Shown in pieces: positions 1-64,000 of a DNA stretch of 64,000 nucleotides. The DNA comes from Desmonostoc vinosum HA7617-LM4 (GTDB lineage: Bacteria; Cyanobacteriota; Cyanobacteriia; Cyanobacteriales; Nostocaceae), in contig JAHHHC010000016.1 in NCBI GenBank assembly GCA_019359515.1, positions 1 to 64,000 on the forward strand, read 5' to 3'. The position numbers and the translations under genes are program-made. The notes below the pieces were generated by a model. It searched no databases, was not told where the DNA came from, and saw only the letters and a list, made by a program, of their open reading frames with translations. How positions within the stretch are numbered: the first letter of the stretch is position 1; each line of letters starts with the position of its first letter.

Positions 1-126
<126 letters not shown>

Positions 127-170
127 TCATCTAAGATACAAGCGAGTAATAACTTCTCTGTTCTGTAAAT

Positions 171-203
171 AAAAAGCGCTCTCCCGAAAGGGGGGCGCTT
201 TTT
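171..203 (+). terminator. Intrinsic terminator of psbA
   Basis: A GC-rich hairpin (AAAAAGCGC and GCGCTTTTT arms with a C/G-rich inner stem) about 45 bases after the psbA stop, ending in a T run. Confidence 0.85.
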
Positions 204-248
204 AAGTTATGGCAGAGGACAGACTTGAAACTCTGGAAGTGTTTTAAT

Positions 249-418
249 TACGAATTACGTTAGCGCAGCGTAAAGCCTGCGGCATAGCTTCGCTTAGAGC
301 GAGTCCTCGATAGCGTTAGCGTTAGCGAAGCGGTAGCGAGTCCTCGAGCGTCAGCGGTAGCGAGGTACGAGCGTCAGCGTTAGCGACGCAGGAGCGTCGC
401 GTCATTACGAATTACGAT
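249..418. repeat. Short GC-rich tandem/interspersed repeats (GCGTTAGC type)
   Basis: Irregular arrays of GCGTTAGC, GAGCGTC and GGTAGCGAG words, bracketed by AATTACGAATTACG units. The same vocabulary recurs at 3951-4045, 39355-39430 and 61858-61945. These are the short repeats common between Nostoc genes; no ORF is supported here. The right end touches the stop of bioF. Confidence 0.8.
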
Positions 419-1568
419 TTAAGGCTACCACTAATTTTTGAATATGTCTTAGTTCATGAGTTGCCATCACAGATATTCGTATACGGCTGGTTGGCACTGT
501 AGGAGGACGAATTGCTGGGGCAAAAATGCCAGCAGATTTAAGTTGTTTACCAACTTTGAGCGCATCAGCAGCACTTGCTAATTCAAAACATAATATAGGT
601 GACTCTGAAGGCAATAATTTGAGACTAGGTAGTTGCTGCTGGATTAACTTTTTCAAATAATCCACATTTCGCCATAATTGAGCGCGGCGTTGCGGTTCTT
701 GTTGCACTATATTGATTGCTGCTAAGGCTGCTGCTGTGTCAGCAGGTGAAAGCGCGGTGGTGTAAATCCAGCTAGGGGCGCGATTTCGTAAAAAGTCGAT
801 TAAGGCGTTACTTCCCGCCACATATCCACCTAGACTACCCAAAGCTTTACTTAGAGTACCAATTTGGATTAATTGTCTACCTGTACACGCGAAATGTTCG
901 ACACACCCAGCACCAGTTTTTCCCAGCACACCAGTGGCGTGAGCTTCATCAACCAGCAGCATACAGCTAAATTCATCAGCTAAATCCAGTAGTGCTGGCA
1001 AGGGACATAAATCACCATCCATGCTGAAGACGCTATCAGTCAGAATTAAACAGCGTCGATAGTTTTGCCGTTGCTGACTCAACAGATTTCTTAGTGCTGT
1101 CAGATCACAGTGCGGATATTCAATCGCAACTGCACCGCTGAGAATCGCTCCATTTTTCAAGCTTGAATGATTGTACTGGTCAGATAAAATTAAATCTCGT
1201 TTGCCTACTAGAGCGGTAATTGCACCCAAATTTGCTAGATACCCCGAACTAAATACCACCGCATCTGCTGTTTGTTTAGTAGATGCGATCGCCTCTTCCA
1301 ATTCCCTGTGTAATTTACGATGTCCACTGAGCAATCTAGAACCAGTACTACCAGTCCCAAATTCGTGAATAGCAGCAGTGGCCGCCGCTATTAAGCGCTC
1401 ATCTCCTGCCAGTCCCAAATAGTCGTTACTAGCAAAATTAATTACCTCTTGCCCTGCTAACATCACCGTTGCCCCCGGACGCCCACAGATTGTTTGTACT
1501 GAGCGATACCAATCTGCTCGGTGAATAGTTGCTAAAGACTTTTCTAGCCAAGCATAGGGGTTGTTCAT
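405..1568 (-). CDS. bioF: 8-amino-7-oxononanoate synthase
   Basis: PLP-dependent alpha-oxoamine synthase, 387 residues, the usual length for BioF. The enzyme condenses pimeloyl-thioester with alanine in biotin synthesis in the cytoplasm. Visible family features are [11 protein letters not shown] near residue 45, [13 protein letters not shown], the [13 protein letters not shown] segment, and the PLP lysine in [14 protein letters not shown] near residue 240. The ATG at 1568 is taken because [12 protein letters not shown] is a typical BioF start. Related enzymes (glycine C-acetyltransferase, 5-aminolevulinate synthase) share the fold, so substrate is inferred from family resemblance. No other bio gene is in the window. 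Confidence 0.92.
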
Positions 1569-1660
1569 GAGGGGATTAGGGGGATGGACTTCGACTTCGC
1601 TCAGTCACCGGGGGATGCATTTCTCCTTTAAAGACGCTGCGCGTAGCAAGATCCCGCAGG

Positions 1661-1808
1661 TAAGCTAATCTGCCTTTAACTTGCATAATCCTTTGCCTCA
1701 GAAAGACGCGGAGAGAAGTTGCGTGCGGGGGTTCCCACCGTTGAGCAAACTTCGGAGGACGCGCTTAAGGGGAGACGCGGGGATGCAATTTGAATGATTA
1801 TTAGCTTA
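1661..1808 (+). repeat. MITE-like dispersed element, copy A (148 bp)
   Basis: Bounded by the inverted ends TAAGCTAAT and ATTAGCTTA, with AACTTGCAT and ATGCAATTTGAATG next to the ends. A near-identical 148-bp copy lies inverted at 48862-49009 and a 111-bp variant at 61727-61837. The interior contains GTTGCGTGCGGGGGTTCCC and GGGGAGACGCGGGG. No ORF of note; probably a non-autonomous element. Confidence 0.75.
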
Positions 1809-1897
1809 CGGCTTCGCTCAGTGACCGGGGGATGAGGGCGTTAATAACAAGGAACTTATAACTAAATAATTAATAACAAGTGACCAATGACAATTGA

Positions 1898-2533
1898 CTA
1901 TTGAACCTGTTCGCTACTAAGATGGGCGATCGCTTGTTTAATCCAATCTTCGACATAGGCGTCTTTTGGTAGGCCAATTTCTTCGCTGACCACATGTAAA
2001 GCATGACTGACTTCATGGGCAGTATATCCTAATGCGAAGAGGGTCATTTGCACTTCTTCGAGAATTCCTGGTGCAGGGCCGCCTGTAGCTACGAAGAAAC
2101 CTGCTGATTTGCGCCACTCGATTAACTTGCTTTTCAGCTCTAAACAGATGCGTTCTGCGGTTTTCTTACCTACACCTGGAGCTTGAATTAAGATTTGTGT
2201 ATTGGCAGCGATAATGGCTTGGACTAAATCGGGTAATTCCAAAGTGTCCAATAAAGCGATCGCTAAAGCTGCACCAATACCGCTGACACTCAGCAAGTGG
2301 CGAAATAAATCGCGTTCGGCTGGCGAAGCAAAGCCATACAACAAAGGCACTTCTTCGCGAACTTGGTAGTGGGTAAAAATTTGTGCTACTCCTCCCGACT
2401 CAGGTAGCTGCTGTGCCAAGCGTTGAGGAATTTGTAAATCATACCCAATGCCATTTACTTCTAGCGTCAAGATAACGCGATTACCATTATTTGTTTGGAT
2501 ACCAGCGACGAGACCTTTAAGATAACTTATCAT
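1898..2533 (-). CDS. ruvA: Holliday junction branch migration protein RuvA
   Basis: 211 residues from ATG at 2533 ([11 protein letters not shown]), the normal RuvA start and length; a longer frame upstream is not used because the ATG overlaps the stop of the preceding gene (ATGA, 2530-2533), implying translational coupling. Domain I (OB fold) is residues 1-60; the helix-hairpin-helix region includes [13 protein letters not shown] and [12 protein letters not shown]; domain III follows a short linker with [15 protein letters not shown]. RuvA tetramers bind Holliday junctions and load the RuvB motor. RuvB is not in the window. Confidence 0.95.
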
Positions 2534-3279
2534 TCCAAGAAACCAAAATATTTTAAACCTTCGATAATTCCACCTGCACAAAAATCTTTTGCCAGGTAAC
2601 GGTGGTCAGCGGGATACTCATCGTGCCATTCGAGTAATTCCTTGCGGGCATTCCCGACAATGATTCCCCGTTCGTTGCCTACAGCGAATAAAGCAATATC
2701 ATTACCTGAATCACCACAGACAACTGTTTGCTGGGCTGCAAATTTCCACTTCTGGCGCAAAAATTGCATTGCCTGACCTTTATCGCTGGAAAGGGGTACA
2801 ATGTCAAGGTCAATACCGCTACTATAAATTAATTTTATATTTAATTTATATTTTAATAACTCTGCCTCAAGTTGTGGTAGTATGTCTTCCGCTGCTGCTT
2901 GTTGTAAAAAAAAGCTGACTTTAAAGGAGCGTTGTTCTGAGTCTGGTTGTAGTATTAATTCCGAATATTTACTAGTAATAGATAATACAGAGTCGCGACT
3001 CCAGCCAGGGGAAAGGATTTCTGACCAGTCTGCATCTGGAACATCAGTACCATCAAAGTAAATTTCTGTACCAACAGACAGCACAAGAGCATCTGGTTGG
3101 ATGAGATTTTTTTCAACTTGGAGTTCTTGATAAAGGACAGGCGATCGCCCAGTAGCGTAGACAATCTTGGTACCATATTCTTGACGATGTTCACTGAGAT
3201 GTTGATTTAATTCAATTAAGGCTTGGTCATCACCTACAAGTGTGTGATCTAGGTCAGTGACAAATAGAAATGGTTTCAT
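2530..3279 (-). CDS. spp: Sucrose-6-phosphate phosphatase (HAD superfamily)
   Basis: 249 residues, the length of cyanobacterial SPP. HAD motif I is [11 protein letters not shown] with nucleophile Asp9 and acid/base Asp11; motif II is in IVYATGRSP; motif IV is [13 protein letters not shown] near residue 185, with a Lys (DKGQAM) before it. The enzyme removes phosphate from sucrose-6-phosphate, the last step of sucrose synthesis, which in these organisms serves osmotic adjustment and heterocyst carbon supply. It overlaps ruvA by four bases, an arrangement that looks transcriptional rather than functional. Confidence 0.88.
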
Positions 3280-3500
3280 AGTCTTGATATCTCCTAAGTT
3301 AGTAGTTGCAAAAATTCCTGGAAACCTAATTTGAAATCTAGAAAGCAGAAACCAATTATTGAATAGGCGATCGCAGTTAATCTACCAGATTTTGCTGACG
3401 ATGTATTCGTCCTGATGAAACAATTTTTTTTACAGCACAATCAAAGTATAAACACACCATGATGCGTCTCTAAATATTAGAATTTATTACTTTTGAAACC

Positions 3501-3524
3501 AGAGACGTGCCATGGCGCGTCTCT
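3501..3524. repeat. Palindromic AGAGACG repeat
   Basis: AGAGACG and CGTCTCT arms around GCCATGGC. Related palindromes occur at 7041-7074, 23404-23432, 51291-51313 and 60186-60213. Interval 3280-3575 otherwise shows only a GCGATCGC-type octamer and no gene. Confidence 0.6.
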
Positions 3525-3575
3525 AGTTTTATTCCCTTTTCTCTGTTAACTAGTTCCGTGGGTTTAAGTCCCCCT

Positions 3576-3756
3576 GATATCTTGCACCAGTCCCAAAAAC
3601 CGCCATAGGTTTCTAACCTATGGCTAATAGCAAAAGTCCTCTCAAGAGGACTAAATCTCACAAAAAGCATAGATTTTAGTCCACTTAAGTGGACTTGACC
3701 TAATAAGAGCGAGAATTTATTCTCTGGCGGGAGATTGGGAAGGTGCAAGATCTAAG
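3576..3756 (+). repeat. 181-bp structured MITE-like element, copy 1
   Basis: Ends are inverted: ATCTTGCACC at left, GGTGCAAGAT at right, extending imperfectly to TCCCAA/TTGGGA. It contains three hairpins in a row: CCATAGGTT-TCT-AACCTATGG (3603-3623), AGTCCTCT-CA-AGAGGACT, and the 18-bp palindrome AGTCCACTTAAGTGGACT. A second copy at 33535-33715 differs at only two single bases plus the loop of the first hairpin, which is TCT here and AGA there. Copy 1 is flanked by the direct repeat TAAGTCCCCC (3565-3574 and 3753-3762). Frames crossing it are not coding. Confidence 0.85.
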
Positions 3757-3760
3757 TCCC

Positions 3761-3925
3761 CCGGTTCTATAACCGGCAAGTTTTGTGTTGGTGTCTGTCT
3801 TACAAAGTTGAGGCAGTGTGATCTTGGGGAGCCACTGCGTTGGACGGGTTTCCCGGATTAAAGCAAGTGGCGTGGTTTCCCCCATGAACAACTGCCGTCA
3901 GATCGGAGGTTTCCTCCAATCTGAC
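3761..3925. repeat. Hairpin-rich non-coding stretch
   Basis: Contains CCGGTT-CTAT-AACCGG (3761-3776) and GTCAGAT-C-GGAGG-TTT-CCTCC-A-ATCTGAC (3897-3925). No gene is supported between 3757 and 4034; the rest is AATTACG and GCGTTAGC-type repeats. Confidence 0.55.
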
Positions 3926-4034
3926 TTTGCGCTAAATCCCCATTACAAAACTTAATTACGAATTACGTTAGCGCAGCGGTAGCGTTAGCGCAGCGTTAGC
4001 GAGGTACGAGCGTCCGAAGGAGCGTCATTACGAA

Positions 4035-4972
4035 TTACGAATTATTTAAGCGTTTCCTTCTTGTATGTCTACCAAAAAAACAGTAATAAAATATTGCGAT
4101 CATCACCCAAAAGATGACCAAACTTAATCTTGGGTCTCCAGGATCGTTGATAGTTAATATCGCAGGTGTAGGACTCACAGAATCTTTAGTATTAACTAAT
4201 AAGAAAGCAAAAATATTGTTAGCTGCATGAACACCTAAAGAAAGTTCTATGCGATTATCCTTGAGAGCAATTGCCGATAAAAATACACCCCATGAAAAAT
4301 ACTGCAATGCCATCCATATAGCACCCCGCTGCATTTCTGGATTGCCTAAATGTGGAAGCATAAATAAAAAACTGTTCATAATAATTAGTATAGTTTTTTG
4401 CCGATATAAAAGTCCTAGTCCTTGAAGCAAATAGCCACGATAGAGAAATTCTTCAGCAGAAGTTTGGATAGGAGTCAGCACTAAAACTAGGGGAACAAGA
4501 GGTAGCCACTGTGCTAAATTAAAAGTCCATGAATAATATTGTGGCTCTATTAAACAATCACCGACTGTCAAAGCTACTAGCAAAAGCAACCAAACACTAA
4601 AACCTGATATGATTCGCTTAAACTTAATAGCATTGTCAGCACTAATTAGAGTTTTAAACTTTCGTTTATGTAGCCACTCAATAGTGATAAATATACCTAA
4701 ACAGGCAAAAAAAAAGGAATATTAGAAATAACAAATGTTCGAGACGGAGAGTTTTTGAGATAAAATTCTAATTGTTGTTGCAACTCCGCACCCAAACTGT
4801 AAATATCTACACCATTAGCAGTATTGGAAGCAAGAAAGAAAATAGTTGCCACAATTCCAGAAACAAACGAGCCGATTTCCCAATAAAAAAAGATAATCAG
4901 CAAAACTCCTAGCAAGTAGCGCCACCAGTCATTTTTACCTGTTTTGGCAACATCTAAAAAATTTTTATTCAT
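4035..4972 (-). pseudogene. CPBP family intramembrane metalloprotease, frameshifted
   Basis: Two frames make one protein. The N-terminal part (ATG at 4972, MNKNFLDVAKTG) runs 91 residues and stops just after a run of nine A on the + strand (4707-4715). With one extra base there, translation continues through GIFITIEWLHKRK into the second frame, which reaches TAA/TAG at 4035, about 312 residues in all. The second part carries all CPBP (CAAX protease and bacteriocin-processing) motifs: EEFLYRG, FMLPH and HAANN, with several hydrophobic spans. Family members cleave membrane substrates or act as immunity proteins. The intact catalytic half suggests a recent mutation, a sequencing error, or expression by slippage on the homopolymer. 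Confidence 0.75.
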
Positions 4973-5072
4973 AATGATAGTCTGCGATCGCCTGTGCGTT
5001 ATCCACCAATCTTACAAGTTAGAGCAGCAACGCACTACGATACAATCAACTTACCCATCTCTACCAGTTGCC

Positions 5073-5783
5073 TTGGTTAACACCTCTCCACAACAACCGA
5101 CTCCAATTAGTATCCCACCTCTTGAGAGTGGCGATCGCCTGACTCGCCGCGAATTTGAGCGCCGTTATCATGCCATGCCAAATCTCAAAAAAGCCGAATT
5201 GATTGAAGGAGTCGTTTACGTGGCCTCACCCTTGCGCTTTGAACCCCACGCCGAACCCCATGGTAATTTGATGATTTGGCTGGGAAATTATAAAGTGGCT
5301 ACGCCTGGTGTGAGATTAGGTGATAATCCAACTGTGCGGCTAGATTTAGATAACGAACCCCAACCGGATGCTATTTTGTTAATCGATGCAGCTTGTGGTG
5401 GCTCGTCTCATTTGGATGCTGATGGTTACGTTGAAGGTGCGCCAGAGTTAGTTGCTGAAGTTGCCGCCAGTAGCGCAACCAAAGACTTGTATGATAAAAA
5501 ACGTGCCTACCGCCGTAATGGTATCCAAGAGTATATTGTTTGGCAAGTTTTTGAGGGTACTGTGAGTTGGTTCAGCTTGCAAGATGGTGAATATGTCGCA
5601 CTGATACCGGATGCATTAAGTGTAATTCAAAGTCAAGTGTTTCCGGGATTGTGGCTTGATATCTCAGCATTGGTTGCGGGAAATATGCAACAGGTGTTGG
5701 CAATACTACAAAAAGGGCTGAGTTCAGATGAGCATCAAGCATTCATTCAGCAGTTGAATGATAGCTTATCTGGTGAGCCGTGA
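5073..5783 (+). CDS. Uma2 family (DUF820) endonuclease-like protein
   Basis: Restriction-endonuclease-like fold protein of the cyanobacterially expanded Uma2 family; biological role unknown. PD-(D/E)xK elements are visible: LDNEPQPDAILL (Asp), APELVAEVAASS (Glu), and YDKKRAYRRNG (Lys). It is strongly similar to the tandem pair at 17846-19286, which share PLESGDRLTR near the start. The frame stays open back to ATGs at 4944 and 4974, but that extension overlaps or abuts the divergent CPBP start and does not resemble the paralogues, so a TTG at 5073 is proposed; no good ribosome binding site is seen, so the start is uncertain. Confidence 0.8.
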   Translation: MVNTSPQQPTPISIPPLESGDRLTRREFERRYHAMPNLKKAELIEGVVYVASPLRFEPHAEPHGNLMIWLGNYKVATPGVRLGDNPTVRLDLDNEPQPDAILLIDAACGGSSHLDADGYVEGAPELVAEVAASSATKDLYDKKRAYRRNGIQEYIVWQVFEGTVSWFSLQDGEYVALIPDALSVIQSQVFPGLWLDISALVAGNMQQVLAILQKGLSSDEHQAFIQQLNDSLSGEP

Positions 5784-5920
5784 ATATTTATCTTGTCTTG
5801 CAAATAGAAAAAGAGATTTTAAATCATCCTGATTGAGTGGATATACGGCTAAATTCTGTAATAATACTTAGATATCAATAATTATCAGCAAAAATTCTGT
5901 ATATTCTATAAAATCAGATT

Positions 5921-6021
5921 TCCGCAACTATCAGTCCGTCTGATAGTAGTTGTAACGGAAATCTACTGCCGATGAAGCTTGCTGTTGTATTGCTTCATCT
6001 GTGTTTGGAGACAGTCTCCAA
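5921..6021. repeat. Three consecutive hairpins upstream of 6067 gene
   Basis: An imperfect pair around CAACTATCAG / CTGATAGTAGTTG (5921-5957), GATGAAGC...GCTTCATC (5971-5998), and TTGGAGAC-A-GTCTCCAA (6005-6021). They lie 45-150 bases before the next ATG and could act as repeats or as structured leader RNA. Confidence 0.55.
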
Positions 6022-6066
6022 TCTCGCTTGTCATAAGTTGATGATTTATGAATTGGGAAATAAAAC

Positions 6067-6852
6067 ATGTCTAATTCAGTGCCGCCCGAAGATCAAACCT
6101 CTCGTGAAAATGAAGTTACACAAATTAATGCTAATAATTTAGATTCATCTCAGCCAACCCACCTGCAAGTTGATACCTTTATTAGTAACCACTCACCATC
6201 TCAAGCAAAACCGACGGAGATATCACAGCCAGTCGTAGTTGTGGAAGCAAGCAAAGAAGCCGCTTTAGATATATGGAGTGTTTTTAAATTAATTTGGAAA
6301 GATCCAGCTAACGGTTTACAAGCAGCACTCACTACTTTAGGAGACAATCGTGCCTTCAACGCAGGTATTATCCTTTGTGTTCTGTTCATGTTGGCTTTTT
6401 GGATGGCAGTATTAAAAGTAGTAGAATCTATCGCAGCTTTATTGACTTTTGGGAATCTATTTGGCAGGGGATTTAATGGACAACTAGGTTTTTCAGAACA
6501 CATCAGAATTTTAATAGGTGCTGCAATTCCAGTGCTGAGCATGATAGCTGTACTGTGGTGCATACGACAAATATTCAGAGCAGCAGGTAATTACAAACAA
6601 TTCACTTTTGTTACTGGCTTCTCAATTGCTCCTCTCACTTTATTTCTACTATTGCTGTGGTTATTAGGAATTAACGCTGGAGAAATAACAGTTTTACTTT
6701 ATATCTTCTGTTTTACAACACTTATTTTATTCCTGAACACAGCGTTAATTGGAGTACTACGTTTATCTTCTCGGAATGCGCTATTGCTAGTTCCTGTACT
6801 TTTAATTGCAGATTATTTCATCACCAGAGTGGGTTTTGAAATTTTGTATTGA
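6067..6852 (+). CDS. Multi-pass membrane protein, Yip1-like
   Basis: 261 residues. The first 75 are polar and low complexity (Ser/Thr/Gln rich), followed by the motif WSVFKLIWKDPANGLQAAL and about five hydrophobic segments (roughly residues 98-120, 150-165, 185-200, 208-230, 240-258). This arrangement resembles bacterial Yip1-domain proteins, whose function is unknown. The start is ATG at 6067 after a short A/T-rich leader. It stands alone, with a terminator right after it. The family assignment is tentative; that it is an integral membrane protein is clear. Confidence 0.7.
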   Translation: MSNSVPPEDQTSRENEVTQINANNLDSSQPTHLQVDTFISNHSPSQAKPTEISQPVVVVEASKEAALDIWSVFKLIWKDPANGLQAALTTLGDNRAFNAGIILCVLFMLAFWMAVLKVVESIAALLTFGNLFGRGFNGQLGFSEHIRILIGAAIPVLSMIAVLWCIRQIFRAAGNYKQFTFVTGFSIAPLTLFLLLLWLLGINAGEITVLLYIFCFTTLILFLNTALIGVLRLSSRNALLLVPVLLIADYFITRVGFEILY

Positions 6853-6901
6853 AAAAGATTTTTGCTGTCCTAAATCCTTCTTTCAATCTCCCTAATCTTT
6901 T

Positions 6902-6926
6902 CCTGCTCTCCAGGGCAGGTTTTTTT
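6902..6926 (+). terminator. Intrinsic terminator of the 6067 gene
   Basis: CCTGCTC-TCCA-GGGCAGG stem (one G-U pair) followed by seven T, 50 bases after the stop codon. Confidence 0.85.
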
Positions 6927-7379
6927 ACATGTAATCGAAAAAAGCCTATTTTTTCGTTTCAAAATCTTTACCCACGTTAATCAAAACGCGAAACTTAGAA
7001 AAACTACACCTATACCTATCAGCCTTTGTTCTTTCAAGGATGTGTAGAAATGTGCCATAACACGTCTCTACACATTTAAAACTCCAAACTATAACCTTTA
7101 ACTGAACTTTAGTTGATTATCCGCGATCTAAAAAACTATAAATTGCTTTTACAATACACTTATACATAATAGTTTTAAAAAGAAATTAAATATACAGAAT
7201 TAACTCTAATTTACCAGACCAAAAATGTTTAGTTATGTCTGATATTTATGTCTTAAAAATTATAAATATATCAGATTTTGAGCATATTTTTTATATAGTT
7301 TGAGCAAAAATTGATTGAGAATATCTAAAGTAAAATATAAAATAAAAAATAAGCTACCCCTACAGAAGGAAACAAAGCA
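6927..7379. promoter_or_regulatory. AT-rich intergenic region before small peptide gene
   Basis: No gene is visible. It holds a palindrome of the AGAGACG family (7041-7074, arms TGTGTAGA...TCTACACA) and then about 250 bases of very AT-rich DNA that presumably contains the promoter of the 7380 gene; no single box can be defended. Confidence 0.4.
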
Positions 7380-7562
7380 ATGGCTAACATAATCGTTCCT
7401 GACTTCTATCATGTTGATATAAAGACATTCCTACACGATATGACTCCAGCACAAGTGGAGAGTATATTAGTAGACTATCCATATATTTACCTCAGCAATA
7501 TTGCAGATACTGTAAACAGCGAAAACTATACAATTGAAGAATCACACTCGTATAACTATTAG
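7380..7562 (+). CDS. Small leader-peptide-like protein, orphan RiPP/bacteriocin-type family, member 1
   Basis: 60 residues, preceded by AGAAGGA nine bases before ATG. The N-terminus MANIIVPDFYHVDIKTFLHDM aligns with two other short proteins nearby (7890-8144 and 8681-8947): MA(K/N)I at the start, D at position 8, then D(I/T)K-T--LH and AQ further on. This looks like the leader region of cyanobacterial ribosomal peptide precursors. Member 1 lacks the Gly-Gly end of a leader (it has ESILVDYPY) and its tail is short, acidic and Tyr rich. A strong terminator follows. Function is not known; no modification enzyme or exporter is nearby. Confidence 0.6.
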   Translation: MANIIVPDFYHVDIKTFLHDMTPAQVESILVDYPYIYLSNIADTVNSENYTIEESHSYNY

Positions 7563-7583
7563 AAATCACGGCTACACAGACAA

Positions 7584-7601
7584 AACCCGCCTGCGCGGGT
7601 T
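7584..7601 (+). terminator. Intrinsic terminator of the 7380 peptide gene
   Basis: AACCCGC-CTGC-GCGGGTT stem, 21 bases after the stop, followed by ATTT. Strong short hairpin. Confidence 0.7.
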
Positions 7602-7623
7602 ATTTCATAAAGTCCACGTAGAT

Positions 7624-7658
7624 GAACTTTGTTTGTGTAGTAGTGAATTCTATTCGCC
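7624..7658. repeat. Dispersed repeat (TTTGTNTGTGTAG...GAATTC type)
   Basis: ACTTTGTTTGTGTAG and GTGAATTCTATTCG here; an inverted copy at 23200-23230 reads CGAATAGAATTCACGGC then TACACAGACAAAGT, and a diverged copy lies at 28799-28832. A half copy (CACGGCTACACAGACAAA, 7568-7584) sits in inverted orientation across the terminator. Confidence 0.6.
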
Positions 7659-7689
7659 TATTTAATACCAATTTGAAAAAAGAATGCAA

Positions 7690-7809
7690 TAGACCTCTTG
7701 CAAAAGTCCTTCTTTGCGTCTGGGGCGCCTCTGCGTGTTAGCGTTCGCGAAGCGTCTCGTAGAGAAGCGGGGCGTAGCCCAACAAAAAAATATTTATGCA
7801 AGAGGTCTA
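7690..7809. mobile_element. MITE-like element, 120 bp
   Basis: Perfect 13-bp terminal inverted repeats TAGACCTCTTGCA (7690-7702) and TGCAAGAGGTCTA (7797-7809) enclose a GC-rich interior with palindromic words such as GCGTTCGCGAAGCG. There is no ORF. The ends resemble those of cyanobacterial insertion sequences beginning AGACCTCTTGCA, so a non-autonomous derivative is inferred. No target duplication beyond a possible TA is evident. Confidence 0.75.
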
Positions 7810-7826
7810 ATAAATACAAAAAAACC

Positions 7827-7854
7827 TGCGTTGAGATACTTACATCTCAACGCA
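7827..7854 (-). terminator. Intrinsic terminator of the 7890-8144 gene
   Basis: Perfect hairpin TGCGTTGAGAT-ACTTAC-ATCTCAACGCA; on the minus strand it is followed by a run of T (A tract at 7818-7824 on the + strand). Confidence 0.88.
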
Positions 7855-7889
7855 TATTTCTGTAATAATTGAATATACTGAGTAAATAA

Positions 7890-8144
7890 TTAGATAAACA
7901 TGAAATTGATACCTAATCCTGAAAGGTCAACAGCAAAAATCTTATTGTCATACGAACTTAATGCAGGATTTGTAGATGAACCATCAGTTACTCCATCAAA
8001 AATACTGACTAACTTACCAAGATCATCAATCCATGAAGCTTGAGAACTATTACCACCAATAACGCTCATTTGTGCTGTATTTAAAACATGCAAAATTGTC
8101 TTTGTATCAGAGGTATGCAAATCGGAAATCACTATTTTAGCCAT
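7890..8144 (-). CDS. Small leader-peptide-like protein, orphan RiPP/bacteriocin-type family, member 2
   Basis: 84 residues. The N-terminus MAKIVISDLHTSDTKTILHVL closely matches members 1 and 3; the leader-like part ends in a Gly-Gly (MSVIGG, residues 31-32), the usual cut site of peptidase-containing ABC exporters. The remaining 52 residues contain no Cys and end SSYDNKIFAVDLSGLGINF plus three residues, which parallels the tail of member 3 (YDNK-F--D-S-L--NF). AGGAAA precedes ATG as ribosome binding site within the palindrome TCCTA-ATA-TAGGA, also found before member 3. Function unknown; a secreted peptide is inferred. Confidence 0.65.
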   Translation of the reverse strand: MAKIVISDLHTSDTKTILHVLNTAQMSVIGGNSSQASWIDDLGKLVSIFDGVTDGSSTNPALSSYDNKIFAVDLSGLGINFMFI

Positions 8145-8327
8145 TGTTTTTTTCCTATATTAGGAGCTAACTTGACTTTTAGAACATACCAAGAACCAAA
8201 TTAAAAAGCATTGAGATATAGATTTTTGTTCAATTTGGTTGACTTGATAATATGGTGAATTCAGAGTATTCTACTTAAATTAGACAGTGACTAATCTCTA
8301 ATATCATTTTTTCAAAATTAATATAAA

Positions 8328-8346
8328 TAGTCAACAATCATGCAAC
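8328..8346 (-). promoter_or_regulatory. Conserved upstream motif of peptide gene 2
   Basis: TAGTCAACAATCATGCAAC on the + strand, about 185 bases before the ATG of the 7890-8144 gene, preceded by ATTTTTTCAAAA. A nearly identical block occurs at the matching place before the 8681-8947 gene (9115-9133). Confidence 0.5.
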
Positions 8347-8614
8347 ATTATTTGGTAATTGAATCTGAATTAGGCTCTAATTAATTAGTTTATTCATAGT
8401 TATAGTACTTACGAATTGACAAAAAACAATAAATATGAGTTTTAGAAAAACCATATCTTTTGTGGAGATTTAGCACTGCCAAACCCCTAAAATACAGATA
8501 AATCTACCATCAAATTAATCATGTAACAAAGCCTAAAATAAAGTATTTTCGCCAAGTCATACTATGATTAGTTTGTACAGTGCATAAGTTCTGAGTTAAA
8601 AGATTATAAATAAC

Positions 8615-8656
8615 TATAAACATGTATGAATAATCTAGAATTCATACATGTTTATA
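8615..8656 (-). terminator. Hairpin terminator of the 8681-8947 gene
   Basis: Perfect 17-bp inverted repeat (8615-8631 and 8640-8656, arm TATAAACATGTATGAAT) with an 8-base loop, located 25 bases after the stop on the minus strand. AT-rich, so an RNA stability element is as likely as a classical terminator. Confidence 0.65.
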
Positions 8657-8680
8657 TAATATTTAAAAGATGAATAAAAG

Positions 8681-8947
8681 TTAAGTGACAATTATAAAAT
8701 TCATAATTAATCTTGAAAAATCAATGGTAAAAAACTTATTGTCATACACACCAAATGGCCCATGATAGGTAGTAGAAGAACTACTTGCACTGTCAGTCAT
8801 GTTTGTCAATTCTAAACTATTAGGCTGACCACCCCACAAAGACATAAAATAATTACCAAGCACATCATCTATGTCAACTGAGTTGATGTCACCTAAAGAC
8901 ATATTTGTGTCTAATTGACGCAAATCGGAAATCATTATTTTAGCCAT
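8681..8947 (-). CDS. Small leader-peptide-like protein, orphan RiPP/bacteriocin-type family, member 3
   Basis: 88 residues beginning MAKIMISDLRQLDTNMSLGD, paralogous to the two preceding peptides. A Gly-Gly occurs at SLWGG near residue 40. The C-terminal block GVYDNKFFTIDFSRLIMNF corresponds to member 2, so both ends are conserved and the middle (Ser/Thr rich) varies. There is no Cys. The upstream sequence TTCCTA-ATA-TAGGAA with AGGAAA and the more distal TCATGCAAC block are shared with member 2, supporting common regulation and a recent duplication. No biosynthetic partner lies nearby; the next gene is rca. Confidence 0.65.
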   Translation of the reverse strand: MAKIMISDLRQLDTNMSLGDINSVDIDDVLGNYFMSLWGGQPNSLELTNMTDSASSSSTTYHGPFGVYDNKFFTIDFSRLIMNFIIVT

Positions 8948-9114
8948 TTTTGTATTTCCTATATTAGGAACTGACTTGAGTTTGCGATTACAAATGATTC
9001 AGCAACTATATTAATTGTGAAGTTGCTTTAGACCACTATATTTCTGGTGAATTTTTAACATGAGACTAGATATTATCTAATCTTTAAATTTAATTTTTTC
9101 AAAAAAAATAAATT

Positions 9115-9133
9115 TAGTCAATGCTCATGCAAC
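9115..9133 (-). promoter_or_regulatory. Conserved upstream motif of peptide gene 3
   Basis: TAGTCAATGCTCATGCAAC, with an extra CCATGCAAC just after (9136-9144), about 170 bases before ATG. Matches the block at 8328-8346. Confidence 0.5.
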
Positions 9134-9275
9134 AACCATGCAACAAAATACATTTTTAAAAAAATAAGCTGTTCCACATATAACTTGCATAATTAAGGCG
9201 GGCAAGATGCCCACCCCACAAGAGTTTTATTTAATTTGATTATGTAATTTAGATGTTTTTTAGCTTAGTATTAAC

Positions 9276-9293
9276 AGTCAATAATTATGCAAC
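9276..9293. promoter_or_regulatory. Third copy of the peptide-gene upstream motif
   Basis: AGTCAATAATTATGCAAC, between rca and the peptide genes, with TTTTTTAG before it. It may be a relic of a lost fourth gene or a second site for the same regulator. Confidence 0.35.
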
Positions 9294-9308
9294 TAAGGGT
9301 ATAGGGGA

Positions 9309-10556
9309 TTAGTTTTTACCATTCGGTCGTTGAATGATTGTCTCTATCACGCGTCGCTTGGCTTTTTGATCAATTCCTACTAGGCGCACATATTCACCAC
9401 TGTATTTCGTGAGACAAGATTCCAATATTGAGATTGCATCCGACTCCGCATCTATATGAATAGTGCCACAACTTTGCCAAGAACCTGTACGGAAGCGACG
9501 TTCATCTACATGTTCAAAATTAATTTGATGACCTTGGGATAAAATTTGCCGAATCTGTTCTTGTGTCTCTAAACTCAAATGAGTATTTGCAGTTTGTTTT
9601 TGCTGGAAGCCATTAGTTAATGTTTGGTTAATTGGCGTGACCACAGTCGATGGTGCTGGTTGAGAATTTCTCCCTCGATTCAGGCGATTATATTCATCTA
9701 CTAGCTGTGAACTTTCCACTCGTTTTTGTTCAGCCACCATTAAGTGACCAGACTCGATTAAGTGAGACAGGCTGAAGTTTGGTTTTTTAAATTTTGGCAG
9801 CCCTTCGGTGCTGTTAACCACACGCAGAGATACACGTTCAAAGCCCACTTTATAGATAAACTCCCGGATTTGCTCATCATAAATGCGCGATCGCAATGCG
9901 CTAAAAAAGTCAATCGATTGATTGGCAAAAGTATCGACTAACTGTGCAATTTCTCGTTCTGAAAGTCCATCTGGGGCAAAAATTCCAGCGACAATCCCCA
10001 CCTTGTCATCACGGTTAGGTTCCCAGTAGAATTTTTCCATCCGACCATCCCGAATTAACGGTGCATAGAGGGTAGAAAAATCGTTGCCGGTGACAATTAT
10101 TGGTACACGACGTAAAGGTGTGGCGTCATAGCTTCCCGGTAACTGCACATCTGTGGGATTATCTGCAATATTCATCAGTGTGGCATTCACCAACTGCGTA
10201 TTCACAGTATATTGAGTGCCTTCATCAAAACGCCCTGCACCGGCATCTAAATCATTGATCATCAAAACGCACATTTTACCGCGCACTTTGATTAATTCTG
10301 CTGTTTCACGATAACGCAGACGAATCAAACGTGCTGGATCTCCGGCATCGGGGCTTTCTAACTCTCCGCCGGAGATCATCGTCGCTTCGATACCCATCTT
10401 CTCGAAAACTAACTCACATTGGAAAGATTTACCCTCACCTTTACGCCCATGAATCCCTAAAATCAAGGGTACTCGCACGCCAGGAAGATTTAAGAAGTTT
10501 TTGGTAATGTGAACAGCAAGTTTGTCTAAAAAGCGAGGAGCAATGTAGTAAGCCAT
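9309..10556 (-). CDS. rca: Rubisco activase with C-terminal RbcS-like domain
   Basis: 415 residues. The N-terminal AAA+ domain (about 1-290) has Walker A GRKGEGKS (37-44), Walker B in VLMINDLDAG, and the Rca-type ending FSLSHLIESGHLM. A Gln/Asn/Thr-rich linker (about 295-325) joins a Rubisco small-subunit-like domain (about 326-412) with VDERRFRTGSWQSC and EYVRLVGID, the same module repeated in CcmM. In cyanobacteria this tail docks Rca to Rubisco and helps bring it into carboxysomes; the motor removes inhibitory sugar phosphates. It stands alone here, without rbcLS, as is common when it is not in the rbc operon. Divergent from the kinase at 10985. Confidence 0.95.
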   Translation of the reverse strand: MAYYIAPRFLDKLAVHITKNFLNLPGVRVPLILGIHGRKGEGKSFQCELVFEKMGIEATMISGGELESPDAGDPARLIRLRYRETAELIKVRGKMCVLMINDLDAGAGRFDEGTQYTVNTQLVNATLMNIADNPTDVQLPGSYDATPLRRVPIIVTGNDFSTLYAPLIRDGRMEKFYWEPNRDDKVGIVAGIFAPDGLSEREIAQLVDTFANQSIDFFSALRSRIYDEQIREFIYKVGFERVSLRVVNSTEGLPKFKKPNFSLSHLIESGHLMVAEQKRVESSQLVDEYNRLNRGRNSQPAPSTVVTPINQTLTNGFQQKQTANTHLSLETQEQIRQILSQGHQINFEHVDERRFRTGSWQSCGTIHIDAESDAISILESCLTKYSGEYVRLVGIDQKAKRRVIETIIQRPNGKN

Positions 10557-10984
10557 GAGCTTGCCTTGTAAATAGTTAGCACTTCTACTAATGTTAGGTT
10601 TTTCTGGGGACAGCGATCGCTTTTTCTCTAAATCACCTTTTTACTAGGTTGCTTTTCTTAGCTTTATTTCACCAGTTAGCACCAACCTCAACCCACAGCG
10701 TCTACAACTTCACCCTCCAGAAACTGAGTGTGGGTAGGTAAGAAACCATAATTTAGTTTTGTTTAAAGGTGAATTTTTTCTTCAACTTTTGGGCATTTTA
10801 GTAAAAAGATAAAAATCTTGTTCTTGTGAGGTTTAATTTACTACTCAGTAAACAAGTAAGACCCAATGTAGTTACAAATTTCTAATTCCTATTTGTTATT
10901 TAATCTATTGTTAAGAGGTTAACAATAGATTAAATATTATTGAATTTTACACCCATATAGTAGATAGGCAAATATCAGGTAATT
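10557..10984. promoter_or_regulatory. Divergent intergenic region between rca and giant kinase
   Basis: 428 bases without a gene, holding both promoters. The outstanding element is a perfect 18-bp inverted repeat with a 4-base loop (10897-10914 and 10919-10936; core TTTAATCTATTGTTAA), 49 bases before the kinase ATG. It is not followed by a T run, so an operator or leader-RNA hairpin is more likely than a terminator. A GCGATCGC octamer lies near 10613. Confidence 0.6.
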
Positions 10985-13900
10985 ATGTTAACTTTAGCTG
11001 GCTATACAATTCTTGATCAAATTTACGAAAGTACTAATTCTTCAGTTTATCGAGGACAGAGAAACCAAGATCATCAACCTGTAATTCTTAAATTTTTGAA
11101 ACAAGACTATCCCACTCCATCAGCACTAGTGAGATACAAGCAAGAATATGAAATTACGAAAAATTTAGATCTGGATGGTGTTATTAAGGTTTATAGCTTA
11201 GAAAAATATCAAAATAGTCTCGTAATAATCTTAGAGGATTTTGGTGGCGAGTCCTTAAAAATTATCATGAATCGTCGAAAATTGACATTGATAGAATTTT
11301 TATCTATAGCCATTTCAATTACTAAAGTTTTAGGTGAAATACACCAGAAAAATATTATCCATAAAGATATTAACCCCGGCAACATTGTTATTAATTCCGC
11401 TACATCTCAAGTGAAAATCATAGATTTTGGCATTTCGACTATACTAACTCATGAAAATCCGACAATTAAAAACCCTAATGTTCTAGAAGGAACTCTCGCT
11501 TACATTTCACCAGAGCAAACAGGCAGAATGAACCGATCAATGGATTATCGCACTGATTTTTATTCGCTTGGTGTAACTTTCTATGAACTACTAACACAAC
11601 AATTACCTTGTAACTATGCTGATGCGATGGAATTAGTTCATTGTCACATTGCTAAACAACCAGTTACACCTCACGAAATTAATCCCCAAATACCCAAGTC
11701 TATTTCCAAAATTATCATGAAACTGTTAGATAAAAAAGTAGAAAAAAGATATCAAACTACTTGGGGAATTATTACTGATTTAGAAACATGTTTAACACAA
11801 TTACAAACTCAAGGTAATATTTCAGATTTTATACTTGCACAACAAGACCTTTCTAATAAATTTCAAATTCCGCAAAAACTCTATGGTCGAGAACAAGAAG
11901 TTTCTGCTCTACTAGCAGCTTTTGAACGAGTTAGTGCTGGAACGATAGAAATGATTTTAGTTTCCGGCTATTCTGGGATTGGTAAATCAGCATTAGTACA
12001 AGAAATTTATAAACCAATTACTAAAGCTAGAGGTTATTTCATCTGTGGTAAATTTGACCAATTTCAGCGTAATATTCCTTATTCAGCCGTAGTCAAAGCT
12101 TTTCAATCATTAGTTCGACAACTATTAACTGAGAATCAAGAAAAACTAAATCAATGGCAAGAAAAACTTTCAGAGTTTCTTGGTGCTAATGGTCAGCTAA
12201 TTATTGATGTTATCCCTGAAATCGAACTCATAATTGGTAAACAATCTCCAGTACAAAAACTAGGAGCTTCTGAAGCTCAAAATCGCTTTAATTTAGTTTT
12301 TCAAAACTTTATTCGAGTATTTTGTTCGCCAGAGCATCCTTTGGTGATTTTTTTAGATGATTTACAGTGGGCTGATTTAGCTACGCTGAAGTTGCTAGAA
12401 GTAATGATGACTGATCAAGAAACGGGTTATCTATTTTTAATTGGAGCATATCGAGATAACGAAGTTGACTGTAGACATGCATTGGTGATGGCCCTTAATT
12501 CACTACGTTCTCAAGCAGCCATTATTAACGATATTACTTTGGCTCCTTTAGCAATTGAACACGTTAATGAACTAATTACTGAAACATTGCACAGTGATGC
12601 TATCAACATTCAGTCATTAGCCAAATTAATCATACATAAAACTTCTGGAAATCCTTTTTTTGTTAATCAATTTCTCAAAACTTTGTATCAAGAAAATCTG
12701 TTAATTTTTCAACCTCCATCAGCAATTAGTCAAGCCTTATGGCATTGGGATATAGCAAATATTGAGTCAATGGATATTACTGATAATGTTGTAGAGTTGA
12801 TGATTAGAAAATTAAGAAAACTTCCTGATCTCACACAACAAGTTTTACAGTTAGCTGCTTGTGTAGGTAATACATTTGATTTACATACACTTTGTATTAT
12901 TAGCGAAAAATCAGCAGCAGCAGCTTTTCAAGACATTTTACCAGCTATTGTAGAAGGCTTAATTTTACCTGTTTCCGATTTAGAAACTACACCAGAAGAA
13001 GTAATTAATGCTCGTTTAGTTATTTTCAATTTTAGATTTTTACATGACCGTGTACAACAAGCTGCTTATGAACTTATTCTTAAAAAACATAAAAAGCAAG
13101 TTCATTTAAAAATTGGTCAACTCTTATTAAAAAATAGTAGTGCTGCGGAACTGGAAGAAAAGATATTTGATATTATTAATCATCTTAATTGTGGTGTTGA
13201 GTTAATTAATGATTTAGAACAAAAGGCTCAATTAGCTGAGTTGAACTTAATGGCAGCTAAAAAAGCCAAATGCTCGATGGCTTATGCTACCGCTAGAGAG
13301 TATTTGATCATGGCTATGGATAATTTAACTATAGGCACATGGACACAACAGTATAGTTTAGCTTTCAAAATCTATAAGGAACGAGCAGAAGTTGAGTATT
13401 TAAACGGAAATTTTGAACAATCTGATGCATTAATTAGATTAATATTATCTCAAGCAAAATCAGCTATTGAAAAAGCAGAAGTTTACAATATACTAATTGT
13501 GCAATATACCCTGCTAACTAAATATGAAGAAGCAATTCAAGCCGGACGAGCAGCACTAGCATTATTAGGAATTGACTTATCGCAAAAAGTAGAAGATTTA
13601 GAAGCGATGCTTCCCAATGAAATAGCTAAAGCTCAAGCATATTTGGGAGATAAAACAATTGCCTCGTTAATTAATGAAGAAAAAATGAAATCTCCAGAGC
13701 AAAAAGTGGCATTAAAAGTATTAGGACATATGGGGCCACTAACGTTCTTTTCTCATCAAGCTTTATGGAAGATTACTGTGATTAAAGCAATTAATCTATC
13801 TTTCCAATATGGTTTTGTAGCTGGTGGTTCCTATTGCTATTCTTGCTATGGCATTATGTTGAGTTGCATGTTAGAAGATGCTCAATCTGGATACGAATTT

Positions 13901-16309
13901 GGACTGCTATCTTTAAAATTAAGTGAACTGACAAATAATTTAGCTCAAAACTGCCAAGATAATGTGATATTTGCCAACTATTTAAATTGTTGGATGAATC
14001 ATATTAAAACAACTGTTAATATTAACAACGAAGGTTATAAAATTGGGTTGCAATCTGGGAATTTGCAATGGGCAGGATATAACCGGATGTTTCAAACTAT
14101 CACCCTTTTCTTCCAAGGGCTAAATTTAGAATTTCTTCTAGAGGAAATAGCTAATTTCATTTTATTTTGTGAAAAAACTCAAAACCAATGGGCTGCTGAT
14201 ATTATTTTGGCTAACAAACTAGCTGTATTAAATCTGATAGGAGAAACAGATGAATTAAGAGATTCCCAGTATCTAGAAATATTTCATCAGCATAAGAGTA
14301 TGGCGGCTATTTGTGAATATCATGTTCTGAAAGCCCAGGTTTTTTATATTGATGAACAGTATGATAAAGCCAAAAAATGGGCCAATTCAGCTGCGGAAAT
14401 GCTGAATTATTTGATGGGACATATTTCTAGTTGTAATCATTATTTTTATTACTCATTAATTCTCACAGCACTTTATCCCTCTGCTTCTGAATTTGAACAA
14501 AAATATTATTGGGAAATATTGACAGATAATCAAACAAAAATAAAAAAATGGGCAGAACAATGTCCAGAAAACTTTTGGCATAAATATTTGTTAGTAGAAG
14601 CAGAAATTGCTCGTATCTCTGGTAAAGTTGTCAAAGCAATGGAGTTATATGATCAAGCGATCGCATCAGCTAGTGAGCATGAATTTATTCAAAATAAAGC
14701 CTTAGCTAATGAATTAGCAGCTAAATTTTGGTTAGCAAATAGTAAAGAAGAGTTTGCTAAATATTATTTATTAAAAGCTTATCATAACTATAAAATATGG
14801 GGAGCTTTCAGTAAAGTAAAAAGCTTAGAAGAGAAATACCCAAAGTTGTTGGTTAAAGAATTAGCGAAGACAATTGCTAAAACTAAGAATATCCAAACAA
14901 CATCTCATTTTACTACTACGAGCATCGGAGAAACCCTAGATCTAACCACAGCTATGAAAGCAGCACAAGCTATTTCTGGTGAAATAGTTTTAAGCAATTT
15001 ACTCGCTAGATTGATGAAAATAGTGATTGAAAATGCTGGTGCTGAAAAAGGTTGTTTAATTTTAGAAAACCAAGGTAAATGGCTAATTGAAGCTGAAGGT
15101 TCAGTCAATAGTGATGATGTAACTGTGCTGCAATCAATTTCGGTAAGTTCAAAAACAGCTTCTGTGGAAAAACTCAAACTATCAGATGCCATTATTAACT
15201 ATGTAATTCACACTCACGAAAATGTTGTTTTAAATAATGCTACTCAAGAGGGACAGTTTATCTCTGACCCTTATATTGTGGCTATTCAACCTAAATCTAT
15301 TCTTTGTACTCCTTTGCTATATCAAGGTAAAATAATCGGAATTCTTTATTTAGAAAACAATCTAACTGAAGGGGCTTTCACTACAGATAGGTTAGAACTA
15401 TTAAGGTTATTATCTTCGCAAATTGCCATTGCGATCGAAAATGCTCAACTCTACAAAAACTTACAAAAATTCAATCAAAACTTAGAGCAATTAGTGAGCC
15501 AACGTACTCAAGAATTATCTGAAACACTACTTAATTTAAAAGCTACGCAAAGTAAGCTAATTGAAGCCGAAAAAATGGCATCACTAGGAGGATTAGTTGC
15601 TGGTGTTGCTCATGAAATTAATACCCCAGTAGGTATTGGTGTTACTGTTGCCTCAGCTTTAGTAGAACATACTTCAGATTTATGTTCTAAATATCATAAC
15701 GGTACTATGAAACGCTCCGACTTAGAAAAGTTTTTTGATTTAACTACACAAAGCGGCAATACGCTTTTAATTAACTTAAATAGAGCAGCAGAATTAATTC
15801 AAAGCTTTAAACAAGTTGCTGTAGATCAATCTAGTGAGGTACAACGTGTATTCAAATTTAAAAACTATCTCGATGAGATTCTCATGCAATTACAACCTAA
15901 ATTAAAAACAAGTAAACATATAATTGAAATTTATGGAGAACAAGATATTACTTTAGATTCTTATCCAGGTGCATTGTCACAAATTGTTACTAATCTACTC
16001 ATGAATTCTTTGATTCATGCTTACGAGCCAGAAGATTCTGGAAAGCTTGTTTTTAAGTTCCAGCAAATTGATGAACAACTGCAACTAGAATATGCTGATG
16101 ATGGCAAAGGTATCGCTGCCGAAAATCTAAGTAAAATTTTTGAACCTTTCTTTACTACTAAACGTAGTCAAGGAGGCAGTGGGTTAGGATTAAATCTTGT
16201 TTATAACTTAGTTACTCAAAAATTGAAAGGTGAAATTGAATGTCAAAGTGAGTTAGGAAGAGGGACAAAGTTTATGATTAAGTTTCCTGTGCGATTAACT
16301 ACAATTTAA
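10985..16309 (+). CDS. Ser/Thr kinase - AAA ATPase - GAF - histidine kinase (HstK-type)
   Basis: 1774 residues. Domains: Ser/Thr protein kinase (about 8-270; catalytic loop HKDINPGN with Asp128, DFG at 147, GTLAYISPEQ); predicted ATPase (about 295-600; Walker A GYSGIGKS, Walker B VIFLDDLQWAD); a long helical TPR-like region (about 650-1300); GAF (about 1330-1490); a coiled coil; HisKA with H-box VAHEINTPVG (His1543); HATPase with DDGKGIA and GGSGLGLNLV (about 1650-1770). The layout is that of cyanobacterial dual-specificity kinases such as HstK. All key catalytic residues appear present. The signal is unknown; GAF could bind a small ligand. The next gene, 28 bases on, is a receiver-histidine kinase and likely partner. 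Confidence 0.92.
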   Translation: MLTLAGYTILDQIYESTNSSVYRGQRNQDHQPVILKFLKQDYPTPSALVRYKQEYEITKNLDLDGVIKVYSLEKYQNSLVIILEDFGGESLKIIMNRRKLTLIEFLSIAISITKVLGEIHQKNIIHKDINPGNIVINSATSQVKIIDFGISTILTHENPTIKNPNVLEGTLAYISPEQTGRMNRSMDYRTDFYSLGVTFYELLTQQLPCNYADAMELVHCHIAKQPVTPHEINPQIPKSISKIIMKLLDKKVEKRYQTTWGIITDLETCLTQLQTQGNISDFILAQQDLSNKFQIPQKLYGREQEVSALLAAFERVSAGTIEMILVSGYSGIGKSALVQEIYKPITKARGYFICGKFDQFQRNIPYSAVVKAFQSLVRQLLTENQEKLNQWQEKLSEFLGANGQLIIDVIPEIELIIGKQSPVQKLGASEAQNRFNLVFQNFIRVFCSPEHPLVIFLDDLQWADLATLKLLEVMMTDQETGYLFLIGAYRDNEVDCRHALVMALNSLRSQAAIINDITLAPLAIEHVNELITETLHSDAINIQSLAKLIIHKTSGNPFFVNQFLKTLYQENLLIFQPPSAISQALWHWDIANIESMDITDNVVELMIRKLRKLPDLTQQVLQLAACVGNTFDLHTLCIISEKSAAAAFQDILPAIVEGLILPVSDLETTPEEVINARLVIFNFRFLHDRVQQAAYELILKKHKKQVHLKIGQLLLKNSSAAELEEKIFDIINHLNCGVELINDLEQKAQLAELNLMAAKKAKCSMAYATAREYLIMAMDNLTIGTWTQQYSLAFKIYKERAEVEYLNGNFEQSDALIRLILSQAKSAIEKAEVYNILIVQYTLLTKYEEAIQAGRAALALLGIDLSQKVEDLEAMLPNEIAKAQAYLGDKTIASLINEEKMKSPEQKVALKVLGHMGPLTFFSHQALWKITVIKAINLSFQYGFVAGGSYCYSCYGIMLSCMLEDAQSGYEFGLLSLKLSELTNNLAQNCQDNVIFANYLNCWMNHIKTTVNINNEGYKIGLQSGNLQWAGYNRMFQTITLFFQGLNLEFLLEEIANFILFCEKTQNQWAADIILANKLAVLNLIGETDELRDSQYLEIFHQHKSMAAICEYHVLKAQVFYIDEQYDKAKKWANSAAEMLNYLMGHISSCNHYFYYSLILTALYPSASEFEQKYYWEILTDNQTKIKKWAEQCPENFWHKYLLVEAEIARISGKVVKAMELYDQAIASASEHEFIQNKALANELAAKFWLANSKEEFAKYYLLKAYHNYKIWGAFSKVKSLEEKYPKLLVKELAKTIAKTKNIQTTSHFTTTSIGETLDLTTAMKAAQAISGEIVLSNLLARLMKIVIENAGAEKGCLILENQGKWLIEAEGSVNSDDVTVLQSISVSSKTASVEKLKLSDAIINYVIHTHENVVLNNATQEGQFISDPYIVAIQPKSILCTPLLYQGKIIGILYLENNLTEGAFTTDRLELLRLLSSQIAIAIENAQLYKNLQKFNQNLEQLVSQRTQELSETLLNLKATQSKLIEAEKMASLGGLVAGVAHEINTPVGIGVTVASALVEHTSDLCSKYHNGTMKRSDLEKFFDLTTQSGNTLLINLNRAAELIQSFKQVAVDQSSEVQRVFKFKNYLDEILMQLQPKLKTSKHIIEIYGEQDITLDSYPGALSQIVTNLLMNSLIHAYEPEDSGKLVFKFQQIDEQLQLEYADDGKGIAAENLSKIFEPFFTTKRSQGGSGLGLNLVYNLVTQKLKGEIECQSELGRGTKFMIKFPVRLTTI

Positions 16310-16337
16310 TCACTACCATTTTTTTACAGACAAGATT

Positions 16338-17849
16338 ATGTTACAAAATACTTTGACCTTTGTTGAAAAAGATAAATCATTTCAAAATGTGGCTTCATGT
16401 GATATTGATCATTCAATCAATTTAGATGATGAGTTAGTGTTTGCTGCTGAAGTAGATGAAGAATTACCAAATGAGAACTGGAAAATTCTAATTGTAGATG
16501 ATGAATCTGAAGTCCATACTGCTACTAATATTGCCCTGACAAACTTTGTTTTTGAAAAGAAATCTTTAGCTTTTATCAATGCTTACTCAGCTAATCAAGC
16601 TAAAGAGTTAATTCAAGAACATTCTGATATTGCCATAATTATCTTAGATGTAATTATGGAAACAGATAATGCTGGGCTAGAGTTTGTCAAATATGTTCGG
16701 GAAGTTATAGGTAATCAATTAGTACGAATTATTTTACGTACTGGGCAACCAGGTCATGTACCAGAAAAGGAAATTATCTTTAACTACGATATTAATGATT
16801 ATAAAACTAAAACCGAATTGACAATGCAAAAGTTATACACTACGATACTAACTGCTTTAAGAAGTTATTCTTTAAGTCAGAAATTGCAATTAGAAATTGA
16901 GCGATGTCAACAAATGGAAATAGCGCTGCGTGAAAGTGAGCAAAGAGAAAGAGAAAAAGCCATTGCTTTAGAAAATTCCTTAAATGCTCTACAAAATGCT
17001 CAATTACAGTTAGTGCAAACTGAAAAAATGTCTAGCTTAGGTCAGCTAGTTGCAGGTATAGCGCATGAAATTAATAACCCTGTTAATTTTATTTATGGTA
17101 ATATATTGCCTATGCAGGAGTATATTCAACAATTAATTGAGTTACTACAAACCTACGAATTACATTATCCAAATCCTGTACCAGAAATTGTGAATCAGAT
17201 TGAAGATATAGACTTGCCATTTATAATTTCTGATTTATCAAAGCTAATTTCCTCAATGCAATTAGGTAGTCAACGTATTCGTCAAATTGTACTGTCGCTT
17301 AGAAATTTTTCTCATTTAGATGAAAATGAAATGAAGCCAGTTGATATCCATGAAGGTATTGATAGTACCTTAATGATATTGCAGCATCGCTTAAAATCTA
17401 AATCTGAACGTCCAGATATTGAAGTGATTAAAGAATATGGTGTGTTGCCATTAGTAACCTGTTATGCTGGTCAGCTAAATCAAGTTTTTATGAATCTTTT
17501 AGCTAATGCCATTGATGCGATAGAAGAACGTTTTTGCTCTCAAGATTGTGCAAGTGATCGCTTACAAATTCGTATTCGTACCGAGACAACCGAAGGTGGA
17601 TTGTCTAAAAGCGATCGCCCCACTTCACGTGTTAGAATATCGATTACTGATAATGGCTCTGGGATGACAGAGAATGTTCGCTCTAAAATTTTTGACTCTT
17701 TCTTTACTACTAAACCTATGGGCAAAGGCACAGGTATAGGATTATCGATTAGTCAGCAAATTGTGGTAGAAAAGCACTGCGGTCAATTACAGTGTATTTC
17801 CTCGCCTCTACAAGGAACAAAATTTACTATAGAAATTCCTGTAAATTAA
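16338..17849 (+). CDS. Receiver-histidine kinase hybrid
   Basis: 503 residues. A receiver domain (about 48-170) has the acidic pair VDDE and phospho-acceptor Asp104 (IIILDVIMETD); unlike usual receivers the Pro after Met is missing. A coiled coil with an ALRESEQREREKA segment leads to HisKA (H-box GIAHEINNPVNF, His243) and HATPase (DNGSGM, KGTGIGLSIS). Soluble. The short spacing after the HstK-type gene points to one operon, so the receiver may take phosphate from the upstream kinase. The stop overlaps by four bases the convergent stop of the next gene. Close in organisation to the 60432 gene. Confidence 0.9.
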   Translation: MLQNTLTFVEKDKSFQNVASCDIDHSINLDDELVFAAEVDEELPNENWKILIVDDESEVHTATNIALTNFVFEKKSLAFINAYSANQAKELIQEHSDIAIIILDVIMETDNAGLEFVKYVREVIGNQLVRIILRTGQPGHVPEKEIIFNYDINDYKTKTELTMQKLYTTILTALRSYSLSQKLQLEIERCQQMEIALRESEQREREKAIALENSLNALQNAQLQLVQTEKMSSLGQLVAGIAHEINNPVNFIYGNILPMQEYIQQLIELLQTYELHYPNPVPEIVNQIEDIDLPFIISDLSKLISSMQLGSQRIRQIVLSLRNFSHLDENEMKPVDIHEGIDSTLMILQHRLKSKSERPDIEVIKEYGVLPLVTCYAGQLNQVFMNLLANAIDAIEERFCSQDCASDRLQIRIRTETTEGGLSKSDRPTSRVRISITDNGSGMTENVRSKIFDSFFTTKPMGKGTGIGLSISQQIVVEKHCGQLQCISSPLQGTKFTIEIPVN

Positions 17850-18535
17850 GGCTTAATCGCTAAGTGTTGCACAAAATTTGTATGTTCTTCGCTATGCAAT
17901 CCTTGTTGTAACACAGCTAAAACTTCTGCCATTTCTCCTTGAAGTAATGCTTGTACATTCAACCACAAACCGGGAAAGATGCGGCTTTTAATCACTCCAT
18001 TTGCACTTGGTTGTAATGATACATACTCTCCATTTTGTAGGCTGAACCAAGCGAGTTGATTCTCTAAACTTTGCCAGACAATATACTCTTGAACGCCGTT
18101 ACGACGGTAGGCTTTTTTCTTATCATATAAGTCAATTGCAGCGCTGCTGGCTGCAACTTCTGCAACCAATTCTGGTGCGCCTGCAATATAATCGTCCTCA
18201 CTGATGCGTGCTTGTCCACCTAAATTTTCATCAATCAACAATACAACATCTGGCTGCGGTTCGTTGTCTAAATCTAAACGTACTGTGGCGTTATCACCCA
18301 ACTCTACCCCAGGAGTGGAAACTTTATAAGTTCCTAACCAAACTATCAAGTTACCATGAGGTTTGCCATGACTGTTGAAACGTAAAGGTGATGCCACGTA
18401 AACAATTCCTTCTATTAATTCTGCTTTCTTCAGATGTGGCATCGCAGTATATCGACGCTCAAATTCACAGCGGGTAAGTCTGTCTCCACTTTCTAAAGGT
18501 AGTATAGGTATCTTTTTGGCTGATGCCGTCATCAA
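17846..18535 (-). CDS. Uma2 family (DUF820) endonuclease-like protein, tandem copy 2
   Basis: 229 residues from MMTASAKKIPILPLESGDR. Contains the family's LDNEPQPDVVLL, APELVAEVAASSAA and YDKKKAYRRNG (Asp, Glu, Lys of a PD-(D/E)xK-like site). It is nearly identical over most of its length to the gene just upstream (18567-19286), differing mainly at the N-terminus and in HGKPHGNLIVWLGTYKV versus HAEPHSLLIVVFGTYKI, so a recent tandem duplication with local divergence or conversion is evident. Function unknown. Confidence 0.85.
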   Translation of the reverse strand: MMTASAKKIPILPLESGDRLTRCEFERRYTAMPHLKKAELIEGIVYVASPLRFNSHGKPHGNLIVWLGTYKVSTPGVELGDNATVRLDLDNEPQPDVVLLIDENLGGQARISEDDYIAGAPELVAEVAASSAAIDLYDKKKAYRRNGVQEYIVWQSLENQLAWFSLQNGEYVSLQPSANGVIKSRIFPGLWLNVQALLQGEMAEVLAVLQQGLHSEEHTNFVQHLAIKP

Positions 18536-18566
18536 CAGGTTCCTTTAATTTGGTTATTTGTTCTTT

Positions 18567-19286
18567 TTACTGAGACTTGCTTGCTAAGTGTTGCACAAAA
18601 TTGATATGTTCTTCGCTATGCAATCCTTGTTGCAACACAGCTAAAACTTTTGCCATTTCTCCTTGAAGTAGCGCTTGTACATCCAACCACAAACCGGGAA
18701 AGATGCGGCTTTTAATCACTCCATCTGCACTTAGTTGTAATGATACATACTCTCCATTTTGTAGGCTGAACCAAGCGAGTTGATTCTCTAAACTTTGCCA
18801 GACAATATACTCTTGAACGCCGTTACGACGGTAGGCTTTTTTCTTATCATATAAGTCAATCGCAGCACTGCTGGCTGCAACTTCTGCAACCAATTCTGGT
18901 GCGCCTGCAATATAATCGTCCTTACTGATACGTGCTTGTCCACCTAAATTTTCATCAATCAACAATACAACATCTGGCTGCGGTTCGTTGTCTAAATCTA
19001 AACGTACTGTAGCGTTATCACCAATTTTGACACCTGCGGTCATTATTTTATAAGTGCCGAAGACAACTATTAGTAAACTATGAGGTTCTGCATGACTGTT
19101 GAAACGTAAAGGTGATGCCACGTAAACAATTCCTTCTATTAATTCTGCTTTCTTCAAATGTGGCATCGCAGTATATCGACGCTCAAATTCACAGCGAGTA
19201 AGTCTGTCTCCACTTTCTAACTGTGGAATTGGTGCAACTTTGTCGAAGTTTTGTTCTATCGATGCTGTCATTGACAGATTTCTCAA
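18567..19286 (-). CDS. Uma2 family (DUF820) endonuclease-like protein, tandem copy 1
   Basis: 239 residues; start ATG at 19286 (MRNLSMTASIEQ), though the second ATG (MTASIEQ, 19271) better matches the downstream paralogue. Same catalytic-type residues as its tandem copy, 31 bases away, so probably co-transcribed. Similar to the 5073 gene. The short upstream region is shared with the divergent AraC regulator at 19395, which is likely coincidental. Confidence 0.85.
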   Translation of the reverse strand: MRNLSMTASIEQNFDKVAPIPQLESGDRLTRCEFERRYTAMPHLKKAELIEGIVYVASPLRFNSHAEPHSLLIVVFGTYKIMTAGVKIGDNATVRLDLDNEPQPDVVLLIDENLGGQARISKDDYIAGAPELVAEVAASSAAIDLYDKKKAYRRNGVQEYIVWQSLENQLAWFSLQNGEYVSLQLSADGVIKSRIFPGLWLDVQALLQGEMAKVLAVLQQGLHSEEHINFVQHLASKSQ

Positions 19287-19394
19287 AGGAGTGTCACTGC
19301 ATCTAGTATAGGCATTTATTGGTGATTACACGATCGCCACTATTATCTGTATGCTTAATACATATAATTCTCATTTAGAACTAGCATACAGCTA

Positions 19395-20399
19395 ATGACA
19401 ATCACTATTTCACAGCAGGCTTACTGGGAACTATTTGATGAAAATGTCAATAATGTAGATAAAATTGACCCTAGTGATGATTTAGACATAGTTTATAAAT
19501 ATCCTCAGCAGTTAGGTCAAGGTTATTTACGCTCAATTGAACTGCGGCAAGGATTAGAGTTGCAAATCAGCAACTTCCGTCTGCACGATTATTTGATCAC
19601 CCAAGCTCCTGAACGTGAGCATTGCTTGGAGTATATCTTTTATCTGTCTGGAAATCACATAGATAAATTTTGGGCTATTAATACCGGAGAATACGGCCTC
19701 TATGGTAGCGGCATAGCACCAAAAGAAGATTGTCAATCTTTGACAACACAGCAGCTAGTTGAAATTAATGTTCATATGGAACCAGAGATTTTGCGCTCAT
19801 TTATTGGCGATAAATCTGGGCAATTGCCGCCAGAATTACAGCATTTAATCAAAGGTGGTCAAAATAGCGATCGCATCTACTACAGTAACTCTGGAATCAC
19901 AACACTAGCAATGCAAACAGCCTTGCAACAAATTTTACACTGTCCCTACCATGGCGTCACCAAGCGTATGTACTTGGAAGGGAAAGTTTTAGAACTAATG
20001 GCGTTACTCGTGGAACAAGAACTAGCAAAGCAAAAAGGTAAAAGTCCGACTTATCCATTTAAAGCAGATGAGTTAGAACACCTCTACCACGCTAGAGAGA
20101 TTTTATTGCGAAATCTTGACAATCCTCCCTCTTTGGTAGAACTGTCACGACAAGTAGGTTTGAATGAGTGTACTCTCAAGCGGGGTTTTCGTCTTGTTTT
20201 TGGGACAACAGCTTTTCATTATTTACATAACTATCGCCTCGAAAAAGCACAGCAACTATTGGCACAAGGAGATATGAACGTCATAGAAGTAGCGCGGAAA
20301 GTGGGTTTTGCTAGTCGCAGTTACTTCGCAGAGGCTTTTAGAAAAAAGTTCGGCATCAACCCTAAAGATTTTCTTACCCAACAGAAAAATTCCCTCTAG
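19395..20399 (+). CDS. AraC family transcriptional regulator (PchR-like)
   Basis: 334 residues. The C-terminal 100 residues hold two helix-turn-helix motifs: PSLVELSRQVGLNECTLKRG and MNVIEVARKVGFASRSYF, ending FGINPKDFL, the AraC/XylS DNA-binding domain. The N-terminal about 220 residues form a sensing domain without clear motifs. It lies directly before a TonB-dependent receptor in the same orientation, the arrangement of PchR-type regulators that sense a siderophore and activate its receptor; this role is inferred from context. After the stop the phrase AAAATTCCCTCTA is directly repeated (20387-20425). Confidence 0.88.
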   Translation: MTITISQQAYWELFDENVNNVDKIDPSDDLDIVYKYPQQLGQGYLRSIELRQGLELQISNFRLHDYLITQAPEREHCLEYIFYLSGNHIDKFWAINTGEYGLYGSGIAPKEDCQSLTTQQLVEINVHMEPEILRSFIGDKSGQLPPELQHLIKGGQNSDRIYYSNSGITTLAMQTALQQILHCPYHGVTKRMYLEGKVLELMALLVEQELAKQKGKSPTYPFKADELEHLYHAREILLRNLDNPPSLVELSRQVGLNECTLKRGFRLVFGTTAFHYLHNYRLEKAQQLLAQGDMNVIEVARKVGFASRSYFAEAFRKKFGINPKDFLTQQKNSL

Positions 20400-20466
20400 C
20401 GTTCAAAAAATTCCCTCTAACGACCATAGTTAACTCCCACGCACCAAAACACTCATGTAAGCTTTT

Positions 20467-20488
20467 TGATAATGATTCTTTGGTATTG
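20467..20488 (+). promoter_or_regulatory. Possible Fur-box half site
   Basis: GATAATGAT (20468-20476) matches the first half of the Fur consensus; the second half is poor. It sits about 155 bases before the receptor start, between the AraC gene and the TonB receptor. Weak, given mainly because of context. Confidence 0.25.
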
Positions 20489-20628
20489 ATAGTTTGTCTT
20501 ACCTCAAAATTTAAAAATCTCCTTCACTAAAAGGCGGGATTCGAGGAAATTTAAACTATTGATTCTGATACAAGCTTGATTTTTCTTTGAGAAATTTTCT
20601 TAATTTCTTAACTTTAGTGTGTGGAGTT

Positions 20629-23199
20629 ATGACTAATCAACTGCAAAGACTGTTTTTGATGACCAGTTTGGCGCTAGTGTTAATTGTGCCGCCAGCATGG
20701 TCGCAACAAATAAAAATTGAAGGAGAAACAAAAAATAGGAGAACCAAAGAATTACTTTCTCCATCGCATCCAAAAGTGACGACACTTTCCCAAAATCTTT
20801 CTCCAACCCCCACTCAAATAACAGGTATCCGCCTAGATACAACTGACAAAGGACTCGAAGTTATTCTAGAAACAACCCAAGGGGACAAGCTGCAAACTGT
20901 AGACAAGAGTCAGGGAAATAATTTCATCATTGATATTCCCAATGCTCAACTGCGCTTAGTCGGTGGTAGTACATTTGAGCAAGAGAATCCTATTGCAAAT
21001 ATTACATCTGTGACTGTCACTAACCTGGATGCAAATACTATCCGCGTCACAGTGATAGGTGCGACAAGTCTACCAACAGTCGAATTATTTGATAGTAACG
21101 AAGGTTTAATTTTTGGCGTCATAGGTGTTGCATCTGTCACATCACAAAAACCAGAACAAACACCCCCAGAACAACCCGTAGCACAGCCAGAGGAACCTAT
21201 TGAATTAGTGGTAACGGGTGAGCAAGATGGGTATCGGATACCAGATGCATCAACTGCTACAAAAACGGATACACCTATCCGCGATATCCCGCAATCGATT
21301 CAGGTAATACCGAAGGAGATTTTGCAAAACCAAGGTGTAATTCGCGTTAACGATGCGCTGCAAAACGTCAGTGGTGCTAACAATGCTGGTTATTATCAAG
21401 GATTTAGTGAGTATCTTTCTTTACGAGGTTTTAGTGCTGATACTTATCGTGATGGTATTCGTTTGTATCAAAATTATGGTGGATTTCTCGAAACCGCTGA
21501 CATCGAACGTATTGAAGTTCTTAAGGGGCCTGCATCAGTGCTGTTTGGAGACGCAGAACCAGGGGGACTAGTTAATTTAGTATCCAAGCAACCCTTGAAC
21601 CAACCGTTTTATGCTTTCGAGGGAACCGTTGGTAGTTTCAGCACTTATCGCGGTGCAATTGATTTATCTGGGCCAATTAATCAGGAACAAACAGTACTCT
21701 ATCGCTTTAATACTTTTTATGAAAATGCAGGGAGTTTCCGCGATTTTGTCAATAGCGATCGCTTATTTTTTGCTCCTAAGTTAAAGTTGGTTCTCAGCCC
21801 TAACACAACATTAACACTCGATGGTATACGGTTAGATGAAACCCGAACAGCGGATGATGGTAATGTCGCAATTGGTAATCGTCCGGCGAATTTACCTCGC
21901 GATCGCTTTTTGGGTGAACCCTTCCAAAATGTGGAAATTAATGTTACCAATTTTAGCTATCTACTCAACCATAAATTTAGCGAACAATGGTCATTAAGAA
22001 ACTCATTCCGCGCTCAATTTGTCAATTTACAACGTTACTATCCTCTACGCGATTCCTTGGATGAAGATACAGGTGATTTAAGCCGACTCAGGTATTTTTC
22101 TGAACGCCAAGATGATGCCTATGCAACTCAAACAGATGTAGTTGGTAAATTTTCTACAGGTTCTATCAAACATCAACTATTGTTAGGATTTGATTATACT
22201 AAAATCACGGAAAATGGAACTTTTGGTGATTTTACACCTTACCCATCGATTAATATTTTTAATCCCGTTTATAGCCGATTAGAGTATCCCAAACAAGACA
22301 TCATAGACTTTTTCCGCGATGATAGTCTCGATAAATATGGCTTTTATATCCAAGACCAAATCGATCTATTACCGAGTCTTAAAGTACTTGTAGGCGGTCG
22401 ATTTGATATTTTTGATCAAATTCGCAGCGAGCAAAATTTGGGTGCAGAAAAGCAAGAGTTTGAGCAATCAGATAGCAACTTCAGTCCGCGATTAGGAGTT
22501 GTCTATCAACCTACACAAAATATCTCTTTATATGCATCTTACACAACTTCATTTCAACCCAGCTTTGGCACAAGTCGTAATGGTGATGGTTCACCTTTCA
22601 AGCCAGAAACAGGTAGGCAATTTGAAGTAGGTATCAAAGCCGATATTAATCCTAACTTGAGTGCAACCTTAGCGTTATATGACCTCCGCAAACAAAATGT
22701 TGCAGGTGATGATCCTAATTCATCCGACCCCAACGATCAAATTCAAACAGGGGAACAAACAAGTCGCGGGATTGAATTTGACCTCGCTGGCGAAATTTTG
22801 CCTGGTTGGAAAGTGATTGCTTCCTACGCTTATATAGATTCTTTCGTTAGTAAAGATACTTCTGGTTTAGAAGGGCGGCGTCGGGATAACGTACCAGAAA
22901 ACACTGCTAGCTTGTGGACAACCTATGAGTTTCAACAAGGAAGTTTACAAGGATTCGGTTTAGGATTGGGAGTTTATTTTGTAGGCGATCGCTTTGGAGA
23001 TTTAGCCAACAGTTTCATCTTACCAAGCTACGTCCGCGCAGATGCCGCCCTATTTTATCAGCGTGACAACTGGAAAGCTGCCATAAACTTAAGAAACCTT
23101 TTTGATACAGAGTATTTCTTAGGCACAGATGGTGGACGCTTACAAATTCAGCCAGGGGCACCATTGAGTGTTTCTGGCACATTCTCTATTGAATTTTAA
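20629..23199 (+). CDS. TonB-dependent siderophore receptor with N-terminal AMIN domain
   Basis: About 856 residues from ATG at 20629 (MTNQLQRLFLMTSLALVLIV, a signal peptide ending PAWSQQ); a TTG at 20587 gives a longer, less likely start. An AMIN domain (about 60-165, ITGIRLDTTDKGLEVILET) is followed by a Pro/Gln/Glu linker, TonB box (IELVVTGEQ), plug (about 215-330, with IPQSIQVIPKEIL and VLKGPASVLFGDAEPGG) and a 22-strand barrel ending in Phe (GTFSIEF). AMIN-plug fusions are typical of cyanobacterial outer-membrane ferric siderophore receptors. Ligand unknown; no biosynthesis or ABC genes are adjacent. Confidence 0.93.
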   Translation: MTNQLQRLFLMTSLALVLIVPPAWSQQIKIEGETKNRRTKELLSPSHPKVTTLSQNLSPTPTQITGIRLDTTDKGLEVILETTQGDKLQTVDKSQGNNFIIDIPNAQLRLVGGSTFEQENPIANITSVTVTNLDANTIRVTVIGATSLPTVELFDSNEGLIFGVIGVASVTSQKPEQTPPEQPVAQPEEPIELVVTGEQDGYRIPDASTATKTDTPIRDIPQSIQVIPKEILQNQGVIRVNDALQNVSGANNAGYYQGFSEYLSLRGFSADTYRDGIRLYQNYGGFLETADIERIEVLKGPASVLFGDAEPGGLVNLVSKQPLNQPFYAFEGTVGSFSTYRGAIDLSGPINQEQTVLYRFNTFYENAGSFRDFVNSDRLFFAPKLKLVLSPNTTLTLDGIRLDETRTADDGNVAIGNRPANLPRDRFLGEPFQNVEINVTNFSYLLNHKFSEQWSLRNSFRAQFVNLQRYYPLRDSLDEDTGDLSRLRYFSERQDDAYATQTDVVGKFSTGSIKHQLLLGFDYTKITENGTFGDFTPYPSINIFNPVYSRLEYPKQDIIDFFRDDSLDKYGFYIQDQIDLLPSLKVLVGGRFDIFDQIRSEQNLGAEKQEFEQSDSNFSPRLGVVYQPTQNISLYASYTTSFQPSFGTSRNGDGSPFKPETGRQFEVGIKADINPNLSATLALYDLRKQNVAGDDPNSSDPNDQIQTGEQTSRGIEFDLAGEILPGWKVIASYAYIDSFVSKDTSGLEGRRRDNVPENTASLWTTYEFQQGSLQGFGLGLGVYFVGDRFGDLANSFILPSYVRADAALFYQRDNWKAAINLRNLFDTEYFLGTDGGRLQIQPGAPLSVSGTFSIEF

Positions 23200-23403
23200 G
23201 CGAATAGAATTCACGGCTACACAGACAAAGTGGCTAAAATGAGGGGTCTGCCACTGCAATCATCAAAAGTTTATAGGAAATACAATATTTATGATTAATT
23301 CCTATGGCTAGGGGTTGATTAAGGCGATCGCTAACACGGAACTGCGATCGCTTCTTAAATCAGTTACTTATTTTGAGCAGCTATATCAAACTGTTAAATA
23401 ACA

Positions 23404-23432
23404 ATAGAGACGTTGTAGTGCAACGTCTCTAT
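23404..23432. terminator. AGAGACG-family hairpin
   Basis: ATAGAGACGTTG-TAGTG-CAACGTCTCTAT, perfect 12-bp stem, 29 bases after the stop of the minus-strand gene 23461-23661. Lacks a long T run; may be a repeat recruited as terminator. Confidence 0.55.
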
Positions 23433-23460
23433 ATAGTCAACCCGCAGCAGTTAAAACAAA

Positions 23461-23661
23461 TTAACGAGATTCAGTTCCTTGATTAGGGCTACCTGGTACA
23501 GAATCTTCTCCTGGTGCTTCTGGTGTAGCAGTGGGTCTAGCACCACTTTTTTCTGCATCGCCAGTTTTGCGGATACCTTCTTCGATAGGGGTTTGGTAGC
23601 CACCAGAAGCAGTGGGTGTAGTATCTTGATTATTAGATTTTTGTTTGTTTTCTTCAGCCAT
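23461..23661 (-). CDS. Small disordered hydrophilic protein
   Basis: 66 residues (MAEENKQKSNNQDTTPTASG at the start), rich in Pro, Gly, Ser, Thr, Glu, without hydrophobic segments, so probably unstructured and cytoplasmic. A clear AGGAG lies 8-12 bases before ATG, and composition looks like coding DNA; the opposite-strand frame through the same DNA is Cys/Phe rich and looks like a shadow. No function can be assigned. Confidence 0.6.
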   Translation of the reverse strand: MAEENKQKSNNQDTTPTASGGYQTPIEEGIRKTGDAEKSGARPTATPEAPGEDSVPGSPNQGTESR

Positions 23662-23788
23662 TGTTAGGACTCCTAAAATTGCTTAGCTACTTGTCTTGCC
23701 ATTATTTTAAAAAGATAGTAAAGACAAATTTATCTATCTAAAATCTAGTTATTGCTAATTATCCCTCTGTCGGAAGTCTTGTTTAGTA

Positions 23789-24325
23789 CTATTCATGCTG
23801 AGCGCTATTAGATAAACATCTCGAACCTCCGGGCAAGCTTACAGATTGCCCCAATAAAGAAATCATTTTTGCACCATTCAAATCAGCATCACCATGCCAG
23901 CCACAATTACCACATTTGAAACGTTTATCAGACCTCAAGCCAATGTGCAAACATTGGTGGCAAGTCTGACTTGTGTAGGCAGGTGGCACAGCAATTACTT
24001 CTACTCCTTCCTTAATTGCTTTGTACTCAAGGAAGGAACGCAACTGATAAAAAGACCAAGAGTTAGAGCGTCTGCGTTCAACTTGATTTCTAGGTTGCTT
24101 GTTAGTACGCTCTCTAATTCCAGTCAAGTTTTCAATTGCAACAATAGCATTTGTGCAGCGTGCTTCTTTGATAATTCGGTAGCTGATTTGATGGTTGAGC
24201 CATTGCTGGAATCTTCTCTCACGCCCCGACAACCGTTGCAAAATCTGCCTTGCCCTACGGCGAGTAGACCTTGTGCCTTTCGACGCTTCTTGTGTCTGAA
24301 GCCTGGGGCTTCCTCGGCGCGAGGT
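23789..24325 (-). pseudogene. IS200/IS605-family TnpB (OrfB), C-terminal remnant
   Basis: The frame reads through GTRSTRRRARQILQRLSGRERRF, the conserved AIVAIENLTGIRER block, then the zinc finger CHQC...CGNC and the catalytic-region end GDADLNGAKMISL, as in TnpB/Cas12-like proteins (RuvC-III Asp in DADLN). About the first 200 residues, with RuvC-I, are missing, so it is a dead fragment. The open frame continues upstream without a start to about 24325. A GAAGCC-TGG-GGCTTC hairpin (24297-24311) lies in it. No TnpA is present. Confidence 0.85.
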
Positions 24326-24376
24326 GTTTGGTGAATAATCATAAGAGGATGTTAAAAGCCGCTGGCAGTGTAATTA

Positions 24377-24844
24377 ATGGAACAAAACAATTCACTGTTA
24401 CCAACTGGATGTGTCCTCCGCAGGGCAACCTCTAAGGATGTATGGTCGATTCGAGGGCTAGTATTCTCAGCTAAACTTGACCCTACCCAATTACGTTGGC
24501 AGCAATTCTGGGTAATTGAATGCAAAAAAGATTTAGTAGCTTGTGGACAGCTACGCAACTTCTCAAGCACACAGGAACTCGGTAGTTTAGTTGTTACACC
24601 TGCTTGGAGAGGTCGGGGTTTGGGTACTTTATTGGCACAGCATTTGATCAGTACGGCAACGCAACCATTGTATTTGGAATGTCTGGGTGAGCAACTGGCG
24701 CAATTTTACAGTCGCCTGGGTTTTGTGCGAATTTCCTTTGCAGACTTACCGCGATCGCTCAAACCTAAGTTTAGATTATCTCAGTTAGCTAAACAATTAA
24801 TCAAGGTTCCCGTTGTTTTTATGCATTATCTACAGAGGGAGTAG
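24377..24844 (+). CDS. GNAT family N-acetyltransferase
   Basis: 155 residues. The acetyl-CoA site is LGSLVVTPAWRGRGLGTLLAQHLI (V-x-P then R-x-x-G-x-G) at about residues 75-98, followed by the C-terminal LAQFYSRLGFVRI motif. Preceded by a variable N-terminus starting MEQNNSLLPTGC. A soluble acetyltransferase whose substrate cannot be read from sequence. Isolated between a transposase remnant and a repeat-rich stretch. Confidence 0.88.
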   Translation: MEQNNSLLPTGCVLRRATSKDVWSIRGLVFSAKLDPTQLRWQQFWVIECKKDLVACGQLRNFSSTQELGSLVVTPAWRGRGLGTLLAQHLISTATQPLYLECLGEQLAQFYSRLGFVRISFADLPRSLKPKFRLSQLAKQLIKVPVVFMHYLQRE

Positions 24845-25120
24845 GGAGTAGGGAGTAGGGAGTGGGGAGTGGGGAGTGGGGATTAGGGGTAATGGGAAAT
24901 TGGGAATTGTCGTTCTCCGCGTCCCCGCGCATCGCTTAAGGCAGGGGAGCAGCACTTCGACTTCTCCTGTCAAAGACGCTACGCGTAGCTTGCTTCCCCA
25001 TAGGGGTACGCTCAGTGACCGGGAGCTAGTAGGGTGCGTCAGCACGAATAATTTCTCAGTGACCGGGAGCCGGGAACAGGGGAGCAAGCCCTGAGCCTTT
25101 GCATATTCAGTAGCATTTAT
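24845..25120. repeat. Minisatellite and GC-rich repeat patch
   Basis: Starts with tandem GGGAGTA / GGGAGTG heptamers (24841-24885), then CTACGCGTAGC, TCAGTGACCGGGAGC (twice) and similar Nostoc-type words. No gene between 24845 and 25321. Confidence 0.75.
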
Positions 25121-25321
25121 CACTTTGTATTAGAGATGTATAGCAACCGACACCATAAAAAATCCAAGATTTTGAGCGAATCTAGAAACCCTTGTGAGAT
25201 AAGAGGCGTTTTCAATTCATATCAAGCGTAATAATAAATAAATTATACAATCTTGTGAGGTGGGCAACATGAGCGCCCCTAATCAATAAACCAGCAAAAG
25301 CTGATTAAAAGATACAAAACC

Positions 25322-25903
25322 ATGAATAAATTATTTTCAAGATTAACCCTAACAACAGCCACAGCTTTAACCATTGCACTAACAGGAGGAGTAATGAGCA
25401 GTAACTCCGTTCTTGGAGACACATCTATTGACTTAGACGCTGTGCGTAGCGCTGCTGTGTCTAAACACAACACCTACCGAGCTACGCATAAAAGCCCTGA
25501 CATTACCATCGATAAATCCCTGAACACCAGCGCTCAAGCTTGGGCTGAGAAGATTGCCAGTAGTGAAAACTTTGAACACAGTAAAACTCCTAATCTGGGA
25601 GAGAACATATACGCTTCTTATACTCCCGCGACTTCGGTAGACCCAACCACCCTTGGCAACGGAGCAGTTGAAGACTGGTATAGCGAAATTAAAGATTACA
25701 AGTACGAGAGTCCAGGGTTTTCTTCTGAAACCGGACATTTTACTCAGGTGGTGTGGAAAGGCACTACCAAAGTAGGCTGTGGTGCAGCACAAGGCACTGC
25801 AACGGTTGAAGGTACTAAATATAACGCCTTTTATGTCGTTTGTCAGTACTCTCCTTCAGGTAATGTGAAAGGGGAGTTTCCTGCTAACGTGCTGAAACCA
25901 TAG
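25322..25903 (+). CDS. Secreted CAP-domain protein (SCP/PR-1 family)
   Basis: 193 residues with a signal peptide (MNKLFSRLTLTTATALTIAL, cut probably near residue 32). The CAP domain spans about 40-190: KHNTYRATHKSP, AQAWAEKIA, GENIYASY, AVEDWYSEIKDY and the signature GHFTQVVWKGTTKVGCG then VVCQYSPSGN. The two signature His (in FEHS and GHFTQ) and Glu are present. Bacterial CAP proteins are extracellular or periplasmic, role unknown. Own terminator downstream. Confidence 0.93.
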   Translation: MNKLFSRLTLTTATALTIALTGGVMSSNSVLGDTSIDLDAVRSAAVSKHNTYRATHKSPDITIDKSLNTSAQAWAEKIASSENFEHSKTPNLGENIYASYTPATSVDPTTLGNGAVEDWYSEIKDYKYESPGFSSETGHFTQVVWKGTTKVGCGAAQGTATVEGTKYNAFYVVCQYSPSGNVKGEFPANVLKP

Positions 25904-25926
25904 TACTTACTTAACCCAAGTTGCTG

Positions 25927-25965
25927 TACAGATCCCCGACTTCTTAAAGAAATTGGGGATCTGTA
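25927..25965 (+). terminator. Hairpin after the CAP-domain gene
   Basis: TACAGATCCCC and GGGGATCTGTA, perfect 11-bp arms, with further pairing CTTCTT/AAGAA inside. It begins 24 bases after the stop. Lacks a strong T run. Confidence 0.65.
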
Positions 25966-25985
25966 CCAATACGGTTCAGTTAAGG

Positions 25986-26258
25986 CTATGTAGTGCTTAA
26001 AACAACAAACACAGGAGGATTGGTTATTATTCCAGTGCTTCTGTGTTTAACTTTTTTAGAGCGAAATTTTGATACAGGCTTTTTAACAACCCTTAAGTTA
26101 TTTCTATGAACCCTTTCAGGTAAAACTTGGTCGAGGATTTCCACAGTTAACCAACTCAAAAAAAGGGGAGATCTTGTGGTTGCAAACGCTGAAATTTTGG
26201 GAAGGCACACGAATCTAGAACTATGTTTTGGTGGGCACGTTACCCATAAGTCAAACAA
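25986..26258 (-). pseudogene. Probable transposase C-terminal remnant
   Basis: A 90-codon frame without a proper start (TTG at 26258). The stretch LRVVKKPVSKFRSKKVKHR resembles the basic C-terminal tail of DDE transposases with an RVVKR-x-x-SKF ending. No catalytic residues remain and the first half is not recognisable. Could also be a chance ORF; assigned weakly. Confidence 0.4.
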
Positions 26259-26569
26259 TGAGCAGATTTTGACCTGGTAAATGAGTATTTATGTAAAACA
26301 GACTATAGCTAATGATTTCTCAAAGCTCCAGATTGCAGTAGTAGACTTGCTAGCCAATAGCACAGCTAGCTGACGATACTACAAAATGTCCGAAATTAGA
26401 GGGCACAAAGGTGTAGTCAAGTATATTCCTCAAGAGTAAATATGTAGCCAAAACAAAGCAAAAAGTAATAACTGCATAAAACTCTCGAAACCAACCGTAT
26501 ACATTTATAGAAGTTCAAATCCTACAAATTTAACCAACCTAAAGACTATAAATAATGAGGTGAACAATT
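26259..26569. other. Intergenic, nothing recognised
   Basis: About 310 bases before the Mo-nitrogenase-domain gene; AT-rich with no ORF, hairpin or repeat that could be defended. A possible AGGTGA ribosome site (26557-26562) precedes the next ATG. Confidence 0.4.
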
Positions 26570-26857
26570 ATGACAAGCTTTACTCAAATTCTATCACACA
26601 ACGACCTGTTGCACCCAATTCGTGAGTGGCTGGAATCAATCGAAATTCACAACACCAAGCTAGCCCATTTCTTATGTAAAACTATTCCTGCTCAGTGTCC
26701 TTTTGAGCGAGATATCACTCTGTTTGGTCGTAAATTATTTCATATTCCACCAATGTGTAAATTAAACCCGCTTTACGAGCAAGTGGTTAGTCTACGTTTC
26801 AAAGCGCTCTGTTATTTGGCTGATGAATGTGGTGAAGATGTCACAGCCTATTGCTAA
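26570..26857 (+). CDS. Mo-dependent nitrogenase C-terminal domain protein
   Basis: 95 residues, nearly all the Mo-nitro_C domain: ITLFGRKLFHIPPMCKLNPL, then VSLRFKALCYLADECGEDV and the final CYS. The family is confined largely to cyanobacteria and was named by association with nitrogenase; its job is unknown. It stands alone here, with no nif genes nearby. AGGTGA precedes the ATG. Cys residues at FLCK, QCPFE, MCKL, LCYL, ECGE and the terminus could bind metal, an inference only. Confidence 0.88.
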   Translation: MTSFTQILSHNDLLHPIREWLESIEIHNTKLAHFLCKTIPAQCPFERDITLFGRKLFHIPPMCKLNPLYEQVVSLRFKALCYLADECGEDVTAYC

Positions 26858-27051
26858 TAATTCAGTATAATGGGCCGATGATAAAGCAGTTATCAGTAAT
26901 CGCAGACTTACGGTTGTTACTTGCTTAGGTTTATACTAAGCTAACCTAGAACTAATTAGATGTCTGGCTATTTAGAAGCTAGTACCATTCTATTAAGTGT
27001 TCCAGTCTTGATAATTGTTTCCCACACCCTGCTGAAATCATTAACACCATC

Positions 27052-27738
27052 ATGACGCACATCTTACTGGTTGAAGATGAAGTCAAATTAGCACGATTTG
27101 TCGAATTGGAATTGAATTACGAAGGCTATCAAGTCAGCGTTGCCTACGATGGATTAACTGCACTTACCGCAGCGCGGGAGTTGCATCCAGATTTAGTAAT
27201 TTTAGATTGGATGTTACCTGGTGTATCGGGGTTAGAAATTTGTCGTCGTTTACGAAGCACTGGCGATCAAGTGCCGATCATCTTATTAACTGCTAAAGAT
27301 GAAGTGAGCGATCGCGTTGCAGGTTTAGATGCTGGTGCAGATGATTACGTAGTTAAACCCTTCAGCGTTGAAGAATTATTAGCCAGAGTTCGCGCTCACT
27401 TGCGAAGAAAACAAGAATTAGACGGCGCAGATATCCGAGAATTTGAAGATCTGAGTTTAAATCGCCGTACACGGGAAGTGTATCGAGGTCAGCGGTTAAT
27501 TGAGTTAACTGCCAAAGAATTCGATTTACTTGAGTATTTACTTGCCCACCCCCGACAAGTAATTACGCGCGATCGCATTTTAGAAGAAGTCTGGGGCTAT
27601 GACTTCATGGGCGATTCCAACATCATCGAAGTTTACATTCGTTACCTACGCCTGAAACTCGAAGCAAATAAAGAGAAGCGGCTCTTACAAACTGTGCGCG
27701 GCGTAGGCTACGTTTTGCGTGAATCAGATAGGGGCTAG
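27052..27738 (+). CDS. OmpR/PhoB-family response regulator
   Basis: 228 residues. Receiver domain (1-115) with acidic pair VEDE, phospho-acceptor Asp52 (ILDWMLPG) and Lys102 (VVKPFS). Winged-helix domain (about 130-226) with [25 protein letters not shown] and [10 protein letters not shown] complete, typical DNA-binding regulator. No histidine kinase is adjacent, so it is an orphan here; it resembles nitrogen or redox-responsive cyanobacterial regulators but the ortholog cannot be fixed by eye. A perfect inverted repeat follows. Confidence 0.93.
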
Positions 27739-27746
27739 GGGATGAA

Positions 27747-27792
27747 GCAGGGGAAAGTATACTGAGCGAAGTCGAAGTATACTTTCCCCTGC
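27747..27792. terminator. Bidirectional hairpin between convergent genes
   Basis: Perfect 17-bp inverted repeat (27747-27763 and 27776-27792, arm GCAGGGGAAAGTATACT) with a 12-base loop GAGCGAAGTCGA, between the convergent response regulator and heme-oxygenase-like genes. The loop is a word seen in other Nostoc repeats here (near 1590, 40990, 51055). AATTCGT tandem units follow (27799-27826). Confidence 0.7.
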
Positions 27793-27823
27793 CCTCAAAT
27801 AATTCGTAATTCGTAATTCGTAA

Positions 27824-28510
27824 TTAACAAATTGGAATTCTCAGCGTTTGTTCCATCGGAATACCACTCCAAGAGTTGAACACTTGGTTCCAAAGGCTAG
27901 CGACTTCCCAAATAGTACGGGCGTATAGCTGTCCACAAGACGAATCGCGATCGCATTGTGGAATCAAATCAAGCCCTAAAATTTGGTGTTTCATATCAGC
28001 TGCTTGATGAACTAGCCAATAACCTTTAGGAATCAACCCCAACTCCGCCAACTTAGGGTTGACAGCCGAGTAGAAATCACATGCGATTCCCTCTGTGATT
28101 AAATTTAGTGTAATAATTTGATGTGCTACGGGTTCACGCATGACCGAGTGAATAAAATACGAGCCTAAAGCCAGAGTTTCTAATGTTGGTGGTACTGAAG
28201 TTGGTTCTTCATCAGTTTTTAACAAGCCAAACTCATGCATCCAATTAGCCAGATCTTCTGGGTGTGTTACTTCTTCAGCAGCATGTTCGCCAAAAGCGTC
28301 GCGAAAACGCGGGTCTTGGCAACTACCGTAGCGTAATGCTACTGCCGCTGTAAAGTCGCAAGATAAATAATACAACTGCCGAATCCATTTCAAGTCTGCG
28401 GGAGAATCAGCCACAGCTACTGTTTTGTAAAACACACCGCTTCTAACAATATTTAGATACTTTTGTGCTAAGTCTCTAAGCCATTGCATGGGCATTGTAC
28501 GAGTTAGCAT
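27824..28510 (-). CDS. Heme-oxygenase-like fold protein (iron-containing redox enzyme type)
   Basis: 228 residues, predicted all-helical. Carboxylate/His clusters fit a heme-oxygenase-like di-metal oxidase: FGEHAAEEVTHPED (about 95-108), LITEGIACDFY (about 158-168) and HQAADMKHQILGLD (about 188-201). No heme-oxygenase signature is seen, so heme cleavage is not claimed. AGGAG precedes ATG, and just before it is a hairpin TTTTTACCC-TTTGTT-GGGTAAAAA (28520-28543). It is divergent from arsM-arsS; a link to arsenic metabolism is possible but unproven. Confidence 0.7.
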   Translation of the reverse strand: MLTRTMPMQWLRDLAQKYLNIVRSGVFYKTVAVADSPADLKWIRQLYYLSCDFTAAVALRYGSCQDPRFRDAFGEHAAEEVTHPEDLANWMHEFGLLKTDEEPTSVPPTLETLALGSYFIHSVMREPVAHQIITLNLITEGIACDFYSAVNPKLAELGLIPKGYWLVHQAADMKHQILGLDLIPQCDRDSSCGQLYARTIWEVASLWNQVFNSWSGIPMEQTLRIPIC

Positions 28511-28911
28511 AGTAACTCCTTTTTTACCCTTTGTTGGGTAAAAACTCTATATTTCTATCTCTATTAAAGCCTTAAATTAATTGATTGTGTGTAGATTGCA
28601 ATTACTTAATATTAAAAAAATAACTACTATAAATAAATAGGGATCAAAGATTTTGATCTAAAAGTAGCTTATACAAGCTGCTATTTTTGATAAAACTATA
28701 AAAATAGCAACAAATCCATTGCTAAGGGCTTAACATAGAGCATATCTAACAAAAGATTTAATTATTAAATTATTTTTAACAATTGTTAATCTACAAAGTA
28801 GACTTCGTTTGTATGATGGCGAATTCGATTAGGCAACTCTCAGCCAAAACTCATCAAATTGAGGATTAATTATATTAGGCTACATAAGGTGGACTCAATC
28901 TCAAAAGTGCA
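28511..28911. promoter_or_regulatory. Divergent promoter region, heme-oxygenase-like gene / arsM
   Basis: About 400 AT-rich bases. Notable are the hairpin at 28520-28543 in the leader of the minus-strand gene, the perfect 14-bp palindrome TTAACAATTGTTAA (28776-28789), a candidate operator, and a dispersed repeat at 28799-28832 (GACTTCGTTTGTATGATGGC then GAATTCG). No gene. Confidence 0.5.
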
Positions 28912-29880
28912 ATGACTTATCTCGAAACAGCGGCTCAATTTTACAGTGAAGCTGCCCAAACACCGCAAGTTGGGCTTTGTTGCGTTCAAAGCACACCTCT
29001 ACAACTACCTGGACTGCAAATTCCTTTACTGATGCAGGAAATGAACTATGGTTGTGGCACCACTGTTCACCCTACCGAACTAGGCAACCAACCAACTATC
29101 TTGTATGTCGGTGTTGGGGGTGGGTTAGAAGCGTTGCAGTTTGCTTATTTTTCTCGCCGTGCAGGTGCTGTAATTGCCGTAGAACCCGTTGCACCTATGC
29201 GGGAAGCTGCTGCACGCAACCTAGAAATTGCTGCAAAAGAAAACCCTTGGTTTGAGACTAGTTTTGTAGAAATTCGCACAGGTGACGCTTTCAACTTACC
29301 TGTGGCTGATGCTTCCGTCGATATTGTGGCGCAAAATTGCCTCTTCAATATTTTTGAACCAGAGGATTTAAACCGTGCTTTGAAAGAAGCATATCGCGTA
29401 TTAAAACCAGGTGGACGCCTGCAAATGAGCGATCCGATCGCAACTCGTCCAATTCCGGCACATCTGCGAGCCGATGAGCAACTACGAGCCATGTGTTTAT
29501 CAGGCGCTCTTACCTATCAAGAGTATACTCAGCAGATTATAGACGCTGGCTTTGGTCAAATTGAAATTCGCGATCGCCGCCCTTATCGCCTATTAGATGC
29601 TCCAACTTATAACCTCCCAGACAACCTACTTCTAGAAAGTTTAGATTCTGTCTCTTTTAAAGTTGCTATTCCAGAAGATGGAGCTTGTATTTTTACTGGA
29701 AAAACAGCAATATACGCTGGGGCTGAAACATTTTTTGATGACGCCGCAGGTCATTTACTGCAACGCGGTATTCCTGCCGCAGTGTGCGATAAAACTGCTG
29801 CTAAACTTGCAGTTTTCAATCCCCAAGAAATCATTATTACTGATTCAACCTGGCATTATAGTGGCGGTGGTTGTTGTTAA
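28912..29880 (+). CDS. arsM: Arsenite S-adenosylmethionine methyltransferase, arsenosugar type
   Basis: 322 residues. The SAM-binding fold has ILYVGVGGGLEALQ (motif I, about 63-76), ending AVEPV, and LKPGGRLQMSD (about 164-174). Cys candidates for arsenite are Cys23/Cys24 (GLCCVQ), Cys48 (YGCGTT), Cys143 (QNCLF) and Cys195; the C-terminal extension ends GGGCC. It methylates As(III). Coupling to arsS, 58 bases downstream, marks it as the arsenosugar-pathway ArsM. The product is cytoplasmic. The upstream palindrome may be its operator, but no ArsR is in the window. Confidence 0.9.
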   Translation: MTYLETAAQFYSEAAQTPQVGLCCVQSTPLQLPGLQIPLLMQEMNYGCGTTVHPTELGNQPTILYVGVGGGLEALQFAYFSRRAGAVIAVEPVAPMREAAARNLEIAAKENPWFETSFVEIRTGDAFNLPVADASVDIVAQNCLFNIFEPEDLNRALKEAYRVLKPGGRLQMSDPIATRPIPAHLRADEQLRAMCLSGALTYQEYTQQIIDAGFGQIEIRDRRPYRLLDAPTYNLPDNLLLESLDSVSFKVAIPEDGACIFTGKTAIYAGAETFFDDAAGHLLQRGIPAAVCDKTAAKLAVFNPQEIIITDSTWHYSGGGCC

Positions 29881-29938
29881 ATCAGTCTTGAAAGTGGAGA
29901 GTAGTGAGAAGCCACTCCCTGCCTAAGCAAATAATTTC

Positions 29939-30955
29939 ATGAATCAAGTCAAATTCCATTTACCAATGCAAACTAAATCACTATTAACACCATTTAAAAA
30001 TAAACTCAGTTCTCCTTTGAACAAAAAGGAGATTCGTGTCCTACAAATTAATTTAGGTAAGCGATGTAATCTTGCCTGTACACACTGCCATGTTGAAGCT
30101 GGGCCAAAACGTACAGAAGAACTTTCTTCAGAAGTTTGTGCAAAATTAATTGAATTAATTTACAGATTTCCCCAAATCCAAATTATCGATTTGACTGGCG
30201 GCGCACCAGAAATTAATTACGGTTTTAAACCATTGTTAGAAGCAGCCAAGGCAAATAATAAACAGATAATTGTTCGGTCAAACTTAACTATCTATTTTGA
30301 GGATGGTTTTGGTGATTTACCTACATACTTTGCTCAACATCAAGTGAGAATAATTGCCTCTCTACCTTGTTATTTAGCAGATAATGTTGATCAGATGCGT
30401 GGTACTGGCGTTTTTAATAGTTCAATTAAAGCTTTACAATGGCTTAATCAACTTGGCTACGGTCAAGATCCAAACTTAATTTTAGACTTGGTATACAATC
30501 CCCAGTTACCCACAAGTGAAAAATTTTCCTTGGCTCCTGAACAATCCAACCTAGAACGAGATTACAAAATGTTCTTGCAAGAACATTTTGATATTGTATT
30601 TAACAATCTCTATACCATCACTAACCTACCAGTTGGTAGAACTCAAATGCATTTGGAGCGCAAAAAACTTTACAGCAGCTATTTGCAGTTTTTGGAATCG
30701 CATTTTAATCCCAGCACTGCTGAGCATTTAATGTGTCGCGATGAACTTTCGATTGACTATTTAGGCAATGTATATGATTGCGACTTTAACCAAATGATGA
30801 ATCTGCCTGCAAAAACTCACAATGGTGAAGTTCTAACAGTTGCTAAATTGCTAGAAGCTGATAGTTTAGATTTAATTGATGAGGTGCAAACAGCAGCTTA
30901 TTGCTATGGTTGCACAGCTGGGTGTGGTTCTAGTTGTGGTGGAGCCTTGGTGTAA
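29939..30955 (+). CDS. arsS: Arsenosugar biosynthesis radical SAM protein ArsS
   Basis: 338 residues. The radical-SAM cluster is CNLACTHC (Cys43, Cys47, Cys50), followed by DLTGGAPEI; the C-terminal half (DUF3641-type) ends in CYGCTAGCGSSCGGA, a second Cys-rich motif. ArsS joins a 5'-deoxyadenosyl group to dimethylarsinous acid on the path to arsenosugars. In some relatives a selenocysteine occupies the tail motif; here every position is Cys. Same operon as arsM. Start ATG 29939 without a strong ribosome site. Confidence 0.92.
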   Translation: MNQVKFHLPMQTKSLLTPFKNKLSSPLNKKEIRVLQINLGKRCNLACTHCHVEAGPKRTEELSSEVCAKLIELIYRFPQIQIIDLTGGAPEINYGFKPLLEAAKANNKQIIVRSNLTIYFEDGFGDLPTYFAQHQVRIIASLPCYLADNVDQMRGTGVFNSSIKALQWLNQLGYGQDPNLILDLVYNPQLPTSEKFSLAPEQSNLERDYKMFLQEHFDIVFNNLYTITNLPVGRTQMHLERKKLYSSYLQFLESHFNPSTAEHLMCRDELSIDYLGNVYDCDFNQMMNLPAKTHNGEVLTVAKLLEADSLDLIDEVQTAAYCYGCTAGCGSSCGGALV

Positions 30956-31124
30956 AATTAGTTGAGGTAAGAAATTAAAAGCTGTCGCATTTAAAACTTT
31001 GTCTTGGTAATTGCTACTTTTTCCTTGATCCCTATATTCCAGCCATATCAAGAAATCAAGAGTTTTTAATTGAATCCATAACTATCTCTAGATGTCAGAG
31101 AATGATTATTTTGTTACAACTTTT

Positions 31125-31232
31125 GTTACGGATACATACGTAACAGAGAAATGGGTTTATGATGATGTTAGTTAAGTCTCCTCACACCACACCAAAAAAC
31201 CGTGGAATCCTATAAATTTCCACGGTTTTTAT
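31125..31232 (+). ncRNA. yfr1: Yfr1-like small RNA, copy 1
   Basis: A 5' hairpin GTTACG-GATACATA-CGTAAC (31125-31144), a single-stranded stretch with CTCCTCACAC (31178-31187) then CACACC, and a 3' hairpin CCGTGGAA...TTCCACGG (31200-31225) with TTTTTATTTTTT. This is the build of Yfr1, the cyanobacterial regulatory RNA whose CUCCUCACAC box pairs with ribosome binding sites. The first box base (A in the classic ACUCCUCACAC) is T here. The 5' end is approximate. Confidence 0.75.
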
Positions 31233-31332
31233 TTTTTAATTGCAGAAAAAACAATTCCCTCTTTCCTCTCTACACTGATATAGATGTCATGTTGGTGATC
31301 ATGATGGCGTTGCAAAGAATTCTGTTACCAAA

Positions 31333-31437
31333 ACTGTTACGAGCGTGCGGCAGCTTGGCAGTTACTTTATGATGATACCTAGTTAAGCTCCTCACACCAC
31401 ACTAAAAGCCGTGAAACCTCGTGTTTCACGGTCTTTT
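31333..31437 (+). ncRNA. yfr1: Yfr1-like small RNA, copy 2
   Basis: Second copy 210 bases on: a weaker 5' stem (AACTG...CAGTT with CGAGC/GCTTG inside), the shared segment TTATGATGAT then AGTTAAG, CTCCTCACAC at 31388-31397, CACACTAAAA, and terminator CCGTGAAAC-CTCGT-GTTTCACGG (31409-31431) with a T-rich tail. The box and flanks match copy 1, while stems differ in sequence but keep shape, a sign of selection on structure. Confidence 0.75.
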
Positions 31438-31587
31438 TCTTTTATGCCTGGTGATATCATGTCCAGATCATGTCAAACACAATTTACTGAGTGTAGTTCA
31501 CTACCCAATACTATACAAGCAGTTTTTGACTGTGGTGTGCGGCGTATTCATTTATGATCATCATATAAAAATCTCTTTTTTAGCAAA

Positions 31588-32544
31588 ATGTCCGATTGTA
31601 GTTACGCCATTTTAGGAACTGGTGCATTAGGTGGCTTTTATGGTGCCAAACTGCAAAAAGCTGGTTTAAATGTCCACTTTTTGCTGAAGAGTGATTATGA
31701 ACATGTCAGTAAATTTGGTTTGGTTGTTGAGTCAAAAGATGGTGATTTCACCCTTAGACAAGTCAACGCTTACAATAATGTCGAAGAAATGCCACAATGC
31801 GATGTGGTGGTGGTAGCACTAAAGACCACACAAAACCATTTATTGCCGCAGATGTTGCCGCCTGTCGTCAAGGATGATGGGGTAGTGTTGGTATTGCAAA
31901 ATGGACTAGCGGTGGAAGAAGAAGTTGCCAATATAGTTGGCAATGCCAGCATCATTGGTGGGTTGTGCTTTCTCTGTTCTAATAAAGTCGGAGCAGGACA
32001 TATCCGCCACCTCGACTATGGACAAATTACATTAGGGGGATATGCCTCTGGTTATGATCCTACTGGGATTACAGATAAGATGCGGCAAATTGCCAATGAC
32101 TTGAAGAGTGCTGGTATTTCAATAGAATTAGCTGAAGACTTATTACTAGGGCGATGGAAAAAATTGGTGTGGAATATTCCTTATAATGGACTGTCTGTAA
32201 TTCTCAACGCTAGAACAGATGAATTAATGTCCTATATCCACACCCACAAACTAGTTGAACAGTTGATGTATGAAGTTGCAGCAGCATCCAAAAGTTGCGG
32301 ACGCATCATTCCTGATAGCTTCATTCAAACAATGCTGGATTACACCGTGAAAATGCAGCCTTATCGTACCAGCATGAAAATCGACTATGACGAAAGGCGG
32401 CCTATGGAAGTAGAAGCAATTTTTGGGAACCCATTACGGAAAGCGCGTTCCTCTGGTGTGGATTTACCGCAGATTAGCTGTATATACCAACAGCTAAAGT
32501 TTTTGGATGAGATGAGAAGAGTGGGAGAGCGGGAAAACGCTTAA
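31588..32544 (+). CDS. Ketopantoate reductase family protein (PanE/ApbA)
   Basis: 318 residues. An N-terminal Rossmann fold binds NADPH through AILGTGALGGFYGAKL (about 7-22). VVVALKTTQNH carries the conserved Lys, LQNGL the Asn, and RWKKLVWNIPYNGLS the catalytic Lys of the C-terminal domain. PanE reduces 2-dehydropantoate to pantoate in coenzyme A synthesis, but several cyanobacterial paralogues exist and other 2-keto acid substrates are possible, so no gene symbol is given. The ATG at 31588 is followed by the typical start. Monocistronic. Confidence 0.85.
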   Translation: MSDCSYAILGTGALGGFYGAKLQKAGLNVHFLLKSDYEHVSKFGLVVESKDGDFTLRQVNAYNNVEEMPQCDVVVVALKTTQNHLLPQMLPPVVKDDGVVLVLQNGLAVEEEVANIVGNASIIGGLCFLCSNKVGAGHIRHLDYGQITLGGYASGYDPTGITDKMRQIANDLKSAGISIELAEDLLLGRWKKLVWNIPYNGLSVILNARTDELMSYIHTHKLVEQLMYEVAAASKSCGRIIPDSFIQTMLDYTVKMQPYRTSMKIDYDERRPMEVEAIFGNPLRKARSSGVDLPQISCIYQQLKFLDEMRRVGERENA

Positions 32545-32744
32545 TTCTTCTGCCACTTTGCATTTTGTCCAACGCCAAGACTCTTTGGTACAGGATTTAG
32601 TAACGTAGGGATAAGGGTTTCAGTCTCTAAAATTGGGGATGGTTCAAATGGTACAGCTAAAAGCAGGTATTCAGTCTGTTAAGTTCTTATTTTTAGGGGA
32701 AAGTTGAAAAAATTTTCTGAAACTCTTCTGAGTAAAGGTTTTAG

Positions 32745-33005
32745 CTGAACTTCCCCCGATGCAAATGTACTATACAAGCCTTCAACCCTTGGTACGTAAT
32801 TAATTTAGGCTTTGCTGCAACTATTAGCGTACCCATGTAAGCCCTGGAACTATTGGTATATCTGGGGTACTAAAAATCGGGGGTCAACGCTTCAAGTTCT
32901 CTCCGCAAGCCCCTTTGACAATTGTAAGAGCGTAAGAGCGATTCAAAAAAGTTTGAAAGTCGCTCTGGATAGGAGTTAGCCCTTTTTGCTTGGGGGGAAG
33001 TTCAG
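32745..33005. repeat. Inverted-repeat bounded non-coding block
   Basis: CTGAACTTCCCCC (32745-32757) and GGGGGAAGTTCAG (32993-33005) are perfect 13-bp inverted ends 261 bp apart; a nested pair CCCCCGAT (32753-32760) / ATCGGGGG (32876-32883) lies inside. No ORF is seen in 32545-33278. Could be a MITE or a recombination-type site pair. Confidence 0.5.
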
Positions 33006-33278
33006 TTTTAGCCTACGCGTGGCGGCTGGTGATAGGCTCGCTACTTTTGGCCCTACTCAGACTAGGTTTTAGAAAAAAACTAACTTTTACCTAAAGTTTA
33101 GGATTTGGCAGACCACATCCACTAATTTTGGATTCATATTTATTCTTTCTAACGGTACAAGACTAATAAATAAAAATAGTGCAAGTTAAGAATAGAGCAA
33201 TAAAGATAGATTCAGGTGTTGTTTTTAATTGCATCGGCTCTACCTTTAAATCTGATATTTAATACAGGAAAGATTATC

Positions 33279-33512
33279 ATGACACAGCAAAATGCTGCCC
33301 AACTTTTGAAGGCTGTGAAGGAAAATCAAGCATTAAAAGAAAGACTAAAAGCAACAGAGAACCCAGAAGCCTTTATTAAGATTGCTCAAGAGAGTGGCTA
33401 TGACTTCTCAAAGGAAGAACTAGAGAGAGAAATTAGCAAATTATCAGATGAAGATTTGGCAGCCATTGTCAATCCAGGCTGGGGAACTAGACGACACATT
33501 CATCCTAGATAA
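33279..33512 (+). CDS. Nif11-class RiPP precursor peptide
   Basis: 77 residues from ATG at 33279 (AGGAAAG just upstream); a longer frame back to 33216 has no support. The leader is Nif11-like: AAQLLKAVKENQALKERLKA, then FIKIAQESGYDFSKEEL and ISKLSDEDLAAI. The usual Gly-Gly is replaced by NPGWG and the putative core is only about 13 residues, NPGWGTRRHIHPR, without Cys. Nif11-type leaders steer maturation enzymes or exporters; none is adjacent, so it is an orphan. A 181-bp structured element begins 22 bases after its stop. Confidence 0.82.
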   Translation: MTQQNAAQLLKAVKENQALKERLKATENPEAFIKIAQESGYDFSKEELEREISKLSDEDLAAIVNPGWGTRRHIHPR

Positions 33513-33534
33513 GTGTAAACAAAATTCTGTGGCT

Positions 33535-33715
33535 GATATCTTGCACCAGTCCCAAAAACCGCCATAGGTTAGAAACCTATGGCTAATAGCAAAAGTCCTC
33601 TCAAGAGGACTAAATCTCACAAAAAGCATAGATTTTAGTCCACTTAAGTGGACTTAACCTAATAAGAGCGAGAATTTATTCTCTGGCGGGAGATTGGGCA
33701 GGTGCAAGATCTAAG
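33535..33715 (+). repeat. 181-bp structured MITE-like element, copy 2
   Basis: Same length and ends as 3576-3756. Differences: hairpin loop AGA (33571-33573) in place of TCT, one G/A and one A/C change. It lies just after the Nif11 peptide gene and could serve as its 3' structure. Flanking AAAATTCT and AGAATTTT are inverted. Confidence 0.85.
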
Positions 33716-33772
33716 GTGGAGAATTTTACTATAGATGCACATAAAACAGGTTTTTATACCACAGGCAATATT

Positions 33773-33804
33773 CGTCCACAAATTTGACGGTTTGTAAGTG
33801 GACG
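33773..33804. repeat. Hairpin in intergenic region
   Basis: CGTCCAC and GTGGACG arms, with AAA/TTT extension. The 33716-34049 interval holds nothing else recognisable. Confidence 0.4.
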
Positions 33805-34049
33805 AGGCTCTACCATGCTCTGTGTCTTCATTCTAGGATTTGTATATTATTATACTACCATGAAAGTGACACAAGAGGGATAAGGTGGGTACTGCCATGA
33901 CGTTAAAAATCAAGGTTTGAGCGAATCGTCGGCAATACCCGCCTAATAAAAATTGCAATAAGGCAACTTTTAATTGACACATTTGCACTCAAACGATTTA
34001 TACTATTTACTTAAAATTTACTCCAACTGCCTGATTAGCATCTAGGCAG

Positions 34050-34301
34050 ATGCTTTCACTTATTCCAAGAGTTTTATCGGAATTTCCAGCCATGATTGCT
34101 CAAGATGAAGATTCTTATTCTTTTGTTAACGACCTCTTACGAAAAATTAGAATTAGAGAAGCTCAGCTCAAGACTGCACAAGAAGCTAATTTAGTCTATG
34201 TGACTGAAGGATTAGAAAATCAATTGTTAGAGTTGCAGCGTCAACTATCAGATTCACATGACCCTCAAATACAATCGTTAATGAGTTTGTTAGACGATTG
34301 A
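34050..34301 (+). CDS. Small helical protein, function unknown
   Basis: 83 residues, rich in Leu, Gln, Glu, mostly helical (NDLLRKIRIREAQLKTAQEA, then ENQLLELQRQLSD). No family recognised; a coiled-coil adaptor is conceivable. Its TGA overlaps the TTG start of the next gene (TTGA, 34298-34301), which suggests translational coupling and supports it being real. Confidence 0.6.
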   Translation: MLSLIPRVLSEFPAMIAQDEDSYSFVNDLLRKIRIREAQLKTAQEANLVYVTEGLENQLLELQRQLSDSHDPQIQSLMSLLDD

Positions 34302-35236
34302 ATTGCCTGACTCTGGATTCTTTTGTTCCTCCTCCAGTACAGCGAATTGACAGCGATATCGCTAGCCGCGCTGGTGTTGATTTGTGTATGCTGCGCTTGG
34401 ACTTGATGCATCCACACATTAACGGCAATAAATGGTTCAAGTTGAAGTACAATCTTTTGGAGGCTCAGCAAAATAATTTTAAGACGTTGCTCACCTTTGG
34501 CGGTGCATATTCTAATCACATATATGCGATCGCAGCAGCTGGTAATCTTTTTGGTTTCCGTACCATTGGTATAATCCGGGGAGAGGAAAGGCTACCCTTG
34601 AACCCCACCTTAAGTTTTGCTAAACAGCAAAATATGCAGATTGTATACTGCGATCGCCTAACTTACAAGCAGCGACATACAGCCAGATTGCAAGCAGAAC
34701 TACAGCAACGCTTCGGGGAAGTATTTTTGATTCCTGAAGGTGGTAGCAATTTGCATGGTGTACGCGGTTGCACAGAGATAGTTAACCAATCAACAGCATT
34801 TACTACCGTATGTTTAGCCTGTGGTACAGGTGCTACACTGGCTGGAATTGCACTCGCACTACACAAACAACAGCGAGTAATTGGTTTTCCTGTACTCAAA
34901 GGTGGAGAATTTCTCAACCAGGAAATTGAAAAGCTGATAGCCGATTACCTGGTTTCGGGTTTACCTGTAGGTGCGAGTTCTCCCGCATCTTGGCAACTGG
35001 TATGTGATTATCACTTCGGCGGCTATGCCAAAGTTAACAAAGAGTTGTTACTTTTTAGCCAAGAGTTTGCACAAGCGCACGGTATATCTTTAGATTACGT
35101 ATATACCGCAAAAATGGTTTACGGAGTGATGAATTTGATACAACAAGGATGGTTTAATAGAGGCGATCGCCTGTTATTAATACATACAGGCGGTCTACAA
35201 GGCAACCAAGTGGCCAGTCTCCCCTTGGACATTTAA
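34298..35236 (+). CDS. PLP-dependent ACC deaminase/D-cysteine desulfhydrase family enzyme
   Basis: 312 residues from the TTG at 34298, overlapping the previous stop; the next ATG is too far inside the domain. The PLP lysine lies in HINGNKWFKLKYNL (about residue 45), followed by TFGGAYSNHIYAIAAAG, the glycine-rich CGTGATLAG and the C-terminal IHTGGLQG. The family includes 1-aminocyclopropane-1-carboxylate deaminase and D-cysteine desulfhydrase; the exact substrate cannot be decided. Somewhat shorter than typical members. Confidence 0.85.
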   Translation: MNCLTLDSFVPPPVQRIDSDIASRAGVDLCMLRLDLMHPHINGNKWFKLKYNLLEAQQNNFKTLLTFGGAYSNHIYAIAAAGNLFGFRTIGIIRGEERLPLNPTLSFAKQQNMQIVYCDRLTYKQRHTARLQAELQQRFGEVFLIPEGGSNLHGVRGCTEIVNQSTAFTTVCLACGTGATLAGIALALHKQQRVIGFPVLKGGEFLNQEIEKLIADYLVSGLPVGASSPASWQLVCDYHFGGYAKVNKELLLFSQEFAQAHGISLDYVYTAKMVYGVMNLIQQGWFNRGDRLLLIHTGGLQGNQVASLPLDI

Positions 35237-35586
35237 TTCTCTTCTACAAATGACAAAGTTGTTTTGCGCGATCGCACTATGTAAGGCATCAAGTAAAAAT
35301 AAGTAGTGCGAGCATCTTGCTCGCGCGGGCAAGATGCCCGCACTACAAATATTAAATTGTTCAACTTATTTTTACACGAATCCTAACCGGAGGTTTACCC
35401 GAAGCGCGGGAGCGATGTCTGCGTCGGGCTACGCCTACGCACTAAGCAGAAAATGGCGATCGCATTCTGAACCAGCCTAACGAGTTGTTCTGCAACTTCT
35501 CTGTAATTTGGGTTATCACATGAGGCGGGTGGTAGAAAGCATCTTTTAATTACGAATTACGAATTACGAATTACGAATTACGAATG
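35237..35586. repeat. Repeat-rich intergenic region
   Basis: A 22-bp imperfect palindrome (35303-35324 and 35325-35346, containing GCATCTTGC), GC-rich words such as GCGTCGGGCTACGCC, and five tandem AATTACG units at about 35545-35585. No gene. Confidence 0.7.
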
Positions 35587-36225
35587 TTACTCTCGAATCC
35601 ACGATCGCAACGACCGGATCACCGCATTATCATCGTCCGTATCGTTGCTCTCCTCCAGAAATCGCTGTAAGTCTACCACAGAAACCATTGGGAACGCAGC
35701 ACTGAATTCACAATTTAGATAGTTCCCGTCATGAAGCTGTTTGATTTCAATCGCCTGCACCGTATACCGCCACACTTCGGGAACCTGTAAAGACTTATAG
35801 ATAGGCAATCGATGGGTTGAAGAACTGGTAATGTCTACTTCTACAACTAGATCTGGGGCTGGGTTGTTGACCAAATCCAGTTTTCTACCCCGAATACGAC
35901 TTGCATTTTGAATATAGAATCCTGAGTCCGGTTCTACCCCTTGTTCCAGGTCTTCCCGATTGAGAGTCACAGAGCCAACACCCCGCACTTTCAGGTTGAG
36001 TTCTTCAGTTAGGGCTACAACGATTCGTTCCAGCAAATGTTTGATAAATTCGTGCAGATCAGACGGCATTGTGATTTCAAGCACCCCATGATCGTAGGCG
36101 AGTTGGGAAGACCGATGATCTCCCATATCTGCCAGCATTGCCTGATAGGTTTGCCAGCTAATGTTATGCAGTACAACCCGCTGGGTGTTTTGCTGATGGG
36201 AGGGGTTTTGAAGTAGGCTAACCAT
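35587..36225 (-). CDS. Uma2 family (DUF820) endonuclease-like protein
   Basis: 212 residues, a more distant Uma2 member than those at 5073 and 17846-19286. Key segments are DHRSSQLAYDHGVLEITMPS, EPDSGFYIQN, PAPDLVVEVDITSSS (Asp and Glu) and YKSLQVPEVWRY (Lys). Start ATG at 36225. Isolated; function unknown. It shows the family expanded here through several lineages, not only by tandem duplication. Confidence 0.85.
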   Translation of the reverse strand: MVSLLQNPSHQQNTQRVVLHNISWQTYQAMLADMGDHRSSQLAYDHGVLEITMPSDLHEFIKHLLERIVVALTEELNLKVRGVGSVTLNREDLEQGVEPDSGFYIQNASRIRGRKLDLVNNPAPDLVVEVDITSSSTHRLPIYKSLQVPEVWRYTVQAIEIKQLHDGNYLNCEFSAAFPMVSVVDLQRFLEESNDTDDDNAVIRSLRSWIRE

Positions 36226-36405
36226 AGGCAGGTTGACTCAAGAGTTCCCTGATTCAATTCTACGGCAAAGAGTTGTCAATCTCAAATCCTCGACTTCGAG
36301 AAATTAGTGAAGTGATGCTTCTTTGGCACTCAAATCAACTACCAAAGTTGAGAACCATCCTCGTAGATGCAGATAGTTCTAGCTCTACTTCACGCAGGGG
36401 ATTAT

Positions 36406-36480
36406 CTTTTTACTTTTTACTTTTTACTTTTTACTTCTTAAAAGGATGTAGAAACCCTGTCCTCGACGGGGTAGTTCATG
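36406..36480. repeat. TTTTTAC tandem repeat and IS605-like end hairpin
   Basis: About four TTTTTAC heptamers (36406-36436), then ACCCTGT-CCTCG-ACGGGGT (36454-36472) and TAGTTCATG, which resembles the right end hairpin of IS200/IS605-type elements. It reaches the stop codon of the minus-strand glycosyltransferase gene. Confidence 0.45.
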
Positions 36481-38146
36481 AAATCTTAATGTTATTCCTG
36501 CGAGGTAAATTGCGGCGTTGTAAAGTATCAGATTTCACTAATTTCCAAACAGAGTAATAGCGATCGCTGTAAACAAGCTCTGTTTTAGAATTATACCTTT
36601 TTTCGATTGCCTTGCGCCAATTATATGTAGGGTTAAATAAAAACACATCAGCAAAACTATCAGGAATTCTGGGAACTTTTTGGTCTTGTACTAATACGAA
36701 TTTTACTTTTGGTTGCAATAAATAGCTTAAAGAAAATACATTACCATAATTAGTACCAAATGCATCACTAACTACAAGAGGGCGAGCAGTTTGATTGATA
36801 ATTTGAGCTACTTGGGGGTTGCCATAGCTCATACCTTTATTCCACCACGTATCTGCTTGAATACTCACCCTCGAAGAAACTAGTCCACAAATAATTATCA
36901 GTACTGTAACTATTTGCCAGATGAGCCGACGTGACAAGTTTCCATAATATAATTGCGTAGCTAGTAGATAAGCAACAGCTAATTGAATCCCCAAGTAGGA
37001 TGGGATTAAATATGCTTCTGCTACTGAACTAATATCTCCAAAAATTAAGTTTGGTAACATTAGAGGTAGGGCTGGCACTACAATCAATATCAAAATAAAT
37101 AACCAAATTTTGTAATTAGTTGTACGGCAAAGAAAATAAAGTGCGTATCCTACTAAAGTTAAAAAAACTGGTACAACTACATAGCTAAAAGGATTTTCTA
37201 AGCCAAAATTCAAATCAAAAAATATTCGACTTAATTGGATGAGAGCAAATGGAATCACAGCCATTGAATTTGACTGCATTATTGTTTCTGTTCCATCTGC
37301 GGAAATTAAAAATTGGAAGAAGCTAGCGATAATAATTGCCATCCAAGGCATGAAAGCTAAAAATCCCACTAATGATGCTAGCAAATAAGCCCTAACTGTT
37401 TCGTTTAGCTGAAATCTATTGGTAATTAACACATAAATTCCATGCGCGATCGCTACAAATCCACTCCACAAAAATGTGTACAAACTAAGTGCTAAAGTAA
37501 CTGCATAAATGCTCCAATTAGCAAAGCGATCTGGTGGTTGTTTTTCTGGAGCTAATTTAGCTTTATCTTGTGGTTCTAACCTAATTGCACGCAGTAGTGC
37601 AGTACTAGAAAGTGATATACTCAGTAACCAAAGTATGTATTCTCCTGCTTCTTGAGCATAAACAAGGTGGATAGGAGAGATAGCCATGAGTGCGATCGCT
37701 AAACCAGGTACTGATAAAGGTACATTAAATAATTCCCGACATAGCCAATAAACACCAGGGAAAATTAACAAACTCATCAAAGCCGACAAACTTCTAATCG
37801 CCGTCACCGAATTGCCAAAAATTGCTAACCATAACCGGGCAATTACATAATAAAGTGGCGGATGTTGAGAGTCCTCCATTACCAAAGTCATAATTGTGTC
37901 ATTTAAACTTTTATCAGAATTGACACCTTGGAATAGGGCAAAACTCTCTTTATCAATGACTTGACCGTTAAAAATTTGCTGTTTTACTTGAGTTGTTGTG
38001 TAACCAGAAATCCGTAACGAAGTATAAGTTTCATTATGCCAGTAGACTTTACCTTCGATATTAAAAAAACGAAACAGTATACCCATTACTAACAAAAAGA
38101 TAACTAAAAACCGCAACCAACTCGGAGTAATCTTGAGATGGTGCAT
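36476..38146 (-). CDS. Glycosyltransferase family 39-like membrane protein
   Basis: 556 residues with about 10-12 transmembrane helices and a soluble C-terminus, the build of GT-C enzymes (ArnT/PMT-like) that move sugars from polyprenyl lipids. The first periplasmic loop reads VYWHNETYTSLR: the usual acidic pair seems to be Asn-Glu here, so a conserved Asp may be missing. A second motif is QHPPLYYVIARLW, with the PPLYY conserved in the family. Substrate unknown. No sugar-pathway neighbours. A repeat at its 3' end overlaps the stop region. Confidence 0.8.
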   Translation of the reverse strand: MHHLKITPSWLRFLVIFLLVMGILFRFFNIEGKVYWHNETYTSLRISGYTTTQVKQQIFNGQVIDKESFALFQGVNSDKSLNDTIMTLVMEDSQHPPLYYVIARLWLAIFGNSVTAIRSLSALMSLLIFPGVYWLCRELFNVPLSVPGLAIALMAISPIHLVYAQEAGEYILWLLSISLSSTALLRAIRLEPQDKAKLAPEKQPPDRFANWSIYAVTLALSLYTFLWSGFVAIAHGIYVLITNRFQLNETVRAYLLASLVGFLAFMPWMAIIIASFFQFLISADGTETIMQSNSMAVIPFALIQLSRIFFDLNFGLENPFSYVVVPVFLTLVGYALYFLCRTTNYKIWLFILILIVVPALPLMLPNLIFGDISSVAEAYLIPSYLGIQLAVAYLLATQLYYGNLSRRLIWQIVTVLIIICGLVSSRVSIQADTWWNKGMSYGNPQVAQIINQTARPLVVSDAFGTNYGNVFSLSYLLQPKVKFVLVQDQKVPRIPDSFADVFLFNPTYNWRKAIEKRYNSKTELVYSDRYYSVWKLVKSDTLQRRNLPRRNNIKIS

Positions 38147-38354
38147 AATCCTAATTTGTAATTAAAGAACACATGTAAAAATTTGATTTAAGTGGGTGCT
38201 AATTGAGGAAATTAGTGATTAACACTTCTACTCTATTAATTATGAAAATAATTGAATAAAATTGTATCCAATATCGCAAAAACAACTTTATTTTTGTAAC
38301 GGAGATGCGAAGTAGAGTAAAATATCATAAACTCATAATCAGCACAAAGCTACC

Positions 38355-38513
38355 ATGCAAATTCAACGAACTTTTTCTGGTGCATCTTGGGAATCTCAAG
38401 GAGGTTACTGTTGCGGCATTAAAATTGGAAACCACATTTATATTTCTGGTACTGCACTAATTGATGCAGCAGGAAGTGTTTTTGCTCCTGGTGATGCTTA
38501 TGCAAGATATTGA
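38355..38513 (+). pseudogene. RidA/YjgF family, N-terminal fragment
   Basis: Fifty-two codons from ATG at 38355 to TGA at 38511. The N-terminal portion has GASWESQGGYCCGIKIGNHI, then YISGTALID and APGDAYAR, matching the first part of the RidA enamine deaminase fold (normally about 130 residues); the remaining strands and the conserved Arg are absent. The frame runs into the 3' end of the next, oppositely oriented gene, so the rest was lost by a deletion or insertion. Confidence 0.6.
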
Positions 38514-38525
38514 TATATAAGGTTT

Positions 38526-39320
38526 TTACAAAACACAGTAACCCCATTTGGCAAAGTCGGCAATATTAGATATTGTTAAGAAATCAATAGTTTTGAACTG
38601 CCGATCAATAGCTGGAAGGCTACATATTTTAGCTCCGATATTCAAATATGCCTGGACAATTTTAGGAATCTCCACATGACATGCATCTGCACAATCTTGA
38701 GGAAGTTCCAAACAGAATTGAGAATTAGGATGAACCAAAATACTAGGATGCATCAAGTTATGTTGCTGAAAATAATTATAAGCAGAAGCTGCTTGCCAAG
38801 GAGATTGTGTAAGTAATGATGCACAACCGAAAAAATATTGTTTTCCACTTATAATTAGATACTTTGCTAGCCCTTCCCAAAGTAATAAAAGTGCCTGAAG
38901 ATTTCGGTATTCTTTAGCTATACATGCGCGTCCCACTTCTACAGATGCTTGAAGTATAGAATCGGGAATTGTGCTGAGATCAAATATATCAGCAGCATCG
39001 AAACCAAATCCTTGAGAGGCCATTGTATAAGTTTGCATTCGATAAGTACCAATTGTGCGACCAGTTTGTTGAGAAATGAGCATCAAATGATGACAAACTT
39101 CATCAAACTTGTCTTGATCCATTTGAGTTATGCTAGAAGTAGAAAGTCCTAACCCTAGTTCTAGATTAAAAACTTCAAAGCGCAACCGAAAAATAGAATC
39201 TAATTCTTCGTCAGTTGAAGCTAGCCGAAGAATATAATTTTCAGTTTGTAGAACAGAAAAATCTGTAAGGGGAAAAGGAGAACTCAGTGGGTAATCGATG
39301 TTGCGACTAGAAAATTCCAT
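38526..39320 (-). CDS. GNAT-type N-acyltransferase (hemolysin/OlsB-like)
   Basis: 264 residues. The core FRLRFEVFNLELGLGL (about 44-60), RTIGTYRMQT and EVGRACIAKEYRNLQALLLLWEGLAKYL fit the acyltransferase family that includes ornithine lipid synthase OlsB and acyl-homoserine-lactone synthases. The Cys-rich tail is lineage-specific. Substrate unknown, maybe acyl carrier protein with an amino acid. Start ATG 39320 with no clear operon. Confidence 0.75.
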   Translation of the reverse strand: MEFSSRNIDYPLSSPFPLTDFSVLQTENYILRLASTDEELDSIFRLRFEVFNLELGLGLSTSSITQMDQDKFDEVCHHLMLISQQTGRTIGTYRMQTYTMASQGFGFDAADIFDLSTIPDSILQASVEVGRACIAKEYRNLQALLLLWEGLAKYLIISGKQYFFGCASLLTQSPWQAASAYNYFQQHNLMHPSILVHPNSQFCLELPQDCADACHVEIPKIVQAYLNIGAKICSLPAIDRQFKTIDFLTISNIADFAKWGYCVL

Positions 39321-39540
39321 TGGGGAATGGGGAATGGGGAATAGGGAATGGGGAATTGCGTAAAGCCTACGGCATAGCTTCGCTTAGAGCGAGGTATGAG
39401 CGTCTGAAGGAGCGTCATTGCAAATTACGAATTGGTATTAGTTGTGATGTTTTCTTGTGATTAGCTATTTAAATTAAATTTCCATAACAAAACGTAATTA
39501 CGAATTACGAATTAGTCTGAAGTGTTTTTATTATGGGGTT
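39321..39540. repeat. Repeat-rich intergenic region
   Basis: GGGGAATGGGGAATAGGGAATG tandem-like words at 39322-39355, then GCTTCGCTTAGAGCGAGGTA and AATTACGAATT units. No gene. Confidence 0.65.
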
Positions 39541-39642
39541 ATTTTTTGAAAAAATCTGGTAATCAGATACAAAATTTTCTATTTATATAGGTCATAAACT
39601 AAGCATCAAAGCCAAACACTAAGAAACTTTCAAGCCTGTTCC

Positions 39643-39678
39643 CTTTAAAAAGAAAGCCCCCAGATGTAGCCGGGGGCT
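39643..39678 (-). terminator. Intrinsic terminator of the ndh-nadK transcript
   Basis: Arms AGCCCCC (39655-39661) and GGGGGCT (39672-39678), then TTTCTTTTT on the minus strand, about 44 bases after the nadK stop. Ends the long minus-strand transcript. Confidence 0.85.
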
Positions 39679-39721
39679 GAGATGATTTCGCTTTGCGATC
39701 GCCTTTTCTAGCCTATCCAAA

Positions 39722-40642
39722 TCAATTACGATGATTATTGCTGTAGCGAACCCTAGTACCTGCCCACAACAACTTTTCTCGTAGTGTTTGATAGTAAGAA
39801 TTGTTCTCCCGCAAAATAATAAACTTCGCCCGACAATCTGCCATCCGCACATCAACACGGTGTCCTGGCCAAATTGAAGTAGCTAATACTCCATCCGTCC
39901 ACAACTTGGTACTCAAATCGTAATCTCCCAAAGGCCAAACACTCACAACAGAACCAGGGGGTAAAACCAAGGGACGGCTAGAAAGACTCATTGGACAAAT
40001 GGGAGTGATGGTAATCGCCTCCATGCCATCGTGCATGATTGGGCCATTAGCAGAAACGGTGTAACCTGTAGAACCTGTGGGAGTGGAAATAATCAACCCG
40101 TCTCCTACATATTGATCGACTACCTCACCATCAATTTCCATTTCGAGAATTGAGGTAATCATCCGGTCGGCAGATGCAGGTTTAACGCAAAACTCATTCA
40201 AGGCGAGGTAACGTTCCGTCACAGGTTCTAAATTTGTGCGATGACCCTCATACACCGCCGCTTGTAACATCATCCGGCGTTGGACAGCATAACGATCCTC
40301 CAACAGCCGATCCCAAATCTTTTCCGTATCTTGAAACTCTTCCACAGACTCAGTTAAAAACCCCAGATGTCCTCCCACATTCACTCCTAGAATGGGGATA
40401 CCAGCCGGGGCTAAATGTCTGGCACTAGTTAAAACAGTACCATCACCACCAAGTACCAAAGCCAGATCGATAGGTTGACCTGCTGATGCCAAAAACACTG
40501 GATAAGGGTTATCTTTTGGCCCGCTAGGCCCCATCAGCACTTGGCAAGAACGATTTTCTAGTTGTTTAGCACAGAGTTCTGCCCAGCTTTTACTCTGGGC
40601 ATCTCGCGCCTTATAAGCAATGATTACCTGCTTGAGTTGCAC
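39722..40642 (-). CDS. nadK: NAD kinase
   Basis: 306 residues. It phosphorylates NAD to NADP with ATP. Motifs are LVLGGDGTVL (about 77-86), VNVGGHLGFLTE, YLALNEFCV and SADRMITSILEMEIDGE. The start at 40642 lies six bases after the ndhE stop, so it is probably co-transcribed with ndhAIGE, coupling NAD(P)H supply to the NDH-1 complex. Cyanobacteria have two NAD kinases; this is one of the typical isoforms, but which is uncertain. A terminator closes the unit. Confidence 0.93.
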   Translation of the reverse strand: MQLKQVIIAYKARDAQSKSWAELCAKQLENRSCQVLMGPSGPKDNPYPVFLASAGQPIDLALVLGGDGTVLTSARHLAPAGIPILGVNVGGHLGFLTESVEEFQDTEKIWDRLLEDRYAVQRRMMLQAAVYEGHRTNLEPVTERYLALNEFCVKPASADRMITSILEMEIDGEVVDQYVGDGLIISTPTGSTGYTVSANGPIMHDGMEAITITPICPMSLSSRPLVLPPGSVVSVWPLGDYDLSTKLWTDGVLATSIWPGHRVDVRMADCRAKFIILRENNSYYQTLREKLLWAGTRVRYSNNHRN

Positions 40643-40648
40643 GCACTG

Positions 40649-40954
40649 TTACCACTTCAGGAGATTAAACTGCTCCATATCGACGGTATCGCGATTGCGA
40701 TAAATAGCTAGCACAATCGCCAAACCTACCGCCGCCTCAGCAGCTGCCACAGTAATCACAAATACAGTGAAAACCTGACCCTTAATTAATGTTGAGTCAA
40801 GGAAGTTGGAAAATGCCATTAAATTCAGATTAACAGCATTCAGCAGCAATTCAATCGACATTAACACCCGCACGGCGTTACGGCTAGTAATTAGCCCATA
40901 GATCCCAATGCAGAACAAAGCGGCTGCTAGTAATAAAAAGTACTGAAGTTGCAT
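40649..40954 (-). CDS. ndhE: NDH-1 subunit NdhE (NuoK-like)
   Basis: 101 residues, three transmembrane helices. [15 protein letters not shown] carries the buried Glu of the NuoK family, and [15 protein letters not shown] the second Glu. It is a proton-channel subunit of the thylakoid NDH-1 complex for respiratory and cyclic electron flow. Last ndh gene in the ndhA-I-G-E order typical of cyanobacteria and chloroplasts. Confidence 0.97.
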
Positions 40955-41113
40955 GAGTCAGTTGTCAGTTATTCAGTTATGAGTTAGTTGTACTGAGTGG
41001 AGTCGAAGTATCAGTTATCAAAAACTGCACAGAGGCTTAGATATTGGTATGAGCAATCGAAATTAGGTGTTAGAAAAACTTTTGCCAATTCCCAATTCCC
41101 CATTCCCAATTCC

Positions 41114-41773
41114 CTAGTCTCGACGCGAACCACCACGATAGCTATCATCATCGCTTGAACCACTGCCAGTTTTTACCGCTGCCAGTTCTCTGGGGCGTTC
41201 TGGCAAAGTTAATACGGTTTGCGGCAGTTCAGAAGTTGAAGTTGGTTCTGGCAAGTATTCACGACGCGCCAAAATAATTGCTCCTACCATCGCCATGAGC
41301 AGCAAAATAGAAGCCAATTCAAAAGGCAGTAAAAAGTCAGTGAAGAAATGTTCACCAATCACAACTATGGAACTTTGACCAGCTAGACCGGCTACAGGAG
41401 TAGTTGAGTACGCCCAAGGGGTTGCTAACACCATCGTACTCAAAAGACCAAATAACCCCAGACTAACTACACCTGTTAGTACTTTCCTTAACCAGGCGCT
41501 AGGAAATGGTGCAAAATCTTGGCGTTTGTTTACCAACATAATGGCAAACAAGATTAGCACGTTTACCGCTCCAACATAAATTAGTACTTGGGCTGCTGCT
41601 ACAAAATCACCATTGAGCAACAGATACATCCCCGCTATGCTGATGAACACACCACCTAGCATAAAAGCAGAATAAACAATACTGGAGAATAGCACCACAC
41701 CAATAGCTGATCCAATCATCATGGCAGCTAGGATGCCAAACGAAACAATCTGTACTCCTTCCGCAAGATTCAC
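41114..41773 (-). CDS. ndhG: NDH-1 subunit NdhG (NuoJ-like)
   Basis: 219 residues with about five transmembrane helices and a polar C-terminus ending GSSDDDSYRGGSRRD. The signature AAAQVLIYVGAVNVLILFAIMLV lies at about 60-82. Membrane arm subunit of NDH-1. Separated from ndhE by 159 bases and from ndhI by 90, the latter including GTCATTG tandem octamers (about 41797-41830). Confidence 0.96.
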   Translation of the reverse strand: MNLAEGVQIVSFGILAAMMIGSAIGVVLFSSIVYSAFMLGGVFISIAGMYLLLNGDFVAAAQVLIYVGAVNVLILFAIMLVNKRQDFAPFPSAWLRKVLTGVVSLGLFGLLSTMVLATPWAYSTTPVAGLAGQSSIVVIGEHFFTDFLLPFELASILLLMAMVGAIILARREYLPEPTSTSELPQTVLTLPERPRELAAVKTGSGSSDDDSYRGGSRRD

Positions 41774-41863
41774 TATTTTTTGCCCTCAGTTATTGGTCAT
41801 GAGTCATTGGTCATTGGTCATTAGTCATTAACAAAAGACAGAGGACAAATGACAAATGACAAT

Positions 41864-42445
41864 TTATTTTTCTGTTTCTATAAGGTCTTTAGGATTTGCA
41901 CCTACACGAGGGGCATCTGCTGGTAAGCCATGGGGGTCGAGGACGCCTTTGGGCAGGTAAACTAGTTCACGTAATGGTGTCACCATTGGATCATCTGTCA
42001 CCTTGTAGGGGAGACGACCTAGTGCTACGCTGTCATAGTTCAATTCATGGCGATCGTAAGTGGAAAGCTCATACTCTTCTGTCATTGATAGACAGTTAGT
42101 TGGGCAATATTCCACGCAGTTACCGCAGAAGATACAAACTCCAAAATCAATGCTGTAGTGGTTGAGCTTTTTCTTTTTGCTGGCTTTGTCGAATTCCCAA
42201 TCTACTACAGGCAAATTAATTGGACAAACGCGAACACAGACTTCACAGGAGATGCACTTATCAAACTCAAAGTGAATCCTACCGCGAAACCGTTCACCAG
42301 GAATCAATTTTTCGTAAGGGTACTGGACGGTGACTGGACGCCGCCGCATGTGGTCAAAGGTGACAGACAAACCCTGACCGATGTAACGACCGGCTTGAAC
42401 TGCTTCTTTGGCGTAATCGCCAACTTGCTTGAGGAATTTGAGCAT
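41864..42445 (-). CDS. ndhI: NDH-1 subunit NdhI (NuoI-like ferredoxin subunit)
   Basis: 193 residues from [15 protein letters not shown] (ATG at 42445), the conserved start; a nine-codon extension upstream is not supported. Two 4Fe-4S clusters are bound by [12 protein letters not shown] and [12 protein letters not shown]. It passes electrons in the peripheral arm of NDH-1. Part of the ndhAIGE operon. Confidence 0.97.
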
Positions 42446-42530
42446 TTTTTGTGTCTCTCTCTTTTTTGTCATTTGTCATTAGTCCACAGTTCAAAATATT
42501 GACTGTTGATTGTTGAGTGTTGACTGTTGA

Positions 42531-43649
42531 CTAACCACCAAAGGCGACGGGAAAAGCTAGTTTGAGGGCTGCGGTGAGGAGGAGATTTACCAAACCTACT
42601 GGTAACAAAAACTTCCATCCTAAATCTAATAGTTGGTCAATTCTGACCCGTGGTACTGTCCAGCGCAACAGGATGGCGAGAAATACTAGAAAATAAGCTT
42701 TGAGTAGGGTCATGGTGATGCCCAGAGAGGCACCAACTACTTGTAATACGGGGTTGGCTTCACTGACTCCTAGCCAGCTAGCTACGACGCTAAGGGGAAT
42801 CGGAAAATCCCAACCACCCAGGTATAAAACTGCTACTAAAAGAGCAGAAAGTACGAGGTTGACGTAGGAACTTAGATAAAATAGGGCGAATTTCATCCCT
42901 GAATACTCAGTTTGATAGCCTGCGACTATTTCCTCTTCAGCTTCGGGCAAGTCAAAAGGTAATCGTTCGCACTCAGCCAAAGCGGATATCCAAAAGATGA
43001 TAAAGCCGACTGGTTGCCGCCAAATGTTCCACCCAAGGATGCCATAGCCGGATTGTTGATTGACAATATCAACGGTACTGAGGCTATTTGACATCATAGC
43101 GATCGCCAGCACACTCAGCGCTAAAGGAATTTCGTAACTAATCGACTGTGCTGCTGCTCGCAAGCCTCCTAAGAGGGAGTACTTATTATTAGATGCATAG
43201 CCAGCCATTAACAAGCCAATCGGCTGAATGCTAGACAATGCAATCCACAAGAAAATCCCCATCCCCACGTTGGTGATGATAATATTCTGTCCAAAGGGGA
43301 CGATTAAATAGGACAGAAACACCGGCAACACGACAATAATCGGGCCGAGGGTAAATAGCAAGGGGTCAGCTTTAGCCGGTACAATGTCTTCCTTAAATAC
43401 CAACTTCAAACCATCCGCCACCGGAGCCAGTAGTCCTAAAGGCCCAATATACTCAGGGCCAATTCGTTGCTGTGCTGCCGCTGAAATCTTCCGTTCTAGC
43501 CAAACACAGACCAGCACCCCGACTGTTGCGCCAATTAGCATCAGTATCATTGGCAGTGGCATCCAAATCGCTTTGGCTGTTCCTGGGGGTATTCCTAAAT
43601 CCTTAAGGGATTCAATAAAAGTTCCTTGGAGGTCAATTCCTGAATTCAT
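42531..43649 (-). CDS. ndhA: NDH-1 subunit NdhA (NuoH-like)
   Basis: 372 residues, eight transmembrane helices. Conserved segments are [20 protein letters not shown] (quinone chamber), [19 protein letters not shown], and [12 protein letters not shown]. It anchors the peripheral arm to the membrane arm of NDH-1. First gene of the operon; start ATG 43649. Confidence 0.97.
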
Positions 43650-44166
43650 GTTTCCACTCTTTAAGTCATCGAGTCATGGTGAGCTGGGGACTGGGGACTG
43701 GGGACTGGGGACTGGGGAGCCAGTCGCGTGCGGAGGTGTCCTCCGTTGAGCGAACTGGCGTGACTGGGAAAGAATTTTTGTGATTCCAATCTTTAATTCC
43801 CAAGCCTTAGTCCACAGTCTCAAAGCAGCGTTTTTCCTCAACCATATCCAAGGATTAGTTAGGGACTACTTGCTGCAACCCTTGAAGTTTTGTTACTAAT
43901 TCCCATGCCTAGTATATCGTTGGATGGTTTTTGCCCTCTGAAGCGTTATGAGAAGTTCTACTTATGGTCAGCATTGGAATTGGAAATGAGGAACTTGGGG
44001 CCCCCACTCCTGGAGGATACAGCTGGCGAATAGGGGTAATGGGGAATTGGGAGATGAGGAAGAAATTTTCCCCGCGTCCCCACGTCCCCGTGTCCCCGCG
44101 TCCCCCCATCCCCCCATCCCCGCGTCCCCGCGTCCCCGCGTCCTCTTCCCCAGTCCCCAAAATTGT
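43650..44166. repeat. Minisatellite-rich intergenic region upstream of ndhA
   Basis: GGGGACT heptamers (43684-43717), a CGTGCGGAGGTGTCCTCC palindrome, and at 44070-44152 tandem nonamers of CGCGTCCCC with variants, on the gltA side. The ndhA promoter must lie at the left of this block but no box is clear. No coding frame is credible; the long frames here are Pro/Arg/Gly repeats. Confidence 0.75.
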
Positions 44167-45303
44167 CTAACGCAGATCAATAGGGGTATAAGAAATTTCG
44201 TGACGACCGTTGTAAATCTGGGTGGGACGGAAAATCCGGTTTTCTGCTAGCTGTTCTTTCCAGTGGGCTAGCCAACCAGCAACACGTGCGATCGCAAATA
44301 TTGGTGTAAATAAGTCTGTGGGTATGCCCATCTTTCTGTACACCAAACCTGAATAAAAGTCAACATTAGGATAGATCCCTTTAGAACCGAGTTTTTCTTC
44401 AACTACTCGTTCCATTTCTTGAGCAATGTCATAAAACTTGTCTTGCCCAAACTTAGCAAACAGCTGTTCTGCTAACCTCTGCAAAATTGTGGCTCGTGGG
44501 TCTTTGACTTTGTAAACACGATGCCCAAAGCCCATAATCTTAGATTTGCGTTGCAGCAAATCTTCCACGTAAGAGCGTACATTGTCCACAGAACCAATTT
44601 CTTCCAACATCTGAATCACTTCTTCATTGGCTCCACCATGCAAAGGCCCGCCTAAAGTTCCAACAGCACTTGCAACTACGGCGTAGGGGTCTGTCAAGGT
44701 AGAAGCTGTCACCCTCGCACTGAAGGTGGAAGCATTCATTGTATGTTCGACGTGAAGTATCAAGCAGATATCAAAAATTCTCGCCGCTAGAGGATCTGGT
44801 TCTTGCTCATTGAGCATGTACAAGAAATTAGCAGAATAGTCTAAGTCATCGCGAGGGCGCACTGGGTCATTGCCTTTCCGCATTAACTGGAATGCTGCTA
44901 CCATTGTGGGAATGGTTGCTATCAACCGCACCACAGAATCCCGAATGTAAACGGGGTTATGTAAATCACGGCGCGAATAAAATAAGCCTAAAGCAGCTGC
45001 TGAGGCTTGTAGAGCATCCATTGGATGTCCGCTTTCGGGAAAGCATTTCATCATGTCCCGGATGCGATATTTGATTCGCCTATGATGCCGAACTTCATGC
45101 TCAAATGCTTCGAGTTCTTCCCTGCTTGGCAATTCACCCCAGATTAAGAGATAAGCAGTTTCTAAGAATGTACTTTTTTCTGCTAACTCCTCAATTCGGA
45201 GGCCACGATATTCTAGTATTCCCTTTTGCCCATCAACATAACTGATACTCGATTGAGCGGCGGGAATGCCTTCTAGACCAGGCTTGTATTCGCACACCAT
45301 CAT
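44167..45303 (-). CDS. gltA: Citrate synthase
   Basis: 378 residues. It condenses acetyl-CoA with oxaloacetate at the head of the (partly oxidative, partly biosynthetic) TCA route. Active site elements are His in LGGPLHGGANEEV, His in GFGHRVYKVKDPR and Asp in YPNVDFYSGLVY; the helical GLRIEELAEKSTFLETAYLL and NASTFSARVTAST segments are also standard. The start could be either of two Met codons (MMVCEYKPG). The gene is monocistronic. Methylcitrate synthases are close relatives, but none of their pathway genes is near. Confidence 0.93.
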   Translation of the reverse strand: MMVCEYKPGLEGIPAAQSSISYVDGQKGILEYRGLRIEELAEKSTFLETAYLLIWGELPSREELEAFEHEVRHHRRIKYRIRDMMKCFPESGHPMDALQASAAALGLFYSRRDLHNPVYIRDSVVRLIATIPTMVAAFQLMRKGNDPVRPRDDLDYSANFLYMLNEQEPDPLAARIFDICLILHVEHTMNASTFSARVTASTLTDPYAVVASAVGTLGGPLHGGANEEVIQMLEEIGSVDNVRSYVEDLLQRKSKIMGFGHRVYKVKDPRATILQRLAEQLFAKFGQDKFYDIAQEMERVVEEKLGSKGIYPNVDFYSGLVYRKMGIPTDLFTPIFAIARVAGWLAHWKEQLAENRIFRPTQIYNGRHEISYTPIDLR

Positions 45304-45415
45304 GGCAACACCATTTACTTTCTGAAATATCTGATCACGCTAACTTACCAGAAATTGTTGTTGCCATAACAGTAGTCTTTCTCACAACAATTCTTTGCGA
45401 AATGTTGCAAAACTG

Positions 45416-45910
45416 TTACAGCAAGTACTTGGGTGGTGTCAACCAAAACATTTGACTGCAACCCAGAGGCGAGCCTGTTTCTGGTAGTTTTATCCCAATC
45501 ATACCTGCTTTTTTCAAGACTAAACCTGCTTTAATTTCTCCCCAAAGCAAAATTTCTGCCCAATTTGTTAAACCAGGCTCATGTCCAACCAGTGCCAGTT
45601 GGGTATTTGGTGAATAATTTTTTGGTTCTAACCAGTCTCTAAGCCAATGAGAAATTTGACCATCAGGGGCGAGGTAGTTTGATTCTTCCAAATGGGAACT
45701 TAGACCAGTTTCTACTAAAATTTCAGCCGTTTGGCGGGCACGCACTAAGGGACTAGTAAGAATTAAATCAAATTTTAGACCCAGTTTGACAAGTTTTTGG
45801 ACTACTTTCTCTGTTTTTTGTCGCCCCTCTTTGGTTAGTCTGCGTTCTTCATCTTTAATTCCATTTTCTCTTTCTTCGGCAATGCCATGACGAATTAGAT
45901 ACAGTTCCAT
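45416..45910 (-). CDS. sixA: Phosphohistidine phosphatase SixA
   Basis: 164 residues, histidine phosphatase fold. The RHG motif is LIRHGIAEE with phospho-acceptor His8, and ALVGHEPGL has the second His. SixA removes phosphate from histidine-containing phosphotransfer domains, so it may dampen phosphorelays such as those encoded in this window, an inference. Start ATG 45910. Isolated. Confidence 0.9.
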   Translation of the reverse strand: MELYLIRHGIAEERENGIKDEERRLTKEGRQKTEKVVQKLVKLGLKFDLILTSPLVRARQTAEILVETGLSSHLEESNYLAPDGQISHWLRDWLEPKNYSPNTQLALVGHEPGLTNWAEILLWGEIKAGLVLKKAGMIGIKLPETGSPLGCSQMFWLTPPKYLL

Positions 45911-46035
45911 AACTTGATTCTTGAGTGCTGAGTTAGGAGTTACGAAAATTAGCGATCGCTCTCATCTTTTAAGATAACTTCTTCAGCCTCTAATTCCGCT
46001 TCGTAAAAATCGGTCAGCCAGTTCTTGGATATCAC

Positions 46036-46101
46036 TTAGTAGGCGAGTATTTCTGGTAAAAGTTGACTAACAGCGAGTTCGATTTCATTTAAGCTATTCA
46101 T
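46036..46101 (-). pseudogene. Possible degraded small antitoxin-like ORF
   Basis: An in-frame MNSLNEIELAVSQLLPEI start (ATG at 46101, overlapping the stop of the DUF29 gene by eight bases) runs only 21 codons; the next frame continues RNTRLLSDIQELADRFLRSG. Together about 40 codons would read as one small protein if a frameshift were repaired. Not recognised; weak. Confidence 0.3.
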
Positions 46102-46537
46102 GAGGATAAAAGTCTAAGTCTAGTATCTCATCGACAGAAAAAGGACAGGCGATCGCAAAATTTTCCTCCAATAAACCAGTTTCCACCATGGTCTCTCGTC
46201 GCGCTCTTTGATAAGTAGTATTAATCCACTGTCCATCATTTAAAAAACGGTGCAAGCTGGGACTTTCTTGCAGCAATTCATCTATATTCAGTCGTTCACG
46301 GGTAATAGTTACTTGCCAATTGTGGGTACGACGTTCGGGTTGATATTTCCATTTCAACAAATGTGACAATACTAACCGTAATGCACTCTGCAACGCTCGC
46401 TGTTGACTTTTACCCAAGTCCACCATTTCCTCAATTAAGTGTTCTAAATCCAGCGCGTCCCACTGATGCGATTGTAAAAGCTCTGCGGTTTGCTGTATCC
46501 AAGCATAAAAATCTTGCTCATACAGGGTTTGTAACAT
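46094..46537 (-). CDS. DUF29 family protein
   Basis: 147 residues from MLQTLYEQDFYAWIQQTAEL (ATG at 46537; a 13-codon extension to 46576 is less family-like). The motifs DLEHLIEEMVDLGKSQQRAL and LSHLLKWKYQPERR are the DUF29 hallmark, helical and charged. The function is unknown; the family is abundant in cyanobacteria. It stands between sixA and the DHH gene on the same strand. Confidence 0.88.
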   Translation of the reverse strand: MLQTLYEQDFYAWIQQTAELLQSHQWDALDLEHLIEEMVDLGKSQQRALQSALRLVLSHLLKWKYQPERRTHNWQVTITRERLNIDELLQESPSLHRFLNDGQWINTTYQRARRETMVETGLLEENFAIACPFSVDEILDLDFYPHE

Positions 46538-46684
46538 TTGGAGTTCTCTAGATTTCACGATCCTCCTCCTGAGCAAGATTGAGATGTTGATATCAAGGGT
46601 GTTATGAACTAGGGACTAGGAACTGGGGATTATTTTTAGTAGGGTGCGTTATGGACTTTAGTCCTAACGCACCGAGTATCTCTC

Positions 46685-47968
46685 TTACTCTGACTGAATT
46701 GGGTTATCTTTAGGATTCACCAACCTCAGTAGTTTTTGCTTAATTTGAGAATCAAATACTTCCCATTTCATTTTTGCATACGCAGAATTTTCGTTGCTGC
46801 CAGATAGGAAACCCATAGGAATTTCAAAGCCGCCTGCACTGGTTCGTCCACCACCAAAAAAGCGTCCTGTGCTGTCTTGTCCAAAAGCTTCTTTAATAAA
46901 TTCGTCGGGATCTAGGGTAAGTTTGGTGGTTCTCAGGGAGCCGATGACTATTTCTAGTTCTTCATCTTCGTCGTGAACGATACCATAAACTACTGCGGTA
47001 TGGACGTTTTCTTCGGTGACGAGGAAGTCAGCAGCTTGGGGAATAGCATCTCGGTCATCGTAGCGCAAGTAACCAACGCCGGCAATGGAAAAGTTGTTTT
47101 GCACGATGCGATTTTTGAGCGATCGCTCGATCACATCCATTACCCGTTTAGAACGATTCGCCTGTAAAATTGCATTCAGCAGTTGTGCATCATAAAATCG
47201 GCTCAGATACGCCGCTGCCATGAAATCCTCTTCTTGCGCTTGCATGAGCCGATTTGTATCCGATCGCAAGCCGTGCATTAAGGCAGTAGCACATTTAACA
47301 TGTTGGCTAATGCTGCTATCTAAAGTCAAAAGTCCAGTCTGAAGATACTGTGTAAAAATTGTTGCTGTCGCTCGTACATAAGGACGAACATCTACAAACT
47401 CTGCTTTGAGTTCCCCCTGTAAACTGTGATGATCGATGAGCGCTACCAGTGGAATTCCTGCTTGCTGTATTGCTGATAAGAGCTGAGAAGTAGTTCCCTG
47501 ATTATCAATTAATACAAAACCTTGATATGATGATAGGTCTTTGCTTTTTAAGTTTTGTAATGTCCATCGCTGGACAGGTAAATTTGTCAGCTTCACCAAA
47601 GCAATATTTTCTTGGTGGCTCAAAGTCCCAGCATAGATAATTTCACATTTGATATCGTATTGCTGAGCAATTAATTGATAAGCCCAAGCAGAAGATAAAG
47701 CATCAGGATCAGGAAAGTCTTGCAGAATTAATAACTGACGCTCATGCCGATGCGCTAGAAGAGTTTGTTGCAACTCTTCTGCTTTCTGATTTGCCAAAGA
47801 GTTACCACGCTGTACTGAATAGACACCCCCTTCACCCGTTGATAGGGGTAAGGACGGACGAGTAAGTGCAAGTTCTGTTGGCTCTTTGTCTATTTCAGCG
47901 TCTTCTGGATTCGGTTCTGTAGTCAATGACAAAGTTTTTAACTGAGTAACAGGAGGGTTTAAGTGCAT
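46685..47968 (-). CDS. DHH family phosphoesterase
   Basis: 427 residues. N-terminal about 60 are variable; the DHH domain starts near 90 with LILQDFPDPDALSSAW (the usual DxD metal ligands) and LIDHHSLQGEL; the DHHA1-like C-terminal domain ends with RFFGGGRTSAGGFEIPMG. Relatives degrade short oligoribonucleotides (nanoRNA) or pAp, or cyclic dinucleotides. Substrate is not determined. A GGGxD-type region is intact. Monocistronic; a 1.1 kb gap without genes lies upstream. Confidence 0.85.
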   Translation of the reverse strand: MHLNPPVTQLKTLSLTTEPNPEDAEIDKEPTELALTRPSLPLSTGEGGVYSVQRGNSLANQKAEELQQTLLAHRHERQLLILQDFPDPDALSSAWAYQLIAQQYDIKCEIIYAGTLSHQENIALVKLTNLPVQRWTLQNLKSKDLSSYQGFVLIDNQGTTSQLLSAIQQAGIPLVALIDHHSLQGELKAEFVDVRPYVRATATIFTQYLQTGLLTLDSSISQHVKCATALMHGLRSDTNRLMQAQEEDFMAAAYLSRFYDAQLLNAILQANRSKRVMDVIERSLKNRIVQNNFSIAGVGYLRYDDRDAIPQAADFLVTEENVHTAVVYGIVHDEDEELEIVIGSLRTTKLTLDPDEFIKEAFGQDSTGRFFGGGRTSAGGFEIPMGFLSGSNENSAYAKMKWEVFDSQIKQKLLRLVNPKDNPIQSE

Positions 47969-48861
47969 AGGAAAACTTGTCTCAAACGTGCAACTCTATT
48001 GAGTTATGAAGTAATACTACAACTAGCAATTTACTGATTTAGCCCACAATACGATCTTTGCAAAAATATTAAGACGTTGCACTATATATTTGAGTATATT
48101 TTTTGTCAACGACAGCACTCAGCAATTAGCTAAAATATTGTGAAAGTCTATACAAAGACTGAAAAAAAACTTGGTATTGGGGAATAGATCAAGCAACATT
48201 ACATACAATTTTTATCCTTTTGGAAGATTTTGATTGAGAACTGATATGTAGCAGTCCATTCTGATTTTTGAACTTACTTGCGTACATCGAGAAAATAGAG
48301 TACAAGAATACTGAGTTTTTTTCAAAAATCAAATAGGATCCCTATATAGATCCTAAATGATTTGTGAAATATTGCATATAGCTGGTGACTATTAACTGTC
48401 AACTGCTAAAAACTAACAATTATCACTCGTCTTTTTCTCAACTCAACTAAGACGAGTATGGTTGAGTTTTAATATTTATCAGTCTTAGAGTATATAGACA
48501 ACTTCAAACTTAGTGATTTAAATGACAGCTAATAGCCTCATTCAATCGGTAGATAAGCGATAATAGCTCTTTTGAGATAAATACAAGAAATGTAACAAAC
48601 AGAAGTTATGAGTTAGGAGTGAAAATATCGGAATTTGATTTGATTTCTAAAACAAACTACGAGAAAATACGTACAAATATATTTTTTTAGTAGCAAACAA
48701 TAATCGATTAGCAATACTAAGCTGCGCTCGTAGAGTTACAAGAATTAAGTAATTGTTGATGCGCTCAAGCTTTCAGCAATATTAAAAGCTCCCGTCTGCT
48801 AGACAAGCTTTTGGCTGAACTTACATCATATGTAGTTGTTATAGGTAAAATACGTAGTCTT
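47969..48861. promoter_or_regulatory. Long gene-free upstream region
   Basis: About 890 bases of AT-rich DNA before the DHH gene. The only defined structure is a hairpin ACTCGTCTT...AAGACGAGT (48425-48433 and 48449-48457) whose loop sequence AACTCAAC (48440-48447) is complementary to GTTGAGTT (48461-48468), so a pseudoknot or switch is possible. No ORF of note. Confidence 0.45.
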
Positions 48862-49009
48862 TAAGCTAATAATCATTCAAATTGCATCCCCGCGTCTCCC
48901 CTTAAGCGCGTCCTCCGAAGTTTGCTCAACGGGGGGAACCCCCGCACGCAACTTCTCTTTGCGTCTTTCTGAGGCAAAGGATTATGCAAGTTAAAGGCAG
49001 ATTAGCTTA
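48862..49009 (-). repeat. MITE-like dispersed element, copy B (148 bp, inverted)
   Basis: Ends TAAGCTAAT and ATTAGCTTA. Reverse complement of copy A (1661-1808) with only a few changes; the same length. Lies 90 bases after the stop of the HNH gene. Confidence 0.75.
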
Positions 49010-49100
49010 TCTGAGGTCATTTTTGCGGACACAGCGCATTTGCCCCAGAAAAGAATAAGCACAGACCCTTGATACTTATGCAGATAAGTGTGTTAAGTTG

Positions 49101-49598
49101 TCATAAACCTATAACATATTTTTGCCACTCTTGATGCAATCCACTCTTGAGATGTTTACTAACCTCAAAATAGAGACTGCTGTAAGGTTGACGGGGAGGG
49201 TGACGCAAAAGCATATGAGCTTCGTGAGGTGTGCGACTACCTTTTTTAACATTGCAACGCACACAAGCTGTAACTATATTTTCCCAGGTATCACCCCCGC
49301 CACGCGATCGCGGTATTACATGGTCTAAAGTCAACTCGTCTCCTGCATAACCGCAGTATTGACAAGCGTGACCGTCGCGATGCAATATATTCCGACGGGT
49401 AAGAGGAATTTCCTTGTAGGGAACGCGTACATAATGACGCAACCTAATTACGGTTGGCAACGGAAAATCCGCGTAAAGGAACTTCCCATTGTGTTCAACG
49501 CGTTCTGCTTTGCCTTTGATCAACAAAACCGCAGCGCGACGCCAGCTTGTTATGTTGAGCGGTTCGTAAGAGGCGTTTAATACTAAAACCTTCCCCAT
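49101..49598 (-). CDS. HNH endonuclease
   Basis: 165 residues. MGKVLVLNASYEPLNITSWRRA at the N-terminus is a common cyanobacterial HNH form. The HNH core is CQYCGYAGDELTLDHVIPRS then NIVTACVRCNVKKG: two CxxC zinc pairs, catalytic His and Asn. Probably a DNA nuclease of unknown function (no adjacent methylase or intron). Start ATG 49598. Confidence 0.88.
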   Translation of the reverse strand: MGKVLVLNASYEPLNITSWRRAAVLLIKGKAERVEHNGKFLYADFPLPTVIRLRHYVRVPYKEIPLTRRNILHRDGHACQYCGYAGDELTLDHVIPRSRGGGDTWENIVTACVRCNVKKGSRTPHEAHMLLRHPPRQPYSSLYFEVSKHLKSGLHQEWQKYVIGL

Positions 49599-49683
49599 TG
49601 ATTAACGCTCAAGGTATTAGTTTTACATATATTAACACAAATATACTCTGCTTGGCAGATGAGAATAAATTATACTTCCGAGA

Positions 49684-49800
49684 TAGTCTGGAGGATGGGG
49701 AATGGGGAACTCGGGGCCCCCGCTCCCGGAGGGAGTGGGGATTAGGGGTAATGGGGACGCGGGGAAAATTACTCCCTCATCTCCCTCATTCCCCCTTGCT
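49684..49800. repeat. GC-rich minisatellite-type repeat
   Basis: GGATGGGGAATGGGGAAC, CTCCCGGAGGGAG palindrome and GGGGACGCGGGGAAAA words between hnh and alr. No gene. Confidence 0.55.
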
Positions 49801-49855
49801 CTCTTGTGCGTGGATAATAGATAGTCTGTTGGTGGTGTGATAGGAGTCAGGACAA

Positions 49856-51043
49856 ATGTTAAGTCGCAAGCAAAGCCCCAGTGTTGCTTTTGATCAGCAG
49901 TGCGACACTTACGCGTGGTTTTCGCAACGGGCTTGGGTAGAAATTGATTTAGAGGCTTTGGCGTACAATGTGCAACAATTGGTGAAATTTTTATCGCCAC
50001 GCACTCAGCTAATGGCGGTAGTGAAAGCTGATGCTTATGGGCATGGGGCGGTAACAGTTGCCCAAACAGCGCTACAATCTGGGGCTAGTTGGTTGGGAGT
50101 AGCTACGGTTCCAGAGGCTATCCAGTTGCGGGAAGGGGGGATTAAAGCTCCAATTTTGATTTTAGGGGCTACCCATACACCAGAGCAAATTCATGCGATC
50201 GCTCACTGGCAACTCCAACCAACGCTGTGCAGTCCTAAGCAAGCTTTAGTATTTTCTAATACCTTAGAAGCGATTAACTATAGTTCACCTATACCTGTAC
50301 ACATCAAATTAGATACGGGAATGTCTCGCTTAGGCACCAATTGGCAGCAAGCAGCGGAGTTTGTACAGTTAGTTCAGCGTTTACCGCACCTGCACATTGC
50401 TAGTATTTATTCGCATCTAGCAACGGCAGATAGTGCCGATGCCACGGTCATGCAAGAACAGCATAGACGATTTGAGGAAGCGATCGCTCAAATTAGAGCA
50501 GTGGGTATTGAACCACCTTGCTTGCACTTGGCAAACTCAGCAGCAACTCTGGCAGATCCAGCCCTACATTACGATATTGTACGAGTCGGTTTAGCTGTTT
50601 ATGGACTTTACCCAGCACCTCATTTACAAAATGCGATCGACCTCAAGCCTGTTTTGCAAGTAAAAGCACGAGTTACGCAGGTAAAAACAATTGCCCCAAA
50701 AACGGGTGTTAGCTACGGACATCAATTTATTGCCCCGTGCGAACTGCGCCTCGCCGTCGTTGGCATCGGTTACGCGGACGGTGTACCTCGCAATCTCTCC
50801 AACAAAATACAAGTGTTAATTCGCGGTCAGCGAGTACCGCAAATTGGCACAATTACAATGGATCAGTTAATGCTGGATGTGAGTTCTATCCCTGATATTC
50901 AAGAAGGAGAAGTTGTCACTTTGCTGGGGGAACAGGGAAAAGAAAAAATTTCCGCCGATGATTGGGCAGAAAAACTAGACACTATTTCTTGGGAAATTCT
51001 CTGCGGCTTCAAGCATCGTCTGCCGCGCGTGGCTGTGGTTTGA
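49856..51043 (+). CDS. alr: Alanine racemase
   Basis: 395 residues. It interconverts L- and D-alanine for peptidoglycan. The PLP lysine is in LMAVVKADAYGHGA (about 50-63), the catalytic Tyr in TGVSYGHQF, and the C-terminal region has IGYADGVPR and GTITMDQLMLD. An N-terminal extension of about 20 residues before QRAWVEIDLEAL is unlike other Alr proteins; the next start candidate is not obvious. Followed by tRNA-Leu. Confidence 0.95.
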   Translation: MLSRKQSPSVAFDQQCDTYAWFSQRAWVEIDLEALAYNVQQLVKFLSPRTQLMAVVKADAYGHGAVTVAQTALQSGASWLGVATVPEAIQLREGGIKAPILILGATHTPEQIHAIAHWQLQPTLCSPKQALVFSNTLEAINYSSPIPVHIKLDTGMSRLGTNWQQAAEFVQLVQRLPHLHIASIYSHLATADSADATVMQEQHRRFEEAIAQIRAVGIEPPCLHLANSAATLADPALHYDIVRVGLAVYGLYPAPHLQNAIDLKPVLQVKARVTQVKTIAPKTGVSYGHQFIAPCELRLAVVGIGYADGVPRNLSNKIQVLIRGQRVPQIGTITMDQLMLDVSSIPDIQEGEVVTLLGEQGKEKISADDWAEKLDTISWEILCGFKHRLPRVAVV

Positions 51044-51201
51044 GGGAGATGCACTTCGACTTCGCTCAGTGACCGAGGGAAGACGCAAACAGAGGGAGAC
51101 GCGGGGACACGGTGAGTGTAAATGAAAGTTTCTCCGTGTTCCCGCTTCCTTTTGGTTCCCCATTCCCCAAAAAATCTGTTATACTAGTGTAGTTAAATAA
51201 C

Positions 51202-51283
51202 GCGGATGTGGCGGAATTGGCAGACGCGCTAGATTTAGGTTCTAGTTCCGCAAGGAGTGAAGGTTCAAGTCCTTTCATCCGCA
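51202..51283 (+). tRNA. trnL: tRNA-Leu (anticodon TAG)
   Basis: Acceptor GCGGATG pairs with CATCCGC; D-arm GGCGGAATTGG-type; anticodon stem CTAGA/TCTAG with loop TTTAGGT, anticodon TAG; a long variable arm; T-arm AGGTTCAAGTCCTTT. 82 bases; CCA is not encoded. Reads CUA codons. Uninterrupted, unlike the intron-bearing tRNA-Leu(UAA) of this phylum. Confidence 0.95.
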
Positions 51284-51289
51284 CTTTAT

Positions 51290-51321
51290 GGAGACGTTGC
51301 AGTGCAATGTCTCTATTTTTT
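51290..51321 (+). terminator. Terminator of tRNA-Leu (AGAGACG family)
   Basis: GAGACGTTGC-AGT-GCAATGTCTC stem (one G-U) followed by a T run (51315-51321). Confidence 0.85.
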
Positions 51322-52148
51322 TGAGAATGTAACGCGGTATATAGGCGATCGCATCAGCATCAAGCTTTAAACGTATTATGTGGCTTGTGGAGTAATTTAT
51401 CTCAAGATGTACTCTGCCCGTTTACTGGACATGATGTAACTACCCCAAGAAATTACAAACATTTTGATTAAGTATAATTAATCCTATTTAAGTTACATAT
51501 ATATACTAGATATTTAATATCTTCAATGCCAGAGTAAAGGCTGTGATTGAATTAGAGCGTTTAACAATTATCGCTATTATGTATAAATTGTACAATGTAT
51601 TAAATAATACTGTTTAATAATCACCAATTACTTTGAAGTTAGATAGATTGTCGCTGTATCAATCATCAAATAAATATCTGTACTAGCAATAACTCAGAAA
51701 ATTTATCATCGTAACTGAGATATTTTTTAAGTATTTATACGTTAATTTTGTCAGATCTTATCTAAGTTAAAGATAAATATTTACGTAAATATAAACACTG
51801 AGATGAAAATATATTGCTGTCAATAAAACCAGTATTATTCCTGTAGTCAGATTAGGGCTACTCAATGGACAGTAGCTTCATCTGGCCTTGACATTTTTGA
51901 AGTTTATTCTGTAAAAATGTCTTTCATCTCAGTACAAGTAACAAAAATTATAAGTAGTTACGCCTGAACTGAGATGATTAAATCGCAGGATAACGCCATT
52001 AATGTCAGGTTTTACCGCAAACCAAAATTAAAACGTTGTATTTTACAATACACAAGCGTTCTACCTGTTATTTGATTTCAATTGTGCAACAAAGCTCTCT
52101 GTAAAAACTTAGTTTAAACGTATCGAATTTAGCCCAAGCAAAAGCAAA
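51322..52148. promoter_or_regulatory. Long AT-rich upstream region of the chemotaxis operon
   Basis: About 830 bases, no ORF. It must include the operon's promoter, but no box stands out; a GCGATCGC octamer is at 51344. Such a long leader fits a regulated, possibly multiply-started transcript. Confidence 0.4.
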
Positions 52149-53198
52149 ATGAGTACAACTCCTATAGGTAGCTACAGGTTGTTCCAGAAACTACATCCGC
52201 TATCTCTATTGGCACAGTTAACTAGTCGCCATGCTACAGGTAGCTTAAGAGTATTTACAGGAACAGTTTCTTGGTCAATCTATCTAGAGGATGGTAAGCT
52301 TACTTATGCCTCTTACTCAGATAAATTGTTTGAGCGGCTTGATAGTCACTTGCGCCGCTTAAGTCAACAAATTCCCTCTCTCAACAACACCACTCGCGTG
52401 CAAATGCGGCTGATGTTTGAAACGAAAAATGAACATCAGTCAATACCAAATGTAGACTATCAAGCTATTTGCTGGTTAGTGAGTCAAGAATATATTACCT
52501 CTGTGCAAGCAGCAAACCTCATAGACGAATTAGCTAAAGAAGTACTGGAATCATTTCTGTGCTTAAAAGAAGGCAGTTATGATTTTGATCCTGAAGATTC
52601 TTTGAATGGATTACCAAAGTTCTGTCATTTGGATTTGCGGTTAATAGTTGAATATTGCCAGAAGCAGTTACGAAATCGGCAAAATATCAAGTCATCAATT
52701 CCTGCTAATGGAGTTTCTCAGGTTTTGCCAACAGCAAAGCCGACTCAAATTCAGTCGCAAACGTCCAAAAAAATCAATTTTGAGATTGCTGAAGATAGAA
52801 ATCATAGAAATAATCAGCTACCTATCAATAAAACTACATACACGATTGCCTGTATTGATGATAGTCAAACAGTATTAAATTCTATTAAGCATTTTTTGGA
52901 TGAAAACACATTTTCGGTTGTCATGATCAACGATCCGGTGAAAGCTTTAATGCAAATTTTGCGAAGCAAGCCGGATTTGATTTTACTAGATGTTGAGATG
53001 CCAAGCTTAGATGGTTACGAACTATGTTCTTTATTAAGGAGGCATTCAGCTTTTAAGAATACACCCATTATTATGGTGACTGGCAGAACAGGATTTATCG
53101 ACAGAGCTAAGGCTAAGATTGTTAGATCATCAGGCTATTTAACCAAGCCTTTTACACAATCAGAATTACTCAAGATAGTGTTTAAACACATTGGTTGA
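52149..53198 (+). CDS. PATAN-domain response regulator (PixG/PatA-like)
   Basis: 349 residues. An N-terminal PATAN (DUF4388) domain (about 1-180; HPLSLLAQLTSRHATGSLRV) is joined by a Gln/Ser-rich linker to a C-terminal receiver domain (about 232-349; IDDSQTV, phospho-acceptor Asp281 in LILLDVEMPSLDG, Lys in YLTKPF). PATAN-receivers open cyanobacterial Pix/Tax/Ptx/Hmp operons that control type IV pili motility and pattern formation. First of five genes, with short spacings. The start is ATG at 52149. Confidence 0.9.
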   Translation: MSTTPIGSYRLFQKLHPLSLLAQLTSRHATGSLRVFTGTVSWSIYLEDGKLTYASYSDKLFERLDSHLRRLSQQIPSLNNTTRVQMRLMFETKNEHQSIPNVDYQAICWLVSQEYITSVQAANLIDELAKEVLESFLCLKEGSYDFDPEDSLNGLPKFCHLDLRLIVEYCQKQLRNRQNIKSSIPANGVSQVLPTAKPTQIQSQTSKKINFEIAEDRNHRNNQLPINKTTYTIACIDDSQTVLNSIKHFLDENTFSVVMINDPVKALMQILRSKPDLILLDVEMPSLDGYELCSLLRRHSAFKNTPIIMVTGRTGFIDRAKAKIVRSSGYLTKPFTQSELLKIVFKHIG

Positions 53199-53264
53199 TT
53201 TAGTAAGAACAAATAAAAATTAGTCAGTTTTATAACCTTGTTTTTATTTTTAGGAGATGTGATA

Positions 53265-53642
53265 GTGAGCCTGACTTTGCTTGGCACAATTCTGATTGTA
53301 GAAGATTCTCCCAGTGAACTAGAACTGATGAGTCATTATCTCAAAGAGAGTGGTTACAATGTCATTAAGGCTACTGGTGCAAAAGAAGCGTTAGAAAAGG
53401 CTACATCACAAAAGCCTGATGTGATTGTGACTGATGTTGTCATGCCGGGAATGAGTGGATTTGAGTTATGTCGTTCCTTAAGAAAAAATCCAATTACTGA
53501 GAAAGTACCAATTATAATTTGTAGTTCCAAAAACCAAGAAATTGACCGTTTGTGGGCGAGGAGACAAGGTGCTGATGCATATATCACTAAACCTTATACT
53601 CGCGATCATCTTTTGCGTACTATTAAATCTGTAGTGATTTGA
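53265..53642 (+). CDS. CheY-like response regulator
   Basis: 125 residues starting at GTG 53265, eight bases after AGGAG; an open frame back to 53238 has no ribosome site. VEDS, Asp57 (VIVTDVVMPGMSG) and Lys in ITKPYTRD mark a full single-domain receiver, as PixH/HmpB. It likely acts downstream of the CheA in the same operon. Its stop is only a few bases before the CheW ATG. Confidence 0.9.
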   Translation: MSLTLLGTILIVEDSPSELELMSHYLKESGYNVIKATGAKEALEKATSQKPDVIVTDVVMPGMSGFELCRSLRKNPITEKVPIIICSSKNQEIDRLWARRQGADAYITKPYTRDHLLRTIKSVVI

Positions 53643-53646
53643 ATCA

Positions 53647-54153
53647 ATGAATAGTTCAAAAGTGAAATTGGCTTCCAAGCCACAAAATCATAATAATTTA
53701 GGAGATGGTTATCTTAAATTTCAACTAAATCAACAGACTGCTGCTGTTTTGGCAATGAAGCATACACAAGAAGCGGTTATTTTACCTGTTGAATCTGTTA
53801 CTGCAATGCCAAATATGACCACTTGTATTTTAGGGTTAATGAATTGGCGCAGTCGGATAATTTGGCTAGTTGATTTACCAAGAATGTTTAATTTAGAATC
53901 TTTTGATAATCGGCTGCGACAATATAATGTGATTATTGTCCGGGTAGAGTCACTACTTTTGGGTTTAGTTGTGCAAGAGATTAAAGGTACAACTAAGTTT
54001 ATACCGGAAGATATTCACTCGCCTATCGGACAAGTGGAATCTAGTTTAGTTCCCTATTTACGTGGTTGCGTTGTGCAAGAAAAAGAAATATTTTTGGTAT
54101 TAGATGCACAAGCGATCGCTCAGTCTTCTATTCTCCGTAGTGATGAGGTTTGA
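53647..54153 (+). CDS. CheW-like adaptor
   Basis: 168 residues, CheW fold with VLAMKHTQEAVILPVESV, GLMNWRSRIIWLVDL and VRVESLLLGLVVQEI at the right positions. It links the MCP to CheA. Starts five bases after the CheY stop. N-terminal 30 residues are polar and variable. Confidence 0.88.
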   Translation: MNSSKVKLASKPQNHNNLGDGYLKFQLNQQTAAVLAMKHTQEAVILPVESVTAMPNMTTCILGLMNWRSRIIWLVDLPRMFNLESFDNRLRQYNVIIVRVESLLLGLVVQEIKGTTKFIPEDIHSPIGQVESSLVPYLRGCVVQEKEIFLVLDAQAIAQSSILRSDEV

Positions 54154-54209
54154 CTACTAAAATCAAGTATTTTTAGTGTGCTGATTCACTTTTTATAGAG
54201 GAGTATTTT

Positions 54210-57038
54210 ATGTTTAATAAAACTGACATGACTAATAGTAAAAATGTTCAGAATGGAGCAGCGTTTATTGCGTCTCAAAAACTCACTGATCATGTAGTAC
54301 AACTTCAGGCTAATCCTGAAAATGTGAATAATTCTTTCCCCAATAATGTAGTAGCCTATTTTAAAAAGCTCAGCTTGGGAACGAAGGCGGTAATTTTGGC
54401 GATCGCAATTGGTACAATACCAGTAGTGACAATAGGTGCGATCGCTTATGGTTTGGGGAGCAAATCGATGTCTAAGCAAATTATTCAATCTCAGCAAACA
54501 GTAGCCACTGATGTCAGCGAGCAAGTAAACCGTTTCATGCTAGGACGATATAGCGATATTCAAACACTAGCAAATCTACCATTTTTGACAAATCTGCAAC
54601 TGAGAGCAAGCACAACCAAAAAAGAAAAACAAGCAGTGCTAGATCGCTTAGTTGAGGCTTATAAAGTTTATGATAATATTGCTGTCTTCGATATTGAAGG
54701 TGACTTAATTGTTCAATCTACAGGCGAAACTCTAGATCACCTCAAAGACAGTAGTTATTTTCAAGACGCTCTTAAAAAAGAGATGACTATTATTAGTCAA
54801 CCAGAAACTGCAAGCAATACAGGGTTATTGAATATCTACATCGCTGCACCTGTGAAAGATGTAGTCACAGGTAATACTATTGGCGTGATGAGAACAAGTA
54901 TGCCCATCAAATATTTGGATGAAGCAATTAAGAATTATGTAGCCAATAAACAGCAATATCATTTACTAAATGCTGCTGGAAAAGTTTTGCTCAGTTCCCA
55001 AAAAACGTTGGTAAATAAAGAAGCCAAAGCAGAGTATCCTGGTTTAGCAAAACTGCTAGCAGCAAAAAAAATAGATAGCGTCACAACAGTGCAAAAAACA
55101 CAGCAAAAGCAAGAATTGCTCAGCTATGTACCATCTCAAAAATTAGAAGGATTACCAAACCTCAACTGGCAAGTACTTCTATCTACAGATACAGTAGTTG
55201 CCTTTGAACCGCAAAGACAGCTGTCATGGATGATAGTTATCGGCACAGTACTAACAGCAGGTATTGTGAGTGCGATCGCAGTGTGGTTGGCTAAACGGAT
55301 TGTACAACCAATTTTGAATGCTAATGCAGCCTTGACAGCAGTTATTCAAGGCGAATTTAATAGTACTCCCCTTCTGGTAGAAACAGCAGATGAATTAGGA
55401 GTATTGAACGCCAATATTAACCAAATAGCCGAGCGATCGCAATTTTTAGTTAAAGAGCAAAAAATGGATGCGGAAGCAACCAAACTCATTGCAGATATTA
55501 CCCTCAAAATTCGCTGCATCATCACAGCAGACTATATATATCAAACAGCAGCTCAAGAAATACGGCAAGCGTTAAAAACAGACCGAGTAATTATTTATAA
55601 ATTTAATCAACACACTTGGGATGGTAACATTGTTGCTGAATCGATAGCTGATGCTTGGCCGCAAATGATTGGATTGTATATTGATGACCCCTATTTTCGT
55701 GAACAGCATCTAGAAACTTATAAAAATAGACAAGTACAAGTAATCAATAATATTTATCAAGACCACAGCTTAAAAAATGCAGATGCTTACACTCAACTCC
55801 TAGAAAGATTTGCCGTCAAAAGTAATTTAATTGCACCGATTATTGTCCAAGAAAAACTCTTGGGTTTACTGATTGTCCATCATTGCGAAACCCCTCGGAT
55901 TTGGCAAAAATCAGAAATTAACCTATTACAACAGATAGCTAATCAAATTGGTTATGCCTTAGAACAAGCCCAACTATTAGAGAAGTTAGAAAAAGCCAGA
56001 AATCATCATACCGAACATGACATTGAAGAAGAGTGGGAACAAAAACAAGCGCTACACCTACAACTCTCCGATTTGCTCAACGCTGTAGAAGGTGCAGCCA
56101 GGGGTGATTTGACAGTGCGTGCAGATGTCACCGCTGGGGAAATAGGTACTGTAGCGGACTTTTTCAACTCAATTGTAGAAAGCCTGCGGGATATCGTCAC
56201 CCAAGTACAACAAGCTGCCAACCAAGTTAATAGTGCCGTCGATTTTAATGAAGGGGCTATTCGCCAGCTAGCAGACGAAGCACTCACCCAAGCCGCCGAA
56301 ATCAACCGTACCCTGAACGCCGTTGACGATATGAAGCAGTCTATCCAAGCCGTAGCCGAAAGTGCCCAAACTGCTGCCACCATTGCCAACCACGCAGCCC
56401 ACACCGCCACAAAAAGTGGACAAGCAATGGACTTAACAGTACACAACATCCTTTCCTTACGGGAAACAGTTGACGAAACCACCAAAAAAGTCAAACGTTT
56501 AGGTGAATCATCGCAACAAATTTCTCGTGTGGTATCTTTAATTAATCAAATCGCCATCCAAACCAACTTACTAGCCATCAACGCCGGTATTGAAGCAGCA
56601 CGTGCAGGTGAAGAAGGGCAAGGTTTTGCCGTAGTTGCCGAAGAAGTAGGCGAACTAGCAGTGCGTAGCGCCGCCGCCACCCAAGAAATTGAACAAATCG
56701 TTGAGAACATCCAACGAGAAACTAGCGAAGTCGTACAAGCAATGGAGGTAGGAACCACCCAAGTCGTAGAAGGCACCTTAATAGTAGAAGAAGCCAAACA
56801 AAATCTGAGTCAAATTTTAGACGTATCGCGTCAAATTGACACCTTAGTCCAGTCGATTTCCGCTGCCACAACATCTCAAGTAGAAACATCACAAACCGTC
56901 AGTCAACTAATGAAAGATATTGCTGCCGTATCACAACGCACTAGCGATTCTTCACGCCTAGTTTCCAAATCTTTACAACAAACCGTAGAAATTTCTCACC
57001 AATTGCAAGAAACTGTGGAAACATTCAAAGTTAGTTAA
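54210..57038 (+). CDS. Methyl-accepting chemotaxis protein with cache, HAMP and cyanobacteriochrome-like GAF
   Basis: 942 residues. Order: cytoplasmic N-tail, TM1 (about 60-85), extracellular cache-like sensor (about 90-340), TM2 (about 345-370), HAMP, GAF (about 425-590), second HAMP and MCP signalling domain (about 690-940, hairpin tip [21 protein letters not shown]). The GAF is closest to cyanobacteriochrome GAFs of PixJ-type photoreceptors ([35 protein letters not shown]), but Cys of the canonical CH motif is Ala526-Tyr527, and the DXCF Cys is Tyr495 in DPYF. It probably does not attach bilin. Co-transcribed with cheW and cheA. Confidence 0.92.
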
Positions 57039-57202
57039 ATTTGTCCTTAAAAACAGAGAAGAAATATTTTTCTAGCTCCTTATAAAGCTCATAAAATTCC
57101 AACTCTTTCTCTGCGCCTCTGCGCGGCAGTCGCTCATGGGGGAGACCCCAAGACCGCGCTACCTTGCCTCTGCGTGAATAAAAAATGACTAAATAAAAAA
57201 TC

Positions 57203-60163
57203 ATGTCACAGGATAAAGAACTAGAAATACAGATGCAATTTCTGGAAGAAGCAACTGATTATCTAAATACCCTAGAAGGAGTATTATTAGAAATCGACAC
57301 CAGTAACCGCATCGATTTAGAAAAAATAAATGCTGCACTTCGAGCCGCACATTCAATTAAAGGTGGTGCGGGGATGATGGGATATCGTGCGCTAAGTGAT
57401 TTAGCCCATCGATTGGAAGATTCTTTTAAAGTTTTAAAGACTCGCAAAAATTCTTTAGAAATTGATACTCAGCTACAAAGTTTATTATTATCTGGGGTTG
57501 ACTGGCTGCGGCAGATTGTAGACTTGCTCTCAGGGGGGAATGCCGTTGAAGAACAATGGTTAGCAACCTTTTGTTACCCAATTTTTGATGAGTTGCATGA
57601 GCGTTTAGGCGATCCTAGCCCAGAGGACGCCACCACCATGCTATCGCCGGAAGACGGGCAAGACATCATCCCCTTGCTCTTTGAAACCGAGGTTGAGGTA
57701 TGTTTGCAGCGCTTAGAATCTCTGTTAGCAGATAAGGCATATCCTTCCTTACAAGAAGAAATTGTGATGATGGCGGCAGAATTGGGTGGTTTAGGAGAAA
57801 TGCTGCAATTGGCTGCTTTTACCCAGCTTTGTGAGTCCATCACAGGCTACTCAGAAACTGCTAACCCTGATCGCGTTTTAGAAATTGCTCAATTAGCATT
57901 GCAAGCATGGCGGCGATCGCAAGCTTTGGTACTCACCAACCAATTGGATAGTCTACCAACAAAAATTGAGTTAAGCGAAAGTGTTTATGTTCCCAACAGC
58001 TACACTCAATCTGAGCCGTTGTCAATAGCACAAACAGAATTTTTACCTCAGATTTGGCAACCAGAAGTAATTGAGGAAATTGAACCAGAAGAGGAAAAAA
58101 TTGCAGCTAACTTTGCATTGATAAATGCAAATCTGATTGATGACATCAATGTTTTGAGTATTCCAGAGTTAAACACAGTAATTGCTAGAGAAAATACAAT
58201 TACAGATTCTCGCTTTGTAGAACGCAAAGGAGAAATAGTTACTGTTGGGAAAGAACGCGATATTCAAGACAATACTGTCCGAGTTCCCAGTAAACAGCTA
58301 GAGCAAATCAATGATTTATTTGGAGAGCTGATCGTTCAGCGCAATGGGCTAAGTTCGCAACTAGAAAGATTGCATAAACTCGTTCGTAGTCTTGGTCAAA
58401 GAGTGCAAACTCTCGAACGAGAAAATCAAGATCTACGTGCAACTTACAGCAAAATTGTCAATCCAGCGATCGCAGGTAAACAAAGACAAGAGACATTAGA
58501 GGGCAACCATGAATTTGATACTTTAAACCTGCGATCGCAAGAAGTTCTGGAGACCATTGTACAAGTACAAGAGGTCACAACAGATATTCAACTGAGTGTT
58601 GAAGATACAGATCAAATTGCTCGCAAACTTAATAAAACATCCAAGCAACTACAAACTAAGCTCAACCACATTAGGATGCGCCCGCTGTCTGATATAATCG
58701 AGCGTTTTCCTAGAGCATTGCGCGACCTCAATGTCGAATATGGAAAAAATGTTCAACTGAAAATTGAAGGTGGTAATACTTTAATTGAACGCAGCATTTT
58801 AGAGGCTTTAAGTGAGCCATTAATGCACCTGTTAAGAAATGCTTTTGATCATGGTATCGAAGACCCTACCACCCGTCGCACTTTAGGAAAACCGGAACAA
58901 GGATTGATTGAAATTACAGCCACTCACAGCAGTAATCGTACTATGATTAGTATGCGTGATGATGGCCGAGGAATTTCGCTTGAGAAAATTCGTGCCCAGG
59001 CTTTAGCTATGGGATTAGATGCTTCTTTATTAGCTAGTGCTAGTGATGAAGAACTATTATCACTCATATTTGAACCAGGTTTTAGTACCTCCGACCAAGT
59101 AACCGCCTTATCTGGTCGCGGTGTGGGAATGGATGTGGTTCGTAACAACCTCAGACTAATTCGCGGCGATATCAAGGTTGATACTGAGTTAGGAGTTGGC
59201 ACTACCATTACTCTATCAGTACCGTTTACACTTTCTGTAGCGCGGGTTCTCCTAATAGAAATTAACAAGATGCTTTTGGCATTTCCTACAGATGTTGTTG
59301 CCGAAATCTTTTTATTGCAGAACGAGCGAGTGTCAGCAATAGCAGGTAAAGAAATTGTCAATTGGCAAGGAGCGACACTACCACTAATTTACCTTAGTCG
59401 CTATCTAGAATTTAATTGTCCGCGCTATGATAGCCCAGAGTTAGAAACTCCACCAGCAATTAATACTAATAGCGTTTTAGTAGTTACAAGCAACAACCAA
59501 CCAGTAGCGATAAAAGTAGACCGTTGCTGGGGTGAGAGAGAAGTTGCAATTCGCCAAGTTGAGGGCAATATACCTCTACCCCAAGGCTTTAGTAACTGCA
59601 CAGTTATGGGTGATGGTCGAGTTGTAGCACTAGTTAATATCAGCGAATTACTCACTTGGGTAGCTAATAATCAGCTTACCCCCAAAGATCATCAATTACC
59701 ATCAGCAAGATTAAAGACAGCGTTCCTCAATTTTGATGAAGACAAAGCACCAGCACCTCTTGTTAATCAGAAAGGCACAATTTTGATTGTGGATGACTCG
59801 ATTAATGTCCGCCGTTTCTTAGCTTTAACTCTCGAAAAAGGAGGCTATCAAGTAGAACAGGCCAAAGATGGTCAAGATGCCTTAGAAAAACTTCAAAGTG
59901 GCTTGAAAGTCCAAGCAGTAATTTGTGATATTGAAATGCCTCGCCTTGATGGATATGGCTTTTTAGACCGTGTTAACTCCAATACGGACATGAAAAAGAT
60001 TCCAGTTGCGATGCTCACCTCGCGCAGCAGTAATAAACACCGGCAACTTGCAATTCAATTGGGGGCGCGAGCCTACTTTTCTAAACCTTATAATGAACAA
60101 GAATTACTTAAGACTCTAGAGGAGATAATCTATCCTGTAACAGATAGAGCAATATCTAATTAA
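57203..60163 (+). CDS. CheA-type histidine kinase with C-terminal receiver (PixL-like)
   Basis: 986 residues. Hpt domain with His50 (RAAHSIKGGAGMMG); a long low-conservation linker; dimer helices (about 360-500); HATPase (N box LMHLLRNAFDHGIED near 545, G boxes DDGRGIS and GRGVGMDVV); CheW-like regulatory domain (about 673-825); C-terminal receiver with Asp909 (VICDIEMPRLDG). Typical of cyanobacterial hybrid CheA proteins in pilus-motility operons. Separated by 164 bases of repeat from the MCP gene. All catalytic residues present. Confidence 0.92.
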   Translation: MSQDKELEIQMQFLEEATDYLNTLEGVLLEIDTSNRIDLEKINAALRAAHSIKGGAGMMGYRALSDLAHRLEDSFKVLKTRKNSLEIDTQLQSLLLSGVDWLRQIVDLLSGGNAVEEQWLATFCYPIFDELHERLGDPSPEDATTMLSPEDGQDIIPLLFETEVEVCLQRLESLLADKAYPSLQEEIVMMAAELGGLGEMLQLAAFTQLCESITGYSETANPDRVLEIAQLALQAWRRSQALVLTNQLDSLPTKIELSESVYVPNSYTQSEPLSIAQTEFLPQIWQPEVIEEIEPEEEKIAANFALINANLIDDINVLSIPELNTVIARENTITDSRFVERKGEIVTVGKERDIQDNTVRVPSKQLEQINDLFGELIVQRNGLSSQLERLHKLVRSLGQRVQTLERENQDLRATYSKIVNPAIAGKQRQETLEGNHEFDTLNLRSQEVLETIVQVQEVTTDIQLSVEDTDQIARKLNKTSKQLQTKLNHIRMRPLSDIIERFPRALRDLNVEYGKNVQLKIEGGNTLIERSILEALSEPLMHLLRNAFDHGIEDPTTRRTLGKPEQGLIEITATHSSNRTMISMRDDGRGISLEKIRAQALAMGLDASLLASASDEELLSLIFEPGFSTSDQVTALSGRGVGMDVVRNNLRLIRGDIKVDTELGVGTTITLSVPFTLSVARVLLIEINKMLLAFPTDVVAEIFLLQNERVSAIAGKEIVNWQGATLPLIYLSRYLEFNCPRYDSPELETPPAINTNSVLVVTSNNQPVAIKVDRCWGEREVAIRQVEGNIPLPQGFSNCTVMGDGRVVALVNISELLTWVANNQLTPKDHQLPSARLKTAFLNFDEDKAPAPLVNQKGTILIVDDSINVRRFLALTLEKGGYQVEQAKDGQDALEKLQSGLKVQAVICDIEMPRLDGYGFLDRVNSNTDMKKIPVAMLTSRSSNKHRQLAIQLGARAYFSKPYNEQELLKTLEEIIYPVTDRAISN

Positions 60164-60185
60164 TATCAATATATTAAAAAATTTT

Positions 60186-60213
60186 GTAGAGATGCTCTAT
60201 AGGGCGTCTCTAC
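60186..60213 (+). terminator. AGAGACG-family hairpin after cheA
   Basis: GTAGAGATGC and GCGTCTCTAC arms; begins 23 bases after the stop. No long T run. The 60214-60431 stretch otherwise has no supported gene (the frame there is AT-rich and low complexity). Confidence 0.55.
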
Positions 60214-60431
60214 TACATGGGCGATCGCTTTTGCATTTGTTATATTTATCTCAATAGTGGGCATTCTAAAATTAAACAATCTGCTTCATCAATCTCAACA
60301 GTAAATTTCATCTATTTAGAGAGTTTATTTAAAGATTTATTGATACTCTTAAATATTCTTATATTTTTATTTCTTTCATTTTATCTTGAGAGATTTTATC
60401 AGCAAAATAATATTGCGATCGCTACCAACCT

Positions 60432-61703
60432 ATGTTAAATTTACCAAAAAACTCTGGCTTTATCTTAATTATTGATGATAGTCCCACAAACCTCTTAGTA
60501 CTATCACAAATTCTGCAAGGAGCAGATTTATCAATCCGAATCGAAATTGATGGTGAAACTGCCTTAAAGCAACTTGAACAAGATAGTGATCATCCCGAAT
60601 TAATCATACTAGACGTACACATGCCGGGAATTGATGGCTTTGAAACCTGCCGTCGGCTAAAAACAAATCCCCAAACCTGGGATATTCCAGTAATTTTTAT
60701 GACCGCAGCTACGGATATTGCTAGTAAAGTTAAAGGTTTGTCTTTAGGGGCTGTAGATTATGTTACCAAGCCATTTGCTGAGGAAGAAATCTTAGCTAGA
60801 GTCCGAACGCAATTGCAAATGCGCCAATTAAATAAAACCCTCCAACAATGGAATGAGCAATTAGAGCAAAGAGTAGCAGAACGTACTGCTCAGTTACAAA
60901 CGACGCACATGCAATTAATGCAGCAAGAAAAGTTTGCTGCCATTGGTCAATTAGTAGCTGGAGTAGCGCATGAAATCAACAATCCCATCACTTGTATAGT
61001 CAGCAATATTATGCCTGCTTATGAACATATAGCAGGTTTAACAGAGGTTATCAGTCTTTATCATCAGCACTATCCAGTTCCAATCCCCCAAATTCAGCAA
61101 GTTTTAGAAGATCGTGATATTGAGTTTGCTCTACAAGATTTACCCAAAATCCTCAACTCGATGAAATTGAGTGCTGAAAGGATTAAAGAAATATCTGCAT
61201 CATTACGAAATTTTTCTAGAAGCGATTTATCCAGCAAAATATTTGTCAACTTACATGATGGGCTAGATAGCACATTACTAATTTTAGGTCATCGTTTGAA
61301 AGCAAGTGGCGATCGCCCAGAAATTGAAGTCAGCAAAAATTACGGTAAGCTACCCGAAATCGCCTGCTATCCGGGGCTAATGAATCAAGTATTTATGAAC
61401 ATTCTAGCCAATGCGATCGATGCTGTAGAAGACGTGCCAAACCCCACTATTCGCATCTCAACTCAAATGGCAGATTCAGCAACAATATTAATCTTAATTG
61501 CCGATAACGGCGTGGGCATGAGCAAGGAAATTAAACACAGGTTATTTGAGCCATTATTTACAACTAAAGTATTGGGTAAAGGCACCGGTTTAGGATTATC
61601 AATTGCTCGGCAAATTATTGAAGAAAAGCACGATGGTAAGCTGAGCGTTGTATCAGAATTAGGTAAAGGAACAGAGTTTATTTTGAGTTTACCTGTGTTT
61701 TGA
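60432..61703 (+). CDS. Receiver-histidine kinase hybrid
   Basis: 423 residues. Receiver (about 8-130) with IDDS, Asp61 (IILDVHMPGIDG) and Lys in YVTKPFAEE; a coiled coil; HisKA with His180 (GVAHEINNPITC); HATPase with DNGVGMS and KGTGLGLSIA. Similar in layout and in kinase sequence to the 16338 gene (both share a segment like LHDGLDSTLLILGHRLKASG). It follows the chemotaxis operon by 268 bases and may be its output or a separate unit. Confidence 0.9.
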   Translation: MLNLPKNSGFILIIDDSPTNLLVLSQILQGADLSIRIEIDGETALKQLEQDSDHPELIILDVHMPGIDGFETCRRLKTNPQTWDIPVIFMTAATDIASKVKGLSLGAVDYVTKPFAEEEILARVRTQLQMRQLNKTLQQWNEQLEQRVAERTAQLQTTHMQLMQQEKFAAIGQLVAGVAHEINNPITCIVSNIMPAYEHIAGLTEVISLYHQHYPVPIPQIQQVLEDRDIEFALQDLPKILNSMKLSAERIKEISASLRNFSRSDLSSKIFVNLHDGLDSTLLILGHRLKASGDRPEIEVSKNYGKLPEIACYPGLMNQVFMNILANAIDAVEDVPNPTIRISTQMADSATILILIADNGVGMSKEIKHRLFEPLFTTKVLGKGTGLGLSIARQIIEEKHDGKLSVVSELGKGTEFILSLPVF

Positions 61704-61726
61704 ATGGGGACTGGAGAATGAGGAGG

Positions 61727-61837
61727 TAAGCTAATCTGCCTTTAACTTGCATAATCCTTTGCCTCAGAAAGACGCGGGGACGCGGGGACGCGGGGACGTG
61801 GGGACGCGGGGATGCAATTTGAATGATTATTAGCTTA
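61727..61837 (+). repeat. MITE-like dispersed element, copy C (111 bp)
   Basis: Same ends as copies A and B (TAAGCTAAT, ATTAGCTTA), but the central 80 bases are replaced by tandem GACGCGGGG nonamers (about 61771-61814). Confidence 0.75.
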
Positions 61838-61857
61838 AGGGAGGCAGGGAGAGAATA

Positions 61858-61945
61858 AATAATTATGAATTACACGCTTACGCTTCGTAGCGGTAGCGTC
61901 AAGCCTACGGTATAGCTTCGCTTAGAGCGAGGTACGAGCGTCATT
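61858..61945. repeat. GC-rich short repeats
   Basis: Units GCTTCGTAGCGGTAGCGTC, GCTTCGCTTAGAGCGAGGTA and the GAGCGTC vocabulary. No gene. Confidence 0.6.
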
Positions 61946-61965
61946 ATGAATTCCCAATTCCCAAA

Positions 61966-63021
61966 CTAAGCAAACTCTATAGTATCAACAAACCCTAAAA
62001 CATTTTCCTTGATGTACTCGGCTTCTTCTTCAACAGTACCAGGAGTCTCACCATTTAAAAAACTACGCTGACTGCTAACTATATACAAAAAGTCACTATT
62101 AATAAAGGTGAGTAGCCCTCGGTATGCATCTAATCTCGTGGCAGTGCCATTATTTTCTTGCTTGGAAATTGTTGAACCTTTGGGCATATCAACCAATACG
62201 TAATAAGCCCCATCTAAGGTATCTGTCAAATACTCGGTGTGCTTGACAACAGCATTTGGTACATTAGCAAAAATTGCTTGAGGTACATATTTTTCTACTA
62301 GAATTGACTGGAAATAATTTTCCTGTCCTACAGATTCTAGTTCCTCCATTTGTTCTTCAGGAAAAGGATAATAATCGATTCTTAGCAAAACACCAAAGTC
62401 ATCAGAAAAACCGACAACCCCTTCTTGGCTTTGAACTCTACCACCTTGCTGAGGGTCAACTGGAATTGGGACTGCAAAATTACCTAAAGGTGACTCATAA
62501 ACCTGTTGTCCATAGTCGTCTAATGACACTGTGATTTCATCGTCGTCTGCAAATTCTTCGTCTTCTGCTTCTTGAAAAGCAGCGATTACTTCTTTAACAA
62601 TTTCTTCTGCTTCTTCATCCTCAACTTCCAAGGCTTGTTGTAACTTTTTGAGGTAAGGTTGTTTCTGTTCAGGAATAGCAAGTTCTTCCACGTTGTCTAA
62701 AAGTACAATTACCCCAGCGGCAAAACCATCTAATACTAAATCATCTGAAAGTGCATTTTTAGCACCATTAAACAGAGGGCCTATTCCTTCATCTTCCGCA
62801 ATACCTAGCAGCCTATCAACTATTTCTGCTATTTCATCTTCTGAGTATTCTTCAAAGACCTCAAATTCCCAAAGAATACCAGCTAAACCTTCTATATCCA
62901 CATCTTCTATCGATGAATCAGCAATTGCAGAGACAACTGCAATTGCTGCAACTGCTTCTTCTGGACTCAAAGATTCTTCTGTTGTCTTTGGTGAGTTAAA
63001 AACCTTGTCATATTTAGACAT
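61966..63021 (-). CDS. Acidic protein of unknown function, TerB-like N-terminus
   Basis: 351 residues from MSKYDKVFNSPKTTEES (ATG at 63021; a six-codon extension is unlikely). Very acidic: stretches such as EVEDEEAEEIVKEV and AEDEEFADDDEI. The N-terminal 120 residues (LSPEEAVAAIAVVSAIADSS) look like a TerB-type helical domain. The C-terminal half (about 165-350) is a mixed alpha/beta region not recognised. 23 bases from the next gene, so probably co-transcribed after the hydrolase gene at 63045. Confidence 0.7.
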   Translation of the reverse strand: MSKYDKVFNSPKTTEESLSPEEAVAAIAVVSAIADSSIEDVDIEGLAGILWEFEVFEEYSEDEIAEIVDRLLGIAEDEGIGPLFNGAKNALSDDLVLDGFAAGVIVLLDNVEELAIPEQKQPYLKKLQQALEVEDEEAEEIVKEVIAAFQEAEDEEFADDDEITVSLDDYGQQVYESPLGNFAVPIPVDPQQGGRVQSQEGVVGFSDDFGVLLRIDYYPFPEEQMEELESVGQENYFQSILVEKYVPQAIFANVPNAVVKHTEYLTDTLDGAYYVLVDMPKGSTISKQENNGTATRLDAYRGLLTFINSDFLYIVSSQRSFLNGETPGTVEEEAEYIKENVLGFVDTIEFA

Positions 63022-63044
63022 AATTGCTACCTTTATCAAATCAG

Positions 63045-64000
63045 TTAATTAGAGACATACAAAAAGCGATTGGCAATATTTTCGTAAAAACTTGGAGATG
63101 TCCAATAACCTTGGTGTCCTTGATTACCCCAAGATGCTTGATATTGCATTTCCACGTTATCTAGGTTTTCATAGTAATCTAAATGACCGCTAATCGGGTC
63201 TTTCAAGTGGTAATAATTGACCCAATCCACTTGATCTAGTTGATATACTACTGGGTTGTTGGTCAAGTATGGACTTTGCAAAGCAAATTTTGGCTTTACA
63301 CGTAAGGAATTGAGATGTTCTAAAATTCGCTGTCTAATATACTGTCCCTCTTGTACCATTTCTCGGAAGAAAAAAGCAATTTTGTCTAATGGTGAACCAA
63401 AGGTAACTAGTCCTTTAAGCTTACTGAGCAATAAACTTTTACCCTGATCTGCGGAAAGACTTGCTTCAATACATAGGAGGTTTAATGTATCATAGGCAAT
63501 ACAACTACCAAGAGAATGCCCCATTAGTATTACTTGGTCATAATCTGCTTGCTGATCTTTAAGAATTGCTTTTAGTAAAGTTAAGGATTCTGTAAGAATT
63601 TGCTGGCGGATCTTTTGATAAGGTGATTTGGGGTCGGTAATGCTGTAAATAGCAATATCACCAACAAAATTTACTAAAGGTGGAGTGGCAAGTTGTTTAC
63701 TCAGCTTCCATGCTGACTGCAAAAACCAACCACTGAGAAATGGGCCGATAAAAAACAGAATTATCCAAAGCACCAGTCGCAAAAGTGGATATATTAAGTT
63801 AAATAAACGTAAGAATATTGCGAGCCAACGCAGACGGAATGTAAAGAAACTTTTCTTTTTCTTGTTGGCAAGGAGTTCATTTAATAGAGGTTGATTCTCC
63901 TTGCGGCTGTAAAAATCGATTGTGCCATCAAGTGTGCGCTCAGTCCACTGCAATATTTCTGGAACACTAATTTTATTGGCTGTATCAGCTGCCCAATAGT
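63045..64000 (-). CDS. Alpha/beta hydrolase-like protein (partial, start beyond window)
   Basis: The frame is open to the right edge (upstream residues YWAADTANKISVPEILQWTE are in frame), so the start lies outside; the last 300 or so residues are here. A hydrophobic stretch (about 20 residues after FTFRLRWLAIFLRL) may be a membrane anchor. The nucleophile elbow is ILMGHSLGSCIAYD, a lipase/esterase type; a His near HLDYY could complete the triad. Substrate unknown. Adjacent acidic gene suggests a two-gene unit. Confidence 0.78.
   Translation of the reverse strand, partial: YWAADTANKISVPEILQWTERTLDGTIDFYSRKENQPLLNELLANKKKKSFFTFRLRWLAIFLRLFNLIYPLLRLVLWIILFFIGPFLSGWFLQSAWKLSKQLATPPLVNFVGDIAIYSITDPKSPYQKIRQQILTESLTLLKAILKDQQADYDQVILMGHSLGSCIAYDTLNLLCIEASLSADQGKSLLLSKLKGLVTFGSPLDKIAFFFREMVQEGQYIRQRILEHLNSLRVKPKFALQSPYLTNNPVVYQLDQVDWVNYYHLKDPISGHLDYYENLDNVEMQYQASWGNQGHQGYWTSPSFYENIANRFLYVSN

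Follow-up and report, generated by a model that had tools for sequence, protein, structure and literature searches.

A conserved tandem pair of predicted Yfr1-motif small RNAs, separate from Yfr1, downstream of arsM-arsS in Desmonostoc vinosum and its relatives

The marker of the cyanobacterial small RNA Yfr1 is an ultraconserved 11-nt sequence, ACUCCUCACAC (PMC2190773). When Nostoc PCC 7120 Yfr1 was tried in E. coli on 11 reporters of its targets, 10 were lowered via the core that concerns us here and one rose; in mraY and murC, the site of pairing was mapped to the ribosome-binding region. Predicted targets include OprB-like porins, and the RNA Yfr2 binds Yfr1 (PMC6974561). The same source describes Yfr1 as abundant and barely regulated, and its authors pose modulation of the Yfr1 network as an open question (PMC6974561). 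Two porins are Yfr1 targets in Prochlorococcus; Yfr2 binding has been published for both Yfr1 and Yfr10 (PMC6778093). Small RNAs that carry the Yfr1 motif besides Yfr1 itself are reported from other cyanobacteria, including TSS 2515196r and TSS 3750139f of Nostoc PCC 7120, which are set beside Yfr10 in a source that also names Syr5 (PMC6778093). Additional Yfr1-motif small RNAs are therefore not new as such. The two predicted RNAs analyzed here, A and B, resemble Yfr10 and its kind in that they carry the Yfr1 motif but share neither the structure nor the genomic location of Yfr1 and, with 10 of 11 motif bases, can be assigned to that loosely defined class. In Prochlorococcus Yfr10, the motif lies in a loop atop a stem, whereas in A and B it lies in a free 5' tail; the available text of PMC6778093 makes no mention of tandem pairing or of the promoter box described below for Yfr10-like small RNAs.

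On the + strand of the window, by which we mean the whole 64,000-nt stretch of D. vinosum DNA analyzed, CTCCTCACACCACAC occurs twice in exact form, with starts at 31178 and 31388 that are spaced by exactly 210 bp, as the original prediction of tandem Yfr1 copies had described. RNA A (31170..31237, +; ~60-68 nt) would begin with AGTTAAGT and RNA B (31381..31443, +; ~58-63 nt) with AGTTAAG, so placed that the core CTCCTCACAC (31178..31187 in A and 31388..31397 in B, +) lies 7-8 nt from each inferred 5' end. The core was predicted to be 95% unpaired in A and 97% unpaired in B (mean probabilities 0.95 and 0.97), and behind it each RNA has one 3' terminator hairpin and a T run. The hairpin arms (31200-31207 / 31218-31225 in A and 31408-31417 / 31423-31432 in B, +) differ in their stem bases, which also agrees with the original prediction; a simple terminator scan of the + strand listed the hairpin of B and not that of A. 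Assignment of A is based upon model R1 (89.3 bits, with the sequence itself in the model), structure, and pair counts, and assignment of B upon model R2 (84.6 bits, likewise with the sequence in the model), pair counts, and the terminator scan. A -10 box, TATGAT, occurs at 31158..31163 (+) for A and at 31368..31373 (+) for B, and the putative 5' ends at 31170 and 31381 were placed from these boxes; both RNAs are probably transcribed. Comparisons below use a set of related sequences from which L046, which has no small RNA, and near-identical entries were removed before alignment, reducing 101 to 88 (32 A and 56 B); TATNAT occurs at the matching distance in 30/32 A and 55/56 B sequences, window included.

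Gene order in the window is arsM-arsS-A-B-panE. The arsenosugar-biosynthesis arsenite methyltransferase gene arsM (28912..29880, +; NCBIfam NF038099, 572.9 bits, cut-off 400) is followed by the gene for the arsenosugar-biosynthesis radical SAM protein, arsS (29939..30955, +; TIGR04167, 417.6 bits, cut-off 300), and the downstream neighbor of the RNAs is a panE-like 2-dehydropantoate 2-reductase gene (31588..32544, +). Synteny makes arsS the conserved upstream neighbor; PanE was found beside the small RNAs of no relative among L015-L104, where its matches were limited to L032 (the window itself) and L100 (no small-RNA locus). Farther out, a Haem_oxygenas_2 protein (PF14518, an iron-containing redox enzyme) is encoded divergently from arsM at 27824-28510 (-), and a Nif11-like leader peptide RiPP precursor (TIGR03798, 55.5 bits) with the C-terminal residues WGTRRHIHPR is encoded at 33216-33512 (+).

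Related loci support the linkage to arsS and the pairing of the two RNAs. The small-RNA pattern had 50 matches, of which 30 were turned into loci or lay within one. Of the 30 loci fetched in this way, window included, 26 had arsS inside the fetched flanks, and L018, L033, L043, and L044 did not. An ArsS scan of named genomes provided 80 further-scored loci, the best 80 of 240 relatives (Nostoc PCC 7120 is not among the 80), at which copies were counted by hand on the + strand with models R1 and R2, requiring at least 37 bits for R1 and excluding opposite-strand matches, which are often the hairpin read backwards. At least one copy was present downstream of arsS at 53 of the 80 loci (both copies at 22, A only at 14, and B only at 17, with copy type at L113 and L117 assigned from score alone); at the other 27, some at contig ends, no copy was found in the DNA covered. 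In all 22 pairs, A precedes B and each copy scores higher with its own model, although some of these loci also went into building R1 and R2 and the scores are therefore not independent. This constant order and own-model preference point to an old duplication inside this family, which we take, from genome names, to be the heterocyst formers, and bear out the original prediction so far as it held that the two units are tandem small-RNA-like genes that carry the Yfr1 core, arose by duplication, and have a hairpin under selection (see below). Copies in relatives within the family are of type A (AGTTAAGTCTCCTCACAC) or type B (AGTTAAGCTCCTCACAC), each an orthologous group, and the pattern TTAA-N0-3-CTCCTCACAC was found in 157/217 family genomes, chance matches included. 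In genome G102, copy B has its 5' end near 140386 on the minus strand. In G216, transposase-like reading frames (L207:2076-2869) lie between arsS and copy A, and both small RNAs are still in order.

More broadly, at E<=0.01 R1 had matches in 64 of the 243 genomes scanned in the order, a count that includes hairpin-only and opposite-strand matches; among 17 picked R1 sites, the upstream repeat discussed below is absent at L200 and L201 and only weak at L190. R2 matched 42 of 386 genomes at E<=1e-4, five of them in family f47. The f47 matches were rejected, as the three sequences inspected are terminator hairpins without a core, and we therefore claim no distribution outside the order.

The core itself is less constant than the arrangement. 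The original prediction held that the stems differ while the motif box is fixed, which is correct inside the window and does not extend to relatives: CTCCTTACAC occurs in A or B at 14 of the 80 arsS loci, four of these having CTCCTCACATT in B, and L113, L117, and L160 show other core changes. Cores in other families include CTCCTTAGACC, CTCCTCATGC, and similar sequences, and 10 of the 24 RNAs found behind a strict promoter box (see below) lack CTCCTCACAC; lineages with CUCCUCACAC cores and lineages with CUCCUUACAC cores both occur. With so many relatives carrying a degenerate core, what is conserved may be something other than a Yfr1-like set of targets.

The locus is more interesting for its promoter than for its motif box. 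A direct repeat, GTTAC-N7-GTTAC, with a probable regulatory role begins 65 nt before the core of A (31113..31132, +) and 64 nt before that of B (GTTACCAAAACTGTTACGAG; 31324..31343, +). The exact repeat is present in 46/56 B and 15/32 A sequences, window included, and 11 of the 32 A sequences deviate at 3-4 of the 10 fixed bases. Using the strict pattern GTTACNAAAANTGTTACNAG, for which the box of B is the sole match in its own genome, we ran two overlapping scans. Seventeen chosen genomes, picked partly for having RNAs of this kind, contained 13 sites in 11 genomes, and 243 genomes drawn evenly from the order contained 19 sites in 18; together there were 27 distinct sites, and reversed-pattern controls gave 0. 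At 24 of the 27 sites, TCCTY follows 65-68 nt after the start of the box with a hairpin behind it; of the remaining sites, L231 shows a degenerate core in the corresponding position and L216 and L226 have none. In the order scan alone, TCCTY follows the box at 17/19 sites, plus L231. Six of the 17 chosen genomes lack the strict box, and four of these six (G216, G035, G072, and G279) have such an RNA. Thus, the strict box is not universal, yet where present it nearly always marks a predicted RNA of the A/B kind. Because it is nearly private to such RNAs and strictly spaced, a direct-repeat-binding transcription factor probably activates them, and we regard the box as the likely site of a dedicated regulator, mainly for B, for which the case is stronger than for A. 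Like HLR1, the site of the response regulator RpaB, the box consists of direct repeats with a GTTAC-type half-site at a similar distance upstream of the start; HLR1 half-sites, however, are 8-mers 2 nt apart with a period of 10 (PMC9241938), whereas the box has a period of 12, with C or G frequent at the sixth base. The half-site is similar and the spacing differs, and we therefore make no HLR1 claim and name no regulator.

From the sequence, conserved structure, box, neighbors, old A-B duplication, and pairing potential computed here, we infer transcription, start sites, target repression, Yfr2 binding, a regulator, and a signal, and we think it probable that A and B are small RNAs with promoters of their own that repress Yfr1-type targets, are bound by Yfr2, and provide a regulated supply of Yfr1 function. 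Each RNA would be made from its own promoter, comprising the GTTAC direct repeat and the -10 sequence TATGAT, and end at its own intrinsic terminator. Near its 5' end it would expose the unpaired, anti-Shine-Dalgarno-like core CUCCUCACAC, with one hairpin behind, and this core would pair with GUGUGAGGAG-type sequences at ribosome-binding sites and block translation. The targets would be mRNAs of the kind that Yfr1 controls, porins included, and complementary Yfr2 RNAs would bind A and B. A transcription factor that binds the direct repeat would probably turn the RNAs on under some signal, with the stronger case again being B, and the result would be regulated Yfr1 function on top of that supplied by constitutive Yfr1.

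Predicted pairing is consistent with this model. A GGTGTGAGGAG leader lies 11 nt before the start codon of an OprB/SLH iron-uptake porin (L003:1501-3012), and another lies 7 nt before the start codon for a small protein whose N-terminus is signal-like and which matches no family (L005:1501-2012); both are candidate targets of Yfr1 and of A and B. Pairing energies with the porin leader were -24.3 kcal/mol for A (z -5.8), -22.9 kcal/mol for B (z -4.7), and -22.8 kcal/mol for Yfr1, and the second leader gave similar energies and lower z scores (A -2.8, B -3.6), but these two leaders from the same genome were chosen for an exact complement, and their scores are therefore no independent test. Neither A nor B paired convincingly with the leaders of arsM, arsS, and panE (z -2.4 to +1.2; Yfr1 with arsS, -2.9), and the arsenic genes therefore look like neighbors and not targets.

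Yfr2, or Cyano-1 (RF01701), is a likely partner. Its 5' part complements the core, and it carries the complement GUGUGAGGAG and not the core itself. This circuit suggests another role, in which A and B would serve mainly as sponges or competitors within it, taking up Yfr2 or being taken up by it, and not as direct silencers of mRNAs. The published binding of Yfr2 to Yfr1 and Yfr10 (PMC6778093) and the complement in Yfr2 would fit such a role, as would the predicted pairing of B with the two Yfr2 copies of its own genome, which exceeds that of Yfr1 (-24.5 versus -20.7 kcal/mol). A, however, pairs with Yfr2 no better than Yfr1 does (-20.7 kcal/mol), and the core drifts in relatives; we consider a principal role as sponges unlikely.

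Alignment A1 contains 27 of the 32 A sequences, leaving out L017, L049, L064, L066, and L067 (ends cut short by the end-finding rule), and alignment A2 contains 42 of the 56 B sequences, leaving out L049 and L064 (ends cut short) and twelve others that are near relatives or have longer hairpins. The 3' hairpin is the one structure common to these sequences, with 96.7% (A) and 95.5% (B) of hairpin cells paired. Changes on both sides were found for 4/10 pairs in A and 7/10 in B, and in 14 and 23 cells, respectively, versus shuffled means of 2.1 and 5.5. These two-sided changes exceeded most shuffled controls and all slid controls; a count of further pair types in A did not exceed shuffles (9 versus a shuffled mean of 8.1, with 140 of 500 shuffles reaching 9). 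By comparative sequence analysis, then, the hairpin appears to be retained by selection in both A and B. Rows were picked by core and upstream signature, a choice that in part builds the conservation of these positions into A1 and A2; the box-to-core scan begins at the upstream box and is therefore free of this bias.

Selection on the hairpin could be accounted for by a terminator alone, and more weight therefore attaches to the promoter elements (-10 box and upstream repeat) and to the unpaired state of the core. All three exceed what a terminator needs, which argues against an explanation without trans-acting RNAs, namely that the two units are terminators or cis elements 3' of the arsM-arsS operon. 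In the family they mostly lie 150-900 nt downstream of arsS (2397 nt at L106), and this placement, like the strength of the intrinsic terminators, would suit elements of that kind. Box-plus-RNA units similar to A and B, however, occur in families f12, f15, and f18, where the DNA fetched contains no arsS, and we judge the cis-element explanation improbable.

Several results separate the pair from Yfr1. First, the original prediction had offered a search with the Rfam Yfr1 covariance model as a check that would tell against it on failure. That model, RF01116, had no match in the window at the gathering score (38 bits) or at E<=10. By contrast, the canonical yfr1 of the same genome, which served as the positive control (L014), lies on another contig in the order guaB-yfr1-trxA (flanking genes named from sequence, with no family search), scores 61.8 bits, and is the sole RF01116 match of its genome at E<=1. 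Second, exactly one gene exceeded the RF01116 cut-off in each of 80/80 family genomes; in 14 control genomes, RF01116 matched in 4, Synechococcus elongatus included, and exceeded the cut-off in 1. Third, both copies contain 10 of the 11 ultraconserved nucleotides of ACUCCUCACAC, as TCUCCUCACAC and GCUCCUCACAC, with T or G directly before the core in place of A. Fourth, neither guaB nor trxA, one or both of which usually though not universally adjoin yfr1, is adjacent to the A/B locus.

Finally, the 5' stem that the original prediction placed in each segment could not be substantiated. It probably referred to an imperfect inverted repeat at 31124..31145 (arms 31124-31133 / 31136-31145, +), which is present in copy A only and, being upstream of the -10 box of A, lies outside the inferred RNA. 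Copy B has no comparable arm pair in 31300-31389, where there are short palindromes only, and an inverted-repeat search of the 90 nt upstream of each core found just short palindromes or imperfect pairs beyond the repeat of A. An exact 6-bp inverted repeat occurs in this stretch at 2 of 31 related A loci. Folding of the 33 nt up to the core did not differ from that of mononucleotide shuffles (mean z 0.07 for 32 A and 0.54 for 56 B), whereas three canonical Yfr1 genes gave z scores of -3.1 to -3.8 in the same test. Neither A nor B thus has the 5' stem-loop of 6-10 bp that precedes the unpaired stretch in Yfr1.

Yfr1 and the pair do share an unpaired core, CUCCUCACAC, followed by an intrinsic terminator (a 3' hairpin with a U tail), short size, and similar predicted pairing to GUGUGAGGAG leaders, but A and B differ in lacking the 5' stem, in their tandem copies and upstream direct repeat, and in the drift of the core among relatives. 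The same 10-nt core, CCACAC behind it, and the 3' terminator are what speaks for a duplication of Yfr1 proper, complete with 5' stem, core, and terminator; given the silence of RF01116, the missing stem, the different neighbors, the base before the core, and the single over-cut-off gene elsewhere in the genome, between guaB and trxA, this origin is very unlikely, and we reject membership in Yfr1. A and B are, on sequence grounds, predicted Yfr1-motif small RNAs that form a conserved pair separate from Yfr1.

That the motif copies are chance matches is hardly credible: CTCCTCACAC is just 10 nt long and was found four times in the window at <=1 mismatch versus 1.77 expected, but orthologous pairs are present across many genera, with promoter, core, and hairpin all conserved. 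Genome-wide, exact CTCCTCACAC has 14 matches versus 4 for the reversed pattern. Seven of the 14 were identified, namely the window pair, the canonical yfr1, two antisense to Cyano-1/Yfr2, and two gene leaders. The only other pair within 1 kb, on contig C67, is antisense to two Cyano-1/Yfr2 genes and was for that reason rejected as a further Yfr1 pair. Those two genes are themselves in tandem (L006:1438-1514 and 1603-1678, -; RF01701, 53.6 and 53.1 bits), ~164 bp apart, and both begin with UUGUGUGUGAGGAGC, the complement of GCUCCUCACAC of copy B.

One of the RNAs reported from Nostoc PCC 7120 may correspond to this pair. alr3095 is arsM in that strain (PMC5258700). Published primer sequences for PCC 7120 led to two relatives and not to the strain itself; of the four primer sites, three have 0-1 mismatches in the arsM gene of G216 and the remaining one has 5. 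Because G216 has A and B downstream of arsS, TSS 3750139f may be an orthologue of A or B; a search for this coordinate returned no paper, and it does not occur in PMC4734099. The tandem pair, the promoter box, and the linkage to arsM-arsS were not found in the literature that we searched. Tentatively, and with less confidence than in the repression of Yfr1-type targets, we suggest that A and B belong to a separate small-RNA family, present in this family and at least in f12, f15, and f18, with a GTTAC-N7-GTTAC promoter box ~65 nt before a CUCCU-type core, a single hairpin, and a dedicated regulator; it would give the Yfr1 network, constitutive in other respects, a part that can be induced, with the core re-aimed at new leaders in some Nostoc and other lineages. 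A conserved pair with the same core behind its own box would be a second entry point to the Yfr1 network, with a regulator that can be searched for, and drift of the core beside a canonical Yfr1, of which each of the 80 family genomes has one, is a natural experiment on re-aiming an anti-Shine-Dalgarno seed.

Other copies of the motif were seen near some of these loci and elsewhere. A third CTCCTCACAC follows soon after copy B at L066:1809 and at L112, 498 nt after arsS, without the usual upstream sequence or hairpin. An opposite-strand copy of the motif with CCACATAAAAAGCTGTGGATTG is present at L165 (737 nt after arsS, -) and at L019:959 (+), and is possibly a decayed or rearranged copy A. 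L080, L082, L084, L090, L091, L094, and L103 (core at 1501) contain a third class of Yfr1-motif candidates, a form not seen among the exact CTCCTCACAC matches of the window's genome, in which GTTTG or TATTG stands directly before CTCCTCACACCA(T/C)A and another hairpin follows; one might guess that this class is the counterpart of Nostoc TSS 2515196r.
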